Assembly (NCBI GenBank): GCA_938028665.1
Contig: CALIMB010000070.1
Location: 1 to 56,687 of the forward strand
From: an uncultured Thermomicrobium sp.
Lineage (GTDB): Bacteria; Chloroflexota; Chloroflexia; Thermomicrobiales; Thermomicrobiaceae
Direction: 5' to 3'
DNA length: 56,687 bases
The notes beneath the pieces were generated by a model, which was given only the letters and a program-made list of their open reading frames with translations, was not told the origin of the DNA and searched no databases. The position numbers and the translations under genes were made by a program. This document shows positions 1 through 56,687 of this stretch, in pieces; the stretch's first letter is position 1, and each line of letters opens with the position of its first letter.

Positions 1-267
1 GTTCTCTTGACCGGGGACGGGTTCAAGATGGTAGCAGCGCGCTCGGTACTGCTCGAGATCACAGAGGAGGTCTGACCAGACCGTGGTCCAGGTTCCAGTG
101 GAGGACTCGGCAGCTACCGCGGCCGCCGCCTCTTCCGGAGCAACACCTGGCTGAGGTGTGACGCGGAAACAGCAGAGGATCTCATTACTCCCCGGTACGT
201 AGGAGGGATCCCAATATCCTTGTTCGGAGTAGAGTTTCACGCCAGGAGTGTAACGAACATTCCGCAT
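1..267 (-). CDS. rbcL: RuBisCO large subunit, form I-like (N-terminal 89 residues; gene runs off the window)
   Basis: The first 89 codons read from ATG at 267 give the classic RuBisCO large-chain N-terminal domain. FRVTPQPG is followed by [17 protein letters not shown], then [13 protein letters not shown] and QEN at the window edge. The [11 protein letters not shown] segment holds the active-site Glu and Thr/Trp that the N-terminal domain contributes to the partner subunit. A strong AGGAGG lies just upstream of the ATG. The enzyme fixes CO2 on ribulose-1,5-bisphosphate in the Calvin cycle. The gene sits downstream of transaldolase on the same strand, after a 178-bp gap. The C-terminal catalytic barrel is outside the window, so active-site completeness and the subform cannot be judged. 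Confidence 0.93.
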
Positions 268-393
268 ACCAGTTCCTCCTTACTCTTTCTGTGCTGTGTT
301 CGCCGAGCTATTGGTCTAGGTTAGTCCGGTCCCACCAAACCGCAAGATCGTGGGCAGCCAGCTTAGGGACTCCTATGAACCTTGCACCTCCTT

Positions 394-427
394 CCTGGGT
401 TTGACATGGTCCTGGGTTTGACATGGT
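394..427. repeat. 17-bp exact tandem duplication
   Basis: The unit CCTGGGTTTGACATGGT occurs at 394-410 and again at 411-427 with no spacer, between the transaldolase stop and the rbcL start. It could be a duplicated regulator-binding site ahead of rbcL or a simple slippage duplication. Confidence 0.75.
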
Positions 428-445
428 CGAGTACCCACCAAGGAC

Positions 446-1582
446 TCACCCCTCTCCTTCGATGGCAGCGAGCGCCAGACGTCGACTGCGCTCGGTGACA
501 GCGCTGATCAGGGCAAGATAGGCTTGTTCAAAGGCTGCAATTCCCTCAACCTCAAGTTCACTAAAGACAGCCGACAGATCGAGTCCGAGAGTCTCGAGTT
601 CTTGGAGGAGCGCGGCCGCATCAGTGGTCTGCTCATCGAGGACAGCCCGCACCTGGCCATGATCGAGGAAGGCCTCAAGCGTGGTTCGGGGGATGGTAGT
701 GATTGTCTTGGGAGCGACGAGCCCTTCGATGTATTTGACATCGGAATAGTGCGGATCCTTGGTGCTAGTCGATGCCCACAGCAGACGCTGGGGACGGGCT
801 CCGGCTCGGGCCAGTGCTTGCCAGCGGGGGGTGGCAAGCAGCTGGAGGAATGCCTGGTAGGCCAGCCGGGCATTGGCAATGGCGGCTTGACCGCGGAGTT
901 GCTTGCGCTTGTGAGGATCGAGGGTTCCAGCGGCGACCCGGGCATCCAACCAGCGGTCGACCTTGGTATCTAGGCGTGACACGAACAGGGATGCCACTGA
1001 GGTGACTGTCGACAAAGGCTCACCGGCGGCAAGACGGCGTTCCAGCCCAGCAAGGTAGGCATTAGCAATCTCCAGATAGCGGTCAACCGAGAAGATCAGG
1101 GTAGCATTCACATTAATGCCTTCGGCAGTGAGGAGCGTCAAGGCTCGTACACCCGCTGCCGTCGCTGGGACCTTGATGAGGATGTTGGGGCGATCCAGTT
1201 GCCACCAGAGTCGCTTTGCCTCCGTCACGGTAGCGTAGGTGTCATGAGCAAGCCGCGGATCGACCTCAATGCTGACAAAGCCGTCACTCCCACCACTCTG
1301 TTCAAAAATGGGACGGAGGAGGTCGGCAGCCATCGCCACATCGCGCAGCATGAGGGCCTCGACGATATCGCCGGGAGTGAGCACGCCGGCGCTGAGCAGG
1401 GCGATTTCCGCATCGTAGAGAGGGGACTCGGTAATCGCTCGGTGGAAGATAGCAGGATTTGTCGTGATGCCACTCACGATTCCTGCTTGTACCAGTTGGG
1501 CCAGCTCACCGGAAACCAAAATTGAGCGGCTTAAGTCATCGAGCCAGACCACCTGTCCATGGGCGCGGAGTGTCGCCACCAT
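446..1582 (-). CDS. tal: Transaldolase
   Basis: A 378-residue cytosolic transaldolase that transfers a dihydroxyacetone unit between sugar phosphates in the non-oxidative pentose phosphate pathway. The family motif GITTNPAIF is at about residues 38-46. The Schiff-base lysine lies in ILIKVPAT (Lys137). The length matches the long bacterial Tal subfamily (about 360-380 residues). ATG at 1582 is preceded by AAGGAGG. The gene is co-directional with and upstream of rbcL, so it may serve carbon rearrangement linked to CO2 fixation; that link is inferred from position only. Start and product are secure. Confidence 0.95.
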   Translation of the reverse strand: MVATLRAHGQVVWLDDLSRSILVSGELAQLVQAGIVSGITTNPAIFHRAITESPLYDAEIALLSAGVLTPGDIVEALMLRDVAMAADLLRPIFEQSGGSDGFVSIEVDPRLAHDTYATVTEAKRLWWQLDRPNILIKVPATAAGVRALTLLTAEGINVNATLIFSVDRYLEIANAYLAGLERRLAAGEPLSTVTSVASLFVSRLDTKVDRWLDARVAAGTLDPHKRKQLRGQAAIANARLAYQAFLQLLATPRWQALARAGARPQRLLWASTSTKDPHYSDVKYIEGLVAPKTITTIPRTTLEAFLDHGQVRAVLDEQTTDAAALLQELETLGLDLSAVFSELEVEGIAAFEQAYLALISAVTERSRRLALAAIEGEG

Positions 1583-1680
1583 CGCTGCCTCCTTCTGCTC
1601 GGTTCAAGTGTCCGTGGGAAAGGCAGCGCTTGACGACGCTCGAATGGGTGAGTGAGATGACCCATGTGGGTAAAGCAGGA

Positions 1681-2322
1681 TTACCCAATGAGGTAGTCGC
1701 CTTGGTGAGTGGGAAGGCGGCGTAGGTACCAACTGACGGCTTCGGTGCGATTGCTCACGCCAAGGGTGCGGAATAACCGTTTGAGGTGATGCTTGACAGT
1801 GTTGGGAGAAATACGCAGTTCTGCGGCCAATTCTTTATTGGTGAACCCTTTCGCTAAGAGGCTGAGAAGTTTTTCATCGAAGGGAGACAGTTCAACTGGG
1901 GGGCGGTGGGTGAGCCAGCGTCGGGCACTACGCGGATAAACAAGTTGTCCTTGGGCGACCTGGGTGATCGCCTCCAGCAGGTGCTGTGGTGCCATGGTCT
2001 TGAGCACGAAGCCTTCGGCACCGCCAGCAACGACCTGACGGACTGTTTCGGCATCACCGAAGGCACTGAGAACGACCACCTTAATTTGGGGTGCGCGCGT
2101 TTTCAGAAGGCGAAGGCATTCAAGGCCGCTCAACCCAGGAAGCTGTAAATCAAGGACGATGAGATCGGGATGCTCCCTCTCACAGAGGGGAAGCAGCTCT
2201 TGACCGTCAGTGACCTCAGCGATGACCTTCGCGTGATGCTCGCGTTCAAGGAGATCGCGGAGCGCACTGGCGATGAGAGGGTGGTCATCGGCAACAATGA
2301 CGCGGAGCTTTCTCTCAGCCAT
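1681..2322 (-). CDS. NarL/LuxR-family two-component response regulator
   Basis: The 213-residue protein has an N-terminal receiver domain. The acidic pocket is Asp12-Asp13 and the phosphoacceptor is Asp58 in LIVLDLQLPG; a lysine follows in FVLKTM. The C-terminal half is a LuxR-type helix-turn-helix, with FTNKELAAELRISPNTVKHH as recognition region. ATG at 2322 was chosen because it overlaps the kinase stop by 8 nt, implying translational coupling. A longer reading to 2391 adds 23 residues of no family likeness. It is a DNA-binding transcription factor phosphorylated by the adjacent kinase. Target genes are unknown; the transaldolase/rbcL genes just downstream are candidates. Confidence 0.92.
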   Translation of the reverse strand: MAERKLRVIVADDHPLIASALRDLLEREHHAKVIAEVTDGQELLPLCEREHPDLIVLDLQLPGLSGLECLRLLKTRAPQIKVVVLSAFGDAETVRQVVAGGAEGFVLKTMAPQHLLEAITQVAQGQLVYPRSARRWLTHRPPVELSPFDEKLLSLLAKGFTNKELAAELRISPNTVKHHLKRLFRTLGVSNRTEAVSWYLRRLPTHQGDYLIG

Positions 2323-3001
2323 GGAGCGGGACCTCAACACGTACACGGGTGCCCTGACCTGGTGTACTTTCGATGGAGGCTTGACCCCCAATCAGAGTCG
2401 CGCGTTGGGCAATACTGAGAAGCCCATGTCGACTAGCTCTCAGTGGTGGCTGCGGTTGCTGTTCAGTGGAAAAGCCGCGGCCACGATCCTCGACAATGAG
2501 CACGAGGTGGTTACCGTGCACTGAGAGAGTGACGCTCGCAGTGTCGGTTTGCGCATGCCGGTAAACGTTTGCCAGGGCTTCCTGGACGATGCGATAGAGT
2601 GCCATACGCTGGGTCAGCGGGAGAGGAGGAAGCACTGGTGGAAGTGACAAATTGATCGTCAGGCCGGTTAGCTCTTCGTACTGAGCAACCAGATCTTCAA
2701 GCGCGGCCGTAAAGTCACCTTCAAGCAACCAGGTCCGCGTGGCATTGAGAAGTAGACGGAGATCCCCCAGAGCCCACTCAATACCGTGTGCAATAGTCGC
2801 CAGTTCTCTGAGGAGAGCCGCTCGCTGCACTCGCTCTTTCCGCTCAAGTTGAGCCCGCAAGGAGGTTAAGCGGCCCAGGACAGCGAAGAGGTTTTGCACC
2901 GGTCCGTCGTGGATGTCTAGCACGATACGCTGGACAAGATCGTGGGTAAGGGAAGTAGCATGATATAAGTGATTCGCAGAGTTGGTATTGTCTATGCACA
3001 T
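2315..3001 (-). CDS. NarL-type (HisKA_3) sensor histidine kinase, short cytosolic form
   Basis: The H-box is in IVLDIHDGPVQN (His31 from the chosen start). The HATPase region has an N-box around IVQEALANVYRHA, a G1 box VEDRGRGF and a second glycine region in RHGLLSIAQRA. This is the DHp/ATPase layout of NarX/DegS-type kinases. No membrane segment or sensor domain is visible. ATG at 3001 (228 residues) is chosen because the roughly 125 codons upstream, to 3376, read like untranslated sequence and contain a 32-bp palindrome. ATG at 3025 is an alternative. The kinase probably senses a cytosolic signal and phosphorylates the overlapping regulator. Confidence 0.8.
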   Translation of the reverse strand: MCIDNTNSANHLYHATSLTHDLVQRIVLDIHDGPVQNLFAVLGRLTSLRAQLERKERVQRAALLRELATIAHGIEWALGDLRLLLNATRTWLLEGDFTAALEDLVAQYEELTGLTINLSLPPVLPPLPLTQRMALYRIVQEALANVYRHAQTDTASVTLSVHGNHLVLIVEDRGRGFSTEQQPQPPLRASRHGLLSIAQRATLIGGQASIESTPGQGTRVRVEVPLHG

Positions 3002-4562
3002 TCTACGCCCCCTGTGATCCTGCATTAGGACGGCCTGCCTTCTTTCTGGCTCGCAGTGTGCGCAGTCAAGCAGGATTGTTGAGCCTCCCAGATACTGCGG
3101 GAGGCCAACTAGGGGACGGGACGGCTGGCTCGCCTCGCAACCAGCCTGGGGAGAGGCGAGACAGTGAACGACCACTTTCCACTGGAGGACCCCAGAGATC
3201 TTGCACTGATGTCCTCCATTAGGGACAGTAGTGCACCTCAATACCGAGTATGACAAGCGCGGGGTAGCTTCGGCAAATGCTGACAAGGGCACCTGTGACG
3301 GGATTTTCTTGACACTGCTGTCCCTTTCAGTTGCGAAACGCGTCAACGGGCGGCAAGCTTGCCACCCGTTGACCACTCCTACCCTGCAATAGTCTTGAGG
3401 GCGTGTCTTACCATAACTGGGCGTCGCGTGCCTGGATGGGATTCACCCCGGTGGGTCGAGGGCGTCAGAGTAGCTTCACAAGCTGAGCTGAGGCGACCAT
3501 CATGGTTCTTTGCGTCAGCCGGATCAGCAAGGGTACCGTGCAGAAACTCGGCGTAGAGAGGTGGCCAGCGTAGGTGACACACAGTGTGCAAGGCCAGGTG
3601 CGCCCCGCACATGTTCCCTCTCGCCCGACTCCTTGTCCGTAAACGCGTAACGGTCCAGCAGCAAGCTATCACCTGTCGGTTGCCAGAAGAGGCACTAACC
3701 GTGGTTTTGGAGCCAAGCCTCTCGAGGGACCCGCGTCAGGATCAGGAAGATACCCAGGAGATCACCACCGGATGCGAAAGATTGAGAACCGTAGAGGTGC
3801 CCTCGGAAGAGTTGTGCTCGGGCAAAACCCAAGCAAGAGTGGGACAAAGAAGATTGCGCACGACGTGAGGACGGAGCGCCAGGATGAGCTCGTGGTGGCG
3901 TCGGCGTGCAGCGTTGTTGTGGACGGAGGTGAGGAGTACGCGAGGCGAGAGACCTGGTGCAAACTCCGACGCTATCAACGAGGTGGGAACTGCCAGCGCA
4001 TGGCGAAATTCATGCCGCGGAACAAAGACAAAGGTGAGGATGGAGACTCACCTGTTCACGATAAGGACAAGCGTGTCAGATGGCTCGAGTAACAGTGCGA
4101 TGATGAGAAAGCTGACAGCAGCCAACACCGCCGGGAGGAGAGACCGGGCCATGATAGTAGCGATCCGTTTAGGCTCAGGCAGCCGCCTTTAAGGAGGCCG
4201 TGGGTTAGCCGTGTCAAGCGTACTAAAGATTGTCAAGAGATAGCTCGTCCTCAGCGAACGGTGGAGAGTTTTGCATGGTCATACGAACTAATCACTGAGG
4301 CGCGCTGCTTGATACTCTTGGCCACGCTAGCCTGTGAGCGGACACGGATACGCGATTGGTGCGTCGTGTAGCAACGTTCCGAGAGGAGGCTTGCCCAAAT
4401 TACGACATTCCCCTCGTCGTTCACATGTCAACGTCAGGAGCCAAGTATCCAACCCAAAAGCTGGGGCAGCGGAGACACGTGGGCAGCGCGAACTTGGCCG
4501 GCTTCTCTTTGGCCGATCAGCAGGTGAGAGGGCAACTCAGAGCAACGAGGGTTGCCCGCACT
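3002..4562. other. 1.5-kb region without a convincing gene
   Basis: No reading frame here shows family likeness, a good ribosome site and sustained length together. On the minus strand an ATG at 4152 opens 34 codons beginning MARSLLPAVLAAVSFLIIAL, which would form a membrane anchor. They end at a stop, and other frames continue downstream; this may be a decayed membrane-protein gene, but no homology is claimed. The region also carries the dyad at 3342-3373 and a 7-bp hairpin at 3083-3105, upstream of the kinase. Two TTGACA-like boxes (minus strand, near 4213-4218 and 4232-4237) lack good -10 partners. Confidence 0.5.
3342..3373. promoter_or_regulatory. 32-bp near-perfect palindrome upstream of the histidine kinase
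   Basis: The arms GTCAACGGGCGGCAAG and CTTGCCACCCGTTGAC pair with a single mismatch (3351/3364) around AAGCTT. It lies about 340 bp upstream of the chosen kinase start. It could be an operator for a dimeric regulator or a terminator-type hairpin. There is no T-tract on either side. Confidence 0.6.
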
Positions 4563-5882
4563 CTACCGAGCGCGTTGGGCAAGAAGCTCGCGCCAGACAG
4601 GACCATCGGGGTAGCGGTACTGTTCGAGCGACTCGCGTTTCATCTCGATTGAGTATCCTGGCCGTTCCGGCGGTAGATACCGTGCCTGTCGCACCCGGAC
4701 GGGATCGACGAAGTGCTCATGCAGGTGGTCGACATGCTCGATCATGCGGTGCTCCATGGTGCCACTGACGGCGAGAAAGTCGAACATGGACAGATGTTGC
4801 ACATACTCGCACAAGCCGACGCCACCGGCATGAGGACAGACGGGGACACCGAATTTGGCAGCAAGCAGGAGGACAGCGAGGACCTCGTTGACACCACCGA
4901 GCCGGCAGGCATCGATCTGGCAGAAGCGGATGGCACCCGAGGCGAGGAGCTGCTTGAAAAGCACCCGATTGGCACAGTGCTCACCGGTGGCCACACCAAT
5001 CGGGGCTATGGCTTCGGCAATAGCCTTATGACCAAGCACATCGTCAGGATGCGTCGGCTCTTCGATCCACCAGGGATTGAACTCAGCCAGCTCGCGCATC
5101 CAGGCGATCGCTTCCGGGACATCCCAGCGTTGGTTCGCATCCATCATCAGCTTGCACGCAGGGCCAATGACATCACGCAGCAGTCGGGCGCGGGCACGGT
5201 CGTGCGCCAGATCTTGGCCCACCTTCATCTTGATAGCCGTGAAGCCCTGCTCCATGGCTTGGCGCGCCAGTGCGGCGACCTGCTCGTCACTGTAACCGAG
5301 CCAGCCAGCCGAAGTGGTGTAGCAGGGATAGCCGGAGCGGAACAGCTCCTGCTCGCGCTCAGCCCGGAATGGCGCTTGGCGACGCAGAAGCTCAAGCGCC
5401 TCCTCGGGAGTAAGTGCGTCAGTGATATGGCGGAAGGGAATAAGACGGACGAGCTGTTCAGGAGAGAGGTCAGCGAGGAGCTTCCAGACAGGTTTGCCGA
5501 CGGCACGTGCCCAAAGATCCCAAACGGCATTAATAATGGCGGCTGTTGCCAAATGCAGGACGCCTTTCTCTGGGCCAACCCAGCGTAGCTGACCGTCGGC
5601 AGTCAGGCGATACCAGTAGCGGCCGAAGTCAGCAACGATCTCCTCCAGGCGTTGGCCCACGACGAATGGCTGCAGTGAATGGATGGCAGCAACACAGAGT
5701 TCGTTCCCACGACCGATGGTGAAGGTGAGACCATGGCCTTCCAGGCCTGGCGAGTCCGTGTAGAGGATGACATAGGCAGCTGAGTAGTCAGGATCAGGAT
5801 GCATGGCATCAGAGCCAGCGAGCGTGAGCGAGGTGGGGAAGCGGATATCGAACACTTCCAGCTTGGTGATTGTCGTGGGCAT
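4563..5882 (-). CDS. L-fuconate dehydratase (enolase superfamily)
   Basis: The 439-residue enzyme dehydrates L-fuconate to 2-keto-3-deoxy-L-fuconate. It shows the mandelate-racemase-type active site: KMK (Lys218/Lys220), the first metal ligand in MMDANQRW (Asp248), the second in [10 protein letters not shown] (Glu274-275) and the third in ATGEHC (Glu301). The N-terminal FDIRFPTS and [15 protein letters not shown], and the total length, are those of the FucD branch rather than mandelate racemase. ATG at 5882 follows GGAG at a good distance. It is the last gene of the minus-strand sugar run, 246 bp beyond the GH20 gene and separated from it by a hairpin, so it may be independently transcribed. 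Related aldonates are possible substrates. Confidence 0.88.
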
Positions 5883-5916
5883 GGGCCATCTCCTTTCGCC
5901 GTGGGCTCTCACCGGG

Positions 5917-5964
5917 TCACTGGGCCGGGTTCCGCCGGGAGAGCGTGAAAACCCGGCCCAGTGA
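5917..5964. terminator. 15-bp perfect stem hairpin between GH20 and fuconate dehydratase genes
   Basis: 5917-5931 and 5950-5964 (TCACTGGGCCGGGTT and its exact reverse complement) form a 15-bp stem with an 18-nt loop. It sits about 165 nt after the GH20 stop and 35 nt before the dehydratase start. It lacks a T-tract, so termination is inferred from stem strength and position only. Confidence 0.6.
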
Positions 5965-6127
5965 TCATCGCAGATGCGGTGTGGTTGTGGAAGGGCTGGA
6001 GCTGGAAGAAGATGAGGACTGTACGTCCCTCATCTCGACTGGCGACGATTGAGCGCAAAGGGGCACTTTCGGCCGGCAAGCAAGGCGGGACGCACACTCC
6101 GGTACACCGATTTCCAGAGCGCTTCCT

Positions 6128-8227
6128 TTAGCTTGGCGAGAGCCCCCCAAGGAGGCCGGCTTGCTGTAAATAGCGTCGGATATCTGCTGGCAGCTCCTCC
6201 GGGCCAACGCGGTGAACAAGCTCCAAGACGTTGGCAAGACCCTCCTCCCAGAGCGGACGATAATCCGGTGCATGATAGGTTTGCAGCTGTGTATCGATCG
6301 GCTGTCCGGCAGCGTAGCGATCACGTTGCTCTCGGAGCCAGGAGAGTGCAGCGTCATAGCGTTGTTCGAGTGCGGTAAAGCGGTTGAGTGTTTGGTGAAT
6401 TTCGGCTCGGCGGGCGTGGCGGAGCCAGACAGCCTGGAATTCAGCAGCAAGAGGTTGAAGTCGTGCTCTGTGTTGAGCGAGTGTCGCAAGCGCGCGATCA
6501 AGGTTCTGTATTGCACTAGGTGTAGGTGCCGTCGGGAGGTTGCGGAGCATGGTGCGGAGCTCCTGGCTAGCCAAAAGCTTCTCCGCTGCGAAGACAATGA
6601 GGCGAGCGGCAAAGGTGTAATCGAGGCGCAGCTGGGGATCAGGTAAAGGAGTCCACGCGGTTAACGCGGCATCAGCGGCGTCACGGAGGTGAGTCAGGGC
6701 AGTCGGATCAACCGTTTGGATAAGGCGACCAACCAGTGGCTCGTCAAAGAGCGCAAGTGCACTATTCGAGCGGTTTGGCAAGCCGAGCGTGGGTGCGGTT
6801 ACAGCGCGTCCCAGGGTATGGAGAGCCTCAATGCTAGCGTCATTGGCTGGTCGGTGGAAGTACTGGATCGCAAAAGCCGCATCGATCTCTTCTAAGGGAA
6901 TATCTGGACCTGACCAGGCGGCAGCGGCACCGACAGCATAGGGGTAAAGGGAGAGGGAAAGCGGCTGATAATGGCCGTAGTCACCCCAGTCAGTGAGCAG
7001 CATACCGGAGGCACCGGCGGCTAATCCGTCACGAACAAAGGTGCGGATATTGGCGACAGCATTGGCGATCCGCGGGAAGAGGGTATTCCAGCTCGAGGTG
7101 CCTGGGCAGACCCAGAAGGTCCGGCCAAGTGATCCCAGGAGGCCCGCAGTGGGGTAGTGTTCCTGTGCCTCATAGTGCCAATCGAGCAGGAGGATGTCCT
7201 CCGGAAGTTGGCTGACGAGGTCTGGGTAATGCAGCAAAATGTCAGCCCAGATCATGATCCGCCGCCCGTAACGGGCAGCAAGGTCACGGAGGCGCAGGAT
7301 ATGTTGGAGGTAGAGGCGCCCCTTACCGAGTTGCTGTGCCAGCTGCTTTGACTGTCCTGTGCCAAGGTCCCACGTTTCATCGCAGTCAACGTTGAACCAA
7401 GGAGACGAAAAGTTGGGGAGAAATTCTGCGTAGAGCTCGTCGAGCAGCTGGTAGGTCTCCTCACGGGCCGGGGTCAGACTCCACCGCCAGCCAACTTCGT
7501 CGAGATGGGCGTATTGCGGCAGAGAGAGCAAGCGTCGCTGGTGGCCAAACGACTGGAAGTTCGGCACGAGCTCGATATACCGCTCCTGACAGTAGCGATC
7601 GAGCGCGAGGAGGTCGTCCGGCGTCAGGGGATCACAGCCAACACTGATCTCGGGGTGGCGTGAAAAGTGAAAGGTGTGTTCGATATAGAGCTGAAAATGA
7701 TTGTACTTTAGGCTAGCGAGCAGGTCGATAAGGCGGAAGAGGGTCTGGCGGGTGGGAACTTTGCCACGGGAGACATCGAGCATAACGCCGCGGTGAGATA
7801 CGACTGGCCAGTCAGTGACGGTGAGAGTGGGAAGTCGGCGGCCAAACACACGGAGCAGCTGGCGCAGGGTCTGTATTCCATAAAAGAGACCTGATGCCGT
7901 GGGAGCGGTGAGGACCACGCGGAGCGGCTCGATACGGAGGACATAGCCTTCAGAGCCGAGCTCGCTCCCGTGAGCGGCCGAGGCTGAACCGATCAGGAGC
8001 ACGAGACGATTAGCGCCCTCGAGTGGATCGAGTGCTTTCCGGATATGAAGCGGAAGTCCAGTCATTTCTTGAACTGTTTCTTGAAGGAGCTGTGCAAGGG
8101 AAAGAAGCTGTGGTCCAGAATCGACCTTGAGGACAAGCTCGCTATCCCAGTCAAGAAAAAATGCCTGATCATGCGGACCACGCTCCAGACGGCGGGGTGG
8201 TGGCAGCAGGGGAATACCTCCGGTCAT
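6128..8227 (-). CDS. Glycoside hydrolase family 20 (beta-N-acetylhexosaminidase-like)
   Basis: The 699-residue protein has a GH20b-type N-terminal alpha/beta domain (about 5-140, with SEGYVLRIEPLRVVLTAP and SGLFYGIQTLRQLL). A GH20 barrel begins at SHRGVMLDVSRGKVP. The substrate-assisted catalytic pair is Asp283-Glu284 in FNVDCDETW. A long helical C-terminal region (about 480-699) follows. The family removes terminal GlcNAc/GalNAc from chitin, glycans or muropeptides. No signal peptide is visible, so it is probably cytosolic. ATG at 8227 is preceded by GGAGG; a longer reading to 8290 lacks support. It belongs to the amino-sugar cluster with AnmK and NagA, so muropeptide or chitin-type fragments are the likely substrates. 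Confidence 0.88.
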   Translation of the reverse strand: MTGGIPLLPPPRRLERGPHDQAFFLDWDSELVLKVDSGPQLLSLAQLLQETVQEMTGLPLHIRKALDPLEGANRLVLLIGSASAAHGSELGSEGYVLRIEPLRVVLTAPTASGLFYGIQTLRQLLRVFGRRLPTLTVTDWPVVSHRGVMLDVSRGKVPTRQTLFRLIDLLASLKYNHFQLYIEHTFHFSRHPEISVGCDPLTPDDLLALDRYCQERYIELVPNFQSFGHQRRLLSLPQYAHLDEVGWRWSLTPAREETYQLLDELYAEFLPNFSSPWFNVDCDETWDLGTGQSKQLAQQLGKGRLYLQHILRLRDLAARYGRRIMIWADILLHYPDLVSQLPEDILLLDWHYEAQEHYPTAGLLGSLGRTFWVCPGTSSWNTLFPRIANAVANIRTFVRDGLAAGASGMLLTDWGDYGHYQPLSLSLYPYAVGAAAAWSGPDIPLEEIDAAFAIQYFHRPANDASIEALHTLGRAVTAPTLGLPNRSNSALALFDEPLVGRLIQTVDPTALTHLRDAADAALTAWTPLPDPQLRLDYTFAARLIVFAAEKLLASQELRTMLRNLPTAPTPSAIQNLDRALATLAQHRARLQPLAAEFQAVWLRHARRAEIHQTLNRFTALEQRYDAALSWLREQRDRYAAGQPIDTQLQTYHAPDYRPLWEEGLANVLELVHRVGPEELPADIRRYLQQAGLLGGLSPS

Positions 8228-8456
8228 ACAGTCCCTCCTCACTTTGCTCACGGATCGGAACAACCGAAAACGATGCTGGTTGCCAGACAAGCGCTTTTGA
8301 CGATGTCACCACATACTGAGGGTCACCTCCTCGCTCGAAGAGCGATGCTGTACTGGACCACACAGCGAGACAGTTCCCGCCTGGGGAAGCCGCCGAAGCC
8401 CGACAGCCGTTGACAAGGCCAGGGTAGTCCGGCGCCCAGGGTGAGACCGTTTCTGC

Positions 8457-9737
8457 TTAGGGCGTGTCAACATCGTGGAACCTCCTGGCTGGGTCGTAAG
8501 GCTGTTGCCGTGGAGGAGTGAGTGAGCCGAGTACCACTGCCTGGCGAGCACCGGTGGCACGTGGGACATTGGTTGGTAGACCAAGATAGGCATCATGGGC
8601 AAGCAGGGCAAAGGCCATCGCCTCTTTCGCTTTGGCATCGATCCCGACAGCGTCGGAGACCCGCACAGGGATCGGTGCCAGGAGATCTTGAAGAAAGCGC
8701 AGGAGTGTGGGGTTGCGGGCACCTCCACCCGAGACGATAACCTCATCCAGGTCGTCTAGAGGCAGCCAACGCTGGTACGCTTGCGCGATCGCATGGGCAG
8801 TAAACGCGGTTGCGGTAGCAAGGAGATCACACGCTTGCTGCCAGTGGAGTGGTGAGGCAGCGGTGGTGGAGAGAACACCCTCAGACAGTCCAGCTTGCGC
8901 CAACAGTTGGCGAGCAAAGGGCAGGCCATAGCGCTCTCGTCCAGTGGTCTTGGGCGGGGGGCGATCGAGAAAGTCATCATGAAGCAGCTGGGTGAGGAGA
9001 GCATGATCCACACGTCCTGCGGCAGCCAGTAACCCATCCTGATCGAAAGAAGCTTGACCTGCAGTGAGCAAGGAGACGAGTCCATCGAGCACCATGGTGC
9101 CGGGGCCGGTGTCAAAGGCAAAGACCTCGGCAAGGGTACAGTTGGCCGGCAGGTAGGTGACATTGCCGATACCACCAAGGTTCTGCACAGCACGAGAGCG
9201 CTCGGGATGGCGAAGAGCTACCCAATCGAAGTAGGGCACGAGCGGTGCTCCTTGCCCGCCAACAGCAAGGTCAGCATCGCGGAACGAGGAGATGACGGGA
9301 ACGCCAGTGCGGAGGGCAATCACCGCAGGATTACCAATTTGCAGTGTTCCAGCTGCCTTGATTGAAAGGGTGGGATCTGGATCCGGTTGATGCCAGACAG
9401 TTTGACCGTGCGAGCCGATAACGAAGACCTGTTCCAGGGGGACCCCAGCCTCTTGGCAGGCCAGCTGCGCAGCTTGAGCGAAGAGCTCTCCTAGAATCAC
9501 GTTAAGGGTGCAGAGGCGCGGTAATGCACCCTCTGCCTGATCGAAGAGTAAGAAGAGTTCATGCCGAATCTCCGGGGGGATCGGGAAGGTGACAAAAGCA
9601 AGAAGCTTGAGTTGGGCTGTTTCGGCCGCGCCACTCACTGAGACAACTGCCGCATCGATCGCATCAGCTGAGGTACCGGAGAGAAGTCCAACGCAGATCC
9701 TCTCGCGGCTGCCGAAAATCCCATCTGACCTACTCAT
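8457..9737 (-). CDS. anmK: Anhydro-N-acetylmuramic acid kinase
   Basis: The enzyme opens and phosphorylates 1,6-anhydroMurNAc to MurNAc-6-phosphate in peptidoglycan recycling. Family features are VGLLSGTSADAIDAA near residues 17-31, the catalytic-Asp region in SSFRDADLAVGGQGAPLVP, NLGGIGNVTYLP, FDTGPG and a C-terminal VSGGGARNP. The chosen start, the second of two adjacent ATGs (9737 rather than 9740), sits about 7 nt after GGAGG. It overlaps the stop of the upstream serine hydrolase gene, implying coupling. No MurQ etherase, the next step of the pathway, is visible in the window. Confidence 0.93.
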   Translation of the reverse strand: MSRSDGIFGSRERICVGLLSGTSADAIDAAVVSVSGAAETAQLKLLAFVTFPIPPEIRHELFLLFDQAEGALPRLCTLNVILGELFAQAAQLACQEAGVPLEQVFVIGSHGQTVWHQPDPDPTLSIKAAGTLQIGNPAVIALRTGVPVISSFRDADLAVGGQGAPLVPYFDWVALRHPERSRAVQNLGGIGNVTYLPANCTLAEVFAFDTGPGTMVLDGLVSLLTAGQASFDQDGLLAAAGRVDHALLTQLLHDDFLDRPPPKTTGRERYGLPFARQLLAQAGLSEGVLSTTAASPLHWQQACDLLATATAFTAHAIAQAYQRWLPLDDLDEVIVSGGGARNPTLLRFLQDLLAPIPVRVSDAVGIDAKAKEAMAFALLAHDAYLGLPTNVPRATGARQAVVLGSLTPPRQQPYDPARRFHDVDTP

Positions 9738-10884
9738 CATGCAGCCTCCGAAGAGAAGCGATAAGCTCCTCGTGGACCCGCTGGCGAATGGGAAGATGCT
9801 TGTCTTGGACTTTTGGATGGACACGGTTTGTAAGCAGAACGAACACAAGCTGCCGAGCGGGGTCGATCCAGAGGGAGGTACCGGTAAAGCCGGTGTGACC
9901 GTAAGCAGTTGGACTCCAACCGCGGGCGGGGAAACTGTTACCAGCAGGATCAGTGTGGGCCAGCACCCAGCCGAGACCTCGACCGGGGCACTGAGGTCGG
10001 GTCGCTTCCTCAATGAGCGACTCGGGTAGGAGGGTGTGACCATGCCAGGAACCGCGCTGCAGCCATAGTTGGCTATACCGTGCCAGATCTGCGGCCGTGC
10101 TGAAGAGTCCAGCGTGTCCAGCTATGCCGTCGAGTCCATAAAAGGCGTTCCCGTCGTGCACCTCACCGCAAATGACCTCCCGGCGCCAACGTGGGAACTG
10201 CGCTGCTTGCTTGCCAGCAAGCTGCATTTCATAAAAGTTACCGCGTTCGGTGGCAGCGATGCGTGGTCGCCAACTTGCTGGAGGGCAGAACAACGTGTTC
10301 TGCATCCCGAGGGGAGTGAAGATTTCAGCCATAGCGACATCAGCAAGGTTTCTCCGAGTAACAGCACGGACCACTTCACCCAGCAGGATGTAGTTTAGGT
10401 CGCTATAGAGGACCTGTTGGCCGGGTTTGCAGGTTGGCTCAAGTTGTGCAATGGCCGAGACATATTCTTCGGGTCCGTGAGCTTGCAGATAGAGTGGCTG
10501 CCAGGCAGGAAGTCCTGAGGTGTGACTTAAGAGGCGACGGATGGTGACAGCTGATCGCCAGCCAGCTCGTCCAAATGTCGGAAGGATCTCACCGACTGGT
10601 TGATCGAGATCGAGCCTGTTGCGGGCAATGAGCAACAGCACGGCTGGTAAGGTCGCGACAACCTTATTCAGCGAGGCAAGATCGAAGAGTGTCTCTGGAG
10701 TCATGGGAATTTCGTGGGGTTCGCGGCAAGCCCAGCCAAGGGCCCAGTGAAAGAGTAGCGTCCCGCGGTAGGTGGCGAGGGCAACAGCTCCGCTAAAGGC
10801 GCCATCGTCGAGGCCACGTGTGAGGATCTGCCTTACGCCAACGAACTCCGCGGAAAGAGTCGCCGCTCGCGAAGCATCCTCCAT
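9730..10884 (-). CDS. Serine beta-lactamase-like hydrolase (class C/esterase family)
   Basis: The 384-residue protein has the SxxK nucleophile motif in DLASLNK (Ser71/Lys74) and a YSD/LNY second motif in VLYSDLNYILLGEVV. An HTG-like third element is in YGHTGFTGTSLW. Members include penicillin-binding peptidases, esterases and amide hydrolases. No signal peptide is visible, which suggests cytosolic hydrolysis of a muropeptide or related amide or ester. ATG at 10884 has AGGG nearby. A GTG at 10896 would overlap the stop of the small ORF as GTGA and is a real alternative. It is followed directly by anmK. Confidence 0.85.
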   Translation of the reverse strand: MEDASRAATLSAEFVGVRQILTRGLDDGAFSGAVALATYRGTLLFHWALGWACREPHEIPMTPETLFDLASLNKVVATLPAVLLLIARNRLDLDQPVGEILPTFGRAGWRSAVTIRRLLSHTSGLPAWQPLYLQAHGPEEYVSAIAQLEPTCKPGQQVLYSDLNYILLGEVVRAVTRRNLADVAMAEIFTPLGMQNTLFCPPASWRPRIAATERGNFYEMQLAGKQAAQFPRWRREVICGEVHDGNAFYGLDGIAGHAGLFSTAADLARYSQLWLQRGSWHGHTLLPESLIEEATRPQCPGRGLGWVLAHTDPAGNSFPARGWSPTAYGHTGFTGTSLWIDPARQLVFVLLTNRVHPKVQDKHLPIRQRVHEELIASLRRLHDE

Positions 10885-10892
10885 GCCTTCCC

Positions 10893-11027
10893 TCACTCCA
10901 TCTCATCCAGGACTTGCCTTAGAGGGCTGAGAACCATGATGCGAAGAGATAGTTCAAGGATTACCGCAACAACGCTGCCGAAGGCAGGAAGTGTTGGGCG
11001 CAGAACCGGAATGACCATCGACGTCAT
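10893..11027 (-). CDS. 44-codon ORF between nagA and the serine hydrolase gene
   Basis: This ORF begins MTSMVIPVLRPTLP and contains a hydrophobic/amphipathic stretch (FGSVVAVILELSLRI). Its ATG overlaps the nagA stop as ATGA, and its own TGA overlaps a GTG of the next gene as GTGA. It exactly fills the gap between two real genes, which suggests translation through the junction. It matches nothing I recognise. It could be a small membrane or regulatory peptide, or a remnant of a deleted gene kept for coupling. Confidence 0.4.
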   Translation of the reverse strand: MTSMVIPVLRPTLPAFGSVVAVILELSLRIMVLSPLRQVLDEME

Positions 11028-12235
11028 AAGGCCCTCGTGATAGAGAGTTCGGCAAGCTGTGGGAGGCGGGCAAGCAGCTCTTCGCTGACATAGGCAACAC
11101 GGCCACGGCAAAAGGTGGCTTGGACACGAAGGTCGGCGTCAAGGAGAACGAGGTCAGCATCATAACCTGGAAGAAGTCTTCCCTTGCGGTGGCCTAGCCC
11201 GAGCACTTTCGCTGGCACTGTGGAAAGCATGAGTGCTGCGTCCTCAAGCGAGATATCGACCATCTGTACGAGATTGCGGAGTGCTTGGTCCATGGTCAGG
11301 ATGCTGCCAGCAATGGTTCCATCACGCAGCCGGGCAAGGCCGTCTTCGACTACTGCGGGACGTCCGGCGAAGTGAAAGGTCGTGCCTGGGGGAAGTCCAG
11401 CTCCTGGCTGGGCGTCAGTGACAATGACGGTACGATGTAGGCCGAGCGCACGGATCAGGATACGCATGACTGCTGGTACGACATGACGGCCGTCGGCAAT
11501 GAGTTCACCGAAGGCGTGTTCTTGCTCGACGAGCGCACCGATCGGTCCTGGTGCACGGTGGAGCAATGGTGGCATAGCGTTAAAGCAGTGGGTCAAGAGT
11601 CGAGCACCGCGGGCGAAAGCCTCACGAGCCTGTTCATAAGTTGCGTCGGTATGTCCGAGGGCAACCGTAATGCCTGCTTGCCGGAAGCGATCCAGCAGGA
11701 TCATGGCTCCGGGAAGTTCAGGGGCTAGGGTTATGATACAGCGGTAGCCACGTACAGCATGGAGCAGTCGTTCTGCAAGGTTCACATCTGGTTGGCGAAG
11801 CCAGGATGGGTGATGAGCACCGTGGCGATCCGGGTTCAAGAAAGGGCCTTCGAGATAAATCCCCAGAGGTTGAGCACCAGCTGCAGTGCGCTGAGCAATG
11901 GCTTTGGCCGCAGTGGAGAGTTCTGCCTCCGGCAACCCGTCAGGGACACCGACCACATTGATCAAGAAAGCAGTAGTGCCTGTACGCACGACCCACCAGG
12001 AATAGGCGAGTATTTCTTCGGGATCCGTCGTGTGAAGGGCGAAGCCGCCGCCGCCGTGGGTATGTAAATCGAGGAAACCGGGAAGCAACAGGAGCCCTGT
12101 CGTGTCGAGGATCAGGCCGTTGGGTGGTCTGTGTGGGCCAAGGGCAGTGATTTGGCCATCGGTGATAGTTAAGGAGGTGCCGATCTGTCGGCTCCCTCCA
12201 TCCACAACTTCTCCGCCGGCGAGCGTGAGGAGCAT
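11024..12235 (-). CDS. nagA: N-acetylglucosamine-6-phosphate deacetylase
   Basis: A 403-residue amidohydrolase removing acetate from GlcNAc-6-phosphate. Metal and substrate motifs are DLHTHGGGG (about 56-64), YLEGPFLNP, the metal His in ALGHTDATYEQA, LTHCFNAM and the catalytic Asp in VTDAQPGAG. The end ADLVLLDADLRV is typical of the amidohydrolase composite barrel. ATG at 12235 is chosen because AGGAGGTGATC precedes it directly; the upstream GTG at 12241 lies inside that ribosome site. It is 10 bp downstream of the SIS enzyme gene and coupled (ATGA) to the 44-codon ORF. Its product, GlcN-6-phosphate, would feed a deaminase. Confidence 0.94.
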   Translation of the reverse strand: MLLTLAGGEVVDGGSRQIGTSLTITDGQITALGPHRPPNGLILDTTGLLLLPGFLDLHTHGGGGFALHTTDPEEILAYSWWVVRTGTTAFLINVVGVPDGLPEAELSTAAKAIAQRTAAGAQPLGIYLEGPFLNPDRHGAHHPSWLRQPDVNLAERLLHAVRGYRCIITLAPELPGAMILLDRFRQAGITVALGHTDATYEQAREAFARGARLLTHCFNAMPPLLHRAPGPIGALVEQEHAFGELIADGRHVVPAVMRILIRALGLHRTVIVTDAQPGAGLPPGTTFHFAGRPAVVEDGLARLRDGTIAGSILTMDQALRNLVQMVDISLEDAALMLSTVPAKVLGLGHRKGRLLPGYDADLVLLDADLRVQATFCRGRVAYVSEELLARLPQLAELSITRAL

Positions 12236-12245
12236 GATCACCTCC

Positions 12246-13283
12246 TCAAAGCGTCTGAGTCACTTTTTGTAGACCACGCGGGTGATCTGGGTCGAGCCCA
12301 CGCGCGCGAGCAAGACTGAGAGCGAGGAGCTGCCCGGGGATGACGGCGACGATCGGGGACAACCACTCCGCAATAGCCGGCGGCAGCGCCAGAGCAAGAT
12401 CCGCTTGAGAGAGAAGAAACGCATCATCACTAATAATGGCGAGAGCTGCCTGTTGCTGGCGGAGTTCGCCAATCAAGCGAACAACATCGTCAAAGACGCG
12501 ACCAGTTGGCGCCACAGCAATGATGGGAAAACCGGGTTCAATGAGCGCGATGGGGCCGTGCCGAAAGTCAGCAGAAGAGTACGGTTCAGCTACAATGAGG
12601 CAGGTTTCCTTTAGCTTCAGTGCGATCTCAAAGGCGGTTGCATAGTTGAAGCCGCGGGCTAGGACCACAAGGTGGCGAGCTGAGAGAAACGGTTCGAGTC
12701 GATTAGAGAGGTCACGGTTGCGCTCCAGGGTTTCGTAGACAAGTGTCGGCACGAGACGGAGTTCGTGATGCCGCACACTATCTTGAGCAAGTGCCACACT
12801 CAGGGAAGCAAGCGCCAACAGCTGGGCTGTGTAGGTCTTCGTAGCGGCAACAGCACGCTCCTCTCCGGCAAAGAGAGGGAGCACCAGTTCAGCTGCTCTT
12901 GCGAGTGGTGCGGAAGGATCGTTTGTGATGGCCAGAGTCAACGCGCCCTGCCGTCGTCCCTCGGTGATGACCGTGACGATATCGGGTGAATAGCCACTTT
13001 GACTGATACCGATAACCAGGGATTGGGTGAGGGTTGGCGGTCGTTGGTAGAAGGTAAAGAGGGATGGGGTTGCCAAAGCGACCGGGAGTTGATTGTAGGC
13101 TGCCAAGAGATACTGAGCATAGCGTGCCGCATTGTCGGAAGAGCCACGTGCGGCGATCACAACAAACCGAGGCGAGAACGCACGAATGCGGTCAGCGACA
13201 TCGTGGACGATAGCGCAACTCTCCGATAGGAGACGGGCCAGGACGGTTGGTTGTTCAAAGATTTCCTGTTCAAACAGCGACAC
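12246..13283 (-). CDS. SIS-domain aminosugar enzyme (GlmS isomerase-like; likely glucosamine-6-phosphate deaminase)
   Basis: This 345-residue protein has two sugar-isomerase domains. The first has VVIAARGSSDNAARYAQYLL and IGISQSGYSPDIV. The second has ARGFNYATAFEIALKLKETC and ADFRHGPIALIEPG, as in the isomerase half of GlmS. The glutaminase domain of GlmS is absent, which fits catabolic deaminases of the NagB-II/AgaS kind. GTG at 13283 is preceded by GGAGGGAAATC and overlaps the upstream oxidoreductase gene by 14 nt; a reading to 13364 would bury it. Next to nagA, it most likely converts GlcN-6-phosphate to fructose-6-phosphate and ammonia. A GalN-6-phosphate substrate is possible. Confidence 0.86.
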   Translation of the reverse strand: MSLFEQEIFEQPTVLARLLSESCAIVHDVADRIRAFSPRFVVIAARGSSDNAARYAQYLLAAYNQLPVALATPSLFTFYQRPPTLTQSLVIGISQSGYSPDIVTVITEGRRQGALTLAITNDPSAPLARAAELVLPLFAGEERAVAATKTYTAQLLALASLSVALAQDSVRHHELRLVPTLVYETLERNRDLSNRLEPFLSARHLVVLARGFNYATAFEIALKLKETCLIVAEPYSSADFRHGPIALIEPGFPIIAVAPTGRVFDDVVRLIGELRQQQAALAIISDDAFLLSQADLALALPPAIAEWLSPIVAVIPGQLLALSLARARGLDPDHPRGLQKVTQTL

Positions 13284-14547
13284 GATTTCCCTCCAACTTC
13301 CGGCGAAAGGTGGGGAGGTCAATAACCGTACCGGACAGACGGGATTCCTCGGCAGCAAAGGCAAGCAGATGACTCTCCACTGACTGGCGAGCAGTGGTTA
13401 AAACGTCGGAGCGCTCCCCACGAACGGCTTGGACAAACGCACGGATGAGTCCATAATCACCGCCACTATGCCCTCCGATTGGGGGCCCAAGGCGAATGGT
13501 TTCGACCGTCCCAGTGAGATGGTCAGCGACAAGAAGCTCGCGGCGGGATTCGTTGGCGAGAAGGGTTGCACGAGTTCCGTCAATACGAACGGTTCGACCC
13601 TCAACGTGGGATGCGCCTTGCATCGTGAGCGAAACAGCGAGTTTCTCGGCAAACTCCATGAGAACGACCTGATGATCAACGGCCGTATTATCGCAGTGGT
13701 AGACACAACGACCGTACGGGCCAGTACGGAGTGCATGCAGGATCGCAGCAGGATCTGGATTGGGAGAGACGGCATGCTGCAAAGCGCCCCCCGCTGCGAG
13801 GACCAAATAGACCCTTGGCGCATAGTACGGGCACTCATCAGCAACTGGACAACCATCGGTACAGCGGAGCGGGGCGCCAGGGGGAGCTTTCTCGGCAGTG
13901 AAATGGGTCAAGGAACCGAAGGAAACCAGGCGTTCGCAGGGACGGTTGAGAATCCAGACGAGAAGATCGAGGTCGTGGCAGCACTTGGTCAAGATCATCG
14001 GAGAGGAACGTTGCGTGTTTGCCCAGTTGCCACGGATAAAGCTGTGGGCAAAGTGGTAGAAGGAGAGATTCTCGCGCCAGTCGACCGAGACGATCTCGCC
14101 TAGGCGACCGTGGTGGACCAGGTCATAGATCGTGCGGAAGAAGGGCGCATACCGGAGGACATGTGCGATCTGCAGCATCCGGCCTGTTTGCTCAGCAGTC
14201 GTCACCAGGGCAAGACAGTGCTCGGGTGTCGTGGCCATCGGTTTCTCCAATAGGACGTGGTAACCGATGTTGAGGAACGCGATAGTGCTTGGGAAGTGGT
14301 CACGATCCATGGTAGCGTTGATGAGTGCGGGTGCAAGCTGCGGCTGTTCAGCTAATTCCTCCCAGGAGCGAAACTGCCGTTCGGGAGGGATACCGTGCTG
14401 CTGGGCAAAACGGGCTCGGCGTTCGTCGTTGGGTTCGGCAACGGCGACAAAACGGAGATCCCAGGGTACGCGGAGGGCATATGTGCCGTATGCGAGGATA
14501 CCACGATTTCCTGCACCCACCATGACCGCTTCGACCGGCTGCTGCAT
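13270..14547 (-). CDS. Gfo/Idh/MocA-family NAD(P)-dependent oxidoreductase
   Basis: The 425-residue protein has an N-terminal Rossmann fold with VGAGNRG (10-16) and FVAVAEPN, then the family EKP motif in HVLLEKPMATT. The C-terminal alpha/beta domain carries a cysteine cluster (RCTDGCPVADECPYY) that is unusual for the family and may bind metal. It also contains NTQRSSPMILTKCCHDLDLL, the region where family members place catalytic Lys and His. These enzymes oxidise or epimerise sugars, and some act as retaining glycosidases. AGGAGG lies about 10 nt before ATG 14547. It heads the amino-sugar run, downstream of the 14649-14688 hairpin. Confidence 0.88.
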   Translation of the reverse strand: MQQPVEAVMVGAGNRGILAYGTYALRVPWDLRFVAVAEPNDERRARFAQQHGIPPERQFRSWEELAEQPQLAPALINATMDRDHFPSTIAFLNIGYHVLLEKPMATTPEHCLALVTTAEQTGRMLQIAHVLRYAPFFRTIYDLVHHGRLGEIVSVDWRENLSFYHFAHSFIRGNWANTQRSSPMILTKCCHDLDLLVWILNRPCERLVSFGSLTHFTAEKAPPGAPLRCTDGCPVADECPYYAPRVYLVLAAGGALQHAVSPNPDPAAILHALRTGPYGRCVYHCDNTAVDHQVVLMEFAEKLAVSLTMQGASHVEGRTVRIDGTRATLLANESRRELLVADHLTGTVETIRLGPPIGGHSGGDYGLIRAFVQAVRGERSDVLTTARQSVESHLLAFAAEESRLSGTVIDLPTFRRKLEGNRVAV

Positions 14548-14648
14548 GAGTGGCCCTGCCTCCTCTTCGTGGAGCTCGTAATAGAGTCCGTTGTTCGGTC
14601 GTTTTGTTGCTCTGCGTGAGTTTCACGTAGAGCGGTGCTGGATGATTA

Positions 14649-14688
14649 GCCAACTCGTCCGCTCCCGTGCTGGAGCGGACGAGTTGGC
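14649..14688. terminator. 17-bp perfect stem hairpin after the binding-protein fragment
   Basis: GCCAACTCGTCCGCTCC at 14649-14665 pairs exactly with 14672-14688 across a 6-nt loop. It begins 15 nt after the stop of the binding-protein fragment and lies about 100 nt before the oxidoreductase start. No T-tract follows. It separates transport from enzyme genes and probably terminates or protects the upstream transcript. Confidence 0.75.
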
Positions 14689-14702
14689 CCAACGCTGCGC
14701 CG

Positions 14703-15577
14703 TTATACTGGTTTTAGTTGGCCGGTCCAGATCATTATGACAGCAAAGTTATCACCGTACGGTGCGTTGAGATAGATGGGATCGCTATCAGGTGGCCAAG
14801 GTTGAACGCGTACTCCCTCACGGACCGGGTTGTTTCCATAGCGCTCCCAGAGCGGGATAATGGGAAGAAGTTCATTAAAGGCAAGAGCCAGTTTTGTGAT
14901 ATTCTGCCGCTGTGCCTCGACATCAAGGCCGAGTCCGGCGTCAACCACCATCTTCTCCAAGTCCACCTCGCCTAACATGTCCGTTGTCTGCTTGAGTTCG
15001 AAGCCGATGCCGCGGCCACCCTGGTTAACAGCCATGGGAATATTGTGGGTGAACAAGTCCTGGACAAAGGCGAAGTGTGGATGGGGGTTTGTGCTGGATC
15101 CCCAGGCTTGGATGGCAAGCTGGAAGTTCCCTTTATCGACCTCGATCGGTTGCTGGGAGTAGGTGACACTCCGTGGTGCGACCTTAATCCCGAAGCGGGT
15201 GAGTTGGTCAGCAAGATTCTGTGCAGCAGCCGACCAGTCAGCAAATTCAGCAGGGAAGAGCAGTTCATATTCTGCATTCTTGCCGTCCGGTGTCTGCCAC
15301 GTGTCGCCGCTCTTCCGCCAACCAGCCTGCGTGAGCAGGTCGGCGGCGCGATTCGGGTTGAGCTCATAAGTGTTAAGCTTGGCAAGGTCCGCTTGCGGGA
15401 TCCAGTCAGGCACCAAAATGTCGGAGAAGCCAGCCATATACTTGACCGCCTTACCGGAGTCGCCAAGCGAGACGGTGCCGTTCTGGACACGATCGATAGC
15501 GTACGCCAGAGCCTGGCGAGCGCGCTTGTCACGGAACTCCGGCAGTTTGTCCATGTTAAAGAGGCAAGGAGTCGAGC
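14703..15577 (-). pseudogene. ABC-transporter substrate-binding protein, family 5 (C-terminal half only)
   Basis: Residues from LFNMDKLPEFRDKRARQALAYAID onward match the second half of peptide/oligosaccharide-binding proteins (SBP_bac_5). Further family features are LTQAGWRKSGDTW, the LNPNRAADLL hinge region and an end FNELLPIIPLWERYG with GDNFAVIMIW. About 290 residues remain of the usual 550-600. The signal peptide, lipobox and first lobe are missing. Upstream, the sequence changes within about 20 bp into the NamZ coding frame, which is out of register. Either a deletion joined two genes or the assembly is wrong here. The product as read could not be exported. Confidence 0.85.
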
Positions 15578-16123
15578 ACACTCGCCAACAGTGAGACCGT
15601 GCCGAATGGGCATGGGATGACAGCCAACAAAAGAGCGAAAAGCCGGATCGAGGATGTTCCCCTCAACAGTGCAGCCATTTAACGGGTTTGGGCGATCAAA
15701 GACAACAAAAAGGCATCCTGCCTGGGCCGCAGCCTGTTGGGCGAGTGCCAAGGTCGACAGATAGGTGCTGTAGCGGACACCGAAGTCCTGGAGGTCAAAG
15801 ATGAGGGCTTCAAGCTCTTGAAGGACCGACTGCGGGGGTTCTCGTCGAGAACCATACAGACTGAAGATTGGAAGACCAGTGCGACTCTCGTGCATATCGT
15901 GGAGCTCTTGGCCTGCCTGGCTCTCTCCGTACAGGCCATGCTCAGGGCTAAACAGGACGCGAAGATCTACTCGCCCACTCTGCAGCAGTATGTCGATGGT
16001 CCGTTCAAATTGCGTATTGATACCAGTTTGATTGGTAATGAGTCCGACACGTTTACCCTCAATCGATGGACATCCCCCTTCCAGAAACACTTCGACGCCG
16101 GTGCGAACCCGCTGTTCGATCAT
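15561..16123 (-). pseudogene. NamZ-type exo-beta-N-acetylmuramidase (DUF1343), N-terminal half only
   Basis: ATG at 16123 opens a frame typical of DUF1343/GH171 up to HGLTVGECARLL (about residue 187). Features include GKRVGLITNQTG, FSPEHGLYGESQAGQ, LIFDLQDFGVRYSTY, VVFDRPNPLNG and VEGNILDP. The remaining half of the usual roughly 390 residues is gone. The open frame continues to 14972 only as an out-of-register reading of the binding-protein gene. NamZ releases MurNAc from the non-reducing end of peptidoglycan fragments, fitting the neighbouring AnmK/NagA genes. The catalytic domain is truncated, so an active product is doubtful. Confidence 0.85.
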
Positions 16124-16575
16124 AGGCTCTTTCCTTCTGACAACACGGCAATATTTCTCCGCGCCTCGATCGGCACGCCACTGTTTTGTACGTCATCCTC
16201 GACGTACCCTCCGGCATGGGGTGAGCGATCAACTGGACGACCATGTGAACACCTCTCGGCCCGATGTCAGCAAAGTCGATTGGCCATGGCTCGGTCCAGA
16301 TTATGATAGCGCTATCTGCGTGAGCCCGGTTTCTACGACGCGTTCCTGCCACCTCCTTTTCAAGCCTCCGTCCACCGTTCGACTGACAATCAGAGTGCTT
16401 GGGAACGCGAGGGAGAGCCACCGGAGTTCGCGTGCTTGTTCAGTGTCCGGCAATAATGGGTGGAAGGAAAGCGAGTATGGTTTTACGCTGTTTACAACAC
16501 AGAGACTGCGACATTTCTACTACCGTGGAGCGATTGCCCCCAAGTAGAGAAGAGCTTCAGGAGTATGACCTGTAC

Positions 16576-17478
16576 CTAATGCAGGTAAGAACTGCCAGAT
16601 CTACGAGTTCGTCTGTGAGCAAGATCGCGCAGATAGTCGAGCACCTGACGGTCGATCCAGTCGGCGTCGAGTGGGATACGCTCCTCAAAATTTTCATTAC
16701 CGAGCAGCATGCTATAGGCCTGGCGCGTCGCCTCGTCCCATTCCCCATGAGCCGGCCCGTGGTAGTAGCCGAGCGTGCGCATGAGCTCCTGGAGCTCTTG
16801 CAGTAGTGCTCCGACAAGGGGCAAACGGTCTTCCGGGCTTGGTTTTGCAAAATAGAGTTGCCAGATCCTATAGAGGCGTTGCAGCTCTTCAACCGGATTG
16901 GGATGATCATCAACACGGAGGTCGATCATGCGATCCGTGTACCCGCCATAACCCCCTCGTTCCTTGACAACCAGCAGTGCGGCAGACTGGCGACCACGCC
17001 GATCACCGCCGGCACGATCGCCCGCAGCGAGCGCAGCGAGCAAGCGCGCAGCAAGTGGCCCAGACGTCGACTCGAACGTCTCAGCCATCGCATTGACAAC
17101 CGCGGGACCGACCAGGATATTCCCTTGCACTGCATAGCCGGAACCGACACGCCCCCCAGCCCAGGCATGGCAACTGCTGCCGGTGAAGGTGGCAGCACCA
17201 CCGCGCGCATCGACAATGCCGACTTGCCGGAGCTCTCGCTCGGGATCATCAGCAAGGAGCCGCGCCAGTGTCTCCTGTGCTGCATACCCAGCCGCCAGGA
17301 GTTCCAGGCCGCGGGGGCCATAGGAGACGTTAGCATAGGACTGCGTGGCAAGAGCTCCCACTCCCGCCCGTGCCCAAGGGACTACCGCACCAACAGCGAG
17401 AAACTTGGAAGCAACAGCAATACCAAGCTCGCCCGTCGCAAGATCGACGGCAACAAGAGAGAAGGTCGAAGGATACAC
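16576..17478 (-). CDS. DUF1028 family protein with C-terminal peptidoglycan-binding-like domain
   Basis: The 300-residue protein begins YPSTFSLVAVDLATGELGIA, the DUF1028 hallmark (Ntn-hydrolase-like fold). It continues with WARAGVGALATQSYAN and GGAATFTGSSCHAWAG. From about 200 on, after DRMIDLRVDDHPNPVEELQRL, it has the C-terminal domain annotated in families as a putative peptidoglycan-binding domain (LGYYHGPAHGEWDEATRQAY). GTG at 17478 is chosen because AAGGAGG lies 7 nt upstream; an ATG at 17496 would contain that site. The reaction is not established for the family. Its position next to NamZ-type sequence suggests a role with cell-wall fragments. Confidence 0.87.
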   Translation of the reverse strand: MYPSTFSLVAVDLATGELGIAVASKFLAVGAVVPWARAGVGALATQSYANVSYGPRGLELLAAGYAAQETLARLLADDPERELRQVGIVDARGGAATFTGSSCHAWAGGRVGSGYAVQGNILVGPAVVNAMAETFESTSGPLAARLLAALAAGDRAGGDRRGRQSAALLVVKERGGYGGYTDRMIDLRVDDHPNPVEELQRLYRIWQLYFAKPSPEDRLPLVGALLQELQELMRTLGYYHGPAHGEWDEATRQAYSMLLGNENFEERIPLDADWIDRQVLDYLRDLAHRRTRRSGSSYLH

Positions 17479-17617
17479 TGCATGTCCTCCTTGCATTGTT
17501 CCCACCCTAACCGTTGGAGGATCGAGCAACCAGTGTTTGTCTTATTCGGCTAGCGCTCACCTCCCTGTTCTCAATACCTCGATTTTGACCTGTTTGGACA
17601 TAGCCCTGACTCTAACC

Positions 17618-17669
17618 GGCAACAGCCCGGACAACTGCTCAACCAGTTGACCAACGCATGGCTGTTGCC
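17618..17669. terminator. Two-tier hairpin after the helicase operon
   Basis: GGCAACAGCC (17618-17627) pairs exactly with 17660-17669, enclosing an inner stem CAACTG/CAGTTG (17632-17637/17644-17649). It lies 57 nt beyond the stop of the last gene of the helicase operon (minus strand) and 140 nt before the DUF1028 start. No T-tract is seen. Confidence 0.6.
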
Positions 17670-17725
17670 CCCTGATCGCAGTTGAGACCACAGACAGGCA
17701 TGAGCTCACACCAGCACGCCCTTAT

Positions 17726-18340
17726 CTACCACCACGGGCGTATCAGCTGTAAAGCACGTCCATCCTGTTCCCAACGCAGCCAACCAAGACCGACAAGTAT
17801 TGCCAGACAGGCGGCAAGTTCCCGGCGCGAGCCCTCAAAGTCGGGCTGGGTAGGAGTCTTGTCTGTTCCCGAGACTGGTGCGGCAGCTCGATCGACGACT
17901 GCCAGAGCATCGGTGAGCCAGCGTTCTGCAAGTTCGAAGCATGACCAGATCCTGCGCTCGGCAAACCGTTGGCCCAGCCACTGGGCAGCCGGATGCTGTG
18001 GGAGACACTCAGCGAGGAGTTCTGGCCGTCGGATGAAGGCACGGCTCTCAGTAGTCAGCTGGAACTTGCGCCCGCCCTTACCGCGACCGTCCTTATCCTC
18101 GAAGTCGCGGGTGTAGGGACAACGAGTGGTCAGGGGGCAGTTGTGCTCGTAACAGCGCGGGATTCGCCGTGTGAGTGGGCGCAGGAGGTTGATCCGACCA
18201 AGCAGGAGCAGGACCCCAGGTGCAAGAGCACCAGGATACTCAAGTTCGGCCTGGTGGACACACATAATGCTGTTCTCGCCGAAGGCAGCGAGCTGGCTCG
18301 CGAGGGCCGCGGGGCTTAGGCAGGGCGCATCAAGCGTCAC
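17726..18340 (-). CDS. Unrecognised 204-residue protein with a Cys cluster, coupled to the helicase
   Basis: No family is recognised. The GTG start at 18340 overlaps the helicase stop as GTGA, so the two are translationally coupled. A cysteine cluster C-x4-C-x5-C in RRIPRCYEHNCPLTTRCPYT (about 60-80), followed by a basic/glycine loop DKDGRGKGGRKFQL, could bind an Fe-S cluster or zinc. The middle is rich in arginine and glutamate. The C-terminal 40 residues look like a small winged-helix or beta element (LGWLRWEQDGRALQLIRPWW). Because it is the last gene of a nuclease-helicase unit, a nucleic-acid-related accessory role is inferred, not shown. Confidence 0.75.
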   Translation of the reverse strand: MTLDAPCLSPAALASQLAAFGENSIMCVHQAELEYPGALAPGVLLLLGRINLLRPLTRRIPRCYEHNCPLTTRCPYTRDFEDKDGRGKGGRKFQLTTESRAFIRRPELLAECLPQHPAAQWLGQRFAERRIWSCFELAERWLTDALAVVDRAAAPVSGTDKTPTQPDFEGSRRELAACLAILVGLGWLRWEQDGRALQLIRPWW

Positions 18341-21300
18341 AGCTGTTCTCCCGGGACGAAGAGATCGCGCGTGGGGATGATGCACGCCTCGCCACGCCGG
18401 GCGAGCTCTTCGATCCGTGCGAAGACGCGACGAAACCGCTCACGGGCTTCCGTCTCGTCGTCAGCGTGCTCTGGTGCAGTGAAGGTACGCCGATCGCCAA
18501 TAAGGACCAGGAGCGAGCGGGCCCGGCTCAATGCCACGTTGAGGCGTCGCCACTCCGCATGCAGCGAGCCAATCACTCCCTCCGAATTGCTATTGACAAG
18601 GCTAACGATGATCACCTCCCGCTCGCCTCCTTGGAAGCGGTCCACTGTATCGACGCGGAGGTCAGCGAGTGATGGATGCGCCCGGGCAAGGCGCTGGCGG
18701 AGCAGCGTGTTTTGGCGTCGGTAAGGCGAGATGACGCCGATCTGCTCGATCACTTTCTGGTGGAAGCGTTCGGGGAGGCCACGCAAGAATGCTGCCAGTA
18801 GTTGGGCAACCAGCTCGGCTTCTCGCTCATTGGCGCGCCCCTCGTCGTCAGCTTGGAAAAGAGCACCCGAGTCGCGAGCGAGCGGATCGTCACTCGTATC
18901 AAGGTACAGGATGGGCGGACTCTGGCCAAGGAGCCCAGCAGGAGGATCAGCCCCCAGCTCGGCAAGCCAGTGGGTGAGACGGCGCTCAGCAACGCGCTCG
19001 TCAGCCGGCCGGAGGGCATCCTCATAGAAGACGTGGCTGACCAGCTCACAGATGGGCCCGTTCATCCGGTACTGCTCAGTGAGGCGAATACAGGCTAACG
19101 GGTAGCGCCGATGCAGACGTTCAAAGGCCGAGGTACGTAGACTGTCTCCCCGAAGGATGCCAAGCCGCTCGAGATCTGCCCACGGCTCGAGCACCGTCGG
19201 TGTCATGACCACTGGCGGCAACTGATTCTCGTCGCCGACGAGGACGAGTCGACCCCGGTATCCGAAGGGCAGACGCCGGAGGGCCTGCAAGAAAGCAGGT
19301 TCGGTGGCCTGCGCCGCCTCATCAACGATAACGGTCTCGAAGGTGAGACCGCGGAGCTCAGCGGCATCGGCGGAGCCAAGTGTGGCAACGAAGACCGCGG
19401 CGTGCTCGCGGATGATCTGGGCACGCTCACTGGTGACCAAGAGCGTCTCGATTGCTTCGTCATCTGAGCCTGGCGGCTGGCGACGACGCTCCGGCGGGAG
19501 TCCGGAGCGTGTTGGGAGGGTCTGAGCGGCAACGTCCTCTTCCATATCCTCGCGTTCGCTGCCGACACGGACGAGGAAGGGAAGAACTTCCGGTGCCGTC
19601 TGAGCGATTTTGAGCACCACCTCATTGGCCGCACGGTGCGTATTTGTCAGCACCAGCACCGGTCGACGTTCGGGCGAACGCACCGGATCGAAGAGGGCAC
19701 GCCCGACGAGGAAACGAACCATTGCGGCGATGAGGGCGGTCTTGCCCGTTCCAGGAGGACCTTGGATAAGCAGGAGATCACCTGGGGCGAGCGCTGCGAC
19801 GGCCGCGAGGGCACGTCGCTGGGCCGCATTGAGTCCCAAGGTGGCCCACGTGGGAAGTGGTGTGTCGGTCCGGATAGATACAGGCTGGCGCAGGCCAAGA
19901 ATCGTCTGGGCGAGCGGCGGGAGCTCCGACCAGCGCAACATGCGCCCGCGCACTGGGGTCGCTACCATTGCCGAAACGAGGAAGTCAGCCAACCCTTCAA
20001 GTTGCCAGGCACGCATGTCAAAACCAGTGAGTTGATCGACGCGATACGTTGGTTCCTGGTCATGGGCGGTGAGGGGCACGCGGTCATCGAGCTCTACCTG
20101 AAGCGCGAACTCCTGCAGATCGACCACACGACCCTGAACGGAGAAGAGTTCACCAGGACGCGGGACACGCCCAAGGAGGTGATCCGACCACTGAGGAGTG
20201 ATCAGGACGATGTCATCCTCGCGAATGCGGGTGTCGAGCCGGCGCTGAGGGCGGACAAAGGTAGCAAAGCGTCCGTCCTGGCGCTCGAGGCGGAGATCGG
20301 CCAGCGTGATACCTTCCCGTTCCAGGATGTCAGGCGAGGTGTGGACAAGGTGGAAGAGAAGCTCCCGCTCGGCACGCTCTTCCGCTTTGAGCTGACGGTG
20401 GAACCACACCCAATAAGAGAAGAGGGGAGGCGGAGCATAGCGGAAAAGCCCCTCAAGCGTACGCCCCTCGCGGTCGCGGCTGCTCGGACAAACCTGGCGC
20501 TGGCGGGCCACACAGGTGCGGCATGGTGGACGATCGTTGAGCAGGTCGAACTGGCCAGAGACGTCCGGGAGGCGCCAGTTGCGCGTGGCATTATCGAGAC
20601 GGTAGCGGTCATACCCTGTGAAGAGCCCGCTTGCCACACAATAGTAGACGTTGCGCGCTTGGATGATAAGGTCAATGATCCGCTCGTCCGGCTTTGCGAG
20701 GTCGAGACGAAGCCGTCGCACAATTGGATGGTCACCGAGTGGCTTGGTCACGATATTCTTCCCATCGACCAGCTCGACCACGGCATCAACTTCGCGGAAG
20801 CCGAGACTCTGCAGGAGTTCGCGATAGGCAAGTGCTTGGAGACCGCCAGGGAAGCGCTCACCGGTGAGCGGATCCCGCTCTCTGACGGACGACTGTGTTT
20901 TGACTTCAGCGATGCAGAGCCGACCAGTCGTGGGATCACGTGGCACCTCGACTCGATCAGCCCGGCCAGAAAGACCACGGGTTGCGGAGTAGAAGAGGCG
21001 TTCGAGATAGAGTTCGACCGTTCCGCTCGCGACACCACCAGCGCTGATCTGCTCGAGGATGGCACCAGCAGCGGTGAACGACTCCACAAGGTCCCGTGGC
21101 GCACCACCATCGCGGGTTTTGTGCGTCGCGAGGAGCGTTTGGAGCGTCCGTGTCCACTCACGCCAAACACCAGCCCGGTAGGCCTGAGCAGCCCGATCAG
21201 GATCCTGGGTCCTGGCATATTCCACGAGCGCACGGCGGTACCCGGTGTGGACAGCTCGGCCACGCACTTCACCGAGGTACGGCGCAGGCTCACGCGAGTC

Positions 21301-21777
21301 GCGCGGGAGTACCAGGAAGCGTTCAAAGAGCACTTTCAATGGGCAATTATAGAGGTCCTCGATGAAGCGACCGGTCACCGTGTACTCAGGAGCAACAATG
21401 AACTTGAGGAGAACAATCTGCTCATGTCCGCGCTTGGTACGGGCACAGACAGCCTTCAGAACCTGCAGAAGGAGAGGTTCGTGCTCTTTGCGACGCAGAC
21501 GCGCATCGAGGACATGCCTGAGCACCGGAAAGTAGTGCGAAAACGGATTCTGAGTGGTGCATCCTGGGTACCACTCATGGGCATAGACGATACAGGAGCC
21601 GAGGTCTCTGCCATCTTCGGTCTTTGCTTGGAGGATAATCCTATGCGGCTCTGGTTCCCTTATCGGCTCGACGAGGATTGGCACATCAAGCCACTGGGGC
21701 TCACCACAGCGCATGCGGAGATGGTGCCAGAGGTCCAAGGTTCGGCTGGAGGTCGGGGAAGTAGTCATCTGGGCCAT
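18337..21777 (-). CDS. Dna2-like Fe-S nuclease / superfamily 1 helicase fusion
   Basis: A 1146-residue fusion. The N-terminal part (about 120-440) carries a Cas4/AddB-like PD-(D/E)xK nuclease: GRADRVE, then CIAEVKTQ, then QALAYRELL. Candidate cluster cysteines are in EDLYNCPLKVLFERF and in CRTCVARQRQVCP. The C-terminal part is an SF1 helicase with Walker A IQGPPGTGKTAL, DEAAQATEP (motif II), GDENQLPPV (III), TEQYRMNGPI, then ISPYRRQN, VDTVDRFQGGERE and NVALSRAR. The layout matches Dna2-type enzymes, which unwind and cut DNA ends or flaps. The start overlaps the upstream stop (TAATG). It is the centre of a three-gene operon with two unknowns; repair or defence are both possible. Confidence 0.9.
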   Translation of the reverse strand: MAQMTTSPTSSRTLDLWHHLRMRCGEPQWLDVPILVEPIREPEPHRIILQAKTEDGRDLGSCIVYAHEWYPGCTTQNPFSHYFPVLRHVLDARLRRKEHEPLLLQVLKAVCARTKRGHEQIVLLKFIVAPEYTVTGRFIEDLYNCPLKVLFERFLVLPRDSREPAPYLGEVRGRAVHTGYRRALVEYARTQDPDRAAQAYRAGVWREWTRTLQTLLATHKTRDGGAPRDLVESFTAAGAILEQISAGGVASGTVELYLERLFYSATRGLSGRADRVEVPRDPTTGRLCIAEVKTQSSVRERDPLTGERFPGGLQALAYRELLQSLGFREVDAVVELVDGKNIVTKPLGDHPIVRRLRLDLAKPDERIIDLIIQARNVYYCVASGLFTGYDRYRLDNATRNWRLPDVSGQFDLLNDRPPCRTCVARQRQVCPSSRDREGRTLEGLFRYAPPPLFSYWVWFHRQLKAEERAERELLFHLVHTSPDILEREGITLADLRLERQDGRFATFVRPQRRLDTRIREDDIVLITPQWSDHLLGRVPRPGELFSVQGRVVDLQEFALQVELDDRVPLTAHDQEPTYRVDQLTGFDMRAWQLEGLADFLVSAMVATPVRGRMLRWSELPPLAQTILGLRQPVSIRTDTPLPTWATLGLNAAQRRALAAVAALAPGDLLLIQGPPGTGKTALIAAMVRFLVGRALFDPVRSPERRPVLVLTNTHRAANEVVLKIAQTAPEVLPFLVRVGSEREDMEEDVAAQTLPTRSGLPPERRRQPPGSDDEAIETLLVTSERAQIIREHAAVFVATLGSADAAELRGLTFETVIVDEAAQATEPAFLQALRRLPFGYRGRLVLVGDENQLPPVVMTPTVLEPWADLERLGILRGDSLRTSAFERLHRRYPLACIRLTEQYRMNGPICELVSHVFYEDALRPADERVAERRLTHWLAELGADPPAGLLGQSPPILYLDTSDDPLARDSGALFQADDEGRANEREAELVAQLLAAFLRGLPERFHQKVIEQIGVISPYRRQNTLLRQRLARAHPSLADLRVDTVDRFQGGEREVIIVSLVNSNSEGVIGSLHAEWRRLNVALSRARSLLVLIGDRRTFTAPEHADDETEARERFRRVFARIEELARRGEACIIPTRDLFVPGEQL

Positions 21778-22766
21778 TAAGAGGTCCTCTCCGGTCGTTC
21801 TGGCGCTTCAGGAACCCACAGTGCGAGGGCGAAGCGTTGCGTCGCGGCGAGCGCGTCGTCGCCCCACTGTGCGGTCAGTGCGGCGACGAGAGCCCGGAAG
21901 AGGTCGCGGGGTGATGCTTCCACCGCGAGCTGGCGGAGCTCGCTTTGGGCAGTCTGATCTTCTGGTGTCACCAGAAGAAGTTGGAAGACGGCTTCTGCTC
22001 GGCGGAGCAGCGTAGCTAATCCATCGGAATCATCGTTGGTCATCAGCCCTGCCCGTCGCGCCAGCCGCAGCAACCAGGCTAATGCAGTCTCATTTCCCTC
22101 ACCACGAAGAAGCGCAACGCGGGCGCGGAGAAGTGCCCAGACGCACCACCATCGCTCATCCGTTGCAGCCTCACGCCAGGCGTCCGCAAGCCGGCACACC
22201 TCTGCCTGGTAGAAGGCGCGTTCGTCATCCGGGAGTTGATCGAGTGTTGGAAGAAGCTCAGCCACGAGACGCTCCGCCGGAAGCAATTTCTCCTTTGACT
22301 CCCCAGGGACAAGCCGGAGGAGGTCACTGACGAGACGGTGGAGCGCCCAGCCAAGTGCAATGCGCTGCTGATGCTCGGGGAAGCGAGTGATTCGGATGGC
22401 ACGAGTCAACGCTGTCTCCGCAGCGCGGAGATCCCACGTCGCCAGCGCTCGGTACGCGTTGGCCAGTTCGTCGGCAGCGATGTCTTCGGCCATTGAGACG
22501 AGGGTGCCGTTCAAGTCGAGAAGTGCACCGAGACGCTCCGCGGCGAGTGCGGCGACAATCGCTTCCTGGATCAGGATGGCTCGCGAGACACGGCGTTTTG
22601 TGACGCTGGGAATCTCAACGACCGGATCCTCGCCAACAAAACGACGTTGCCGAAGTTCCTCGACCAGCTGGCCAACACGCTCGAGGAGAACCCACGTCGC
22701 CTCGGGATTCAGAGCGCGTTCGGGCTTGCTTACTGGTGGCTCCTCCGGAACAGGCCGGACAGCCAT
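21777..22766 (-). CDS. Unrecognised 329-residue all-helical protein heading the helicase operon
   Basis: No family is recognised. The sequence is almost entirely predicted helix, rich in Ala/Leu/Arg, with repeat-like pairs such as ANAYRALATWDLRAAETALT and ALAWLLRLARRAGL. This suggests a TPR-like or other helical-repeat scaffold. An N-terminal proline-rich tail (about 20 residues) precedes it. ATG at 22766 has AAGGAT upstream. Its TAA shares a base with the helicase ATG, so the two proteins are probably made in fixed ratio and may form a complex. Confidence 0.78.
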   Translation of the reverse strand: MAVRPVPEEPPVSKPERALNPEATWVLLERVGQLVEELRQRRFVGEDPVVEIPSVTKRRVSRAILIQEAIVAALAAERLGALLDLNGTLVSMAEDIAADELANAYRALATWDLRAAETALTRAIRITRFPEHQQRIALGWALHRLVSDLLRLVPGESKEKLLPAERLVAELLPTLDQLPDDERAFYQAEVCRLADAWREAATDERWWCVWALLRARVALLRGEGNETALAWLLRLARRAGLMTNDDSDGLATLLRRAEAVFQLLLVTPEDQTAQSELRQLAVEASPRDLFRALVAALTAQWGDDALAATQRFALALWVPEAPERPERTS

Positions 22767-23275
22767 GCGGCAGATCCTTCACTGGTAGCGTATCCGAACC
22801 TCGGTGAAGGATCGTAGCCGAGAGCGCGGGGAAGTGTCCAGGGATACTGCGGCAGGATCAACAGCGCTCACCTCCGTTCCACACACTGTGTCATTGGGTA
22901 CCGGGCCTGGAGCCGATCACTACTGGAGACGAAATCGATGAAGTTCCTACCAGACTGGACCACCACACGCTGGGCGGTACATGAAGCATGGCGCTGAGAA
23001 GCGCCCAACGCGATCACTTGTGCCACAGCAGAAGGCAAGACACCACGAGAAAGCACTGCAGTCCACCCACCTGCACATGTTCCGCTTGTCGGTGAACGAG
23101 TGCAGTTCTCCGCCGGTCATACAGTAACCCACACTGTGGCGGTATACTCGAACCCCAAGAGGCTGCTGCCGAGGTGAGCGGGGTCAGGCGGCACAGCCGC
23201 CCGGTGGCGGCTGGCGGTGGATGGGGAGTGACGGGCACGGAAGATACCCGTGTCGCGGGCACAAGGGGGTATCGC
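22767..23275. other. Divergent intergenic region with a probable upp promoter
   Basis: About 500 bp lie between the divergent helicase operon and upp. A TATACT box at 23143-23148 on the plus strand is a good -10 element; the facing -35 (around 23120-23125) is poor. No gene or known RNA family is recognised in the rest. Confidence 0.4.
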
Positions 23276-23980
23276 ATGGCAGAACAGCTCGTTCATCCGA
23301 CGCCGATGCGCGGCGTGCCACAGCCAAGGCGCGAGGACGTCCTCAGACACCCTCGCCTCTGTGTCCTCAAGCATCCGTTAGTGACTGCGCTCCTGACGGT
23401 CGCACGTGACGAGCACACCCCACCGGCTGAGTTTGAGCGTGTACTGCACGAGCTGACTCGTTTCCTCCTCTATGAGGCGCTGCGCGAGGAACCGCTGGAA
23501 GTATTCCGTGTTCCCTCGCCAACTGGGGAGGAGGCCGATGGTGGCGCGATCTCTGCCGGTCTGGCGGTACTGGCGATCCTGCGCGCTGGGCTCGGTATGC
23601 TGGCCCCGCTCCGCCAGTTGATCCCTGCCGCACCAATCTACCTGGTTGGCGCCCGGCGTGATGAAGCAACGCTCCGCTCGACGATTTACTACAAGAAGCT
23701 TCCTGGTCGGTTCGATGTACTGCGTCACGTGGTCATTGTCGACCCGATGCTGGCCACCGGTGGTTCAGCCGTGGCGACGGTCGAGCTGCTGCGAGAGACC
23801 TTCAGCGGACCGATCTCGTTTCTCGGGATCATCGGGGCACCATACGGTGTCCAACACCTCCTCGATGCCGATCCGGATGTGCAGATTTACCTCGCCGCGT
23901 TAGACGAGCGGTTAGACGACCGCGGCTTCATCATACCGGGGCTCGGTGACGCTGGCGACCGGCTCTTCGGTACGCACTGA
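23276..23980 (+). CDS. upp: Uracil phosphoribosyltransferase
   Basis: The 234-residue salvage enzyme makes UMP from uracil and PRPP. The PRPP loop is VIVDPMLATGGSAVATVELL, and the uracil-binding end is GFIIPGLGDAGDRLFGT. Other family blocks are HPLVTALLTVARDEHTPP and ISAGLAVLAILRAGLGM. ATG at 23276 has AAGGGGG upstream. It is about 25 residues longer at the N-terminus than typical Upp (about 208). A reading from 23174 adds glycine-rich sequence with no family likeness. It appears monocistronic. Confidence 0.93.
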   Translation: MAEQLVHPTPMRGVPQPRREDVLRHPRLCVLKHPLVTALLTVARDEHTPPAEFERVLHELTRFLLYEALREEPLEVFRVPSPTGEEADGGAISAGLAVLAILRAGLGMLAPLRQLIPAAPIYLVGARRDEATLRSTIYYKKLPGRFDVLRHVVIVDPMLATGGSAVATVELLRETFSGPISFLGIIGAPYGVQHLLDADPDVQIYLAALDERLDDRGFIIPGLGDAGDRLFGTH

Positions 23981-24028
23981 GTGCTCACATGACCGGGCGA
24001 TGAGAGGCAGCCGGCAAACCACAAGCGC

Positions 24029-26137
24029 GTGGAGACCGGACGGAGTTCCAGGCCGGTGAGACGACCGCGTACAGCCAAAGGGAATCATCAGCGGCAGGGA
24101 GCAAACTTCTTCCTCCGCTTCCTCATAATCTGCGCCCTTGCCGTGGTACTGGGATGGCCACAGCTACCGACTCCGAGGACCAGCGCACAACCTGCCGACG
24201 CGCCGAGCGCGCTCGAGTGGTCGGTTGCGGTAGATGCGGCACGCTGCCGCGCTGGAGCCAGCGCCGTCATCCCACCTTGTCTGGAGCAGGTACCTGGACG
24301 TCTGGAGCGGATTGATCCTGACGGCGAATGGTGGCGAGTGACTTTCATCACGCGCCAGCAAGCAGCCGACTGGATTGCCCAGTTGCTCACTCGGCCAGGG
24401 GTAGCATTCGTCGAGCCTGCGGTGCGGTTGAGCTACCAATGGATACCGGGGGATCCACTCGTCCCGCAACAAAGCTGGCTTCAGGTTACTGGATTTCCCA
24501 CTGCCTGGGACGACACGCGCGGGCGAGCTGACGTGGTGGTGGCGGTCATTGACTCAGGCATAGCAGCTGACCACCCTGACCTGGCGGAGAACCTTCTGCC
24601 GGGATACGACTACTTAAACCGTGATCCGATTCCGGAAGACGAGGTAGGACACGGCACTGCCGTCGCGGGGATCATCGCCGCAGCAGTGAACGGGACAGGA
24701 ATCGTGGGAGGTGCCCCAGGGGTGCGGATCCTCCCGCTGAAGGTGGGGGATCAGGTCGGGGCGAGCTCCCTCGCTATTGCGGAAGCGATCTATGGAGCAA
24801 TCGAGCGTGGCATACACGTGATCAACTTAAGCTTGGGCGCGGACACACCGAGCGCAACGCTGGAGCAGGCGATCGAGCAAGCATACAACCGAGGAATCAT
24901 TGTCGTCGCGGCTGCGGGGAATACGCCAGATGCAGTGACCTTCCCAGCCAGCTATCCAGAAGTGATCGCGGTTGGTGGTGCAACTGCGGATGGGAAACGG
25001 CTAGCGAGCTTCACGTCGCGGCTCACGCGGGTCGATCTTGTTGCGCCGGCGGAAGAGATCCTCACAACAAGCTGGGATGGGCAGCAGGCAGGTTGGGAGA
25101 CCCGTACAGGCACCTCATTTGCCGCGCCGATGGTGAGTGCGGCAGCTGCGCTTCTGCGCTCAGTTGCTCCTGACAGTAGCGTTGAGTGGGTGAGACAGAC
25201 ATTGCGGGAGACAGCCCGCCCGCTGGATCCGCCTGGTCAACCGGGAGCGGGGAGCGGACTGCTCGCAGCGGACAAAGCGGTAGAGCGTACCGTCGTGCGT
25301 CGGTTCGCCCAGACATGGCAACGCGCTGATCTTCCGGTGGCAACGCGAACAGCGACACGCTCCTGGCTGTGGGGGCCGAGTGCCTTCGCCGTGACTCGCG
25401 AGCCATATCGGGAAACACTAGCCGGCACGCGTGCGGTAGCCTACTTTGATAAGGCTCGGTTGGAGCTCACCAACCCTAACCGACCACCAGACGATCCGTG
25501 GGCTGTGACTTCTGGACTCCTAGCGAAGGAGCTCCTTACCGGACTCCAACAAGTCGGCGATACCACGTTCGTTCGGCGGCAACCGGCCGAGATACCGGTT
25601 GCTGGCGACCCTGATGATCCGCTAGCACCAACCTATGCCACGCTCGGCCAGGTCCTCAGTACTGCTCCGCCTGGGGAAGGGGAAGTGCTTGTCTGGGCAA
25701 TCGACCGCACAGGAAGGATCGAGCAGCAAGCCCGGCTGGCGCAATACGGTGTGCACGCCGGGCCATTGGTGGCAGAGACAAAGCACCGGGTAGCTTCGGT
25801 TTTCTGGGACTTTCTCCAGCAGCGCGGTCTGGTCTACCTGGGTGGGGCATTTCGCACAGATACACTGTTTTGGCCGCCGTTTGCCGTGACCGGCTTTCCG
25901 ATTACCGAGGCGTATTGGACACGCGCGAAAGTTGCGGGGGTTGAGCGCGACGTGTTGGTACAGTGCTTTGAACGGCGCTGCTTGACCTATACACCAGATA
26001 ACCCACCAGGTTGGCAGGTCGAGCTCGGCAATGTCGGGCAGCATTACTACCGTTGGCGGTACGGAACGCTTCCAAGCGGGCCAGCACCCAATGACCCGAC
26101 GCTGATGGCTCCGGTGGACAGTAGCGGGCCTGGCTGA
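24029..26137 (+). CDS. Secreted subtilisin-like (S8) serine protease with a C-terminal Chloroflexi-type module
   Basis: A 702-residue exported protease. A basic N-terminus is followed by a hydrophobic signal segment (FFLRFLIICALAVVLGW). The catalytic triad is Asp in VAVIDSGIAADHPDL, His in GHGTAVAGI and Ser in GTSFAAPMVS, with Asn in AAAGNTPDA. The region from about 470 on lacks protease features. It ends with FPITEAYWTRAK and LVQCFERRCLTYTPDN, resembling the FGYPISE/VQYFERAR modules in the deacetylase at 47735-49075. GTG 24029 is used; GTG 24056 is an equally possible start. It probably acts outside the cell or at the envelope. Confidence 0.9.
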   Translation: METGRSSRPVRRPRTAKGNHQRQGANFFLRFLIICALAVVLGWPQLPTPRTSAQPADAPSALEWSVAVDAARCRAGASAVIPPCLEQVPGRLERIDPDGEWWRVTFITRQQAADWIAQLLTRPGVAFVEPAVRLSYQWIPGDPLVPQQSWLQVTGFPTAWDDTRGRADVVVAVIDSGIAADHPDLAENLLPGYDYLNRDPIPEDEVGHGTAVAGIIAAAVNGTGIVGGAPGVRILPLKVGDQVGASSLAIAEAIYGAIERGIHVINLSLGADTPSATLEQAIEQAYNRGIIVVAAAGNTPDAVTFPASYPEVIAVGGATADGKRLASFTSRLTRVDLVAPAEEILTTSWDGQQAGWETRTGTSFAAPMVSAAAALLRSVAPDSSVEWVRQTLRETARPLDPPGQPGAGSGLLAADKAVERTVVRRFAQTWQRADLPVATRTATRSWLWGPSAFAVTREPYRETLAGTRAVAYFDKARLELTNPNRPPDDPWAVTSGLLAKELLTGLQQVGDTTFVRRQPAEIPVAGDPDDPLAPTYATLGQVLSTAPPGEGEVLVWAIDRTGRIEQQARLAQYGVHAGPLVAETKHRVASVFWDFLQQRGLVYLGGAFRTDTLFWPPFAVTGFPITEAYWTRAKVAGVERDVLVQCFERRCLTYTPDNPPGWQVELGNVGQHYYRWRYGTLPSGPAPNDPTLMAPVDSSGPG

Positions 26138-26160
26138 GGCGGCGTAGACTGGGCCCGGAA

Positions 26161-26188
26161 CAACACCGGTGACTAGTCACTGGTGTTG
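26161..26188. promoter_or_regulatory. 28-bp loop-less palindrome before the MFS gene
   Basis: CAACACCGGTGACT and AGTCACTGGTGTTG pair along 14 bp with one G-T pair, centred on CTAG. The right arm runs into the GGAGGAG ribosome site of the MFS gene. It follows the protease stop by 23 bp. It may terminate the protease transcript, hide the MFS ribosome site, or bind a dimeric regulator. Confidence 0.6.
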
Positions 26189-26205
26189 GAGGAGTACGGG
26201 GCACA

Positions 26206-27495
26206 GTGCCGAGATTCATGGGGACATCGCCGGGTGCCATGACCGAGCGGCGCACCCGGAGCTGGCAGCGAACGCTCGCCGCCCTCTGGCTTGCTCAGAC
26301 CCTGACGATCGTCGGGTTCAGCCTGCGAACCCCGTTCTTGCCCTTTTTCATCGCCGAGCTCGGCGCACGGAGCCTGGAGGCACAGGCTCTCTGGGCCGGG
26401 GCAATCAACGCCGGTGGTGCGGCCGTCATGGCCATCACCGCACCACTCTGGGGTGCAGTGGCTGATCGCTACGGGCGCAAGTTGATGGTGCTCCGAGCGA
26501 TGCTGGCTGGTTCACTGACGATCGGACTCATGGCAGCAGCGACGAGCCCCTGGCAATTGTTCGTCCTGCGCTTGATTGAGGGCGGCTTCACCGGAACAGT
26601 GACAGCATCCACGACACTGGCGGCGGCAACGGTACCACGCGAGCGACTAGGCTTCGGACTTGGCCTGATGCAGATGGCGGTCTTTTCTGGCTCGGCAGTC
26701 GGCCCGTTGCTCGGCGGGGTGCTGGCTGACCAGATCGGCTACCGGGCAACCTTCGTCCTCGCAGGGAGTCTACTCCTCGCCTCAGCACTGTTTGTCTTCT
26801 TTCTGGTCGAGGAGCAATTTGAACCGCCGGCGCGATCGATACCTCGCCGAGAGTCCTTGAGCGACACCTGGCGGCTCTTCCTCACACCGGCATTACTTGG
26901 GATCGTTGTCAGTCTGTTGGCGCTGCGAGCCGCTAGTATGGCGTTGCAGCCAATTGTCCCGCTGTTGATTGAGCAGTTGGCCAGGAATACACCACGGGTC
27001 AACTCGCTAGCAGGACTCGCCATGGGGGTGAGCGGCATCACCAGCGCGGTGGCGTCGGTTGTCCTTGGCCGGGCGAGCGACCGGGTGGGGCAGCGGCCAC
27101 TGCTCGTGGCAAGCGGAGCACTGGCTGTCGCGAGTTTTCTGCCCCTTGCCTTGGTCAACTCGGTGTGGCAGGTGATTGCTCTGCAAGCGCTGTTTGGAGT
27201 TGCCTCGGGTGGAATGCTGCCGACAGCCAATGCCCTGGTTGCTCGGCTCACTCCAGAGGAGCGACGCGGGACGATCTACGGCTTTACGACGACCGCCTCC
27301 TCGCTCGGCGCGTTCGTTGGGCCACTCACTGGAACAGCGCTGGCTGCTGCACTGGGGCTGCACGCTCCCTTCCTGGTCATCGGGGCGGCCTTGGGGCTCA
27401 CGGTGGCCTGGGTCTGGCGAGCACTGCCGGGCGAGACGAACGTGGTATACGAGCGACGAGTGAGCACCAAGCGCGCTGAGTCCGGACAGGATTAA
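26206..27495 (+). CDS. Major facilitator superfamily transporter (drug/metabolite efflux type)
   Basis: The 429-residue protein has 12 predicted membrane spans. The MFS signature between spans 2 and 3 is WGAVADRYGRKLMV, repeated in degenerate form in the second half as LGRASDRVGQRPLLV. Span 5 region GSAVGPLLGGVLADQIGYR matches motif C of proton-driven antiporters (DHA1-like efflux), so export is more likely than uptake. Substrate unknown. GTG 26206 is about 13 nt from GGAGG; ATG 26218 and ATG 26239 are alternatives. Confidence 0.88.
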   Translation: MPRFMGTSPGAMTERRTRSWQRTLAALWLAQTLTIVGFSLRTPFLPFFIAELGARSLEAQALWAGAINAGGAAVMAITAPLWGAVADRYGRKLMVLRAMLAGSLTIGLMAAATSPWQLFVLRLIEGGFTGTVTASTTLAAATVPRERLGFGLGLMQMAVFSGSAVGPLLGGVLADQIGYRATFVLAGSLLLASALFVFFLVEEQFEPPARSIPRRESLSDTWRLFLTPALLGIVVSLLALRAASMALQPIVPLLIEQLARNTPRVNSLAGLAMGVSGITSAVASVVLGRASDRVGQRPLLVASGALAVASFLPLALVNSVWQVIALQALFGVASGGMLPTANALVARLTPEERRGTIYGFTTTASSLGAFVGPLTGTALAAALGLHAPFLVIGAALGLTVAWVWRALPGETNVVYERRVSTKRAESGQD

Positions 27496-27646
27496 GAAGC
27501 GGAGGGGAGAGGCAGCCAGACAAAAATTCCCTTACACGCTGGAGTACACTGGAGACACACACCCCAAGAAGGAGCCGCGTGCGTCATCGGAGTCGTTTTG
27601 CTTCCCTTGACCGGTGGTACGAGCCGAGCGCAGGTACAGCAAGCGC

Positions 27647-28774
27647 TCAGCTTCCAGGGGTAAGGAAGCGAGCTGGATCAAAAGGTTCAAGTGACAGCGC
27701 AGGCGCCTTCCCCTCCAAAAGATCAGCCAGGAGCTCGGCGGTTACAACACTGAGGAGGACACCATTGCGAGCATGACCGGTGGCGATCCACACATTTTGG
27801 TAGTGGGGCAGCCGGCCCAGGACCGGTAGCCCATCGGCCGACCAGGGGCGAAGGCCTGCGAGCGCGTCGAGAAAGATCGCGCGACCGAGCGCTGGTATCG
27901 TCTCTTGTGCGAAGGTGGTGAGCTGTCGCACGCCTTCGAGCGTTGGGCGCCGGTCGTAGACGGCGAGTTCCTCGGTTGAGCCGACGGCAACGGTACCATC
28001 AGCCTTGGCGGCAAGATAGAGATCGCCACGGTAGACGGTGTGACGGACACGGAGATCCCATCCCTGGAGGCGGATCAGCTGTCCGCGCAGGGGTCCGACT
28101 GGTAGTGGCACACCAAGCTGGGCAGTCAAGTGACCGCTCCAGGCTCCAGCAGCGATGATCACCTGATCGGTAGGAATACGACTGGTACGAGTCTGGACAC
28201 TAATCACACGCTCACCAGCACGTTCGAATCCGACCACTTCGACGCCCTCATCGATGTGCGCACCACCAAGTGAGGCTGCACGTGCGAAAGCCTCAACGAG
28301 GCGCGGGCTGAGCACCTGGTGTTCGTAGGGGAGGAGAAGTGCACCACGGAAGAGGGGAGAGACTGCTGGCTCAAGCTGGCGAAGCTCGTGGTGGTCGAGC
28401 CAACAGCACGCGGCATCGCGGGCACGCAAGAGGGGTAGCGCCGCGCGGAGTGCCTCTTCCTCGTCAAGGGTAAGGGCTAGCTGCAAGGCGCCGGTATGAC
28501 GAAATTCCACGTCGATCCCGGTACGCGCACGCAGGTCAGCGACCACAGCCGGGAAGCGGGCAAGACTTGCCGCACCTAACTCACTTAGCGGATCGTCCAG
28601 CGCCCCGCTGCCAGGTAAACCAAGCAGGCCGGCATAGGCGATACTCGCCTGGCCACCGACCGTCACGCGTTCGAGGACACGCACACCGTGCCAACCGCGT
28701 CGCATGAGTTCCGCAGCGATAGCGCACCCGATGATGCCGCCACCAACGATGGTTACCGTTGCAGAGCCGGACAT
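27647..28774 (-). CDS. FAD-dependent glycine/D-amino-acid oxidase family (ThiO-like)
   Basis: The 375-residue DAO-family flavoenzyme starts with the dinucleotide fold TVTIVGGGIIGCAIAAEL. It contains GPLRGQLIRLQG and LYLAAKADGTVAVGSTEE, and ends LRPWSADGLPVLGR and GHARNGVLLSVVTAELLADL, the pattern of glycine oxidase ThiO. ThiO makes dehydroglycine for the thiamine thiazole ring. Sarcosine oxidase or D-amino-acid dehydrogenase is possible because no thi gene is adjacent. ATG 28774 is preceded by AGGAGG. It converges with the MFS gene and diverges from the ABC transporter operon. Confidence 0.85.
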   Translation of the reverse strand: MSGSATVTIVGGGIIGCAIAAELMRRGWHGVRVLERVTVGGQASIAYAGLLGLPGSGALDDPLSELGAASLARFPAVVADLRARTGIDVEFRHTGALQLALTLDEEEALRAALPLLRARDAACCWLDHHELRQLEPAVSPLFRGALLLPYEHQVLSPRLVEAFARAASLGGAHIDEGVEVVGFERAGERVISVQTRTSRIPTDQVIIAAGAWSGHLTAQLGVPLPVGPLRGQLIRLQGWDLRVRHTVYRGDLYLAAKADGTVAVGSTEELAVYDRRPTLEGVRQLTTFAQETIPALGRAIFLDALAGLRPWSADGLPVLGRLPHYQNVWIATGHARNGVLLSVVTAELLADLLEGKAPALSLEPFDPARFLTPGS

Positions 28775-28929
28775 TGGCCCGACCTCCTCACGAGATTGTG
28801 AGGGAGGGAGCAGTGACGCGCAAGCGTTGCGGCCGACGCAAGCATATCGAAGAGTCTGTGTTGTCTGAACCCCGAAGAAGGGGCATGAAACTGCAGGACC
28901 CCGGGGAGGAAGTTCGCCAACGGAGGACC

Positions 28930-29159
28930 TATACTTGTTGACTTGGCCGTGCCACTGGAGGGCTGGCGCCGGTGAATCTCGCCAAGCGGAGGAGAACAGG
29001 ACAGCAAGGAGGCTGAGGAAATGGATGAAGGACCGAGTTTGAGCGGTTTAGGACGCTGGTTGGCCGGGAGATAAGCTGAACGCGCACACCGCTGTCCCAC
29101 GGTAGCTGCTTCCCGGCCAGCCAGGCACGGTGGTTGTAGGCCGGGAAGGAGGTGCTGCC
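28930..29159 (+). promoter_or_regulatory. Structured leader of the ABC operon with mutually exclusive hairpins
   Basis: A TATACT box (28930-28935) suggests transcription from about 28942, giving roughly 220 nt of leader. TCCCGGCCAGCC (29111-29122) can pair over 12 bp (one G-U) with 29058-29069. Alternatively CTTCCCGGCC (29109-29118) pairs over 10 bp with 29139-29148, which covers the front of AAGGAGG (29146-29152), the ribosome site of the permease gene. The two helices share bases and cannot coexist. A 7-bp long-range pair (28999-29005/29091-29097) and an ACCG/CGGT hairpin lie inside. This is the layout of a translational riboswitch. No known aptamer consensus was recognised. Confidence 0.6.
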
Positions 29160-30926
29160 GTGTGGATGGGACGGATGTGGCCGGTTGCGGCAGAGCGTCA
29201 GCTGGTACAACGAGTCCGATGGTTTTGGTGGGCTGATCTCCTTGTTCTGTTGCTCCTCGGGGTGGTAACCACTGGGCTTGCAGTCGTTGGAGCGCACTGG
29301 CTAGCACCCCGTCAGTCAGCGGTATCGATCAGTTTGTCACTGAGCTCGCTTCCGCTCTATACGCTCTACTCCTTTTCACGAATGCTCCTGGCTTATCTTC
29401 TCTCGCTCAGCTTTGCCATTGTGTATGGGAGACTTGCTGCCTCTGGACCAACATTGGAGCATATTCTCATACCGATCCTCGACGTTCTCCAGGGTATCCC
29501 CATCTTATCCTTTCTACCTGGCGTGGTACTTGCACTGGTTGCACTATTCCCCCACCGGAATCTGGGTGCAGAACTGGCGGCTATTGTCCTGATCTTCACA
29601 AGCCAGTCGTGGAACTTAGCTTTTAGTTTGTATCAATCGATGGTGACCATCCCGAACGAGTTGCGAGAAGCGGCAGAGATCCTACAGCTGAGCCGCTGGC
29701 AACGTTTCACGCGTTTAGAGTTGCCATTTGCGATGGTTCCACTGCTCTGGAATTCGATCATGAGTTGGGCAGGAGGTTGGTTCTTTCTGATGGCAGCAGA
29801 ACAGTTCACGTTGGGGGAAAGAACTTTTCTGTTGCCTGGGCTTGGTGCCTACCTCTCTGTTGCGGCGAATAAGGGAAATTTCTCCGCGCTAACCGCAGGG
29901 CTTATCACACTGGTGATTCTGATTATTGCACTCGATCACATGGTATGGCGACCACTGGTGGCGTGGGCGGATCGATTCAAGGTGGAAGAGGTAGCGGGGA
30001 CGCCGCGAGAGAGTAGAGTAGGGTTTGCTTGGTTGCGCCGGTCCTTTATCCTCCTTGGGCTGCACCACGCACTAGAGCGCAGTTTTGTCGAGCCAGTGGA
30101 TCGCTGGTTAGACCGGGCGTTTGGCTTCCCGCGGGTTGCATCGTTCCCTAAGCAAGAGCAGGTTCCTGCCCGAGGGCGATGGTTCTGGGTCGTGAGCATA
30201 CTAGCGAGTGCAGTAATCCTACTCGCTCTTATTGTCCAGAATGCCGCGGGGTTAGCCCTGGCGAGGATACCGATCAGCGCTTGGGAAAGGATAGTGAGAG
30301 CAGCAGGCCTCTCACTTCTGCGAGTCATGTTGACAGTGAGCTTTGGGGCCTTGTGGACGGTTCCTGTGGGGGCAGCGATCGGATTCAACAGGCGCCTGGC
30401 TGGAATGGTTCAGCCGTGGGTCCAGACGCTTGCTTCGATTCCTGCGACGGCCCTCTTTCCAGCGATCGTTCTTGTCCTGCTCCGCCTGCCTGGCGGTCTA
30501 CAGGTCGCTGGCATTCTGCTCATGGCCCTTGGCACACACTGGTACATCCTGTTCAACGTGATCGCAGGAGTTCGCGCAATTCCGAATGATCTCAGTGAAG
30601 TTGTGGCCATCACGCGACTGACCGGGTGGCAACGGTGGCGGCTACTTACGTTGCCAGCTGTGTTCCCTTACCTTGTCACTGGCCTGATAACGGCTGCTGG
30701 TGGAGCCTGGAATGCAACGATCGTGGCTGAATACGTCACGTTTCGTGGTCAGGTGTACGACGCTGGTGGACTAGGCGCCTTGATTGCCCGCAGTGCTGAG
30801 ACGGGCGATTATCGCACCCTGATTGCTGCAACGATGGTGATGGCGACGATTGTCGTCGGTTTGAACCGCGCATTGTGGCGTCGGCTCTACCGTTTTGCTA
30901 CAGAGCGGTACCGACTTGAGAAATGA
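29160..30926 (+). CDS. ABC transporter permease, two permease domains fused (NitT/TauT type)
   Basis: A 588-residue inner-membrane protein with two BPD-type permease domains in one chain. Each has an EAA loop for ATPase contact: [21 protein letters not shown] near 180 and [21 protein letters not shown] near 490. About 12 membrane spans are predicted. GTG 29160 is chosen because AAGGAGG lies 7 nt upstream; upstream in-frame GTGs would precede that site. The fusion removes the need for a permease dimer. No substrate-binding protein gene is adjacent, and the substrate is unknown. The ATPase gene follows after 13 nt. Confidence 0.9.
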
Positions 30927-30939
30927 AAGGAAGACCGGA

Positions 30940-32313
30940 ATGCTCGGAACGTCGGTTCTTCGCACTCCAAATAAGGGAGCAGTTCTCTTGGAAGCGCGCG
31001 GGATAACCAAGTTGTACGATGCGAATGGGGATCACGTTGTGGTGCTTGACAACGTCAGTCTAGAGCTTTGTGACGGAGAGGTTGTGGCGCTACTCGGCCC
31101 TTCAGGGTCAGGAAAATCGACGCTGCTCCGAATAATTGCTGGGCTGGTTGCTCCATCAAGGGGAGAAGTTCGTGTACACGGTGAAGTACTCCGTGGGGTG
31201 AACCCCTTGGTAGGGATGGTATTCCAATCCTTCGCACTCTTCCCATGGCTGACAGTCTTGGAGAATGTGGAGCTTGGTTTGTTGCGGAAAGACTTGCCCA
31301 AGAATGAACGGCGAGCACGAGCGCTGACAGCCCTCGAGATGGTTGGTCTGGGTGGTTTTGAGCATGCTTATCCTCGCGAGCTTTCGGGAGGGATGAAGCA
31401 GCGAGTCGGCTTTGCCCGCGCACTGGTTGCTGAACCCGAGCTTTTGCTGCTTGATGAACCGTTTTCCTCACTTGACGTGCTGACTGCTGAAAATCTTCGC
31501 CGTGATCTCCTTGATTTGTGGCTCACTGGGAGGATTCCAACCAGAGCGATAGTTCTTGTCACCCATAACATCGATGAGGCTGTGTACCTGGCCGATCGAC
31601 TCATAATATTTAGCGCCAATCCAGGTCGCATTCGCGCGGAGCTTCCGGGGCTGCCGCTTGCGCAGCGCTTGCAGAAAAGTCAAGCGACCCATGATATGGT
31701 AGACTTGTTGTATCGTCTGCTGACGGATCCTCAGGAGGATGTGCAACGGCTGATTCCACAGGCACGAGTTGTACAGGCTCCTGCGCATCCATCGTATCAA
31801 GTACTGCCGTGTGTTGGTGTGGGAGAGTTGACCGGCTTTGTGGAGCGGATCGCGCAGGGGGGCGGGTACGAGGATGTGTTTGAGCTGGCGAGAGAGCTGC
31901 AGCTGACTGCCGACCAGTTACTTCCATTGATTGAGGCGACACGATTACTGGGCTTGTGTGCAATTGTGGAAGGAGATGTTCTGCTCACCGATACTGGCAA
32001 AGCGTTCGTTAAGGCCGATGTCCGCAAACGGAAGGAGCACTTTCGGAAACTGGTATGGGAACACGTCGACCTTATTCGTGAAATTGTCCACCTGCTTCAA
32101 GATACCCCTGACTTGCGCCAAACCGAGGACGAGCTTTTGAAGCGACTAGAAGTCCATTATCGTTCTGCAGAAGCTCGTCGCCAGCTTGCAACGGCTATTG
32201 AGTGGGGTCGGTATGCGGAACTGTTTGCGTATGACGAACAAGAAAGATTACTGTACCTGGATCAAGAGCATGACGTAAGTAATCTTGAAGACTCTCAGCA
32301 ATTCAATGCGTAG
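30940..32313 (+). CDS. ABC transporter ATPase with AAA-associated C-terminal domain
   Basis: A 457-residue protein. Residues 10-245 are a nitrate/sulfonate/taurine-type ATPase: Walker [17 protein letters not shown]-loop [15 protein letters not shown], signature [17 protein letters not shown], Walker [13 protein letters not shown] and switch His in [13 protein letters not shown]. The C-terminal 170 residues form the helical/winged domain called AAA_assoc_C ([31 protein letters not shown]), found on a subgroup of binding-protein-less transporters. ATG 30940 follows AAGGAAG. Coding sequence is AT-richer toward its 3' end. It powers the fused permease upstream. Confidence 0.9.
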
Positions 32314-32521
32314 GATTTAATAATTAGCGTTTACAGCACTGTCATATTCGTAAGCTTATGATGTGGTGAGTACTAATAAAAGAGTTTGCAGAATCTCATC
32401 AATCTAGGGTGCTGTATGCGAACGAAGTCGCGGCGGTTAGATATCGGCGCACTATCTTGGGACAAACTACGCCGACCATCACCCACGGCCAGCCGGCGTG
32501 GAGAACAGGAGGTGACTGCTC

Positions 32522-33334
32522 ATGAGCCGAGAAGCGCTGTCACACGAGCAGCGTGACCAGGTGAAGAAAATTGCCGATGCGCTCTACCAGCGCGGACCGG
32601 GTATGGCATTCACTGGCGCAGGTATCTCGACTGAATCAGGGATTCCTGACTATCGCGGACCAAACGGGTTGTGGTCACGGCAGAATCCAACGTACTTCCG
32701 TGATTTCCTCGCTGATCCGGCGGTACGACTTCGCTACTGGGAACGGCGTCGTGCTCGCTACCCGGTGCTTGCTGCCGCCGAGCCAAATGAAGGGCACCGA
32801 GCGCTGGCTCGCTTACAGCGGGCCGGCTTTCTTGATGTCATTGTGACGCAGAATGTTGACGGCCTGCACCAGAAGGCTGGAAGCCCGCCGGACCGGGTCA
32901 TCGAGCTCCACGGGACCGCACATCTGATCCGGTGCCTTTCATGCGAAGCACGCTGGCCAGCTGAATCATTCGATCCGGGCCCGCCAGGCACAATTCCCTC
33001 TTGTCCCTGGTGTGGCGGGCTGGTCAAGGAGGCAACTGTCGCCTTTGGCGAGCCAGTACCGCGCAAGCTTCTGGAGCAAGCGCTCGCACTGGCGGAAGCG
33101 ACGCCGGTGATGCTGGTTGTGGGAACGTCGCTTGCAGTCGTACCGGCTGCGCACGTGCCGCGGCGTGCCGCTCGGTCCGGAGCCTTCGTCGCAATTATCA
33201 ACGACGAGCCGACCCCACTCGACCGTGAGGCACACATTGTGGTGCGAGGACAAGCTGGGGTAACGCTCGCCTATTTGGCAGCGCTCCTCACTGGAGATCA
33301 GTTGGAAGCGGAACAACAACTTCCCATTCGCTAA
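32522..33334 (+). CDS. Sirtuin, NAD-dependent protein deacylase
   Basis: A 270-residue Sir2-family enzyme. The NAD site is FTGAGISTESGIPDYRG (30-46), with TQNVDGLHQKAG and the catalytic His in IELHGTAH. A zinc module has CLSC and CPWC, and the NAD adenine site is VVGTSLAVVPAAHVP. It removes acyl groups from protein lysines; typical targets include acetyl-CoA synthetase. GGAGGTG precedes ATG 32522. Its 3' end overlaps the convergent beta-helix gene by 47 bp. The 208 bp upstream are AT-rich and probably hold its promoter. Confidence 0.93.
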   Translation: MSREALSHEQRDQVKKIADALYQRGPGMAFTGAGISTESGIPDYRGPNGLWSRQNPTYFRDFLADPAVRLRYWERRRARYPVLAAAEPNEGHRALARLQRAGFLDVIVTQNVDGLHQKAGSPPDRVIELHGTAHLIRCLSCEARWPAESFDPGPPGTIPSCPWCGGLVKEATVAFGEPVPRKLLEQALALAEATPVMLVVGTSLAVVPAAHVPRRAARSGAFVAIINDEPTPLDREAHIVVRGQAGVTLAYLAALLTGDQLEAEQQLPIR

Positions 33335-34529
33335 AGGGAATGTCGCACAGCGTGTTCTCCGCTGAAGTACCGTCAACGAGCCACGGTTGGCGTTCCGCAC
33401 GATAGCGGTTTCCTTCCAGACGCGTCCCTGTCGTATGCAGCAGGTAAACAGCGCACTGCCCATTACTGACGAAGCGGTTATCCCGGAGTTCGTGGCCGGT
33501 TGAGACGCAACGGTCGGGAAAATCACGGTTGGCCGGATTAAGCGTGAAGGCAACACCGTAACGTCCGTTCCGGGCGATGAGGTTGTTTCGGAGCAGGCCA
33601 CGTGCGCCATGTTCCCAGTGGACACCGTCGCAGCGATTGTCAGTAATCAGGTTCTCCTCCAGCACCGTGTCAGTGGAGAAACCAAGCCAGAAGCCGAAGT
33701 TGCTAAAGCACGCCCGATTGCGGCGGAAAACGTTACCACGGGAGAAGGTCGCTTCAAAGGCATTGTTGGGTGAGTACGAACCATCATTCCCGACAATCAC
33801 GTTGTCATTCGACGGCGGACTGAACTGGTTACCGAGAAAGAAGCCATCACCCGACCAGCGCAGGTCATTGCCCACGACAAGGTTACGGTGGGAACCGTTG
33901 GTCAGGAGTATGCCAGCAGCATCGCAGCCAGTACCACCACAGCGATTGACATGATGCGCACGGTTGCGCTCGAGGCGGCAATCGGAGGAACCGTGGAGAC
34001 GGATCCCCCATGCAGTGTTGTACGAGAGATCACAGTCGGCGATGACGAACCCTCGGCAGGCGATCAGATCGATGCCTACATCTTGGTGTTGGGCGCGGAT
34101 GCGGGTGATACGACTCTGGTTGACGTGGACAAACCGGAGGCCGCCGCCAGCCGTCGCCTCGGTCCGATTGATGTCAAGGAATGTGCCCTCGCTTCCGCCG
34201 TTGTTGGAGAAATCACAGTGTTCAATGACGAGTTCCTCACAATTGATCGCTTCAAGAGCCCAGGCGTAGCCACGGACGACGAGGTTCCGCAGGATGACGC
34301 GGCGACGGCCGTAGAGGACGATTCCCGTTCCACCACGACCGCCCCCATCAAGGACTGCACCCTGAGCATCCAGAACGAGCTCATCCCCAGTAATCCGGAG
34401 GGCACCGTCACCGGGATCAGGAAGGTGATACAGCCCCGGCGCGAGCTCGAGTGAGCTCGTCACGATGAGGCCAGCACGCGGCTCACGCCAGCGACGAAGG
34501 AGCTGACGACCAATCGACCAGCGACTCAC
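33288..34529 (-). CDS. Right-handed beta-helix repeat protein (NosD/pectate-lyase-like fold)
   Basis: A 413-residue protein composed mainly of about 22-residue beta-helix turns. Recurrent patterns are LRNLVVRGYAWALEAINCEE, VIADCDLSYNTAWGIRLHGS, LERNRAHHV and LEENLITDNRCDG. An N-terminal segment LELAPGLYHLPDPGDGALRI fits periplasmic-copper-binding/NosD-like proteins. No signal peptide is seen, so a cytosolic or non-classically exported location is possible. Catalytic residues cannot be named. Start ATG 34529 overlaps the zinc-ribbon gene stop as ATGA. Convergent overlap with the sirtuin means both ends are transcribed through each other. Confidence 0.82.
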   Translation of the reverse strand: MSRWSIGRQLLRRWREPRAGLIVTSSLELAPGLYHLPDPGDGALRITGDELVLDAQGAVLDGGGRGGTGIVLYGRRRVILRNLVVRGYAWALEAINCEELVIEHCDFSNNGGSEGTFLDINRTEATAGGGLRFVHVNQSRITRIRAQHQDVGIDLIACRGFVIADCDLSYNTAWGIRLHGSSDCRLERNRAHHVNRCGGTGCDAAGILLTNGSHRNLVVGNDLRWSGDGFFLGNQFSPPSNDNVIVGNDGSYSPNNAFEATFSRGNVFRRNRACFSNFGFWLGFSTDTVLEENLITDNRCDGVHWEHGARGLLRNNLIARNGRYGVAFTLNPANRDFPDRCVSTGHELRDNRFVSNGQCAVYLLHTTGTRLEGNRYRAERQPWLVDGTSAENTLCDIPFSEWEVVVPLPTDLQ

Positions 34530-34798
34530 GACGACCAGACACCCTCGGCATAGACCGCGGCAATCGCCCCGCAGGCAGCGCAGCGTGCCTCGACTGTGCG
34601 ACCAGCGCGACGCAAGCGCACGGTCCGGGTATCGGAGTGTCTTAGACCACAGTGTGGGCAGACGACCGGTTCCCAGGCTCGGCGGGCGTCTTCAAGCGAG
34701 GCAGGATACCGCCCGGCAGGGTGGCGTCGACGTGCTTGCGGATGCACAGCGTCCCAGGCTTCGCGATCGAACTCGAGTGCACGAGGATCCCAGCGCAT
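34526..34798 (-). CDS. Small zinc-ribbon protein
   Basis: A 90-residue protein. The C-terminal half is a zinc ribbon with CPHC and CAAC knuckles about 25 residues apart, separated by a basic hairpin (RTVRLRRAGRTVEAR). The N-terminal half is rich in Asp/Arg/Pro (DPRALEFDREAWDAVHP) and unassigned. ATG 34798 is chosen; ATG 34819 is possible. It overlaps the beta-helix gene by 4 nt, implying joint function. No family is recognised. Confidence 0.7.
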   Translation of the reverse strand: MRWDPRALEFDREAWDAVHPQARRRHPAGRYPASLEDARRAWEPVVCPHCGLRHSDTRTVRLRRAGRTVEARCAACGAIAAVYAEGVWSS

Positions 34799-35460
34799 GG
34801 AACTGCTCCGACGCGACATAGCGCTAGCGTGAAAGGCACCCTCACACGAGACATTTGTGTGCCGCATACTTACCACAATGCTCTGGCACGTGCAAGGTGG
34901 TAGCGCGGCAGCGACAGTATGGGAGACCCACGCTGGCCCACTGGTTTGTGCACGGGCCAATCAAGGAGCGGGTACGTGGCCGTTCCCGCGGCTTCCTGAA
35001 CACCACCTCACCTCGCTCATAGTCATGAGCGTTGCTGACGCATACCTTTTCGACTCGTTCCCTGTCTACGAGTGCGAGAGCGGTAGAGAAAGTATCGCTG
35101 TTTCGCTCGCTAGTTTTGTGTCGGATGCGCGTGGGAGATCAGTGAGCATCGCCATGTTTGAGCTTGTCAACCCGTGCTCCCTCCTGATGCTGCCGAGCAG
35201 GTGAGAGGAGGAACCGGCAATTGCGCCTCGACAAGATCCCTCAAGGAGTAGAGAACAGTAGAGAACAACGTGCATGATGAAGCCACTCGGGAAAGCGCCA
35301 CACAACCGCAGGTGAGATCACGTTGCGCTTTGATCGACCGGAAAGAGGACAATTGGGCGCAACGTTCCGAGCGTCACGAGAGGATCAAGAGGCGAGTGAC
35401 AGCTATTCTCCGAGTGTCAAAGCAGACGATAGAACATGGAGAAGACCGGCCGTCGATTGC
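34799..35460. other. Intergenic region, no gene recognised
   Basis: Several open frames of 60-115 codons exist on both strands, but none has both a ribosome site and family likeness. A 10-bp tandem repeat GTAGAGAACA occupies 35248-35267. The region ends at the strong promoter beginning at 35461. Confidence 0.4.
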
Positions 35461-35489
35461 TTGACATGGACAGCGCCACTCCATATACT
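35461..35489 (+). promoter_or_regulatory. Consensus sigma-70-type promoter
   Basis: TTGACA at 35461-35466 and TATACT at 35484-35489 are separated by exactly 17 bp. It is the best promoter match noticed in the window. The predicted transcript start is about 35496, upstream of the structured leader and 66-codon ORF. Confidence 0.85.
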
Positions 35490-35495
35490 ATAGAA

Positions 35496-35725
35496 GGTTG
35501 GCGTGCTGACCCTGCGGGGTCGTACGTCTGAGTCGGTCCGATGTGGAGGGTACAGCGAGTGGAACGCAGTCAGCCTCCAGAACGCAGTACCGGCTCCCGC
35601 GGGCCGTCCGGGTCGGAGCAGTTCGTCGCGTAAATCCCCGCGCGCACGGCACCTCCGCGCCCCCGGTCGGTCCGGGGGCAGTCGGTCAGGAACGAGACAA
35701 GTCCTGACGGAAAGGGGGTGCGCCG
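35496..35725 (+). ncRNA. About 230-nt structured leader (candidate cis-acting or stable RNA)
   Basis: The transcript starting after the consensus promoter is GC-rich and contains several local stems. They are GACCC/GGGTC (35508-35521), GCCCCCGG/CCGGGGGC (35659-35679) and GTCAGGA/TCCTGAC (35685-35708). The last ends just before the ribosome site AAAGGGGG (35711-35718). The C-run at 35660-35664 could instead pair with the ribosome site's G-run. No known RNA family (tmRNA, RNase P, 6S, common riboswitches) was recognised. It may regulate the small ORF or be a stable RNA itself. Confidence 0.45.
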
Positions 35726-35926
35726 ATGCGCAATGTCATTCGCTACACCATTCTCAACCAGGATGGACAGCCGGTCATCCGGGTTGTTCGTGTCGTCTAC
35801 CCGACGACGGCACGGATTGCACCGCTGGCTCAGACGGTGCCAGCCGAGCAGCGCACGGCCACGGAGGAGCTCTGCCAGACTGAGCGCATCCGCGCTCACG
35901 AGAGCGGCGAGCTGAGCGGCCAGTAA
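35726..35926 (+). CDS. 66-residue protein of unknown function
   Basis: ATG 35726 is preceded by AAAGGGGG at a good distance. The sequence starts MRNVIRYTILNQDGQPVIRV, a likely beta-rich half. A charged, probably helical tail follows (EQRTATEELCQTERIRAHES) with one cysteine. No signal peptide or membrane span is present. It stands alone behind a consensus promoter and ahead of a hairpin terminator, which suggests strong, independent expression. No family is recognised. Confidence 0.65.
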   Translation: MRNVIRYTILNQDGQPVIRVVRVVYPTTARIAPLAQTVPAEQRTATEELCQTERIRAHESGELSGQ

Positions 35927-36577
35927 GCACACGCTGCACGAGCGACACAGCATCGACCCCCGCGGGAGCACGACCCGGCGGGGGTCGTCCATCTTCGCGC
36001 AGCCCCATGCCGTTACGGTGCTGCACCGTACTCTCGCTTCAGCCCCCTCCCATCGTACTCCCCAGTGACGCTTGCACTGACCAGTCATGCACACCGGGCG
36101 AAATAGTACGGACTGTCCGAGCGCGCTTTTGGTACTCACTGCCGGGAGAATTACTTGCAGGGTGGACAAACCATGTGGAGAGCCCTGATTCCTATCAGTA
36201 CCAGATCTTGGTCTCTCAGATGAAGACGGACTATTCCCCGGAAGCCAGGCGCGTCAGGGAGCTCCGCGGCACGCTTTTGTGCCGTCAGGCTTCTGCTGGA
36301 TTTCGGCCACTGCGTCCTGGGGCCGAGCGAGCCCCTCATCCTCCAGAGTCCACTGGACGCAGCACCGAAACCTTGCCAATATCTAATTTCCACCTGGAAG
36401 GAAGCTCTCTGGGCCGAGCACCGTGCCGATACGTTGCAACACCCTCTCACGGAATCTTCCGAATACCACCCACACTGGTCTCACGAGGCCAAGAGGACTC
36501 ACGTCTCCCATCCCTCGCTCGTCGGGGCCGGACGTGAACAGCAACGGATGGACAGCTTGTCGTAGCGTAGCCGAGTG
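35927..36577. other. Intergenic region after the 66-codon ORF
   Basis: Apart from the hairpin at 35954-35987 and a small CGGCAC/GTGCCG hairpin near 36267-36284, nothing is recognised. Open frames here lack ribosome sites and family likeness. The downstream end meets the stop of the convergent F420 dehydrogenase gene. Confidence 0.4.
35954..35987 (+). terminator. 10-bp GC-rich hairpin after the 66-codon ORF
   Basis: CGACCCCCGC (35954-35963) pairs exactly with GCGGGGGTCG (35978-35987) across a 14-nt loop, 27 nt after the stop. Only a weak T-rich stretch follows. It probably ends the short transcript from the 35461 promoter. Confidence 0.7.
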
Positions 36578-37633
36578 TCATTCCCCCGCATCTTCCGTTG
36601 CAGGACCAACCGCCACTCGTGGCGCATGAGCCAGTGGTGCCTCAGCCGGCCAGCGAAGATGAGGGATCACATACTGACCATAGGCGCGGATGAACTCCTC
36701 CTGATTCCGACCGACATTGTGGACATAGATCTCGGTAAAGCCGAGGTCAATGAGATGCTGCAGATACTCGCCATGGCGGTCGAGATCAGCCGAAATGAGC
36801 ACGCGACCATGAAAGTGCTCCGGACGCACTAGGCGGGCCATCGCCTGGAAGTCCTCGGGATTACGGATATCGCCCTTGGGGAAGGCCATACCACCGTTCG
36901 GCCACTCGCGCAATGCATTCTCGAGCGCCTGCTCGTCGGTGTTGGCCCAAGAGACGTGAACTTGGATCAGGCGTGGCATCCGTTCTGGATTTTTGCCGGC
37001 CTCACGTGCCCCTCGAGCAAAGCGATCGAGCAGCATGCGGAGCTTCTCATCGCTTGCACCGGGAGTCAGGATGCCCTCGCAGAGCTCGCCAGTCTTCTTG
37101 GCCATATACGGGCCAGCTGTACCGACAATAATGGGGGGCGGAACTTCCGGCAAAGTGTAGAGCTTGGCGCTCTCAACTTTAAAGTATGTTCCCTCGTGTC
37201 GGATTACCTTGCCGGTGAAGAGCTTCCGGATGACTTCGATCGCCTCGATCAGCATGCGAATCCGCTCGGCTGGCTCTGGCCAGTAGCGGCCGACGATATG
37301 CTCGTTGAGTGCCTCACCTGCGCCGAGGCCCAGCCAGAACCGGCCAGGAAACATCGCTTCGAGTGTCGCTGCGGCCTGCGCCACGATGGCCGGATGGTAG
37401 CGGAAACCGATCGGTGGCGTGACACCCGTACCGAAGCGCAGTCGTGTCGTCGCTCCGAGCGCACCGAGCCAGGCCCAGACGAATGCGCTCTGCCCTTGTT
37501 CGGGTGTCCAGGGGTGGAAGTGATCCGCAGCAAGAACGCTGTCAAAGCCCTCTTGCTCAGCAAGTTGGCACCAGCGCAGAAGATCATTCGGGTGGAATTG
37601 CTCGAAACTCGCAGAATAGCCGAGTCGGCTCAT
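36578..37633 (-). CDS. F420-dependent LLM-class dehydrogenase (FGD-like)
   Basis: A 351-residue luciferase-fold enzyme. It follows F420-dependent glucose-6-phosphate dehydrogenase closely: LGYSASFEQFHPNDLL, AADHFHPWTPEQGQSAFVW (active-site His and Trp), FRYHPAIVAQAAATLEAMFP, LGLGAGEALNE and later VGTAGPYMAKKTGEL. It would transfer hydride from a sugar phosphate or alcohol to coenzyme F420. The substrate is not certain because many FGD-like paralogues act on other compounds. ATG 37633 is chosen by homology start (MSRLGY). It diverges from the trans-sulfuration gene with a 104-bp shared promoter region. Confidence 0.88.
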   Translation of the reverse strand: MSRLGYSASFEQFHPNDLLRWCQLAEQEGFDSVLAADHFHPWTPEQGQSAFVWAWLGALGATTRLRFGTGVTPPIGFRYHPAIVAQAAATLEAMFPGRFWLGLGAGEALNEHIVGRYWPEPAERIRMLIEAIEVIRKLFTGKVIRHEGTYFKVESAKLYTLPEVPPPIIVGTAGPYMAKKTGELCEGILTPGASDEKLRMLLDRFARGAREAGKNPERMPRLIQVHVSWANTDEQALENALREWPNGGMAFPKGDIRNPEDFQAMARLVRPEHFHGRVLISADLDRHGEYLQHLIDLGFTEIYVHNVGRNQEEFIRAYGQYVIPHLRWPAEAPLAHAPRVAVGPATEDAGE

Positions 37634-37737
37634 CCCGCCACCTATCCTTTCGTCACCCATCCCGTCGGCTGCACCTTCTCTTGCCTGAGTATGCTCGGAC
37701 CGAGCACGAGGCGCGAGTGTGGAGAGGGGGTTCCAGT

Positions 37738-38937
37738 ATGCCTGAGAAGCAATCCGAACGGACAGCCGCTACTGTGTGTGCCCAAGCCGGGCTGCTCCCA
37801 ACACCAAGCGCGACAGTGCCACTCGCACCACCGATCTGGCAGACGAGTGCATTTTCCTACCCAGACATGGAGACGATGGAAGCGATTACGGCGGGGGAGG
37901 TGGCGGGGTATATCTATGCCCGCTACGGACTGCCCAACCACCTCCAGCTTGAGCAGGTACTGGCGACACTCGAAGGAGCCGAAGCCGCCATCGTCACTGC
38001 GAGCGGCATGAGTGCGATTGCGGCAACCCTCTTTGCCCTGACTGAGCCGGGGCAACGCGTCGTCGCCGATTCTCACGTCTACCGGGGCACACGACTCCTG
38101 CTCGAGCAAGATCTCGCCCGTTTCGGTGTCCAGGTCGACTTCGTTGACTGCGGCGATCGAGCAGCCGTCGAGCGCACACTCCGCGAACCAGCCCGGCTCC
38201 TGTGGGTCGACACGCTGACCAATCCGACACTCCGGGTACGCAACCTGGCGTGGCTGGGCACGCTTGCTCATGCCGCGGGAGCACTTTTTGTGGTGGACAA
38301 CACCTTCGCCACCCCGATCCACTGCCGTCCACTGACATGGGGTGCAACACTCGTCGTGCACTCCGCCACCAAGATGCTGGGCGGTCACCACGACGCAAGT
38401 GGTGGTGTGGTAGCCGGTCCGGCGGAGCTTGTCGAGGCGATCCGACGGCAGGTGGTGCGCTTTGGGGGACGTGGTGGCGCTTTTGAGACTTGGCTGATCC
38501 AACGGGGGTTGCTGACACTTCCTCTGCGAGCGGTCCACAGCAGTAGCTCGGCGTTCGCGCTGGCCCAGCGGCTGGCCGCGCATCCGGCAGTGCAGCAAGT
38601 CTCCTATCCGGGACTCCCGGGCCATCCCGAGCATCGGCTCGCGGAGCGACTCTTTAAAGGCGGCTACGGGGCAGTCGTCGCCTTCGAGCTTGTTGGAGGA
38701 GAGGCAGCCGTGCGCCGTTTCCTGCGTGCGTTGCGGCTTGTCAGGTTCGCGGAGACGCTCGGAGGGACAATCACGACGGTGGTCCATCCGGCCACAACGT
38801 CACATCGTGCGCTTCCACCTTCGGAACGCGCTGCGCTCGGCATCAGCGACGGGCTTCTCCGCCTCTCGGTCGGGTTGGAGGATCCGGAAGAACTCTGGGC
38901 CGATCTCGAAGAAGCACTTCTGGCGAGCAATGAGTGA
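37738..38937 (+). CDS. Trans-sulfuration PLP enzyme (cystathionine gamma-synthase/gamma-lyase or methionine gamma-lyase family)
   Basis: The 399-residue enzyme has the PLP lysine in VVHSATKMLGGHHDASGG (Lys212), the pyridine-binding Asp in FVVDNTFATPIH (Asp187), substrate-contact YARYGLPNHLQLE (about 60-72) and the C-terminal GGTITTVVHPATTSH. Members of this fold-type I group make or break C-S bonds of cysteine, homocysteine and methionine; the exact reaction cannot be told from these motifs. ATG 37738 follows GAGAGGGGG. Its stop is 4 bp from the convergent DUF4129 gene. Confidence 0.92.
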   Translation: MPEKQSERTAATVCAQAGLLPTPSATVPLAPPIWQTSAFSYPDMETMEAITAGEVAGYIYARYGLPNHLQLEQVLATLEGAEAAIVTASGMSAIAATLFALTEPGQRVVADSHVYRGTRLLLEQDLARFGVQVDFVDCGDRAAVERTLREPARLLWVDTLTNPTLRVRNLAWLGTLAHAAGALFVVDNTFATPIHCRPLTWGATLVVHSATKMLGGHHDASGGVVAGPAELVEAIRRQVVRFGGRGGAFETWLIQRGLLTLPLRAVHSSSSAFALAQRLAAHPAVQQVSYPGLPGHPEHRLAERLFKGGYGAVVAFELVGGEAAVRRFLRALRLVRFAETLGGTITTVVHPATTSHRALPPSERAALGISDGLLRLSVGLEDPEELWADLEEALLASNE

Positions 38938-38941
38938 GTCC

Positions 38942-40351
38942 TCAGGTGTGGTTGACCAACGTCCGCTCGAGCTCTTGCCAATCGGTAAGCGCAGCCTGGC
39001 GGTCATCGGCGCTCTCCTGCTCGCCGTACCGGCTCCAGAGATAGCGCGTGGTGAGATCGGTCAGTGGAGTAGCGACCGCTGGGTGCGCCGCCACGACGCG
39101 CTCTGCGAGCTCGCTCGGTGTCTCGCTTGGGCGGCGGGAGAGACCGCGGCGGGCAAGGAGCACCAGTGCAGCGCGATAGGCACTGCGGACATCAGTTGGA
39201 GAGAGGATTCCGCGCCGTCCCGCTCCTCGACGCGGAAGCAGGCGCAGCTGCGGAAGCAGATCACGAAAATCGCCGAGTGCGACACGCTCCCGGAGTTCGA
39301 TGGCAGACGGTTCCTCCGAAGAGGTGCGGTAGCGCCGAAAAGCACGCGCGATGAAGAGAATAAGGACAGCGAGGAGCGTAATCCCGATGAGGCTACCGAG
39401 CAGCTCCAGCACCCACGGTGGAATGGCATAGACCCGTATCGCCTCCTGCGGACGAGTGAGCTCGGGGAGCGTTGGCAGACTGGGAGGTGGACCAGGCTCA
39501 CGCCCGCCAGCAAGAGAGCGCGCCATCCAGACGAGGAATCGGAGCGCTGCCCAGACAATGACAGCGAGGGCCACAGTAAGGGTCACGATTACTGCTACGA
39601 GGAGCGTCAGAAACCACTCTACCGGTCCAGCGAGGCGCGGCCAGAGTGCTGGGCCAGCGAAGAGACTGAGCAATGCGCCGACGCTAAGTGCCCCCGCGGC
39701 GACGGCCAGCGAGCGAAGCACCCATGATCCGGGCGCGGCTGCGCCGGGATAGGCTAAACGTACCGCCTCGGCCTGTATGAGCGCCGCGGTTACAAGCCGA
39801 AGAAGCACAAGGAGGGGGGCCTTCCAGGCGAGGCTATCCCAGACAGCTTGTGCAGCGGGCCCACCGCTGGCCAGCGCAGCAAGTGCGATTCCCACTCCCA
39901 GTCCGACATCACGCACGACGGCCCAACGTAGGTACTCACCCTGGAATGGATGTGGCTCGCCAGCGAGTGTCAGAGCCCGCCACCACACAAGTGCGCTCAG
40001 AACGAGCAAACTGACTAGGCTTGATTGAAGGCGCACAAGCGAGGGGAGGATATCGAGTATGGCCCGTGGTTCTCCCACACGAGCTATCCACCAGGCGAGT
40101 GTCCAGGCGAACCAACCGAGCGCGGCAAGAGGACGCACCCACGCAGGATCATGAGTGGCAGCCAGGACGAGACGTGCGAACGCAAAGGCAGCAAGCCAGG
40201 TCGCAGTGAGAGCGAGCCAGCCTGGTGCATGGGAAGCATCACCCCCGAACAGCGTCGCCAGCCAGACGACCCCAACTGCGAGTGGCACGGTCTCGGCCGC
40301 ACCGGCACTGACGGCAAGGGCAAGCGTGAGCCAATCAGGCCGCCGAGACAC
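38942..40351 (-). CDS. DUF4129 membrane protein (MoxR operon)
   Basis: A 469-residue protein with about 9-10 hydrophobic spans in the first 350 residues (WLTLALAVSAGAAETVPLA; SLVSLLVLSALVWW; LELLGSLIGITLLAVLILFI). A cytosolic C-terminal DUF4129 domain ends it (SAYRAALVLLARRGLSRRPS, ETPSELAERV, LTTRYLWSRYG). Such proteins accompany MoxR and DUF58 proteins in envelope-stress or complex-maturation operons. GTG 40351 is chosen because GGAGG lies 6 nt upstream; it overlaps the DUF58 gene by 17 bp. No transglutaminase domain, often fused in this family, is present. Confidence 0.85.
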   Translation of the reverse strand: MSRRPDWLTLALAVSAGAAETVPLAVGVVWLATLFGGDASHAPGWLALTATWLAAFAFARLVLAATHDPAWVRPLAALGWFAWTLAWWIARVGEPRAILDILPSLVRLQSSLVSLLVLSALVWWRALTLAGEPHPFQGEYLRWAVVRDVGLGVGIALAALASGGPAAQAVWDSLAWKAPLLVLLRLVTAALIQAEAVRLAYPGAAAPGSWVLRSLAVAAGALSVGALLSLFAGPALWPRLAGPVEWFLTLLVAVIVTLTVALAVIVWAALRFLVWMARSLAGGREPGPPPSLPTLPELTRPQEAIRVYAIPPWVLELLGSLIGITLLAVLILFIARAFRRYRTSSEEPSAIELRERVALGDFRDLLPQLRLLPRRGAGRRGILSPTDVRSAYRAALVLLARRGLSRRPSETPSELAERVVAAHPAVATPLTDLTTRYLWSRYGEQESADDRQAALTDWQELERTLVNHT

Positions 40352-41573
40352 GGCTCGCCTCCAACTCATAGACCGTGAGTCCACGGCGCGAGGGGAGACC
40401 AGCCTCACAGTTGACCGCGATGAGCGTGGCACCGTAGCCCTGGCGCCAGAGGGAGAGCAGGGTCTGACGCAACGCGTCAGTGACGAGCGCGGTCACGACA
40501 ACAACTGTCACACCGCCGACGAGTGCGCGGCTTTCACTGCCGAGCAACATCTCAATGCGGTAACCGGTATGAGGGACAAGCAAGGCCAAGGCCTCAAGGA
40601 TACGCTGGAGTTGGCGTGGATGCCGGCTCGGCAGGATGCGAATGAAGCGCTCACCGCCAACTAACGGCGCGTTGGCCCAGAGTCCAACCTGATATCCTTG
40701 GTCGATGCTCCAGGCAGCGAGCGAGGCTGTGAGCGAAATAGCCCACTCGAGTTCGCCTGGGCGGATGCCTTCCCAGAAGTACTCGAAGGTGTTGACGTCC
40801 AAGAAGAGAGCGAGCGTTGGTGTGGCCGTACGTTCAAGCAGGCGAGTCTGGAGCTCGCCGAGTCGAGCGCTTGCTCTCCAGTGTATCTGGCGCGGTGAGT
40901 CACCAGGTTGGTAGGGGCGGACACCCTGAATTCGTAGCGGGTCTTCCAGAAGCGGGCGAAGCGGTGTCGCATCGCCCAAGGGGTGTTCAGCAGGAAGGCC
41001 AAACGACTCAAGCGGACGGAGCTCGGGGTAGACAATAAGGTCCCCACCAGGCGCGACATTCAATCGAGCACGGGCCAGACCGAACGGATCCCCTGTGGCC
41101 AGACGTGCCGGCCCGAGCCGGTAGTATCCGCGGCGTGTCGGCTGGGCCCGGTAGCGTCGGTGCACGCGCTCAGCCACGCCGGCGGTGAACAACGTGCGGA
41201 GCACTTTGCGCTGAGGTTTCGGCGAGGGGCCGAGCACGACCCCTGGGAGGTCCAATGCAGCAGGGAGTTCCTCGACGATCTCGACCCAGAAAAGGGGGAG
41301 GGGCTTGGCGTTCTCCAGGGCGAGTTCAAGCGTGACCATCTCTCCGGGGAATGCATGGGTTGGTACGACCGTCCGCCAATAGCGGACCCGCGTGAAGCCG
41401 AAACGCAGGTACAGAAGCCCGAGAGCAAGGACAACCGCGACCGAAAAAGCGACGAGTGCGAGGACTGGTCGACCGAATGCCACTGCTGCCAGCCCGAGCA
41501 GCAGCGCGCTGATCAGTCCACTGGGTAACACTTCTTCACGCTCAAGGGGAGCGACGGTAGGTGCCTCGTCCAT
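40335..41573 (-). CDS. DUF58 protein (von Willebrand A-like)
   Basis: The 412-residue protein has two N-terminal membrane spans (GLISALLLGLAAVAFGRPV; LALVAFSVAVVLALGLLYL). A beta-rich region and the DUF58 signature VRPYQPGDSPRQIHWRASAR follow, then a vWA-like domain starting TLALFLDVNTFEY. The family works with MoxR ATPases, probably as the metal-binding partner recruiting substrates at the membrane. ATG 41573 lies 3 bp beyond the moxR stop, with GAGGAG upstream. Confidence 0.9.
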   Translation of the reverse strand: MDEAPTVAPLEREEVLPSGLISALLLGLAAVAFGRPVLALVAFSVAVVLALGLLYLRFGFTRVRYWRTVVPTHAFPGEMVTLELALENAKPLPLFWVEIVEELPAALDLPGVVLGPSPKPQRKVLRTLFTAGVAERVHRRYRAQPTRRGYYRLGPARLATGDPFGLARARLNVAPGGDLIVYPELRPLESFGLPAEHPLGDATPLRPLLEDPLRIQGVRPYQPGDSPRQIHWRASARLGELQTRLLERTATPTLALFLDVNTFEYFWEGIRPGELEWAISLTASLAAWSIDQGYQVGLWANAPLVGGERFIRILPSRHPRQLQRILEALALLVPHTGYRIEMLLGSESRALVGGVTVVVVTALVTDALRQTLLSLWRQGYGATLIAVNCEAGLPSRRGLTVYELEASRVSAA

Positions 41574-41575
41574 GG

Positions 41576-42580
41576 TCAGGTCTCCTCAACCAGCTCTTCC
41601 ACAGGCACCGGTACCTCGTCGAGCACGGTTCGGACGATCGCTTCAGCAGTCAGGCCGTGAAGCTCGGCACGAGGAACGAGGCGCAGACGATGTGCGAGCA
41701 CCGGGACGGCTACCCTCCGGACATCGTCCGGGATGACGAAGGGTCGGCCGGCCAGGAGCGCCGCCGCTTGGGCTGCACGAGCCAGAGTGAGCGTGGCACG
41801 CGGGCTGGCACCGAGTTGTACCTCCTCGCGCTCACGCGTGCGACGGACAAGCGTCACAAGATAGTCGAGTGTTGCCTGGCCAAGGAAGACTCGCTTTGTC
41901 TCGGCGATAGCCGCCGCAAGTTCCTCGGGACGCGTCACTGGCTCCAGGTCCACGAGCGGATCCCCGCCGAGAAAGCGGCGAACCATGGCGACCTCATCAT
42001 CGGCCATCGGATACCCGATGCTCAGCCGCATGGCGAAGCGGTCAAGCTGCGCCTCAGGGAGTGGGAAGGTCCCCTCGAGCTCGATCGGATTCTGCGTCGC
42101 GAGGACAAGAAACGGCTCGGGCAGGCGATAGGTCTCTCGCTCGACCGTCACCTGTCGCTCCTCCATCGCTTCGAGCAGGGCCGCCTGGGTCCGTGGCGTC
42201 CCCCGGTTCACCTCGTCAGCCAGGATGACATTGGCGAAAACTGGTCCAGGATGGAACACAAAGGCGCCACGTCCCGGCTCATAGACGAGCGAGCCGGTGA
42301 CATCAGCCGGAAGCAGATCAGGCGTGAACTGAATGCGATGGAAAACTCCACCAAAAGCCTGACAGAAGGAGCGGGCAAGCTTCGTCTTACCAATGCCAGG
42401 TACGTCTTCCACCAAGACATGCCCTCCGGAGAGCGCCGCGATGAGAACAAGCTCGATCACATCACGCTTACCGACAATCACGCGTTCCACTGCATCACGA
42501 ATATGGAGGAGGAGTTCCCGCAGCATCTGAACGCGGTCGGGTGGCAACGGGTGGAGTCCAGGGATGCGTGGGCTGCTCAC
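41576..42580 (-). CDS. MoxR-family AAA+ ATPase
   Basis: A 334-residue chaperone-like ATPase. Walker A is VEDVPGIGKTKLARS (about 57-71), Walker B is VILADEVNRGTPRTQ, sensor 1 is VLATQNPIELEGTFPLPEAQ, followed by LDRFAM and the C-terminal lid GASPRATLTLARAAQA. It drives assembly or activation of partner complexes together with the DUF58 protein. GTG 42580 overlaps the HEAT gene stop as GTGA. Confidence 0.94.
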   Translation of the reverse strand: MSSPRIPGLHPLPPDRVQMLRELLLHIRDAVERVIVGKRDVIELVLIAALSGGHVLVEDVPGIGKTKLARSFCQAFGGVFHRIQFTPDLLPADVTGSLVYEPGRGAFVFHPGPVFANVILADEVNRGTPRTQAALLEAMEERQVTVERETYRLPEPFLVLATQNPIELEGTFPLPEAQLDRFAMRLSIGYPMADDEVAMVRRFLGGDPLVDLEPVTRPEELAAAIAETKRVFLGQATLDYLVTLVRRTREREEVQLGASPRATLTLARAAQAAALLAGRPFVIPDDVRRVAVPVLAHRLRLVPRAELHGLTAEAIVRTVLDEVPVPVEELVEET

Positions 42581-42999
42581 ACTTCACCCCCCTCTCGCAA
42601 AAGCCGGCGTGCCTCCTCGCGGACTCCGGAGGATGGATCGGTCTCAGCAATCTGCTGGAGCACCGGGCGGGCACGGTCGAAGTCGAGCTCGGCCAGGGCA
42701 TGGAGCGCTGCGCGTCGGACACGGACCGCGCCAGACTGAGCAGCTTCAACCAGGGCGAGGAAGGCAGCCGGATCGCCGATTCGACCGAGGGCGAGGACAA
42801 CCGCGACCTGGACATCGACCTCTTTCGGTCGTTCCTGCAGGACGGCGATCAAGGCGGGCACAGCATGGCGCGTCCGGCGCTGACCAAGCACCCACGCACA
42901 GGTCTCGGCGATGTCCGGCCGTGGATGACGCAGCCCCTCGATTAAAGCCATGTCGTATGCTTCGCCCTCCTGTCGCATTATGCGCATATCGTCCCTCAT
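42577..42999 (-). CDS. HEAT-repeat protein
   Basis: A 140-residue protein with three to four HEAT-like helical pairs: LIEGLRHPRPDIAETCAWVL, AVPALIAVLQERPKEVDVQV, AVVLALGRIGDPAAFLALVE and ALHALAELDFDRARPVLQQI. It is a likely protein-binding adaptor for the downstream MoxR ATPase, to which it is coupled by GTGA. ATG 42999 is one base after the stop of the upstream gene. Later in-frame ATGs (for example one behind CAGGAGG) would shorten it. Confidence 0.82.
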   Translation of the reverse strand: MRDDMRIMRQEGEAYDMALIEGLRHPRPDIAETCAWVLGQRRTRHAVPALIAVLQERPKEVDVQVAVVLALGRIGDPAAFLALVEAAQSGAVRVRRAALHALAELDFDRARPVLQQIAETDPSSGVREEARRLLREGGEV

Positions 43000-43000
43000 C

Positions 43001-43990
43001 CTACATCCGGAAAGGTCGTCCACGTTCGTGCACTCCAGCACTGGGAACCGTTCCGACGAGCCGAGCGATCGCACGCAACCAGCTGGAGCGCTGACCTGGT
43101 GTCAATTCACCACGGAAACGGTAGTCGGCGGCTGCAATGAACGCTGCGAGATCGTCGAGAAGTTCGGCGAGCGCGACGCGGCAGTGGAGGAAATCCTCCG
43201 CGCCGGCATGGCCCAAGCAGGGCTCAAGGGCTATCCCTTCTGCAGATGGTTCGCGCTGGTGCAAAAACCATGCCCAGGTGCGGTCGCGCTGCGGCAGGGT
43301 AGCCAGACAATGGGGGCAGCATTCCGGGAGCGCGGCTGGCTGGGGAAGGTGCCAGGGACGACGGCCAACATCGTGAGCGAGCTGCTCCAGGTGCGACCAG
43401 CGTGGTCGCAGGTGCGCAACCCGGGTCTCCCACACGTCCCAGGGAAAGGCGGAAGTAAGACGGACCAGAGCCGCTGCGTGCGGCCGGCAGAGGACACCAG
43501 GTTGTTCGAGGAGAAGCCGCGGGTCGTGAGAGGCAAGCTCAGCTGTGGCCCAGAGGAGTGACTCCTCGGCGGTTGCCAGCCACTCGCAGATGGGGCAGGG
43601 ATCCTCTGGCACGAGCCAGCGTTCGAGTGAGTGCGGAGTCTGACCATGCCGGTAGGCGTCACGCAGGATACGCTCCAGCAGGATAGCGACCCCAAGGTGA
43701 CTATGCACCGCTGCACCAGCGGGAACGAGTGCCCACGTATGCTCCCAACAGAAACCGCGCGCAGCGGCGAGACGATCAGCCGTCATTGGATCATTAACCT
43801 GCTCCCAGAGGAGAGACTCTAGGCTGCGTCGTTCTTTCTGGGAGAGGAGACGGCAGAGCGGACAGCCCGGCTCGGCAAACGCCTCCTGAACGGTTGCCGC
43901 AAGATAGCGGTCGAGCGAGGTGCGTTGACCACGCGCCAGGAGTTCACGGAAACGGTCAACAAACGTTCGGTTCTCGGGACCTTGGCGCAT
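43001..43990 (-). CDS. Cys/His-repeat protein (DUF6062-like), first gene of the MoxR operon
   Basis: The 329-residue protein contains three copies of a CPxC ... C-x2-H pattern. These are CPLC with FCWEH (about 40-85), CPICEW with LCRPH (about 130-170) and CCPHC with CLGHA (about 225-260). Each copy could build a four-ligand zinc or Fe-S site. It resembles the family I know as DUF6062, with no defined function. ATG 43990 is preceded by GGAGGTGC; the frame to 44263 has no such support. It opens a five-gene operon (Cys/His, HEAT, MoxR, DUF58, DUF4129) and lies directly after an intrinsic terminator, suggesting attenuation control. Confidence 0.78.
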   Translation of the reverse strand: MRQGPENRTFVDRFRELLARGQRTSLDRYLAATVQEAFAEPGCPLCRLLSQKERRSLESLLWEQVNDPMTADRLAAARGFCWEHTWALVPAGAAVHSHLGVAILLERILRDAYRHGQTPHSLERWLVPEDPCPICEWLATAEESLLWATAELASHDPRLLLEQPGVLCRPHAAALVRLTSAFPWDVWETRVAHLRPRWSHLEQLAHDVGRRPWHLPQPAALPECCPHCLATLPQRDRTWAWFLHQREPSAEGIALEPCLGHAGAEDFLHCRVALAELLDDLAAFIAAADYRFRGELTPGQRSSWLRAIARLVGTVPSAGVHERGRPFRM

Positions 43991-44007
43991 GCTGCACCTC
44001 CAGATGC

Positions 44008-44046
44008 AAAAACCTCTGTCGACCAGAAGACCTGGTCTGACAGAGG
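44008..44046 (-). terminator. Intrinsic terminator/attenuator in the leader of the MoxR operon
   Basis: On the minus strand, CCTCTGTC ... GACAGAGG with inner GACCAG/CTGGTC forms a 14-bp stem (44013-44046, one bulged base). TTTTT (44008-44012) follows immediately. It ends about 18 nt before ATG 43990 of the first gene. No minus-strand gene lies upstream within the next 3 kb, so it most likely acts as a conditional terminator within the operon's own leader. Confidence 0.8.
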
Positions 44047-44646
44047 CTATCAGCCACGATCCGGCGGTTTGGCAGCTTGACGCCGCCTGGCGAGCCTCAT
44101 CGCCGTACCTCTTCAAGGGTACTATGAAATGTGGTTGGAGAACAACTGCGAGGACAGAGCCAGACACGCATCGCCTGTTCCTGATGAAGACGCCGCGACG
44201 CCAAAGCATTGTGAGAACAGCGTGGTCCCGGCTAGGCACATGACGAGACTGCTCCGTTCGCAAAGCCCGGTTCCCGGATAACGAGTGTGGTTTCTTGGTT
44301 GCTTACCATCCTCGGTGCCCGGTGTTCAAGTGCTGGAGTACTCCTTCCCCGTTCGGCTGGTCTGCTGTGCGCCACACACGGTGACACAAGCGAGCAGAAC
44401 AGCACTCTCATTTCCGCCACAGTTGTTGGGGCACGCCAAGAGAGACTTAGGGCGGGAGCCGTTTCTTTTGCGGGAGAGGCGTGAGGACAAAGAGAAGACG
44501 TGCAATACTCGCACCCATGGTGAGCTCTCTGGGGAGCTCCGACGACCTGCGCTGCCACGATTGCTCAGCGACATGATCGAAGCCTTCGCCAGGGAGGGCT
44601 GTGACACGGTGTGTGGAGACTCAGGGATAGGGGAGGGAAATCGGTG
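44047..44646. other. Divergent intergenic region between the MoxR operon and the fad genes
   Basis: About 600 bp without a recognised gene. It should contain the promoter and leader of the attenuated minus-strand operon and the promoter of the plus-strand dehydrogenase gene. A GAGCTC/GAGCTC hairpin lies near 44523-44540. No T-box or known riboswitch consensus was seen. Confidence 0.4.
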
Positions 44647-46851
44647 ATGCGGCGCATCGGCGTCATCGGTGCCGGATCGATGGGAGCAGCGATTGCGGCG
44701 CTTGCCGCTTCAGCCGGACTCGATGTGATCCTGCTTGATGTCAAGGGGCAAGACGATCCCGCTGGCCCAGCACGCCGCGGCTTGCAGCGCGCCGTGCAGC
44801 AGCGCGCTTTCCTCAATCCCAGTGCAATCGATCGCGTCCAAGTAGGCAATGTCGAGGACAATCTTGCGTGGCTCACGGAGTGCGACTGGGTACTCGAGGC
44901 GATTGTCGAGAACCGCGACACGAAACGTGACCTGTTCCGCCGACTAGACGCTGTCCTCCCTCCTGGGACAATTGTGACAACGAACACCTCAACCTTCACG
45001 CTGGAACAACTCTTGCCGAAGGAACTAGGCGCATGGCGTGAGCGGTTCTTCGTCACGCACTTCTTCAATCCACCCCGTGCGCTCCTGCTCTGTGAAGTCA
45101 CAGCGTTCCCAGAGGGAGAAACTGTACGCTTTGCAACCTTTGTGCGCTTCTTAGAGCAACGTCTGGGTCGCCGCGTCCTCCTCGTACGCGATACTCCTGG
45201 ATTCATCGCCAACCGTTTCGGCATCTATAGCCTGGTCCATGCAATCCGCCTCACTGGTGAGTTTGGACTCAGCCCGGAGGAGGTCGATGCGCTCACCGGC
45301 CCAGTCCTGGGACGTCCCCGATCGGCAACCTTCCGAACGATCGACCTGACCGGCTTGGATATCTTGGTACTGGGAGCACGCAGCCTGCAGGAATCGACCG
45401 GGGATGATTACGCCGTACCGGACTGGATCCTTGAGCTGTACCAGAGAGGGCGACTTGGTGATAAGACCGGAGGTGGAATCTACCGCCGCGAAGGGGAGCA
45501 GCAGCTGACGTACGATCCAGCGCAGCGTACCGATCGACCTTTTCGCGCTGCAGCGATCCCCGGCCTCGAGGAACTGCTGCGCCAGCCATTCCCGCGGCGC
45601 CTACTCGGCGCACTCGAGCTGCCTTCTCCGTACGGCGACTATCTGCGGCACCTGCTCGGCCGAACCTTTGGGTATGTGCTTCAGCGGACGACCGACGCGG
45701 CCCGGGACATTGCGAGTGTCGACCGGGCACTGGAGTGGGGCTTTGGCTGGGTGATGGGACCCTATGCCCAGATGGACTTCCTCGGCTTGCAGCGGGTACG
45801 TGCACTTCTGGCCGAGGCAGGGATACCTGCGAGCGAGCTGCTCACGCTCGCTGAGCAACGAGGCGGCTTCTTCCTGAATGGTCAGGTGTTGGATCCGGGA
45901 AGCGGTGAGCTCGTTGGTGAAGAGCGACTTTCCTCGACACGTCGTACATGGCAGATCCGAATCCGCGAAACACTCGAGCGTGAAGGCCTGCGCGATCTTG
46001 GAGACGGTGTGCTGGCGCTGCGGGTACGCTTGCTTGAGTCGCTGCCGCGATCACTGGAGGAGGCCCTGGCTCGCTGGCCGAGTGCGCTCGTGCTCGTTCC
46101 AGCATTCGACAGCTTGGGCTATTCGTATGGCGAACTCTTTCAGCTGGCTGAATCGGGCGAGCAGGCGGTGCTGGAGGAACGGCTCCGCGCAGTGCACGCA
46201 GCGTTGCAAGCAGTTGCGACCGTTCCGGTGCCTGTCGTTGCGGCACTCGACGGCGAGGCGCGGGGCGCGGCGACCACGCTCGCACTCTGGAGTGACGCGA
46301 CGGTTGCCTACCTGACAACGCCGCTTGGGTACCCAGGTGTGGCAGCGGGGTTGGTGCCGCTCGGTGCGCTGGTGGCACTCCGTGTGCGCAGTGAGGCACG
46401 GACGTCCACACTCCCTACCCCGCTGCGCGCGGAACTGGGGACGGCAAGCGCGCTGACCATACTCCTGCTGGCGGAACGGATCGATTCGGCCCACCTGGCA
46501 GGAACACTCGGTCTCCTTGGTGACCGTTGGCTGGTGACCATCGACCGGGATGGGCTCTTGGAGACAGCAGCCAACCTGGCCCGAGTACTGGCTCACGGTG
46601 TGCCGGTGCGACCACTCGCCTCGCGTGAGGCGTTCGCGGAGGTGAGTCAGATGACCACTCCTTCGCTCGCTGCGCTGGATCCGACCACACAGAGTGTGGT
46701 CGAGGTGTTGGCCCGTGCGCTGCGGAGCGCTGGGACACTGGAGGAGCTCCTGCAGGCCGAGCGGGCAGCAGTTGTCGAGCTGCTCAGCCAGACCGAACTT
46801 CGCAGGAAGGCAGTAGCGACGCTGCAAGCTCTGAGTGCGCCACGACGGTGA
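44647..46851 (+). CDS. 3-hydroxyacyl-CoA dehydrogenase with C-terminal hydratase-like domain (FadN-like)
   Basis: A 734-residue protein. The N-terminal NAD fold has IGVIGAGSMGAAIAALAA, followed by the catalytic His region FFVTHFFNPPRALLLCEV and a 3HCDH C-domain (DTPGFIANRFG, GDKTGGGIYRR). A second 3HCDH-like domain lies around 320-400. The last 250 residues resemble an enoyl-CoA hydratase fold but lack clear catalytic Glu motifs. The domain order (dehydrogenase first) matches Bacillus FadN, not FadB. It oxidises 3-hydroxyacyl-CoA in fatty-acid beta-oxidation. GGGAGGG precedes ATG 44647. A hydratase gene follows after 3 bp. Confidence 0.9.
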   Translation: MRRIGVIGAGSMGAAIAALAASAGLDVILLDVKGQDDPAGPARRGLQRAVQQRAFLNPSAIDRVQVGNVEDNLAWLTECDWVLEAIVENRDTKRDLFRRLDAVLPPGTIVTTNTSTFTLEQLLPKELGAWRERFFVTHFFNPPRALLLCEVTAFPEGETVRFATFVRFLEQRLGRRVLLVRDTPGFIANRFGIYSLVHAIRLTGEFGLSPEEVDALTGPVLGRPRSATFRTIDLTGLDILVLGARSLQESTGDDYAVPDWILELYQRGRLGDKTGGGIYRREGEQQLTYDPAQRTDRPFRAAAIPGLEELLRQPFPRRLLGALELPSPYGDYLRHLLGRTFGYVLQRTTDAARDIASVDRALEWGFGWVMGPYAQMDFLGLQRVRALLAEAGIPASELLTLAEQRGGFFLNGQVLDPGSGELVGEERLSSTRRTWQIRIRETLEREGLRDLGDGVLALRVRLLESLPRSLEEALARWPSALVLVPAFDSLGYSYGELFQLAESGEQAVLEERLRAVHAALQAVATVPVPVVAALDGEARGAATTLALWSDATVAYLTTPLGYPGVAAGLVPLGALVALRVRSEARTSTLPTPLRAELGTASALTILLLAERIDSAHLAGTLGLLGDRWLVTIDRDGLLETAANLARVLAHGVPVRPLASREAFAEVSQMTTPSLAALDPTTQSVVEVLARALRSAGTLEELLQAERAAVVELLSQTELRRKAVATLQALSAPRR

Positions 46852-46854
46852 GGC

Positions 46855-47636
46855 ATGTTCTTTCCGGAAATGGAGTGGATAGTCCGTGAACTGCAGGATG
46901 GTGTGTTGTTGCTCCAGTTGAACCGACCGGACAAGCTCAACGCGATCGATGAGCAGATGCTACGCGAACTGTGCACCGCCCAAGACCAAGCGCACATCGA
47001 CGATGCAGTACGCGTCGTCCTGTCAGAGAACGAGCGACTGTTTTCAGCCGGCGCGGACAGTGACGGCTTTGCTCAGGTGACCGTCGCAGAATTGGCAAGC
47101 AGCCGTTCCGATTTGCCGCTGTGGGACACGATCCGGCGCTTTCCGAAACCATTGGTTGCAGCCGTTTCCAGCTACGTCTTCGGTAGCGGGCTCGAGTTAG
47201 CGCTGGCGCGCGATCTTGTCATTGCTGCGCAGACTGCGCGCTTTGCTGCACCGGAGATCCGCAGCGGTCTCATCCCGGAGGCAGGCAGAACACAGCTTCT
47301 TGCGCGGCGGCTCAGAAAGGGCCGTGCCATGGAGCTGGTGCTGACCGGTCGAGAGTTTTTGCTGACGAAGCCGAAGATTGGGGGCTAGTCAATCTGGTTA
47401 CGGCTCCCGTAGAGTACTTGACACGCGCTTGATCTTGCGCGCCAGATCACGCGTATTTGCCGGTAGCGGGAGGGGCCACCAAGGCGGCAGCGGCAATCGT
47501 CCAAGGACTGGAGATGCCACTCGATTCAGCGCTCCGCCTTGAACGGGAAGTCTCCTTGTGCGTCTTGACGACATGGGAAGCCCAAGGGGCGATTCGCAGT
47601 TTCCTAGAGCGGCAGCGTGCCAAGCAGGGCAGCTGA
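46855..47636 (+). pseudogene. Enoyl-CoA hydratase/isomerase, frame-broken
   Basis: From ATG 46855 a crotonase frame runs well: LNRPDKLNAIDEQML, NERLFSAGADSDGF, YVFGSGLELALARDLVIAA and PEIRSGLIPEAGRTQLL. It then breaks at a T5 run (47356-47360), after which ADEAEDWGLVNLVTAPVEYL continues in another frame. ALDLARQI follows in a further frame near 47425. From about 47451, VAGGATKAAAAIVQGLEMPL continues to the stop at 47634-47636. Together the pieces make a normal length of about 260 residues. At least three indels lie within 100 bp, so either the gene is recently inactivated or the sequence is faulty here. Confidence 0.82.
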
Positions 47637-47667
47637 GCAGATCTCCTTTCTCCGCGAGTGTGATGGG

Positions 47668-47701
47668 GCAGATGGCCCGGCACCGGTGCCGGGCCATCTG
47701 C
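47668..47701. terminator. 34-bp perfect palindrome between convergent genes
   Basis: The 34 bases 47668-47701 are fully self-complementary (arm GCAGATGGCCCGGCACC). They lie between the hydratase end (plus) and the deacetylase stop (minus, 47735). It probably works as a bidirectional terminator despite lacking T-tracts. Confidence 0.75.
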
Positions 47702-47734
47702 TGTCAGCCAGAGGAACACGAGCACTGACATCCC

Positions 47735-49075
47735 TCAAAACCGCTGCACGAACCAGGCGAAACGGTCGAGCGAGATTCTCCCATCGATTTCGATCCGTGG
47801 TTCGGCCCAGCGTTTGTCGCGTCTCCACTGTGTACCGCCCCAGGCGGCCATGGCTCCGGCATACCCGGTGGTACTGACAATAGCAGCAACGCGACCATTC
47901 CAATCACCACCCGGGTAGGCGAAGAACCAAATTGGCTCACCAAGCCACTCTTCGAGTTTCTGGCGGCTGGCACTGGCTTCCCAACGGATCTCCCCATCGC
48001 TGAGACGCGTCATCATGCGATGGGTCATGGAGTGGGAACCGATTTCGTGACCCATCGATCGCAACTCACGAAGCTCAGCTGGACCAAGCGCGCTACGGCC
48101 TGGAACGATGAAGAACGTTGCAGTCATATTGCGCGCCGCCAGTGTGCGTGCAGCCGCCAGTTGACTCCGTGGTCCATCGTCAAAAGTGATGACCACTGCT
48201 CGTTCGGGAAGAGGTCCATCGGCCAACAAGGCCTCAAACGCTTGCTCCAGTGAAACGGTGACGTATCCGTGGGCAAGGAGCCAGTCGAGTTGCTGTTCGA
48301 GTCTCCAAAGCGGGATACGGTAGCGGCTCGCTGGCTCACCAATGTCGTGGTACATCAGGACAGGGAGACGGAATGAGCGAGGGAAAAGTGCGGGGTCATA
48401 GTCAGGGACATCTGCTTGACGTGGTACGGGAGCAGTGTCGACACCATCGCGCACAGCAAGTTCAACGCCGAGTCGCGTGAGCTGAACCTCCCAAAGTGTC
48501 CCCAGCTTGTCTGGACGCCACTCGAAGCGGGCACGTTCAAAATATTGCACGGTAATAGATTGACCTGTGGCGCTATCAATCTCGCTGAACTCCTCAGAGA
48601 TCGGATACCCAAAGATGGGAAGGCCTCCGTTGCGAAGCCAAAAGCGCAAGAAGCCATACGCAAGTGAGTGCCCCGTCTCTGGGAAGAAACGCCGCAATGG
48701 AGTATCCGGCGATACGGTGTTTGGCAGGGGAAAGAAGGCTGACTCAGTTCGTCCCGCGTTCAGCAGTGCAGCAGTTCGCGTCAACTGGACCGGGCAATCA
48801 GAAAGTCCTGAGCAGCAAAGCGGTGCTTCCATGCGAGCCCGCTCGAAGTACTGGACGAGCATCCCCTCCCGCTCGTGCGCCTCACTGATTGGATAGCCAA
48901 AGATGCGGAGCCCCCCGTGTCCGCGCCAAAAGGAAAGGAACGGTTCAGCAAGGTGATGACCAGTTGCCGGAAAATAGACGATCGAGGGGCTGTTACCGGC
49001 CCGAGCCGGCTGTACAGCTGGGGTCGTACCGAGAACGACACAAGCCAAAGCGAGTAAGAGACCGAGTCGCCTCAT
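47735..49075 (-). CDS. Secreted polysaccharide deacetylase (NodB fold) with two N-terminal repeat modules
   Basis: A 446-residue exported protein. The signal peptide is MRRLGLLLALACVVLG..., cleaved near PARAG. Two tandem modules of about 90 residues follow, each with F-P-x-T-G-H, FGYPISE and VQYFERAR (about 35-90 and 130-195). The C-terminal NodB domain has LPVLMYHDIG, the catalytic/metal Asp pair in VITFDDGPRS and metal His in GSHSMTHRMM, plus FAYPGGDWN. It deacetylates an extracellular N-acetylated glycan such as peptidoglycan or exopolysaccharide. ATG 49075 has AGGAAAGG upstream; GTG 49078 is adjacent. Confidence 0.92.
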   Translation of the reverse strand: MRRLGLLLALACVVLGTTPAVQPARAGNSPSIVYFPATGHHLAEPFLSFWRGHGGLRIFGYPISEAHEREGMLVQYFERARMEAPLCCSGLSDCPVQLTRTAALLNAGRTESAFFPLPNTVSPDTPLRRFFPETGHSLAYGFLRFWLRNGGLPIFGYPISEEFSEIDSATGQSITVQYFERARFEWRPDKLGTLWEVQLTRLGVELAVRDGVDTAPVPRQADVPDYDPALFPRSFRLPVLMYHDIGEPASRYRIPLWRLEQQLDWLLAHGYVTVSLEQAFEALLADGPLPERAVVITFDDGPRSQLAAARTLAARNMTATFFIVPGRSALGPAELRELRSMGHEIGSHSMTHRMMTRLSDGEIRWEASASRQKLEEWLGEPIWFFAYPGGDWNGRVAAIVSTTGYAGAMAAWGGTQWRRDKRWAEPRIEIDGRISLDRFAWFVQRF

Positions 49076-49078
49076 CAC

Positions 49079-49709
49079 CTTTCCTATCCCCTCCCATGAG
49101 TTCGGAGAGGCTGCACGAAGGTTCCACCTTACAGATAAACGAACAGCTCGGTCGACTGTTTCAGCATTGTCACGGCACGAACGATCGAATAGTCACTACC
49201 CCATGCCAGGTCCTGGCTCGTAGGCGCGCACACGCCAGGGTCCAACGGAGACCTGATCGTCCCATTGGAGGGGACGAGCGCGTTCGCTTGAGCTGAACAG
49301 GTCCTCTTGCTTGATACTGAGGTTGCGCGATCATGGCGAGGAAAGAGAGAGTATTCATAAGGGAACCTGTGCTATTTCCCTTCTTAAGAAGAATCACTCA
49401 GCGAGTGACAGTGCTTCTGTTATATCTAGAGATTTGGGATTCAGTTCTAGTATATCCATAAAGTGCTCTGCTTGGGCAGTATCACGACTTGCGCTCCTTA
49501 CCGCTCTTGGCACCTGTTGTGAAGCAGAGAGAGAAATCGCCGGGGACGAGTAGGATCCTCGCCCCCTCTATGCACTCTGGAAACTGGGCAACTTGGTGCA
49601 CGAAACGCTGAGCCGCAATTTGTCGAGCGGGGCGATGCCTCCACCAAAAGGAGGGAGAGATTGATGATGCGGAACGTACACCAGGTTGCCTGGTCGCTCA
49701 GAGCGAATC
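49079..49709. other. Intergenic region, partly AT-rich, downstream of the type III-B operon
   Basis: About 630 bp between the deacetylase start and the stop of the CARF-HEPN gene. No CRISPR repeat, leader or cas gene is visible. A hairpin GGGGACGAG/CTCGCCCC at 49542-49565 (one bulge) may end the cas transcript. On the plus strand AAGGAGGGAGAGATTG precedes ATGs at 49664/49667. They open a 34-35 codon frame running antisense into the CARF-HEPN gene; I do not call it a gene. Confidence 0.45.
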
Positions 49710-51077
49710 CTACGCGTCTTCTTCGGTCAACTCGGACAGAAGTTCTGCTCGTGGCAGCTGGTCGTGCTTGAGCGGTCGGCGCTTTTGTTTCTCCTGAAGT
49801 ATCTGTAGTCCCCGACGGCAAAGATCGATTCCGAGGCTGCCGTAGGTTTTCCACATATCCTCCGTAATTGGCCTGAACCCATGTGCAAGGAGCGAGTGGT
49901 TGCGATGCCGCGCCCAATCGAGGAGTCGGCCTCGCTCCGCCCGCAGCCAGTCGGCAAGTGGTTCATCAGAAAAGTCGGAAAGGAGATCCCAGGCCTGCAG
50001 GAGTCCGAGTGTGAGGGGACGTCCTGGCTCGACACGGGACGCATAGCGTTCGCGTTGCGCCTCAGGAAGGCGCGCAAGGTCGACGTCACTCGTATCGATA
50101 TGGTGGCCAAGCCAGAGGCGGAGTTGGATCAGGAGTTCGAGCGCCCGGTAGACACGTGCCATGGCGTCGTCATAGCGATTCTGCGCGGCTCGACGCTCCG
50201 CGTTGAGGAGAAGATCTTCGACAGCAATGTAGGGATCGCGGAGCTGCTCCAAACCGGCTAGGCGTGGTTGATCAGGGGATTGCTGGTTCTGATGTACGGC
50301 AAAAGCTTCCGTGACCGCTTGCAGTTGTCTGAGCACTTCGAGTCGTTGATACCACTTCGCACGATAAGGCGTAAGTATGGTGGCTGCAAGGTCCAGCTCA
50401 TAGCGATCCCACGCATCAAAGGCACGACACAAGTCCTGCATTGGTTTCAGCTGATCACGCAAGGATGAGGAGATCTCGCGCTGGAGCGCTAGCCCCAGCA
50501 GACGATCTGCCTCTGCGTAATGGAAATGCTCAAGAGCGTCCCGAGCGCGAAACACGAGGCGCCGAGCGCGTAGGTCGTAAATGCCAGAAACAGCAACAAA
50601 GCTTTCGGTACCGGGAATGACCGTGGCTTGCCCACCGCGTTGCCCGTGGACAAAGCGCAATTTGATTTCCGGGCTCTGCTCGCTGTCCAAGGCAGCAAGA
50701 ACCATGGCAGCACTCATTGACTTGGTACCTCCCGTATAGTCGGCAAGGAGCTCCGCGAAGGGAAAGCGACGACGCAAGTCTTGGAAGAGCCTTACAAGAC
50801 GCTGATAACAATCCACTAGGTCGTCCGGATCCGACAGCACGAGGTTCTCATACTGATCCGGTGAGAGGCCCACCAACTCGGCATATCGATCAACCAAGGA
50901 GTAGCTGCCAGTCTGGGGCTCGGCAGGGCGAGAGGAAATGAAGACGACGTAATCGGCCTGAGACTGACGGAGAGAGACCACTTCTGGACGCTTGGAGATG
51001 TCAAGAACCTCTCGCTTTTCTGGCTTTTCTGGCTTCCCAACGTTGAGAACGAGGACACGGCGTGTGGAAGTGCTCAT
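49710..51077 (-). CDS. CRISPR-associated CARF-HEPN ribonuclease (TIGR02710/Csm6-Csx1 group)
   Basis: A 455-residue protein. The N-terminal CARF domain carries LLADYTGGTKSMSAAM (loop at 113-120), the ligand-binding signature of the TIGR02710 family. The C-terminal HEPN domain has its RNase motif in RHRNHSLLAHG (Arg392...His399, R-x6-H). Binding of cyclic oligoadenylate made by Cas10 would activate non-specific RNA cleavage. It is the last gene of the cmr operon, 3 bp after cmr6. Both active motifs look intact. Confidence 0.9.
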   Translation of the reverse strand: MSTSTRRVLVLNVGKPEKPEKREVLDISKRPEVVSLRQSQADYVVFISSRPAEPQTGSYSLVDRYAELVGLSPDQYENLVLSDPDDLVDCYQRLVRLFQDLRRRFPFAELLADYTGGTKSMSAAMVLAALDSEQSPEIKLRFVHGQRGGQATVIPGTESFVAVSGIYDLRARRLVFRARDALEHFHYAEADRLLGLALQREISSSLRDQLKPMQDLCRAFDAWDRYELDLAATILTPYRAKWYQRLEVLRQLQAVTEAFAVHQNQQSPDQPRLAGLEQLRDPYIAVEDLLLNAERRAAQNRYDDAMARVYRALELLIQLRLWLGHHIDTSDVDLARLPEAQRERYASRVEPGRPLTLGLLQAWDLLSDFSDEPLADWLRAERGRLLDWARHRNHSLLAHGFRPITEDMWKTYGSLGIDLCRRGLQILQEKQKRRPLKHDQLPRAELLSELTEEDA

Positions 51078-51080
51078 AAC

Positions 51081-51992
51081 TCACCCCCCAGAACGGAACA
51101 CACCATACCCACTGGTTGTCTTGGCACCGAACCCGAGTTGCGCCAAGCCGGCAAGAAGCCATTTGAGCGCTACGGTTCGTAGGCGGCCACCTGGATCCTC
51201 GATACCCTGACGGAGGCCTACCGCGACACGATACCGGGTCCCAGGCGCGACGGTCAGGAAGGTGATTGGGGTTGGGTTTTGCCAGGGAGTCGGTGGCGCC
51301 TTCCCGGCATAGTACTCTGGGTAGTGTGGAGTCATCACGTCCAGCTCAAGGCGCCACCCAGGTTCGGGGTAGGCATCGAAAAAGACAAGGGAGCCAGCTT
51401 CGGCATCCGTTTCCGACTCACCCTCGCGCTCCTTCTTGGGGACATGACCGAAAACTTGGCGAAAGTCCTCATTTGTCTCCTCAAGTCCCACCACGAGATG
51501 CGCGTAGGCACGGGCGACTCCCTTGAGGCCACTGCCAGGAAGCACGGGGAAACCGAGGCGATCGAACCGGAAGCCGATTTCGAGCGGACCATGGGCACCT
51601 AGACCAGTCACCAGTCGACTCTGGAGTTCCACGACTACCGGCTCAGCCCCTGCAGCACGGACGGTCGCTTCCCAACGGGCAAGAATCTCCTGGGCCAGCT
51701 TATCCGCTGCGAGCCGCTCTGCGGCCGCAAGGACTTGGCGCAAGAAGTCTCGGCGCGGCGTCCCTTCCGCCGTATCGCCAAAGACGGCGGTCTCTGGGGC
51801 AAAGCGATCGAAGAGGAGCCCGGGGTTTGCCGTCTGCTGCTGGGGCGTCGGCAAGAATTGGCGTGTTGGGCGAGGAAGCAGTGGGTGATCGCGTGCGGAT
51901 CTCGGTAGCTGGGAAGATGACGGGCCACCACCTACGCGTCGCGGACGAGAGTCATCGCGGCGCGGCTGATTGGGTCGTGGTCGCTCGGGCAT
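51081..51992 (-). CDS. cmr6: Type III-B RAMP protein Cmr6
   Basis: A 303-residue RAMP protein. The family core is RLVTGLGAHGPLEIGFRFD (about 126-144), then LPGSGLKGVARAYAHL and GSLVFFDAYP, HYPEYYAGKAPPTPWQNPTP and the C-terminal FGAKTTSGYGVF (glycine-rich loop). Cmr6 caps the 3' side of the Cmr backbone on crRNA. An N-terminal tail of about 55 residues rich in Pro, Arg and Ser is an uncommon addition, probably disordered. ATG 51992 lies 4 bp after the cmr5 stop. Confidence 0.92.
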   Translation of the reverse strand: MPERPRPNQPRRDDSRPRRVGGGPSSSQLPRSARDHPLLPRPTRQFLPTPQQQTANPGLLFDRFAPETAVFGDTAEGTPRRDFLRQVLAAAERLAADKLAQEILARWEATVRAAGAEPVVVELQSRLVTGLGAHGPLEIGFRFDRLGFPVLPGSGLKGVARAYAHLVVGLEETNEDFRQVFGHVPKKEREGESETDAEAGSLVFFDAYPEPGWRLELDVMTPHYPEYYAGKAPPTPWQNPTPITFLTVAPGTRYRVAVGLRQGIEDPGGRLRTVALKWLLAGLAQLGFGAKTTSGYGVFRSGG

Positions 51993-51996
51993 CAGC

Positions 51997-52416
51997 TTAC
52001 TCCTTCACCAGCTCAGCCTCAGCGAACCGCTTCAACCAGGTCAAGAAGGCAAGCGCTTCCATCGTTGCCCGACGATACTCAGCGACGTCGGCTTGGCTGA
52101 CAATCCACTCGCGAAGGTCATCACGTGGCTCACCGAGTACTTGTTGACTCACCCAGCGGGAAAGGTCTCGGGCAAGCTGGAAATGCTCGTTGACCTCCTC
52201 TTGCTTCTTGGGTCTCTTCGACATGAGGAAGGCGAGTGTCTGGCCTAAGCCGTGCATTTGGACAAGCGAAGCAGCCTCACGGGCAAGTTGGCCATACTTC
52301 TCGGCGTACTGAGTGTTGCGAGCGTCGACCACACACTGCCACGCGGCGGCAGCTCGCTGCTGCTCGAGCGTCCGCTGGATGCTTTGGCGCGGAGATCGTA
52401 TCGGCACCTGGCTCAT
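51997..52416 (-). CDS. cmr5: Type III-B small subunit Cmr5
   Basis: The 139-residue all-helical protein has the Cmr5 start SIQRTLEQQRAAAAWQCV and later KYGQLAREAASLVQMHGLGQ, ending TMEALAFLTWLKRFAEAEL. Cmr5 forms the inner filament beside Cmr4 along the target RNA. ATG 52416 is preceded by GGAGGTG. It is 13 bp after the cmr4 stop. Confidence 0.92.
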   Translation of the reverse strand: MSQVPIRSPRQSIQRTLEQQRAAAAWQCVVDARNTQYAEKYGQLAREAASLVQMHGLGQTLAFLMSKRPKKQEEVNEHFQLARDLSRWVSQQVLGEPRDDLREWIVSQADVAEYRRATMEALAFLTWLKRFAEAELVKE

Positions 52417-52429
52417 GGTTTCACCTCCA

Positions 52430-53353
52430 TTACACGCGAGCAACGCGCAGGATGACCGCACCACGGCCGGTCGTCTCGTCACCACCGAGACGGACACGCT
52501 GCCCATCGAGTTTCTTGAGCAGCCAATGGAGAAGTGTCTGCCCGTCCTCCTGGACCTTATCGTAGCGGGAACGCGTGGTAGCAATGAGACCGACCAAAAG
52601 CGTCTCAGCGGGTAGCACCTCGGTTGTCCAGAGTGCGCCTTGGTCAACGGTTTTTGTATCGTCCTTCAGCCGGACATGTGCCTCGATCTCGGTCCCATAG
52701 AGGACGAAGTCGCGGAAGTCGTCATCAGCAAGCACACAAAGGTGCTTGGCCAAGTTTTCGCGCCACCAGGCGTACTCCGAGCCTTGCGGCAAAGCATGGG
52801 CATCCAGCCACTCGGCAAGCGCTGAGACGAGCCCTGCGAGCTCCCCTTTCAGGGTGAAGCTGTACTCCTCAAGGACGACGCCCAGCTGCTGACCGGCCTG
52901 TGCTAGCAGAGCACTCCCATTCGCCACGGCGCACTGCCCCGGGACCAGCGCTGCAAAGCGAGTGGGATCGACTGGCCCTTCCAGTCCAGCCAGCTTGGCA
53001 AAGCGCCCAAGTCGGGCAAGCGCAGCAGAACAGGTCGTCCAGGCAAAAACGCCAGCCAGCGACCGGACCGGAAAGAGGAGGACCTGAAGGTCGGTCACCT
53101 GCAGCGCGCCGGCATGACTCGACGCCTCCTCGGGACGCTCCGGGCCAAAGATGGCACGGTGGCGCTCTGCGTCACTCCCATTGGCGCGCGTGATATCCCG
53201 CAAGACACCTTTGACGCTTGAAGCCTGGACAATAGGAAATCCGGTCATCCGCTCACGCTGGATAGGCAGATCTACTGTGCCGACAGCACGGCCTGTCCCG
53301 GCATGAAGGGGCGTCTCGCAGTAGGCAAAGAGCAATGCACTCGCCTCGGCCAT
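52430..53353 (-). CDS. cmr4: Type III-B backbone RAMP nuclease Cmr4
   Basis: A 307-residue Cas7-type subunit. TPLHAGTGRAVGTVDLPIQR contains the catalytic Asp28 for target RNA cleavage at 6-nt intervals, followed by SVKGVLRDI, LLFPVRSLAGVFAWTT and the C-terminal RLGGDETTGRG. It coats the crRNA in several copies. One base separates its ATG from the cmr3 stop. Confidence 0.94.
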   Translation of the reverse strand: MAEASALLFAYCETPLHAGTGRAVGTVDLPIQRERMTGFPIVQASSVKGVLRDITRANGSDAERHRAIFGPERPEEASSHAGALQVTDLQVLLFPVRSLAGVFAWTTCSAALARLGRFAKLAGLEGPVDPTRFAALVPGQCAVANGSALLAQAGQQLGVVLEEYSFTLKGELAGLVSALAEWLDAHALPQGSEYAWWRENLAKHLCVLADDDFRDFVLYGTEIEAHVRLKDDTKTVDQGALWTTEVLPAETLLVGLIATTRSRYDKVQEDGQTLLHWLLKKLDGQRVRLGGDETTGRGAVILRVARV

Positions 53354-53354
53354 C

Positions 53355-54425
53355 TCACCAACCTCCGATCAACACGGTTCCCAATCCGATCTCGCGTCCC
53401 CAGTCGCTGACGGTGACCCAGGGTAGATCGCTGTCCCACCGGAGACGCGCCCTTCCTGAGGCTTGGAAGTAGTAGACGCTCCCGGCAGGGACGGCACGGC
53501 GTGCAGGTCGCTCACTCACTTGTGCGATATCAAAGCCACCGATCATGTCAGCACGCTCGAGCGCAGCAGCAACCAGCTCCACGTGTCCCTCAAAGAAAAC
53601 GCTCCAGTCGGCTGGTAGCCAGCCGCGTTCGAAAACAGCCGGAGTCACGAAGTAGAGGGAGAAACGCTCAGGGAGGGGATCGGGTGGCGTGGGCAGTGTC
53701 AGTTCTGGCACGGTGACAAACCGTGCCGAGCGGCGTTCCCCACCGAGTGCCAGCACCCCTTCTGGCTCAGGCCAATCGAATCCAGTGAAGGAGACAACTA
53801 ATCCAACACCAGGATACAGCCGAACAAAGCGTGTCTCGTAGTAGAGCCCCTCACGCGTCGTGCGGCGAGTCGAATCCTGCGCAATGCCGATCCGGATATC
53901 TTCATTCCAGAGCTCATCTTGCGGCACACCGTCGACAGGTTCACCACGCGCATAAGCCGGAAAATCACTCATCCGCAGCCAGAGACGGGAGCTCGCCTTC
54001 TCTGAAGTCGTCTCGCTAAGTTCCCAGAGCGGAAAGAGTGCGCGAGTGGGGGCTGGCAGACGCAACCAGTCGGGTGGCTCCTGCGGTGCAGGCAGCCGCT
54101 GCAACTGTTGGCCGCGCACGACAGCGTCAGCTGGTGGAGGAAGTAGGACCTCAAGCGATCCCCTCTCATCCTGACGAGCTAGGATGGGACCAATCATGCG
54201 GAGTGGTCCCCAGCTCTCAGACCCGCCAACGGCTGCGGCGACGGCAGGAGTGTCCCAGGGTGGAATGCGAGTGTGCGTCAGCAAGTGGTAGGCACGAAGC
54301 GCACCCTGGAGAGTCAATGGGCTTGGTGGAAAGCGACTAGCGGCGCGGAAGGACTGGCCAGCAGTGAAGGGGCGCCCATCGCGGAACAGCCACACATCAA
54401 GTGGTTCAAGGAAGAGCGTATTCAT
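53355..54425 (-). CDS. cmr3: Type III-B crRNA-tag-binding protein Cmr3
   Basis: A 356-residue Cas5-like RAMP protein. The N-terminal FLEPLDVWLFRDGRPFTAG is the Cmr3 hallmark, with SRFPPSPLTLQGALRA after it and GGFDIAQVSERPARRAVPAG near the end. Cmr3 with Cmr2 anchors the 5' handle of crRNA. ATG 54425 overlaps the cmr2 stop as ATGA. Confidence 0.93.
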   Translation of the reverse strand: MNTLFLEPLDVWLFRDGRPFTAGQSFRAASRFPPSPLTLQGALRAYHLLTHTRIPPWDTPAVAAAVGGSESWGPLRMIGPILARQDERGSLEVLLPPPADAVVRGQQLQRLPAPQEPPDWLRLPAPTRALFPLWELSETTSEKASSRLWLRMSDFPAYARGEPVDGVPQDELWNEDIRIGIAQDSTRRTTREGLYYETRFVRLYPGVGLVVSFTGFDWPEPEGVLALGGERRSARFVTVPELTLPTPPDPLPERFSLYFVTPAVFERGWLPADWSVFFEGHVELVAAALERADMIGGFDIAQVSERPARRAVPAGSVYYFQASGRARLRWDSDLPWVTVSDWGREIGLGTVLIGGW

Positions 54426-56236
54426 TCACCTCCGCCTCCTCTCGCCAGAAAGCGCGCTAGAGCCAGCCAATCGGCCAACTGGGCAGGTCCTTCGGGCACG
54501 GCGCGAGCAAAGGGTGCAGACCCCGGCTGCCCGGCGATCTTCCCAAGGTCGTCATAGCTCCGCGCAAAGGCATGCAGCCGCGCGACAAGCTGATCACGTT
54601 CCTGTGCTGTACCTTCTGGCCATTCACCTTGCCGTTTAACTGACCGTACCAGCACCGCACGGAAGCTTTCGTCCGTCGTCGGTAGGGCACGAGCAGCCAT
54701 CCGGAGGTCGAACGGGAGACGACCGGAAAGGCTGCCGGAGCCCTCACGCCGAAAGCGGTCGACAAGATCGTCAAGACAAAGCTCGGCAAGCGCCGTCCGT
54801 TTGGCAACGACACGCACAATCTCCCCACCACGTGGCTGAAGCTCTACCGCGATAGCGTCTTTGCCGGGCAGGCGCTTGGCGCGTTTTTCTGCTTCGCGAG
54901 CAGTTTGCAGGAGATCCCCGAGTGGCTCTAGCCAGTGGGCAATGGCGATCCCCGCTGAGGCCGTGCGACCACGAGTGACCTCATGGAACCGCTCAGCGAG
55001 CGCGAGGGCAAGAGGAACAACCTCTTCGGCCGGGGCGAGCGCAAGGATGTCATCGCCCCCAAGATAGATCGATACGGCGTTCGGGAAGAGATCATCGAAC
55101 ACCTGCTGTGCCTGCTGTGCGAAGCTAGCGAGCTTCTTGCTGATCTCCCGGTGCGCCGCCTCACCTCCCTCAGCGAGGGCCCGAGACAGCCATTCGCCCA
55201 TCGAGTCACCATCAAGCACGAGGACAGCAACGTAGCGTGAAGGACGCTGGCGGACTGCTCGATAGAGTTCAGCGAGGGCAGAGCGAGTTTTGCGCAGCAC
55301 CGTTTCGACCCGGCTACGGAGCGCTTCACTGCTCGCCGGGTCAAGCCCGAGCTCCTCGATCAACGCTGGCCACTCGAGTGTCGCCTCGTAAAGGAAGGCA
55401 CCATCATACGGGAAAGTCTCGATGCCAAGCCCGCTGCGTCGGTACCGCTGTGGCCGTTCACCGAGCGACGTGACGAGAAGCTCAAACGCGTCACGGTAGC
55501 CCTCGAGCTTTCCCTGTGCCCGTTGCGCAGCCACCCGAGCAAAAGGACGAGCCGCGACGGTGGGGAGAGAAGGGAAGACAGCATCGAGATGGAAAAAGCG
55601 CTTCACCGCACCCACCGCGTCCAACACCTCGTGCTCGCCAACAAGTCGGGCACCGTCCGGTCGCCGGCGCACTGTGCGCCAGAAGGCTCGCGGATCTTCA
55701 CCAGCGCGAGCGAGTGCCGCGCGGTTACCACTCAGGACATCCTTCGAACCAACCTCCAGCCGCGGGCTAAAGGTGCGCGTTTTTTTGAGTGCAGCCACGC
55801 CGGCTGCCGTCCGCTGGAAGGCAGTGACATAGTTCCCGTTCTCCATCGGGGCAACAGCCCAGTAGATCTCCCAACAATCAGCAGTCTGGCGCTGCCACTG
55901 CTGCCGCAGAAGATCGTCGAGCGTCGCCAGGCGCTCAAGCTCGCGGTAAGCATGGTCGACAAAGTCCTGCCAGCGTTTCTGCAGCGCTGCGGCAGCCTGC
56001 TGGGCGAGCTCCTCAGCTTGCTCCCAGGGCACGCGCGCAACGACCACGTTGGGTGGGTCACTGCGAAGATCAGCTGGATAGACTAACTGGGCTCCCCGCT
56101 GCTGGAGCGCATCAGCTGCGGCACGGGCAAGTTCAGCGAGAATACGACTACCGGCGAACAGGTCCGCCGTGCGCCGAGCCTCGGCAATAAAACCTTGGAT
56201 AGGCCCAAAGGTAAAGCGGAGCAGAGCGTCAGGCAT
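54422..56236 (-). CDS. cmr2: Cas10/Cmr2, type III-B signature protein, without HD domain
   Basis: A 604-residue cyclase subunit. It opens with LRFTFGPIQGFIAEARRTAD, the first Palm domain. The second Palm has VLDGDSMGEWL (341-351), and the nucleotidyl-cyclase GGDD is in SIYLGGDDILAL (393-396). The HD nuclease found at the start of many Cas10 proteins is absent, explaining the short length against the usual 800 or more. It should make cyclic oligoadenylates on target RNA binding, activating the CARF-HEPN enzyme, but not cut DNA. ATG 56236 overlaps the cmr1 stop by 8 nt. Confidence 0.93.
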   Translation of the reverse strand: MPDALLRFTFGPIQGFIAEARRTADLFAGSRILAELARAAADALQQRGAQLVYPADLRSDPPNVVVARVPWEQAEELAQQAAAALQKRWQDFVDHAYRELERLATLDDLLRQQWQRQTADCWEIYWAVAPMENGNYVTAFQRTAAGVAALKKTRTFSPRLEVGSKDVLSGNRAALARAGEDPRAFWRTVRRRPDGARLVGEHEVLDAVGAVKRFFHLDAVFPSLPTVAARPFARVAAQRAQGKLEGYRDAFELLVTSLGERPQRYRRSGLGIETFPYDGAFLYEATLEWPALIEELGLDPASSEALRSRVETVLRKTRSALAELYRAVRQRPSRYVAVLVLDGDSMGEWLSRALAEGGEAAHREISKKLASFAQQAQQVFDDLFPNAVSIYLGGDDILALAPAEEVVPLALALAERFHEVTRGRTASAGIAIAHWLEPLGDLLQTAREAEKRAKRLPGKDAIAVELQPRGGEIVRVVAKRTALAELCLDDLVDRFRREGSGSLSGRLPFDLRMAARALPTTDESFRAVLVRSVKRQGEWPEGTAQERDQLVARLHAFARSYDDLGKIAGQPGSAPFARAVPEGPAQLADWLALARFLARGGGGE

Positions 56237-56687
56237 AGTGCACCTCCACAGCGTTGGGGAGATTGTTCACCGCCTGAGCAATATGGTCATAGAGTCGTTC
56301 CAATTGCTCCGGACTGTTGGAGCGGCGAGGCAAGAACTGGCATTGGAACAGGGTCGCCACGCCAAGGAGGTTCCCATTCTCGGCTCGGGTCACAGTTAAC
56401 CAAAGTGGAGAAGGGCGCCGATCAGCGGGCACGTACCCGGGAGGTGGAGTTACATGCTGTGGTGGAATGACCAGCGGTGCACCAAAAATCAGTCGCTGTG
56501 AAGTCGGTAGCTGTCGACGAGTGTCACGCAGCCACCGGCCAATAGTATCGGCCACTACTTCCCAGCCACGTTCACCACTCGTCCAGTCTGGCTTACCGAA
56601 GATCCAGATGCGGCACCAGCGAGGGTCGAGAACCTCCCATGCTGGGCGATCAGGGTTGGCGTCCGGGCGGGCACGGAGACGCTTGCG
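56229..56687 (-). CDS. cmr1: Type III-B RAMP protein Cmr1 (C-terminal part; 5' end outside window)
   Basis: The frame is open from the window edge to TGA at 56229 (152 residues visible). Readable parts are WEVLDPRWCRIWIFGKPDWT and SGERGWEVVADTIG, then RLIFGAPLVIPPQ and NGNLLGVATLFQC, ending AVNNLPNAVEVHYA. Position before cmr2 and the RAMP-like glycine regions fit Cmr1, which sits at the head of the Cmr complex near the crRNA 3' end. Only the C-terminal part is available, so the identity rests mainly on gene order. Confidence 0.78.
   Translation of the reverse strand, partial: RKRLRARPDANPDRPAWEVLDPRWCRIWIFGKPDWTSGERGWEVVADTIGRWLRDTRRQLPTSQRLIFGAPLVIPPQHVTPPPGYVPADRRPSPLWLTVTRAENGNLLGVATLFQCQFLPRRSNSPEQLERLYDHIAQAVNNLPNAVEVHYA

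Follow-up and report, generated by a model that had tools for sequence, protein, structure and literature searches.

The leader of an ABC transporter operon in an uncultured Thermomicrobium sp. is, on balance, best read as a translation-acting leader-peptide attenuator of the MgtL/mgtQ-like type, with Mg2+ the most likely signal sensed and a transporter that probably carries Mg2+. The window is the whole 56,687-nt stretch of contig CALIMB010000070.1 that was analysed. As expected of such an attenuator, the leader holds a short open reading frame (uORF) with its own Shine-Dalgarno (SD) sequence, kept in orthologues, and mutually exclusive helices, with one arm within the ORF and the permease gene's ribosome site closed in one state. 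The features are:

28930-28935, + strand: putative (weak) -10 hexamer TATACT of the operon promoter
29006-29012, + strand: SD sequence AAGGAGG of the leader ORF, 8 nt 5' of its ATG
29021-29074, + strand: leader peptide ORF, 17 codons (MDEGPSLSGLGRWLAGR) plus TAA
29058-29069, + strand: arm A, anti-sequester, within the 3' codons of the leader ORF, with equivalents in G003 and G009
29098-29106, + strand: arm D, partner of the start-codon region 29154-29162, with compensatory changes in G003 and G009
29109-29122, + strand: arm B, shared strand, pairing with A (open) or C (closed)
29139-29148, + strand: arm C, SD side of the sequestering helix, pairing perfectly over 10 bp with 29109-29118
29146-29152, + strand: SD sequence AAGGAGG of the permease gene
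29154-29162, + strand: arm E, strand with the GTG start codon, pairing with D
29160-30926, + strand: fused two-domain ABC permease, candidate Mg2+ transporter (Pfam PF00528 in two stretches, 2x BPD_transp_1)
30940-32313, + strand: ABC ATPase with a C-terminal AAA_assoc_C domain, same operon (Pfam PF00005 and PF09821)

The preliminary description had proposed that the transporter's ribosome site is under a translational on/off switch, and that logic was supported, including by covariation. Both arms of its two competing helices are present in the sequence: 29058-29069 (GGTTGGCCGGGA) pairs with 29111-29122 (TCCCGGCCAGCC) over 12 bp with one G-U, and 29109-29118 (CTTCCCGGCC) pairs perfectly with 29139-29148 (GGCCGGGAAG) over 10 bp. 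The second helix covers the 5' part of the permease AAGGAGG, upstream of the GTG at 29160, as had been said, and the sequestering arm extends further, from 29098-29106 (CACGGTAGC) to 29154-29162 (GCTGCCGTG), with the start codon buried. Arm A resembles the SD-side strand at 29139-29148. Against shuffled partner regions, p was 0.004 for the uORF-end:mid helix (A:B) and 0.007 for the SD/start helix. Whole-leader folding was unremarkable compared with shuffles (z = -1.66); because the whole leader folds little better than shuffles, the interest lies in these specific helices. The further 7-bp upstream pair of the preliminary description was present in the minimum-energy fold of the window leader only.

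Both helices are kept in relatives, in that the orthologous leaders can fold into them as well (G003 and G009, respectively: p = 0.014 and p < 0.001 for the uORF-end helix, p = 0.004 and p = 0.013 for the SD/start helix, against shuffles). The covariation anticipated for both was found for the SD/start helix, which had two-sided compensatory changes and zero broken pairs across three species; the uORF-end helix of G003 is less secure, because it was not significant with a shortened arm (p = 0.69). The start-codon helix is formed by CACGGUAGC/GCUGCCGUG in the window, CACGCGGUAC/GUACCGCGUG in G003 and CACGCGGCAC/GUGCCGCGUG in G009, the helix being kept in both orthologous Thermomicrobia leaders and the exact bases not. 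For this covariation, three Thermomicrobia leaders are all that exist.

The leader ORF had been overlooked, and its frame differs from that of the permease. Its last codons are arm A, at an equivalent position in the G003 and G009 leaders, so translation of the peptide would set the switch. Of 158 genomes of the class, two, G003 and G009, had a clear orthologue (permeases 57-59% identical); the adjacency of permease and ATPase genes is retained in orthologues. The orthologous leader ORFs have GGAGG at a similar SD spacing and encode MREGPSPQRPVLRSGGTVNR (MREGPSPQRP…) and MHDDGPSPRRQPFLPVGLVS (MHDDGPSPRR…), each ending at a stop codon. The N-terminus of the peptide is conserved across the three Thermomicrobia leaders. 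Early codons are acidic or proline (MDEGP, MREGP, MHDDGP), with fewer such residues than in MgtL; the destabilising residues of the window peptide are D2, E3 and P5 only, and the G003 peptide has R at position 2.

A simple GPSP motif search in orthologues returned the peptide in Thermomicrobium only, and a looser codon-level search recovered further leader peptides that the motif had missed. SD-led uORFs of the GP/DP type occurred in 14 of 98 orthologue leaders (1.15 +/- 1.4 in shuffles). Across the leader ORFs compared, variation in codons 2, 4 and 5 (D/E, G, P) was mostly at the third position, and the constraint on the first codons is therefore largely on the encoded peptide. Codons 5-8 mostly end in U (AGT, GGT, CAT, CGT, TAT) despite a varying amino acid (L132-L143, L182-L199 and others), and do so though many of these genomes are GC-rich; slow wobble decoding is one idea.

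Upstream of the uORF, -10-like hexamers occur at 91, 83 and 71 nt in the window, G003 and G009, respectively (TATACT, TATACT and TACACT). A sigma-70 consensus scan returned no promoter. There was no sign of a transcript start downstream of 29110, although the -10-like hexamer is the only support for the promoter. No intrinsic terminator was found in the leader as a regulatory device. The intergenic region is common to the transporter leader and a divergent gene for a DAO-family FAD oxidoreductase (27647-28774, - strand), a position that corA occupies in G009.

The same type of peptide follows M-box (ykoK, RF00380) riboswitches, which in relatives control MgtE and NRAMP-related genes and the ABC operon. 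In a set of 28 Clostridiales M-boxes that were not selected by the peptide, 27 were followed by an SD-led ORF starting [MV]-[DE] (1.0 +/- 1.0 in shuffles), with starts such as MEAGPH, MEADPS, MESGPY, MENGPYGGR, MDGAPR, MDSGPE, MDDxDT and MDGDAS; the natural controls for this set gave 3 of 76 orthologue leaders lacking an M-box and 6 of 156 unrelated stretches 5' of the M-boxes. An M[DE] uORF occurred in 33 of 43 M-box leaders of a mixed set (1.9 in shuffles), three members of which had been found via the peptide. All M-box uORF counts are inflated by related genomes. An M[DE]xGP[S/x]… peptide also follows most Chloroflexia M-boxes, and the genes behind M[DE]xGP-type peptides are of the MgtE type, NRAMP and ABC. 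In Ktedonobacteria, MDAGPSSS and MD[DE]GPGS peptides lie 5' of the ABC operon with the M-box present or absent. A pattern search of 400 Chloroflexota genomes placed MDAGPSHSR/MDAGPSSS 5' of PRC/MgtE_N proteins in numerous genomes from a single family, and together with an M-box 5' of Nramp genes. P-type ATPase targets (L213, L215) were recognised by eye, with no profile.

Towards the C-terminus the leader peptides differ in both length and sequence, which favours a cis-acting leader peptide over a small protein. In 11 testable clostridial leaders, the 3' part of the uORF paired with the anti-SD strand beyond shuffles (combined p = 5e-7; related rows), and some clostridial ORFs carry at their 3' end a mimic of the SD strand (GAGGAATATT in L250) that competes with it for one partner. 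In the clostridial M-box leaders L235, L236, L239, L242, L246-L249 and L255, the uORF stop is adjacent to the main gene's ribosome site or overlaps it, which suggests direct translational coupling, not competing helices, in this subset. Tandem leader ORFs (MD[DE]GPGS and [MV][ND]A[DG]PEQRC) lie 5' of the ABC operon in the Ktedonobacteria leaders L042, L052 and L096, at about -620 and about -300 from the permease. An extra small conserved ORF stands between leader peptide and permease in the Chloroflexia leaders L142/L200 and L135 (MLIMRWTLDNKGRLTATFTRPQTLRPL in L142, MLTIRWTMNKDGRLTATFVRPQTLRPL in L135).

Relatives of the permease gene are themselves under the genetic control of a Mg2+ sensor. 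The M-box lies directly 5' of the orthologous ABC operon at 6 Clostridia and 4 Ktedonobacteria loci and directly 5' of a paralogous ABC operon at 8 Chloroflexia loci, and these 18 loci are three separate clades of the permease tree. The window clade and the Ktedonobacteria clade fall within one 31-row group (SH-aLRT 95; quick tree). Neither an M-box nor an M[DE] uORF accompanied 81 of the 111 permease tree rows, so the cargo could differ between clades. Within Thermomicrobia, a search of the G000, G003 and G009 genomes and of the window leader for M-boxes gave none, and the mgtE leaders of G001, G006 and G009 held no convincing M-box or M[DE] uORF. corA is directly upstream of the ABC operon in G009 and mgtE precedes the operon in G126; G000 and G003 had no CorA matches and one MgtE each.

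Signal and cargo are most likely magnesium, because near-identical peptides follow M-box riboswitches in two phyla. The suggestion in the preliminary description that the ligand could reveal the substrate thus looks right, as the related leaders and the M-box linkage point to Mg2+. The fused-permease/AAA_assoc_C ABC transporter is probably a Mg2+ transporter and a candidate importer. By Pfam, permease and ATPase are ABC proteins, outside the CorA, MgtE, MgtA/B and NrmT classes, and the transporter would form a new class of Mg2+ transporter. NrmT was recognised as a class of Mg2+ transporter via M-box control (PMC4072509), and the substrate assignment made here follows the same inference; the text of that paper makes no mention of an ABC transporter.

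A purely thermodynamic switch was rejected: in the equilibrium moving-ribosome model the start codon was buried at every ribosome position along the uORF and never opened. Since the equilibrium fold is always closed, the switch would have to be kinetic and co-transcriptional. In folds of the elongating transcript, about 15, 30 and 28 A:B pairs formed in the three species before the start codon was made, with the uORF end free or with the ribosome at codon 4; with a ribosome covering the uORF stop, A:B fell to 0-3 pairs in the three species. A finished peptide would therefore lead to closure, and an early stall or drop-off to an open site.

In the proposed mechanism, a ribosome would initiate on the 17-codon leader ORF. 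With ample Mg2+, it would translate the acidic/proline N-terminus (MDEGP) and continue to the stop codon, and would cover arm A during the transcription of arm B; B would then pair with the SD strand, D:E would bury the GTG start, and the operon would be OFF. At low Mg2+, the ribosome would be destabilised and would stall on or fall off the first codons, leaving arm A free to capture B ahead of SD synthesis; the open ribosome site would turn the operon ON. In related bacteria, the peptide module downstream of the M-box may act as a second checkpoint; in Thermomicrobia, where the M-box is absent, it would act alone.

This polarity would be that of MgtL (PMC11552253), in which poor elongation at low Mg2+ turns mgtA on (PMC11282234, PMC11552253), and comes near the scheme of alternative stems in mgtQ-mgtB (PMC8092293). 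Salmonella mgtQ-mgtB likewise has a short ORF with a strong SD and controlled translation, an acidic start (Asp2, Glu5 and Pro4 among the early residues) as in the window peptide, and alternative stems that either mask or expose the ribosome site in front of a Mg2+ transporter gene (PMC8092293). Unlike the window leader, mgtQ belongs to another phylum, has 8 codons, lies between two genes, overlaps the first strand of the stems rather than the strand capturing the anti-SD, and controls a P-type ATPase rather than an ABC transporter (PMC8092293). MgtL, encoded ahead of a Mg2+ transporter gene, also starts with acidic and proline residues (EPDP motif), but acts through Rho-dependent transcription termination, whereas the ribosome site is the target in the window (PMC11282234, PMC11552253). 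The window peptide is thus likened to mgtQ and MgtL in how it works; homology is claimed with neither, and the likeness is the acidic/Pro start. Among open-access reports, the mycobacterial uORF2/Rv1805A, a conserved small ORF between an M-box and its target genes, was the only earlier case of an M-box-linked leader peptide (PMC12810186). Rv1805A has a conserved N-terminus with an invariant proline; it is reported as mycobacteria-specific and, unlike the window peptide, has that proline at position 7 (PMC12810186).

An attenuator of the same build could answer to a signal other than Mg2+, with a transporter that imports something else, stalling being caused by Mn2+, a polyamine, the state of EF-P/EttA, or the charging of proline or serine tRNA. 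MgtL-type ORFs do respond to proline tRNA and EttA too (PMC8092293, PMC11282234), positions 5-8 hold a cluster of U-ending Ser/Gly/His codons with the amino acid varying, and nitrate/taurine-type models match both ATPase and permease at scores below cut-off; yet the peptide is associated with M-box riboswitches and Mg2+-type transport genes in two phyla, and such a signal is considered unlikely. The preliminary description read the leader as riboswitch-like. In a true riboswitch with its own aptamer, the RNA at 28943-29110 would bind a metabolite or metal and the short ORF would be incidental. The leader is structured, and competing helices over a ribosome site are a typical expression platform. 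Rfam, searched with the gathering score and again with E = 5 as cut-off, confirmed that no known aptamer is recognisable: no riboswitch family matched in 28780-29260, and even E = 5 gave implausible chance matches only. The upstream part is also poorly conserved among the three leaders whereas the peptide N-terminus is kept, and the unremarkable whole-leader folding points the same way. The leader is probably not a free-standing riboswitch, and a true metabolite or metal riboswitch is judged improbable.

Simple translational coupling or tuning without a signal would agree with an equilibrium fold that is always closed, the acidic N-terminus then being kept for other reasons, e.g. initiation efficiency; codon 2 is GAC nearly always, which could reflect the initiation context. 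The uORF stop is about 85 nt from the permease start codon, a long distance for ordinary coupling; D-x-G-P identity is kept despite varying third positions, and the link to Mg2+ transport genes is specific. Coupling without a signal is judged improbable.

Beyond the proposed Mg2+-responsive attenuator in the window, it is an even call whether acidic M[DE]xGP leader peptides constitute a widespread, undescribed family that provides a second nascent-peptide Mg2+ checkpoint behind M-boxes (in Bacillota and Chloroflexota, and alone in the window), with the fused-permease/AAA_assoc_C ABC transporter as a new class of Mg2+ importer. If so, the use of an unstable nascent peptide to sense Mg2+, known from enteric bacteria, would extend much further and would routinely accompany the M-box, giving two Mg2+ checkpoints per transcript, and the orphan ABC transporters of a large NitT/TauT-like family would gain a substrate.

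Elsewhere in the window, a fluoride riboswitch (RF01734, 37.8 bits) occurs at 44034-44113 (- strand), about 44 nt 5' of a gene encoding a DUF6062 protein (43001-43990, with an inferred start). HEAT-repeat and MoxR-type AAA genes come next; such a target is unusual for a fluoride riboswitch.
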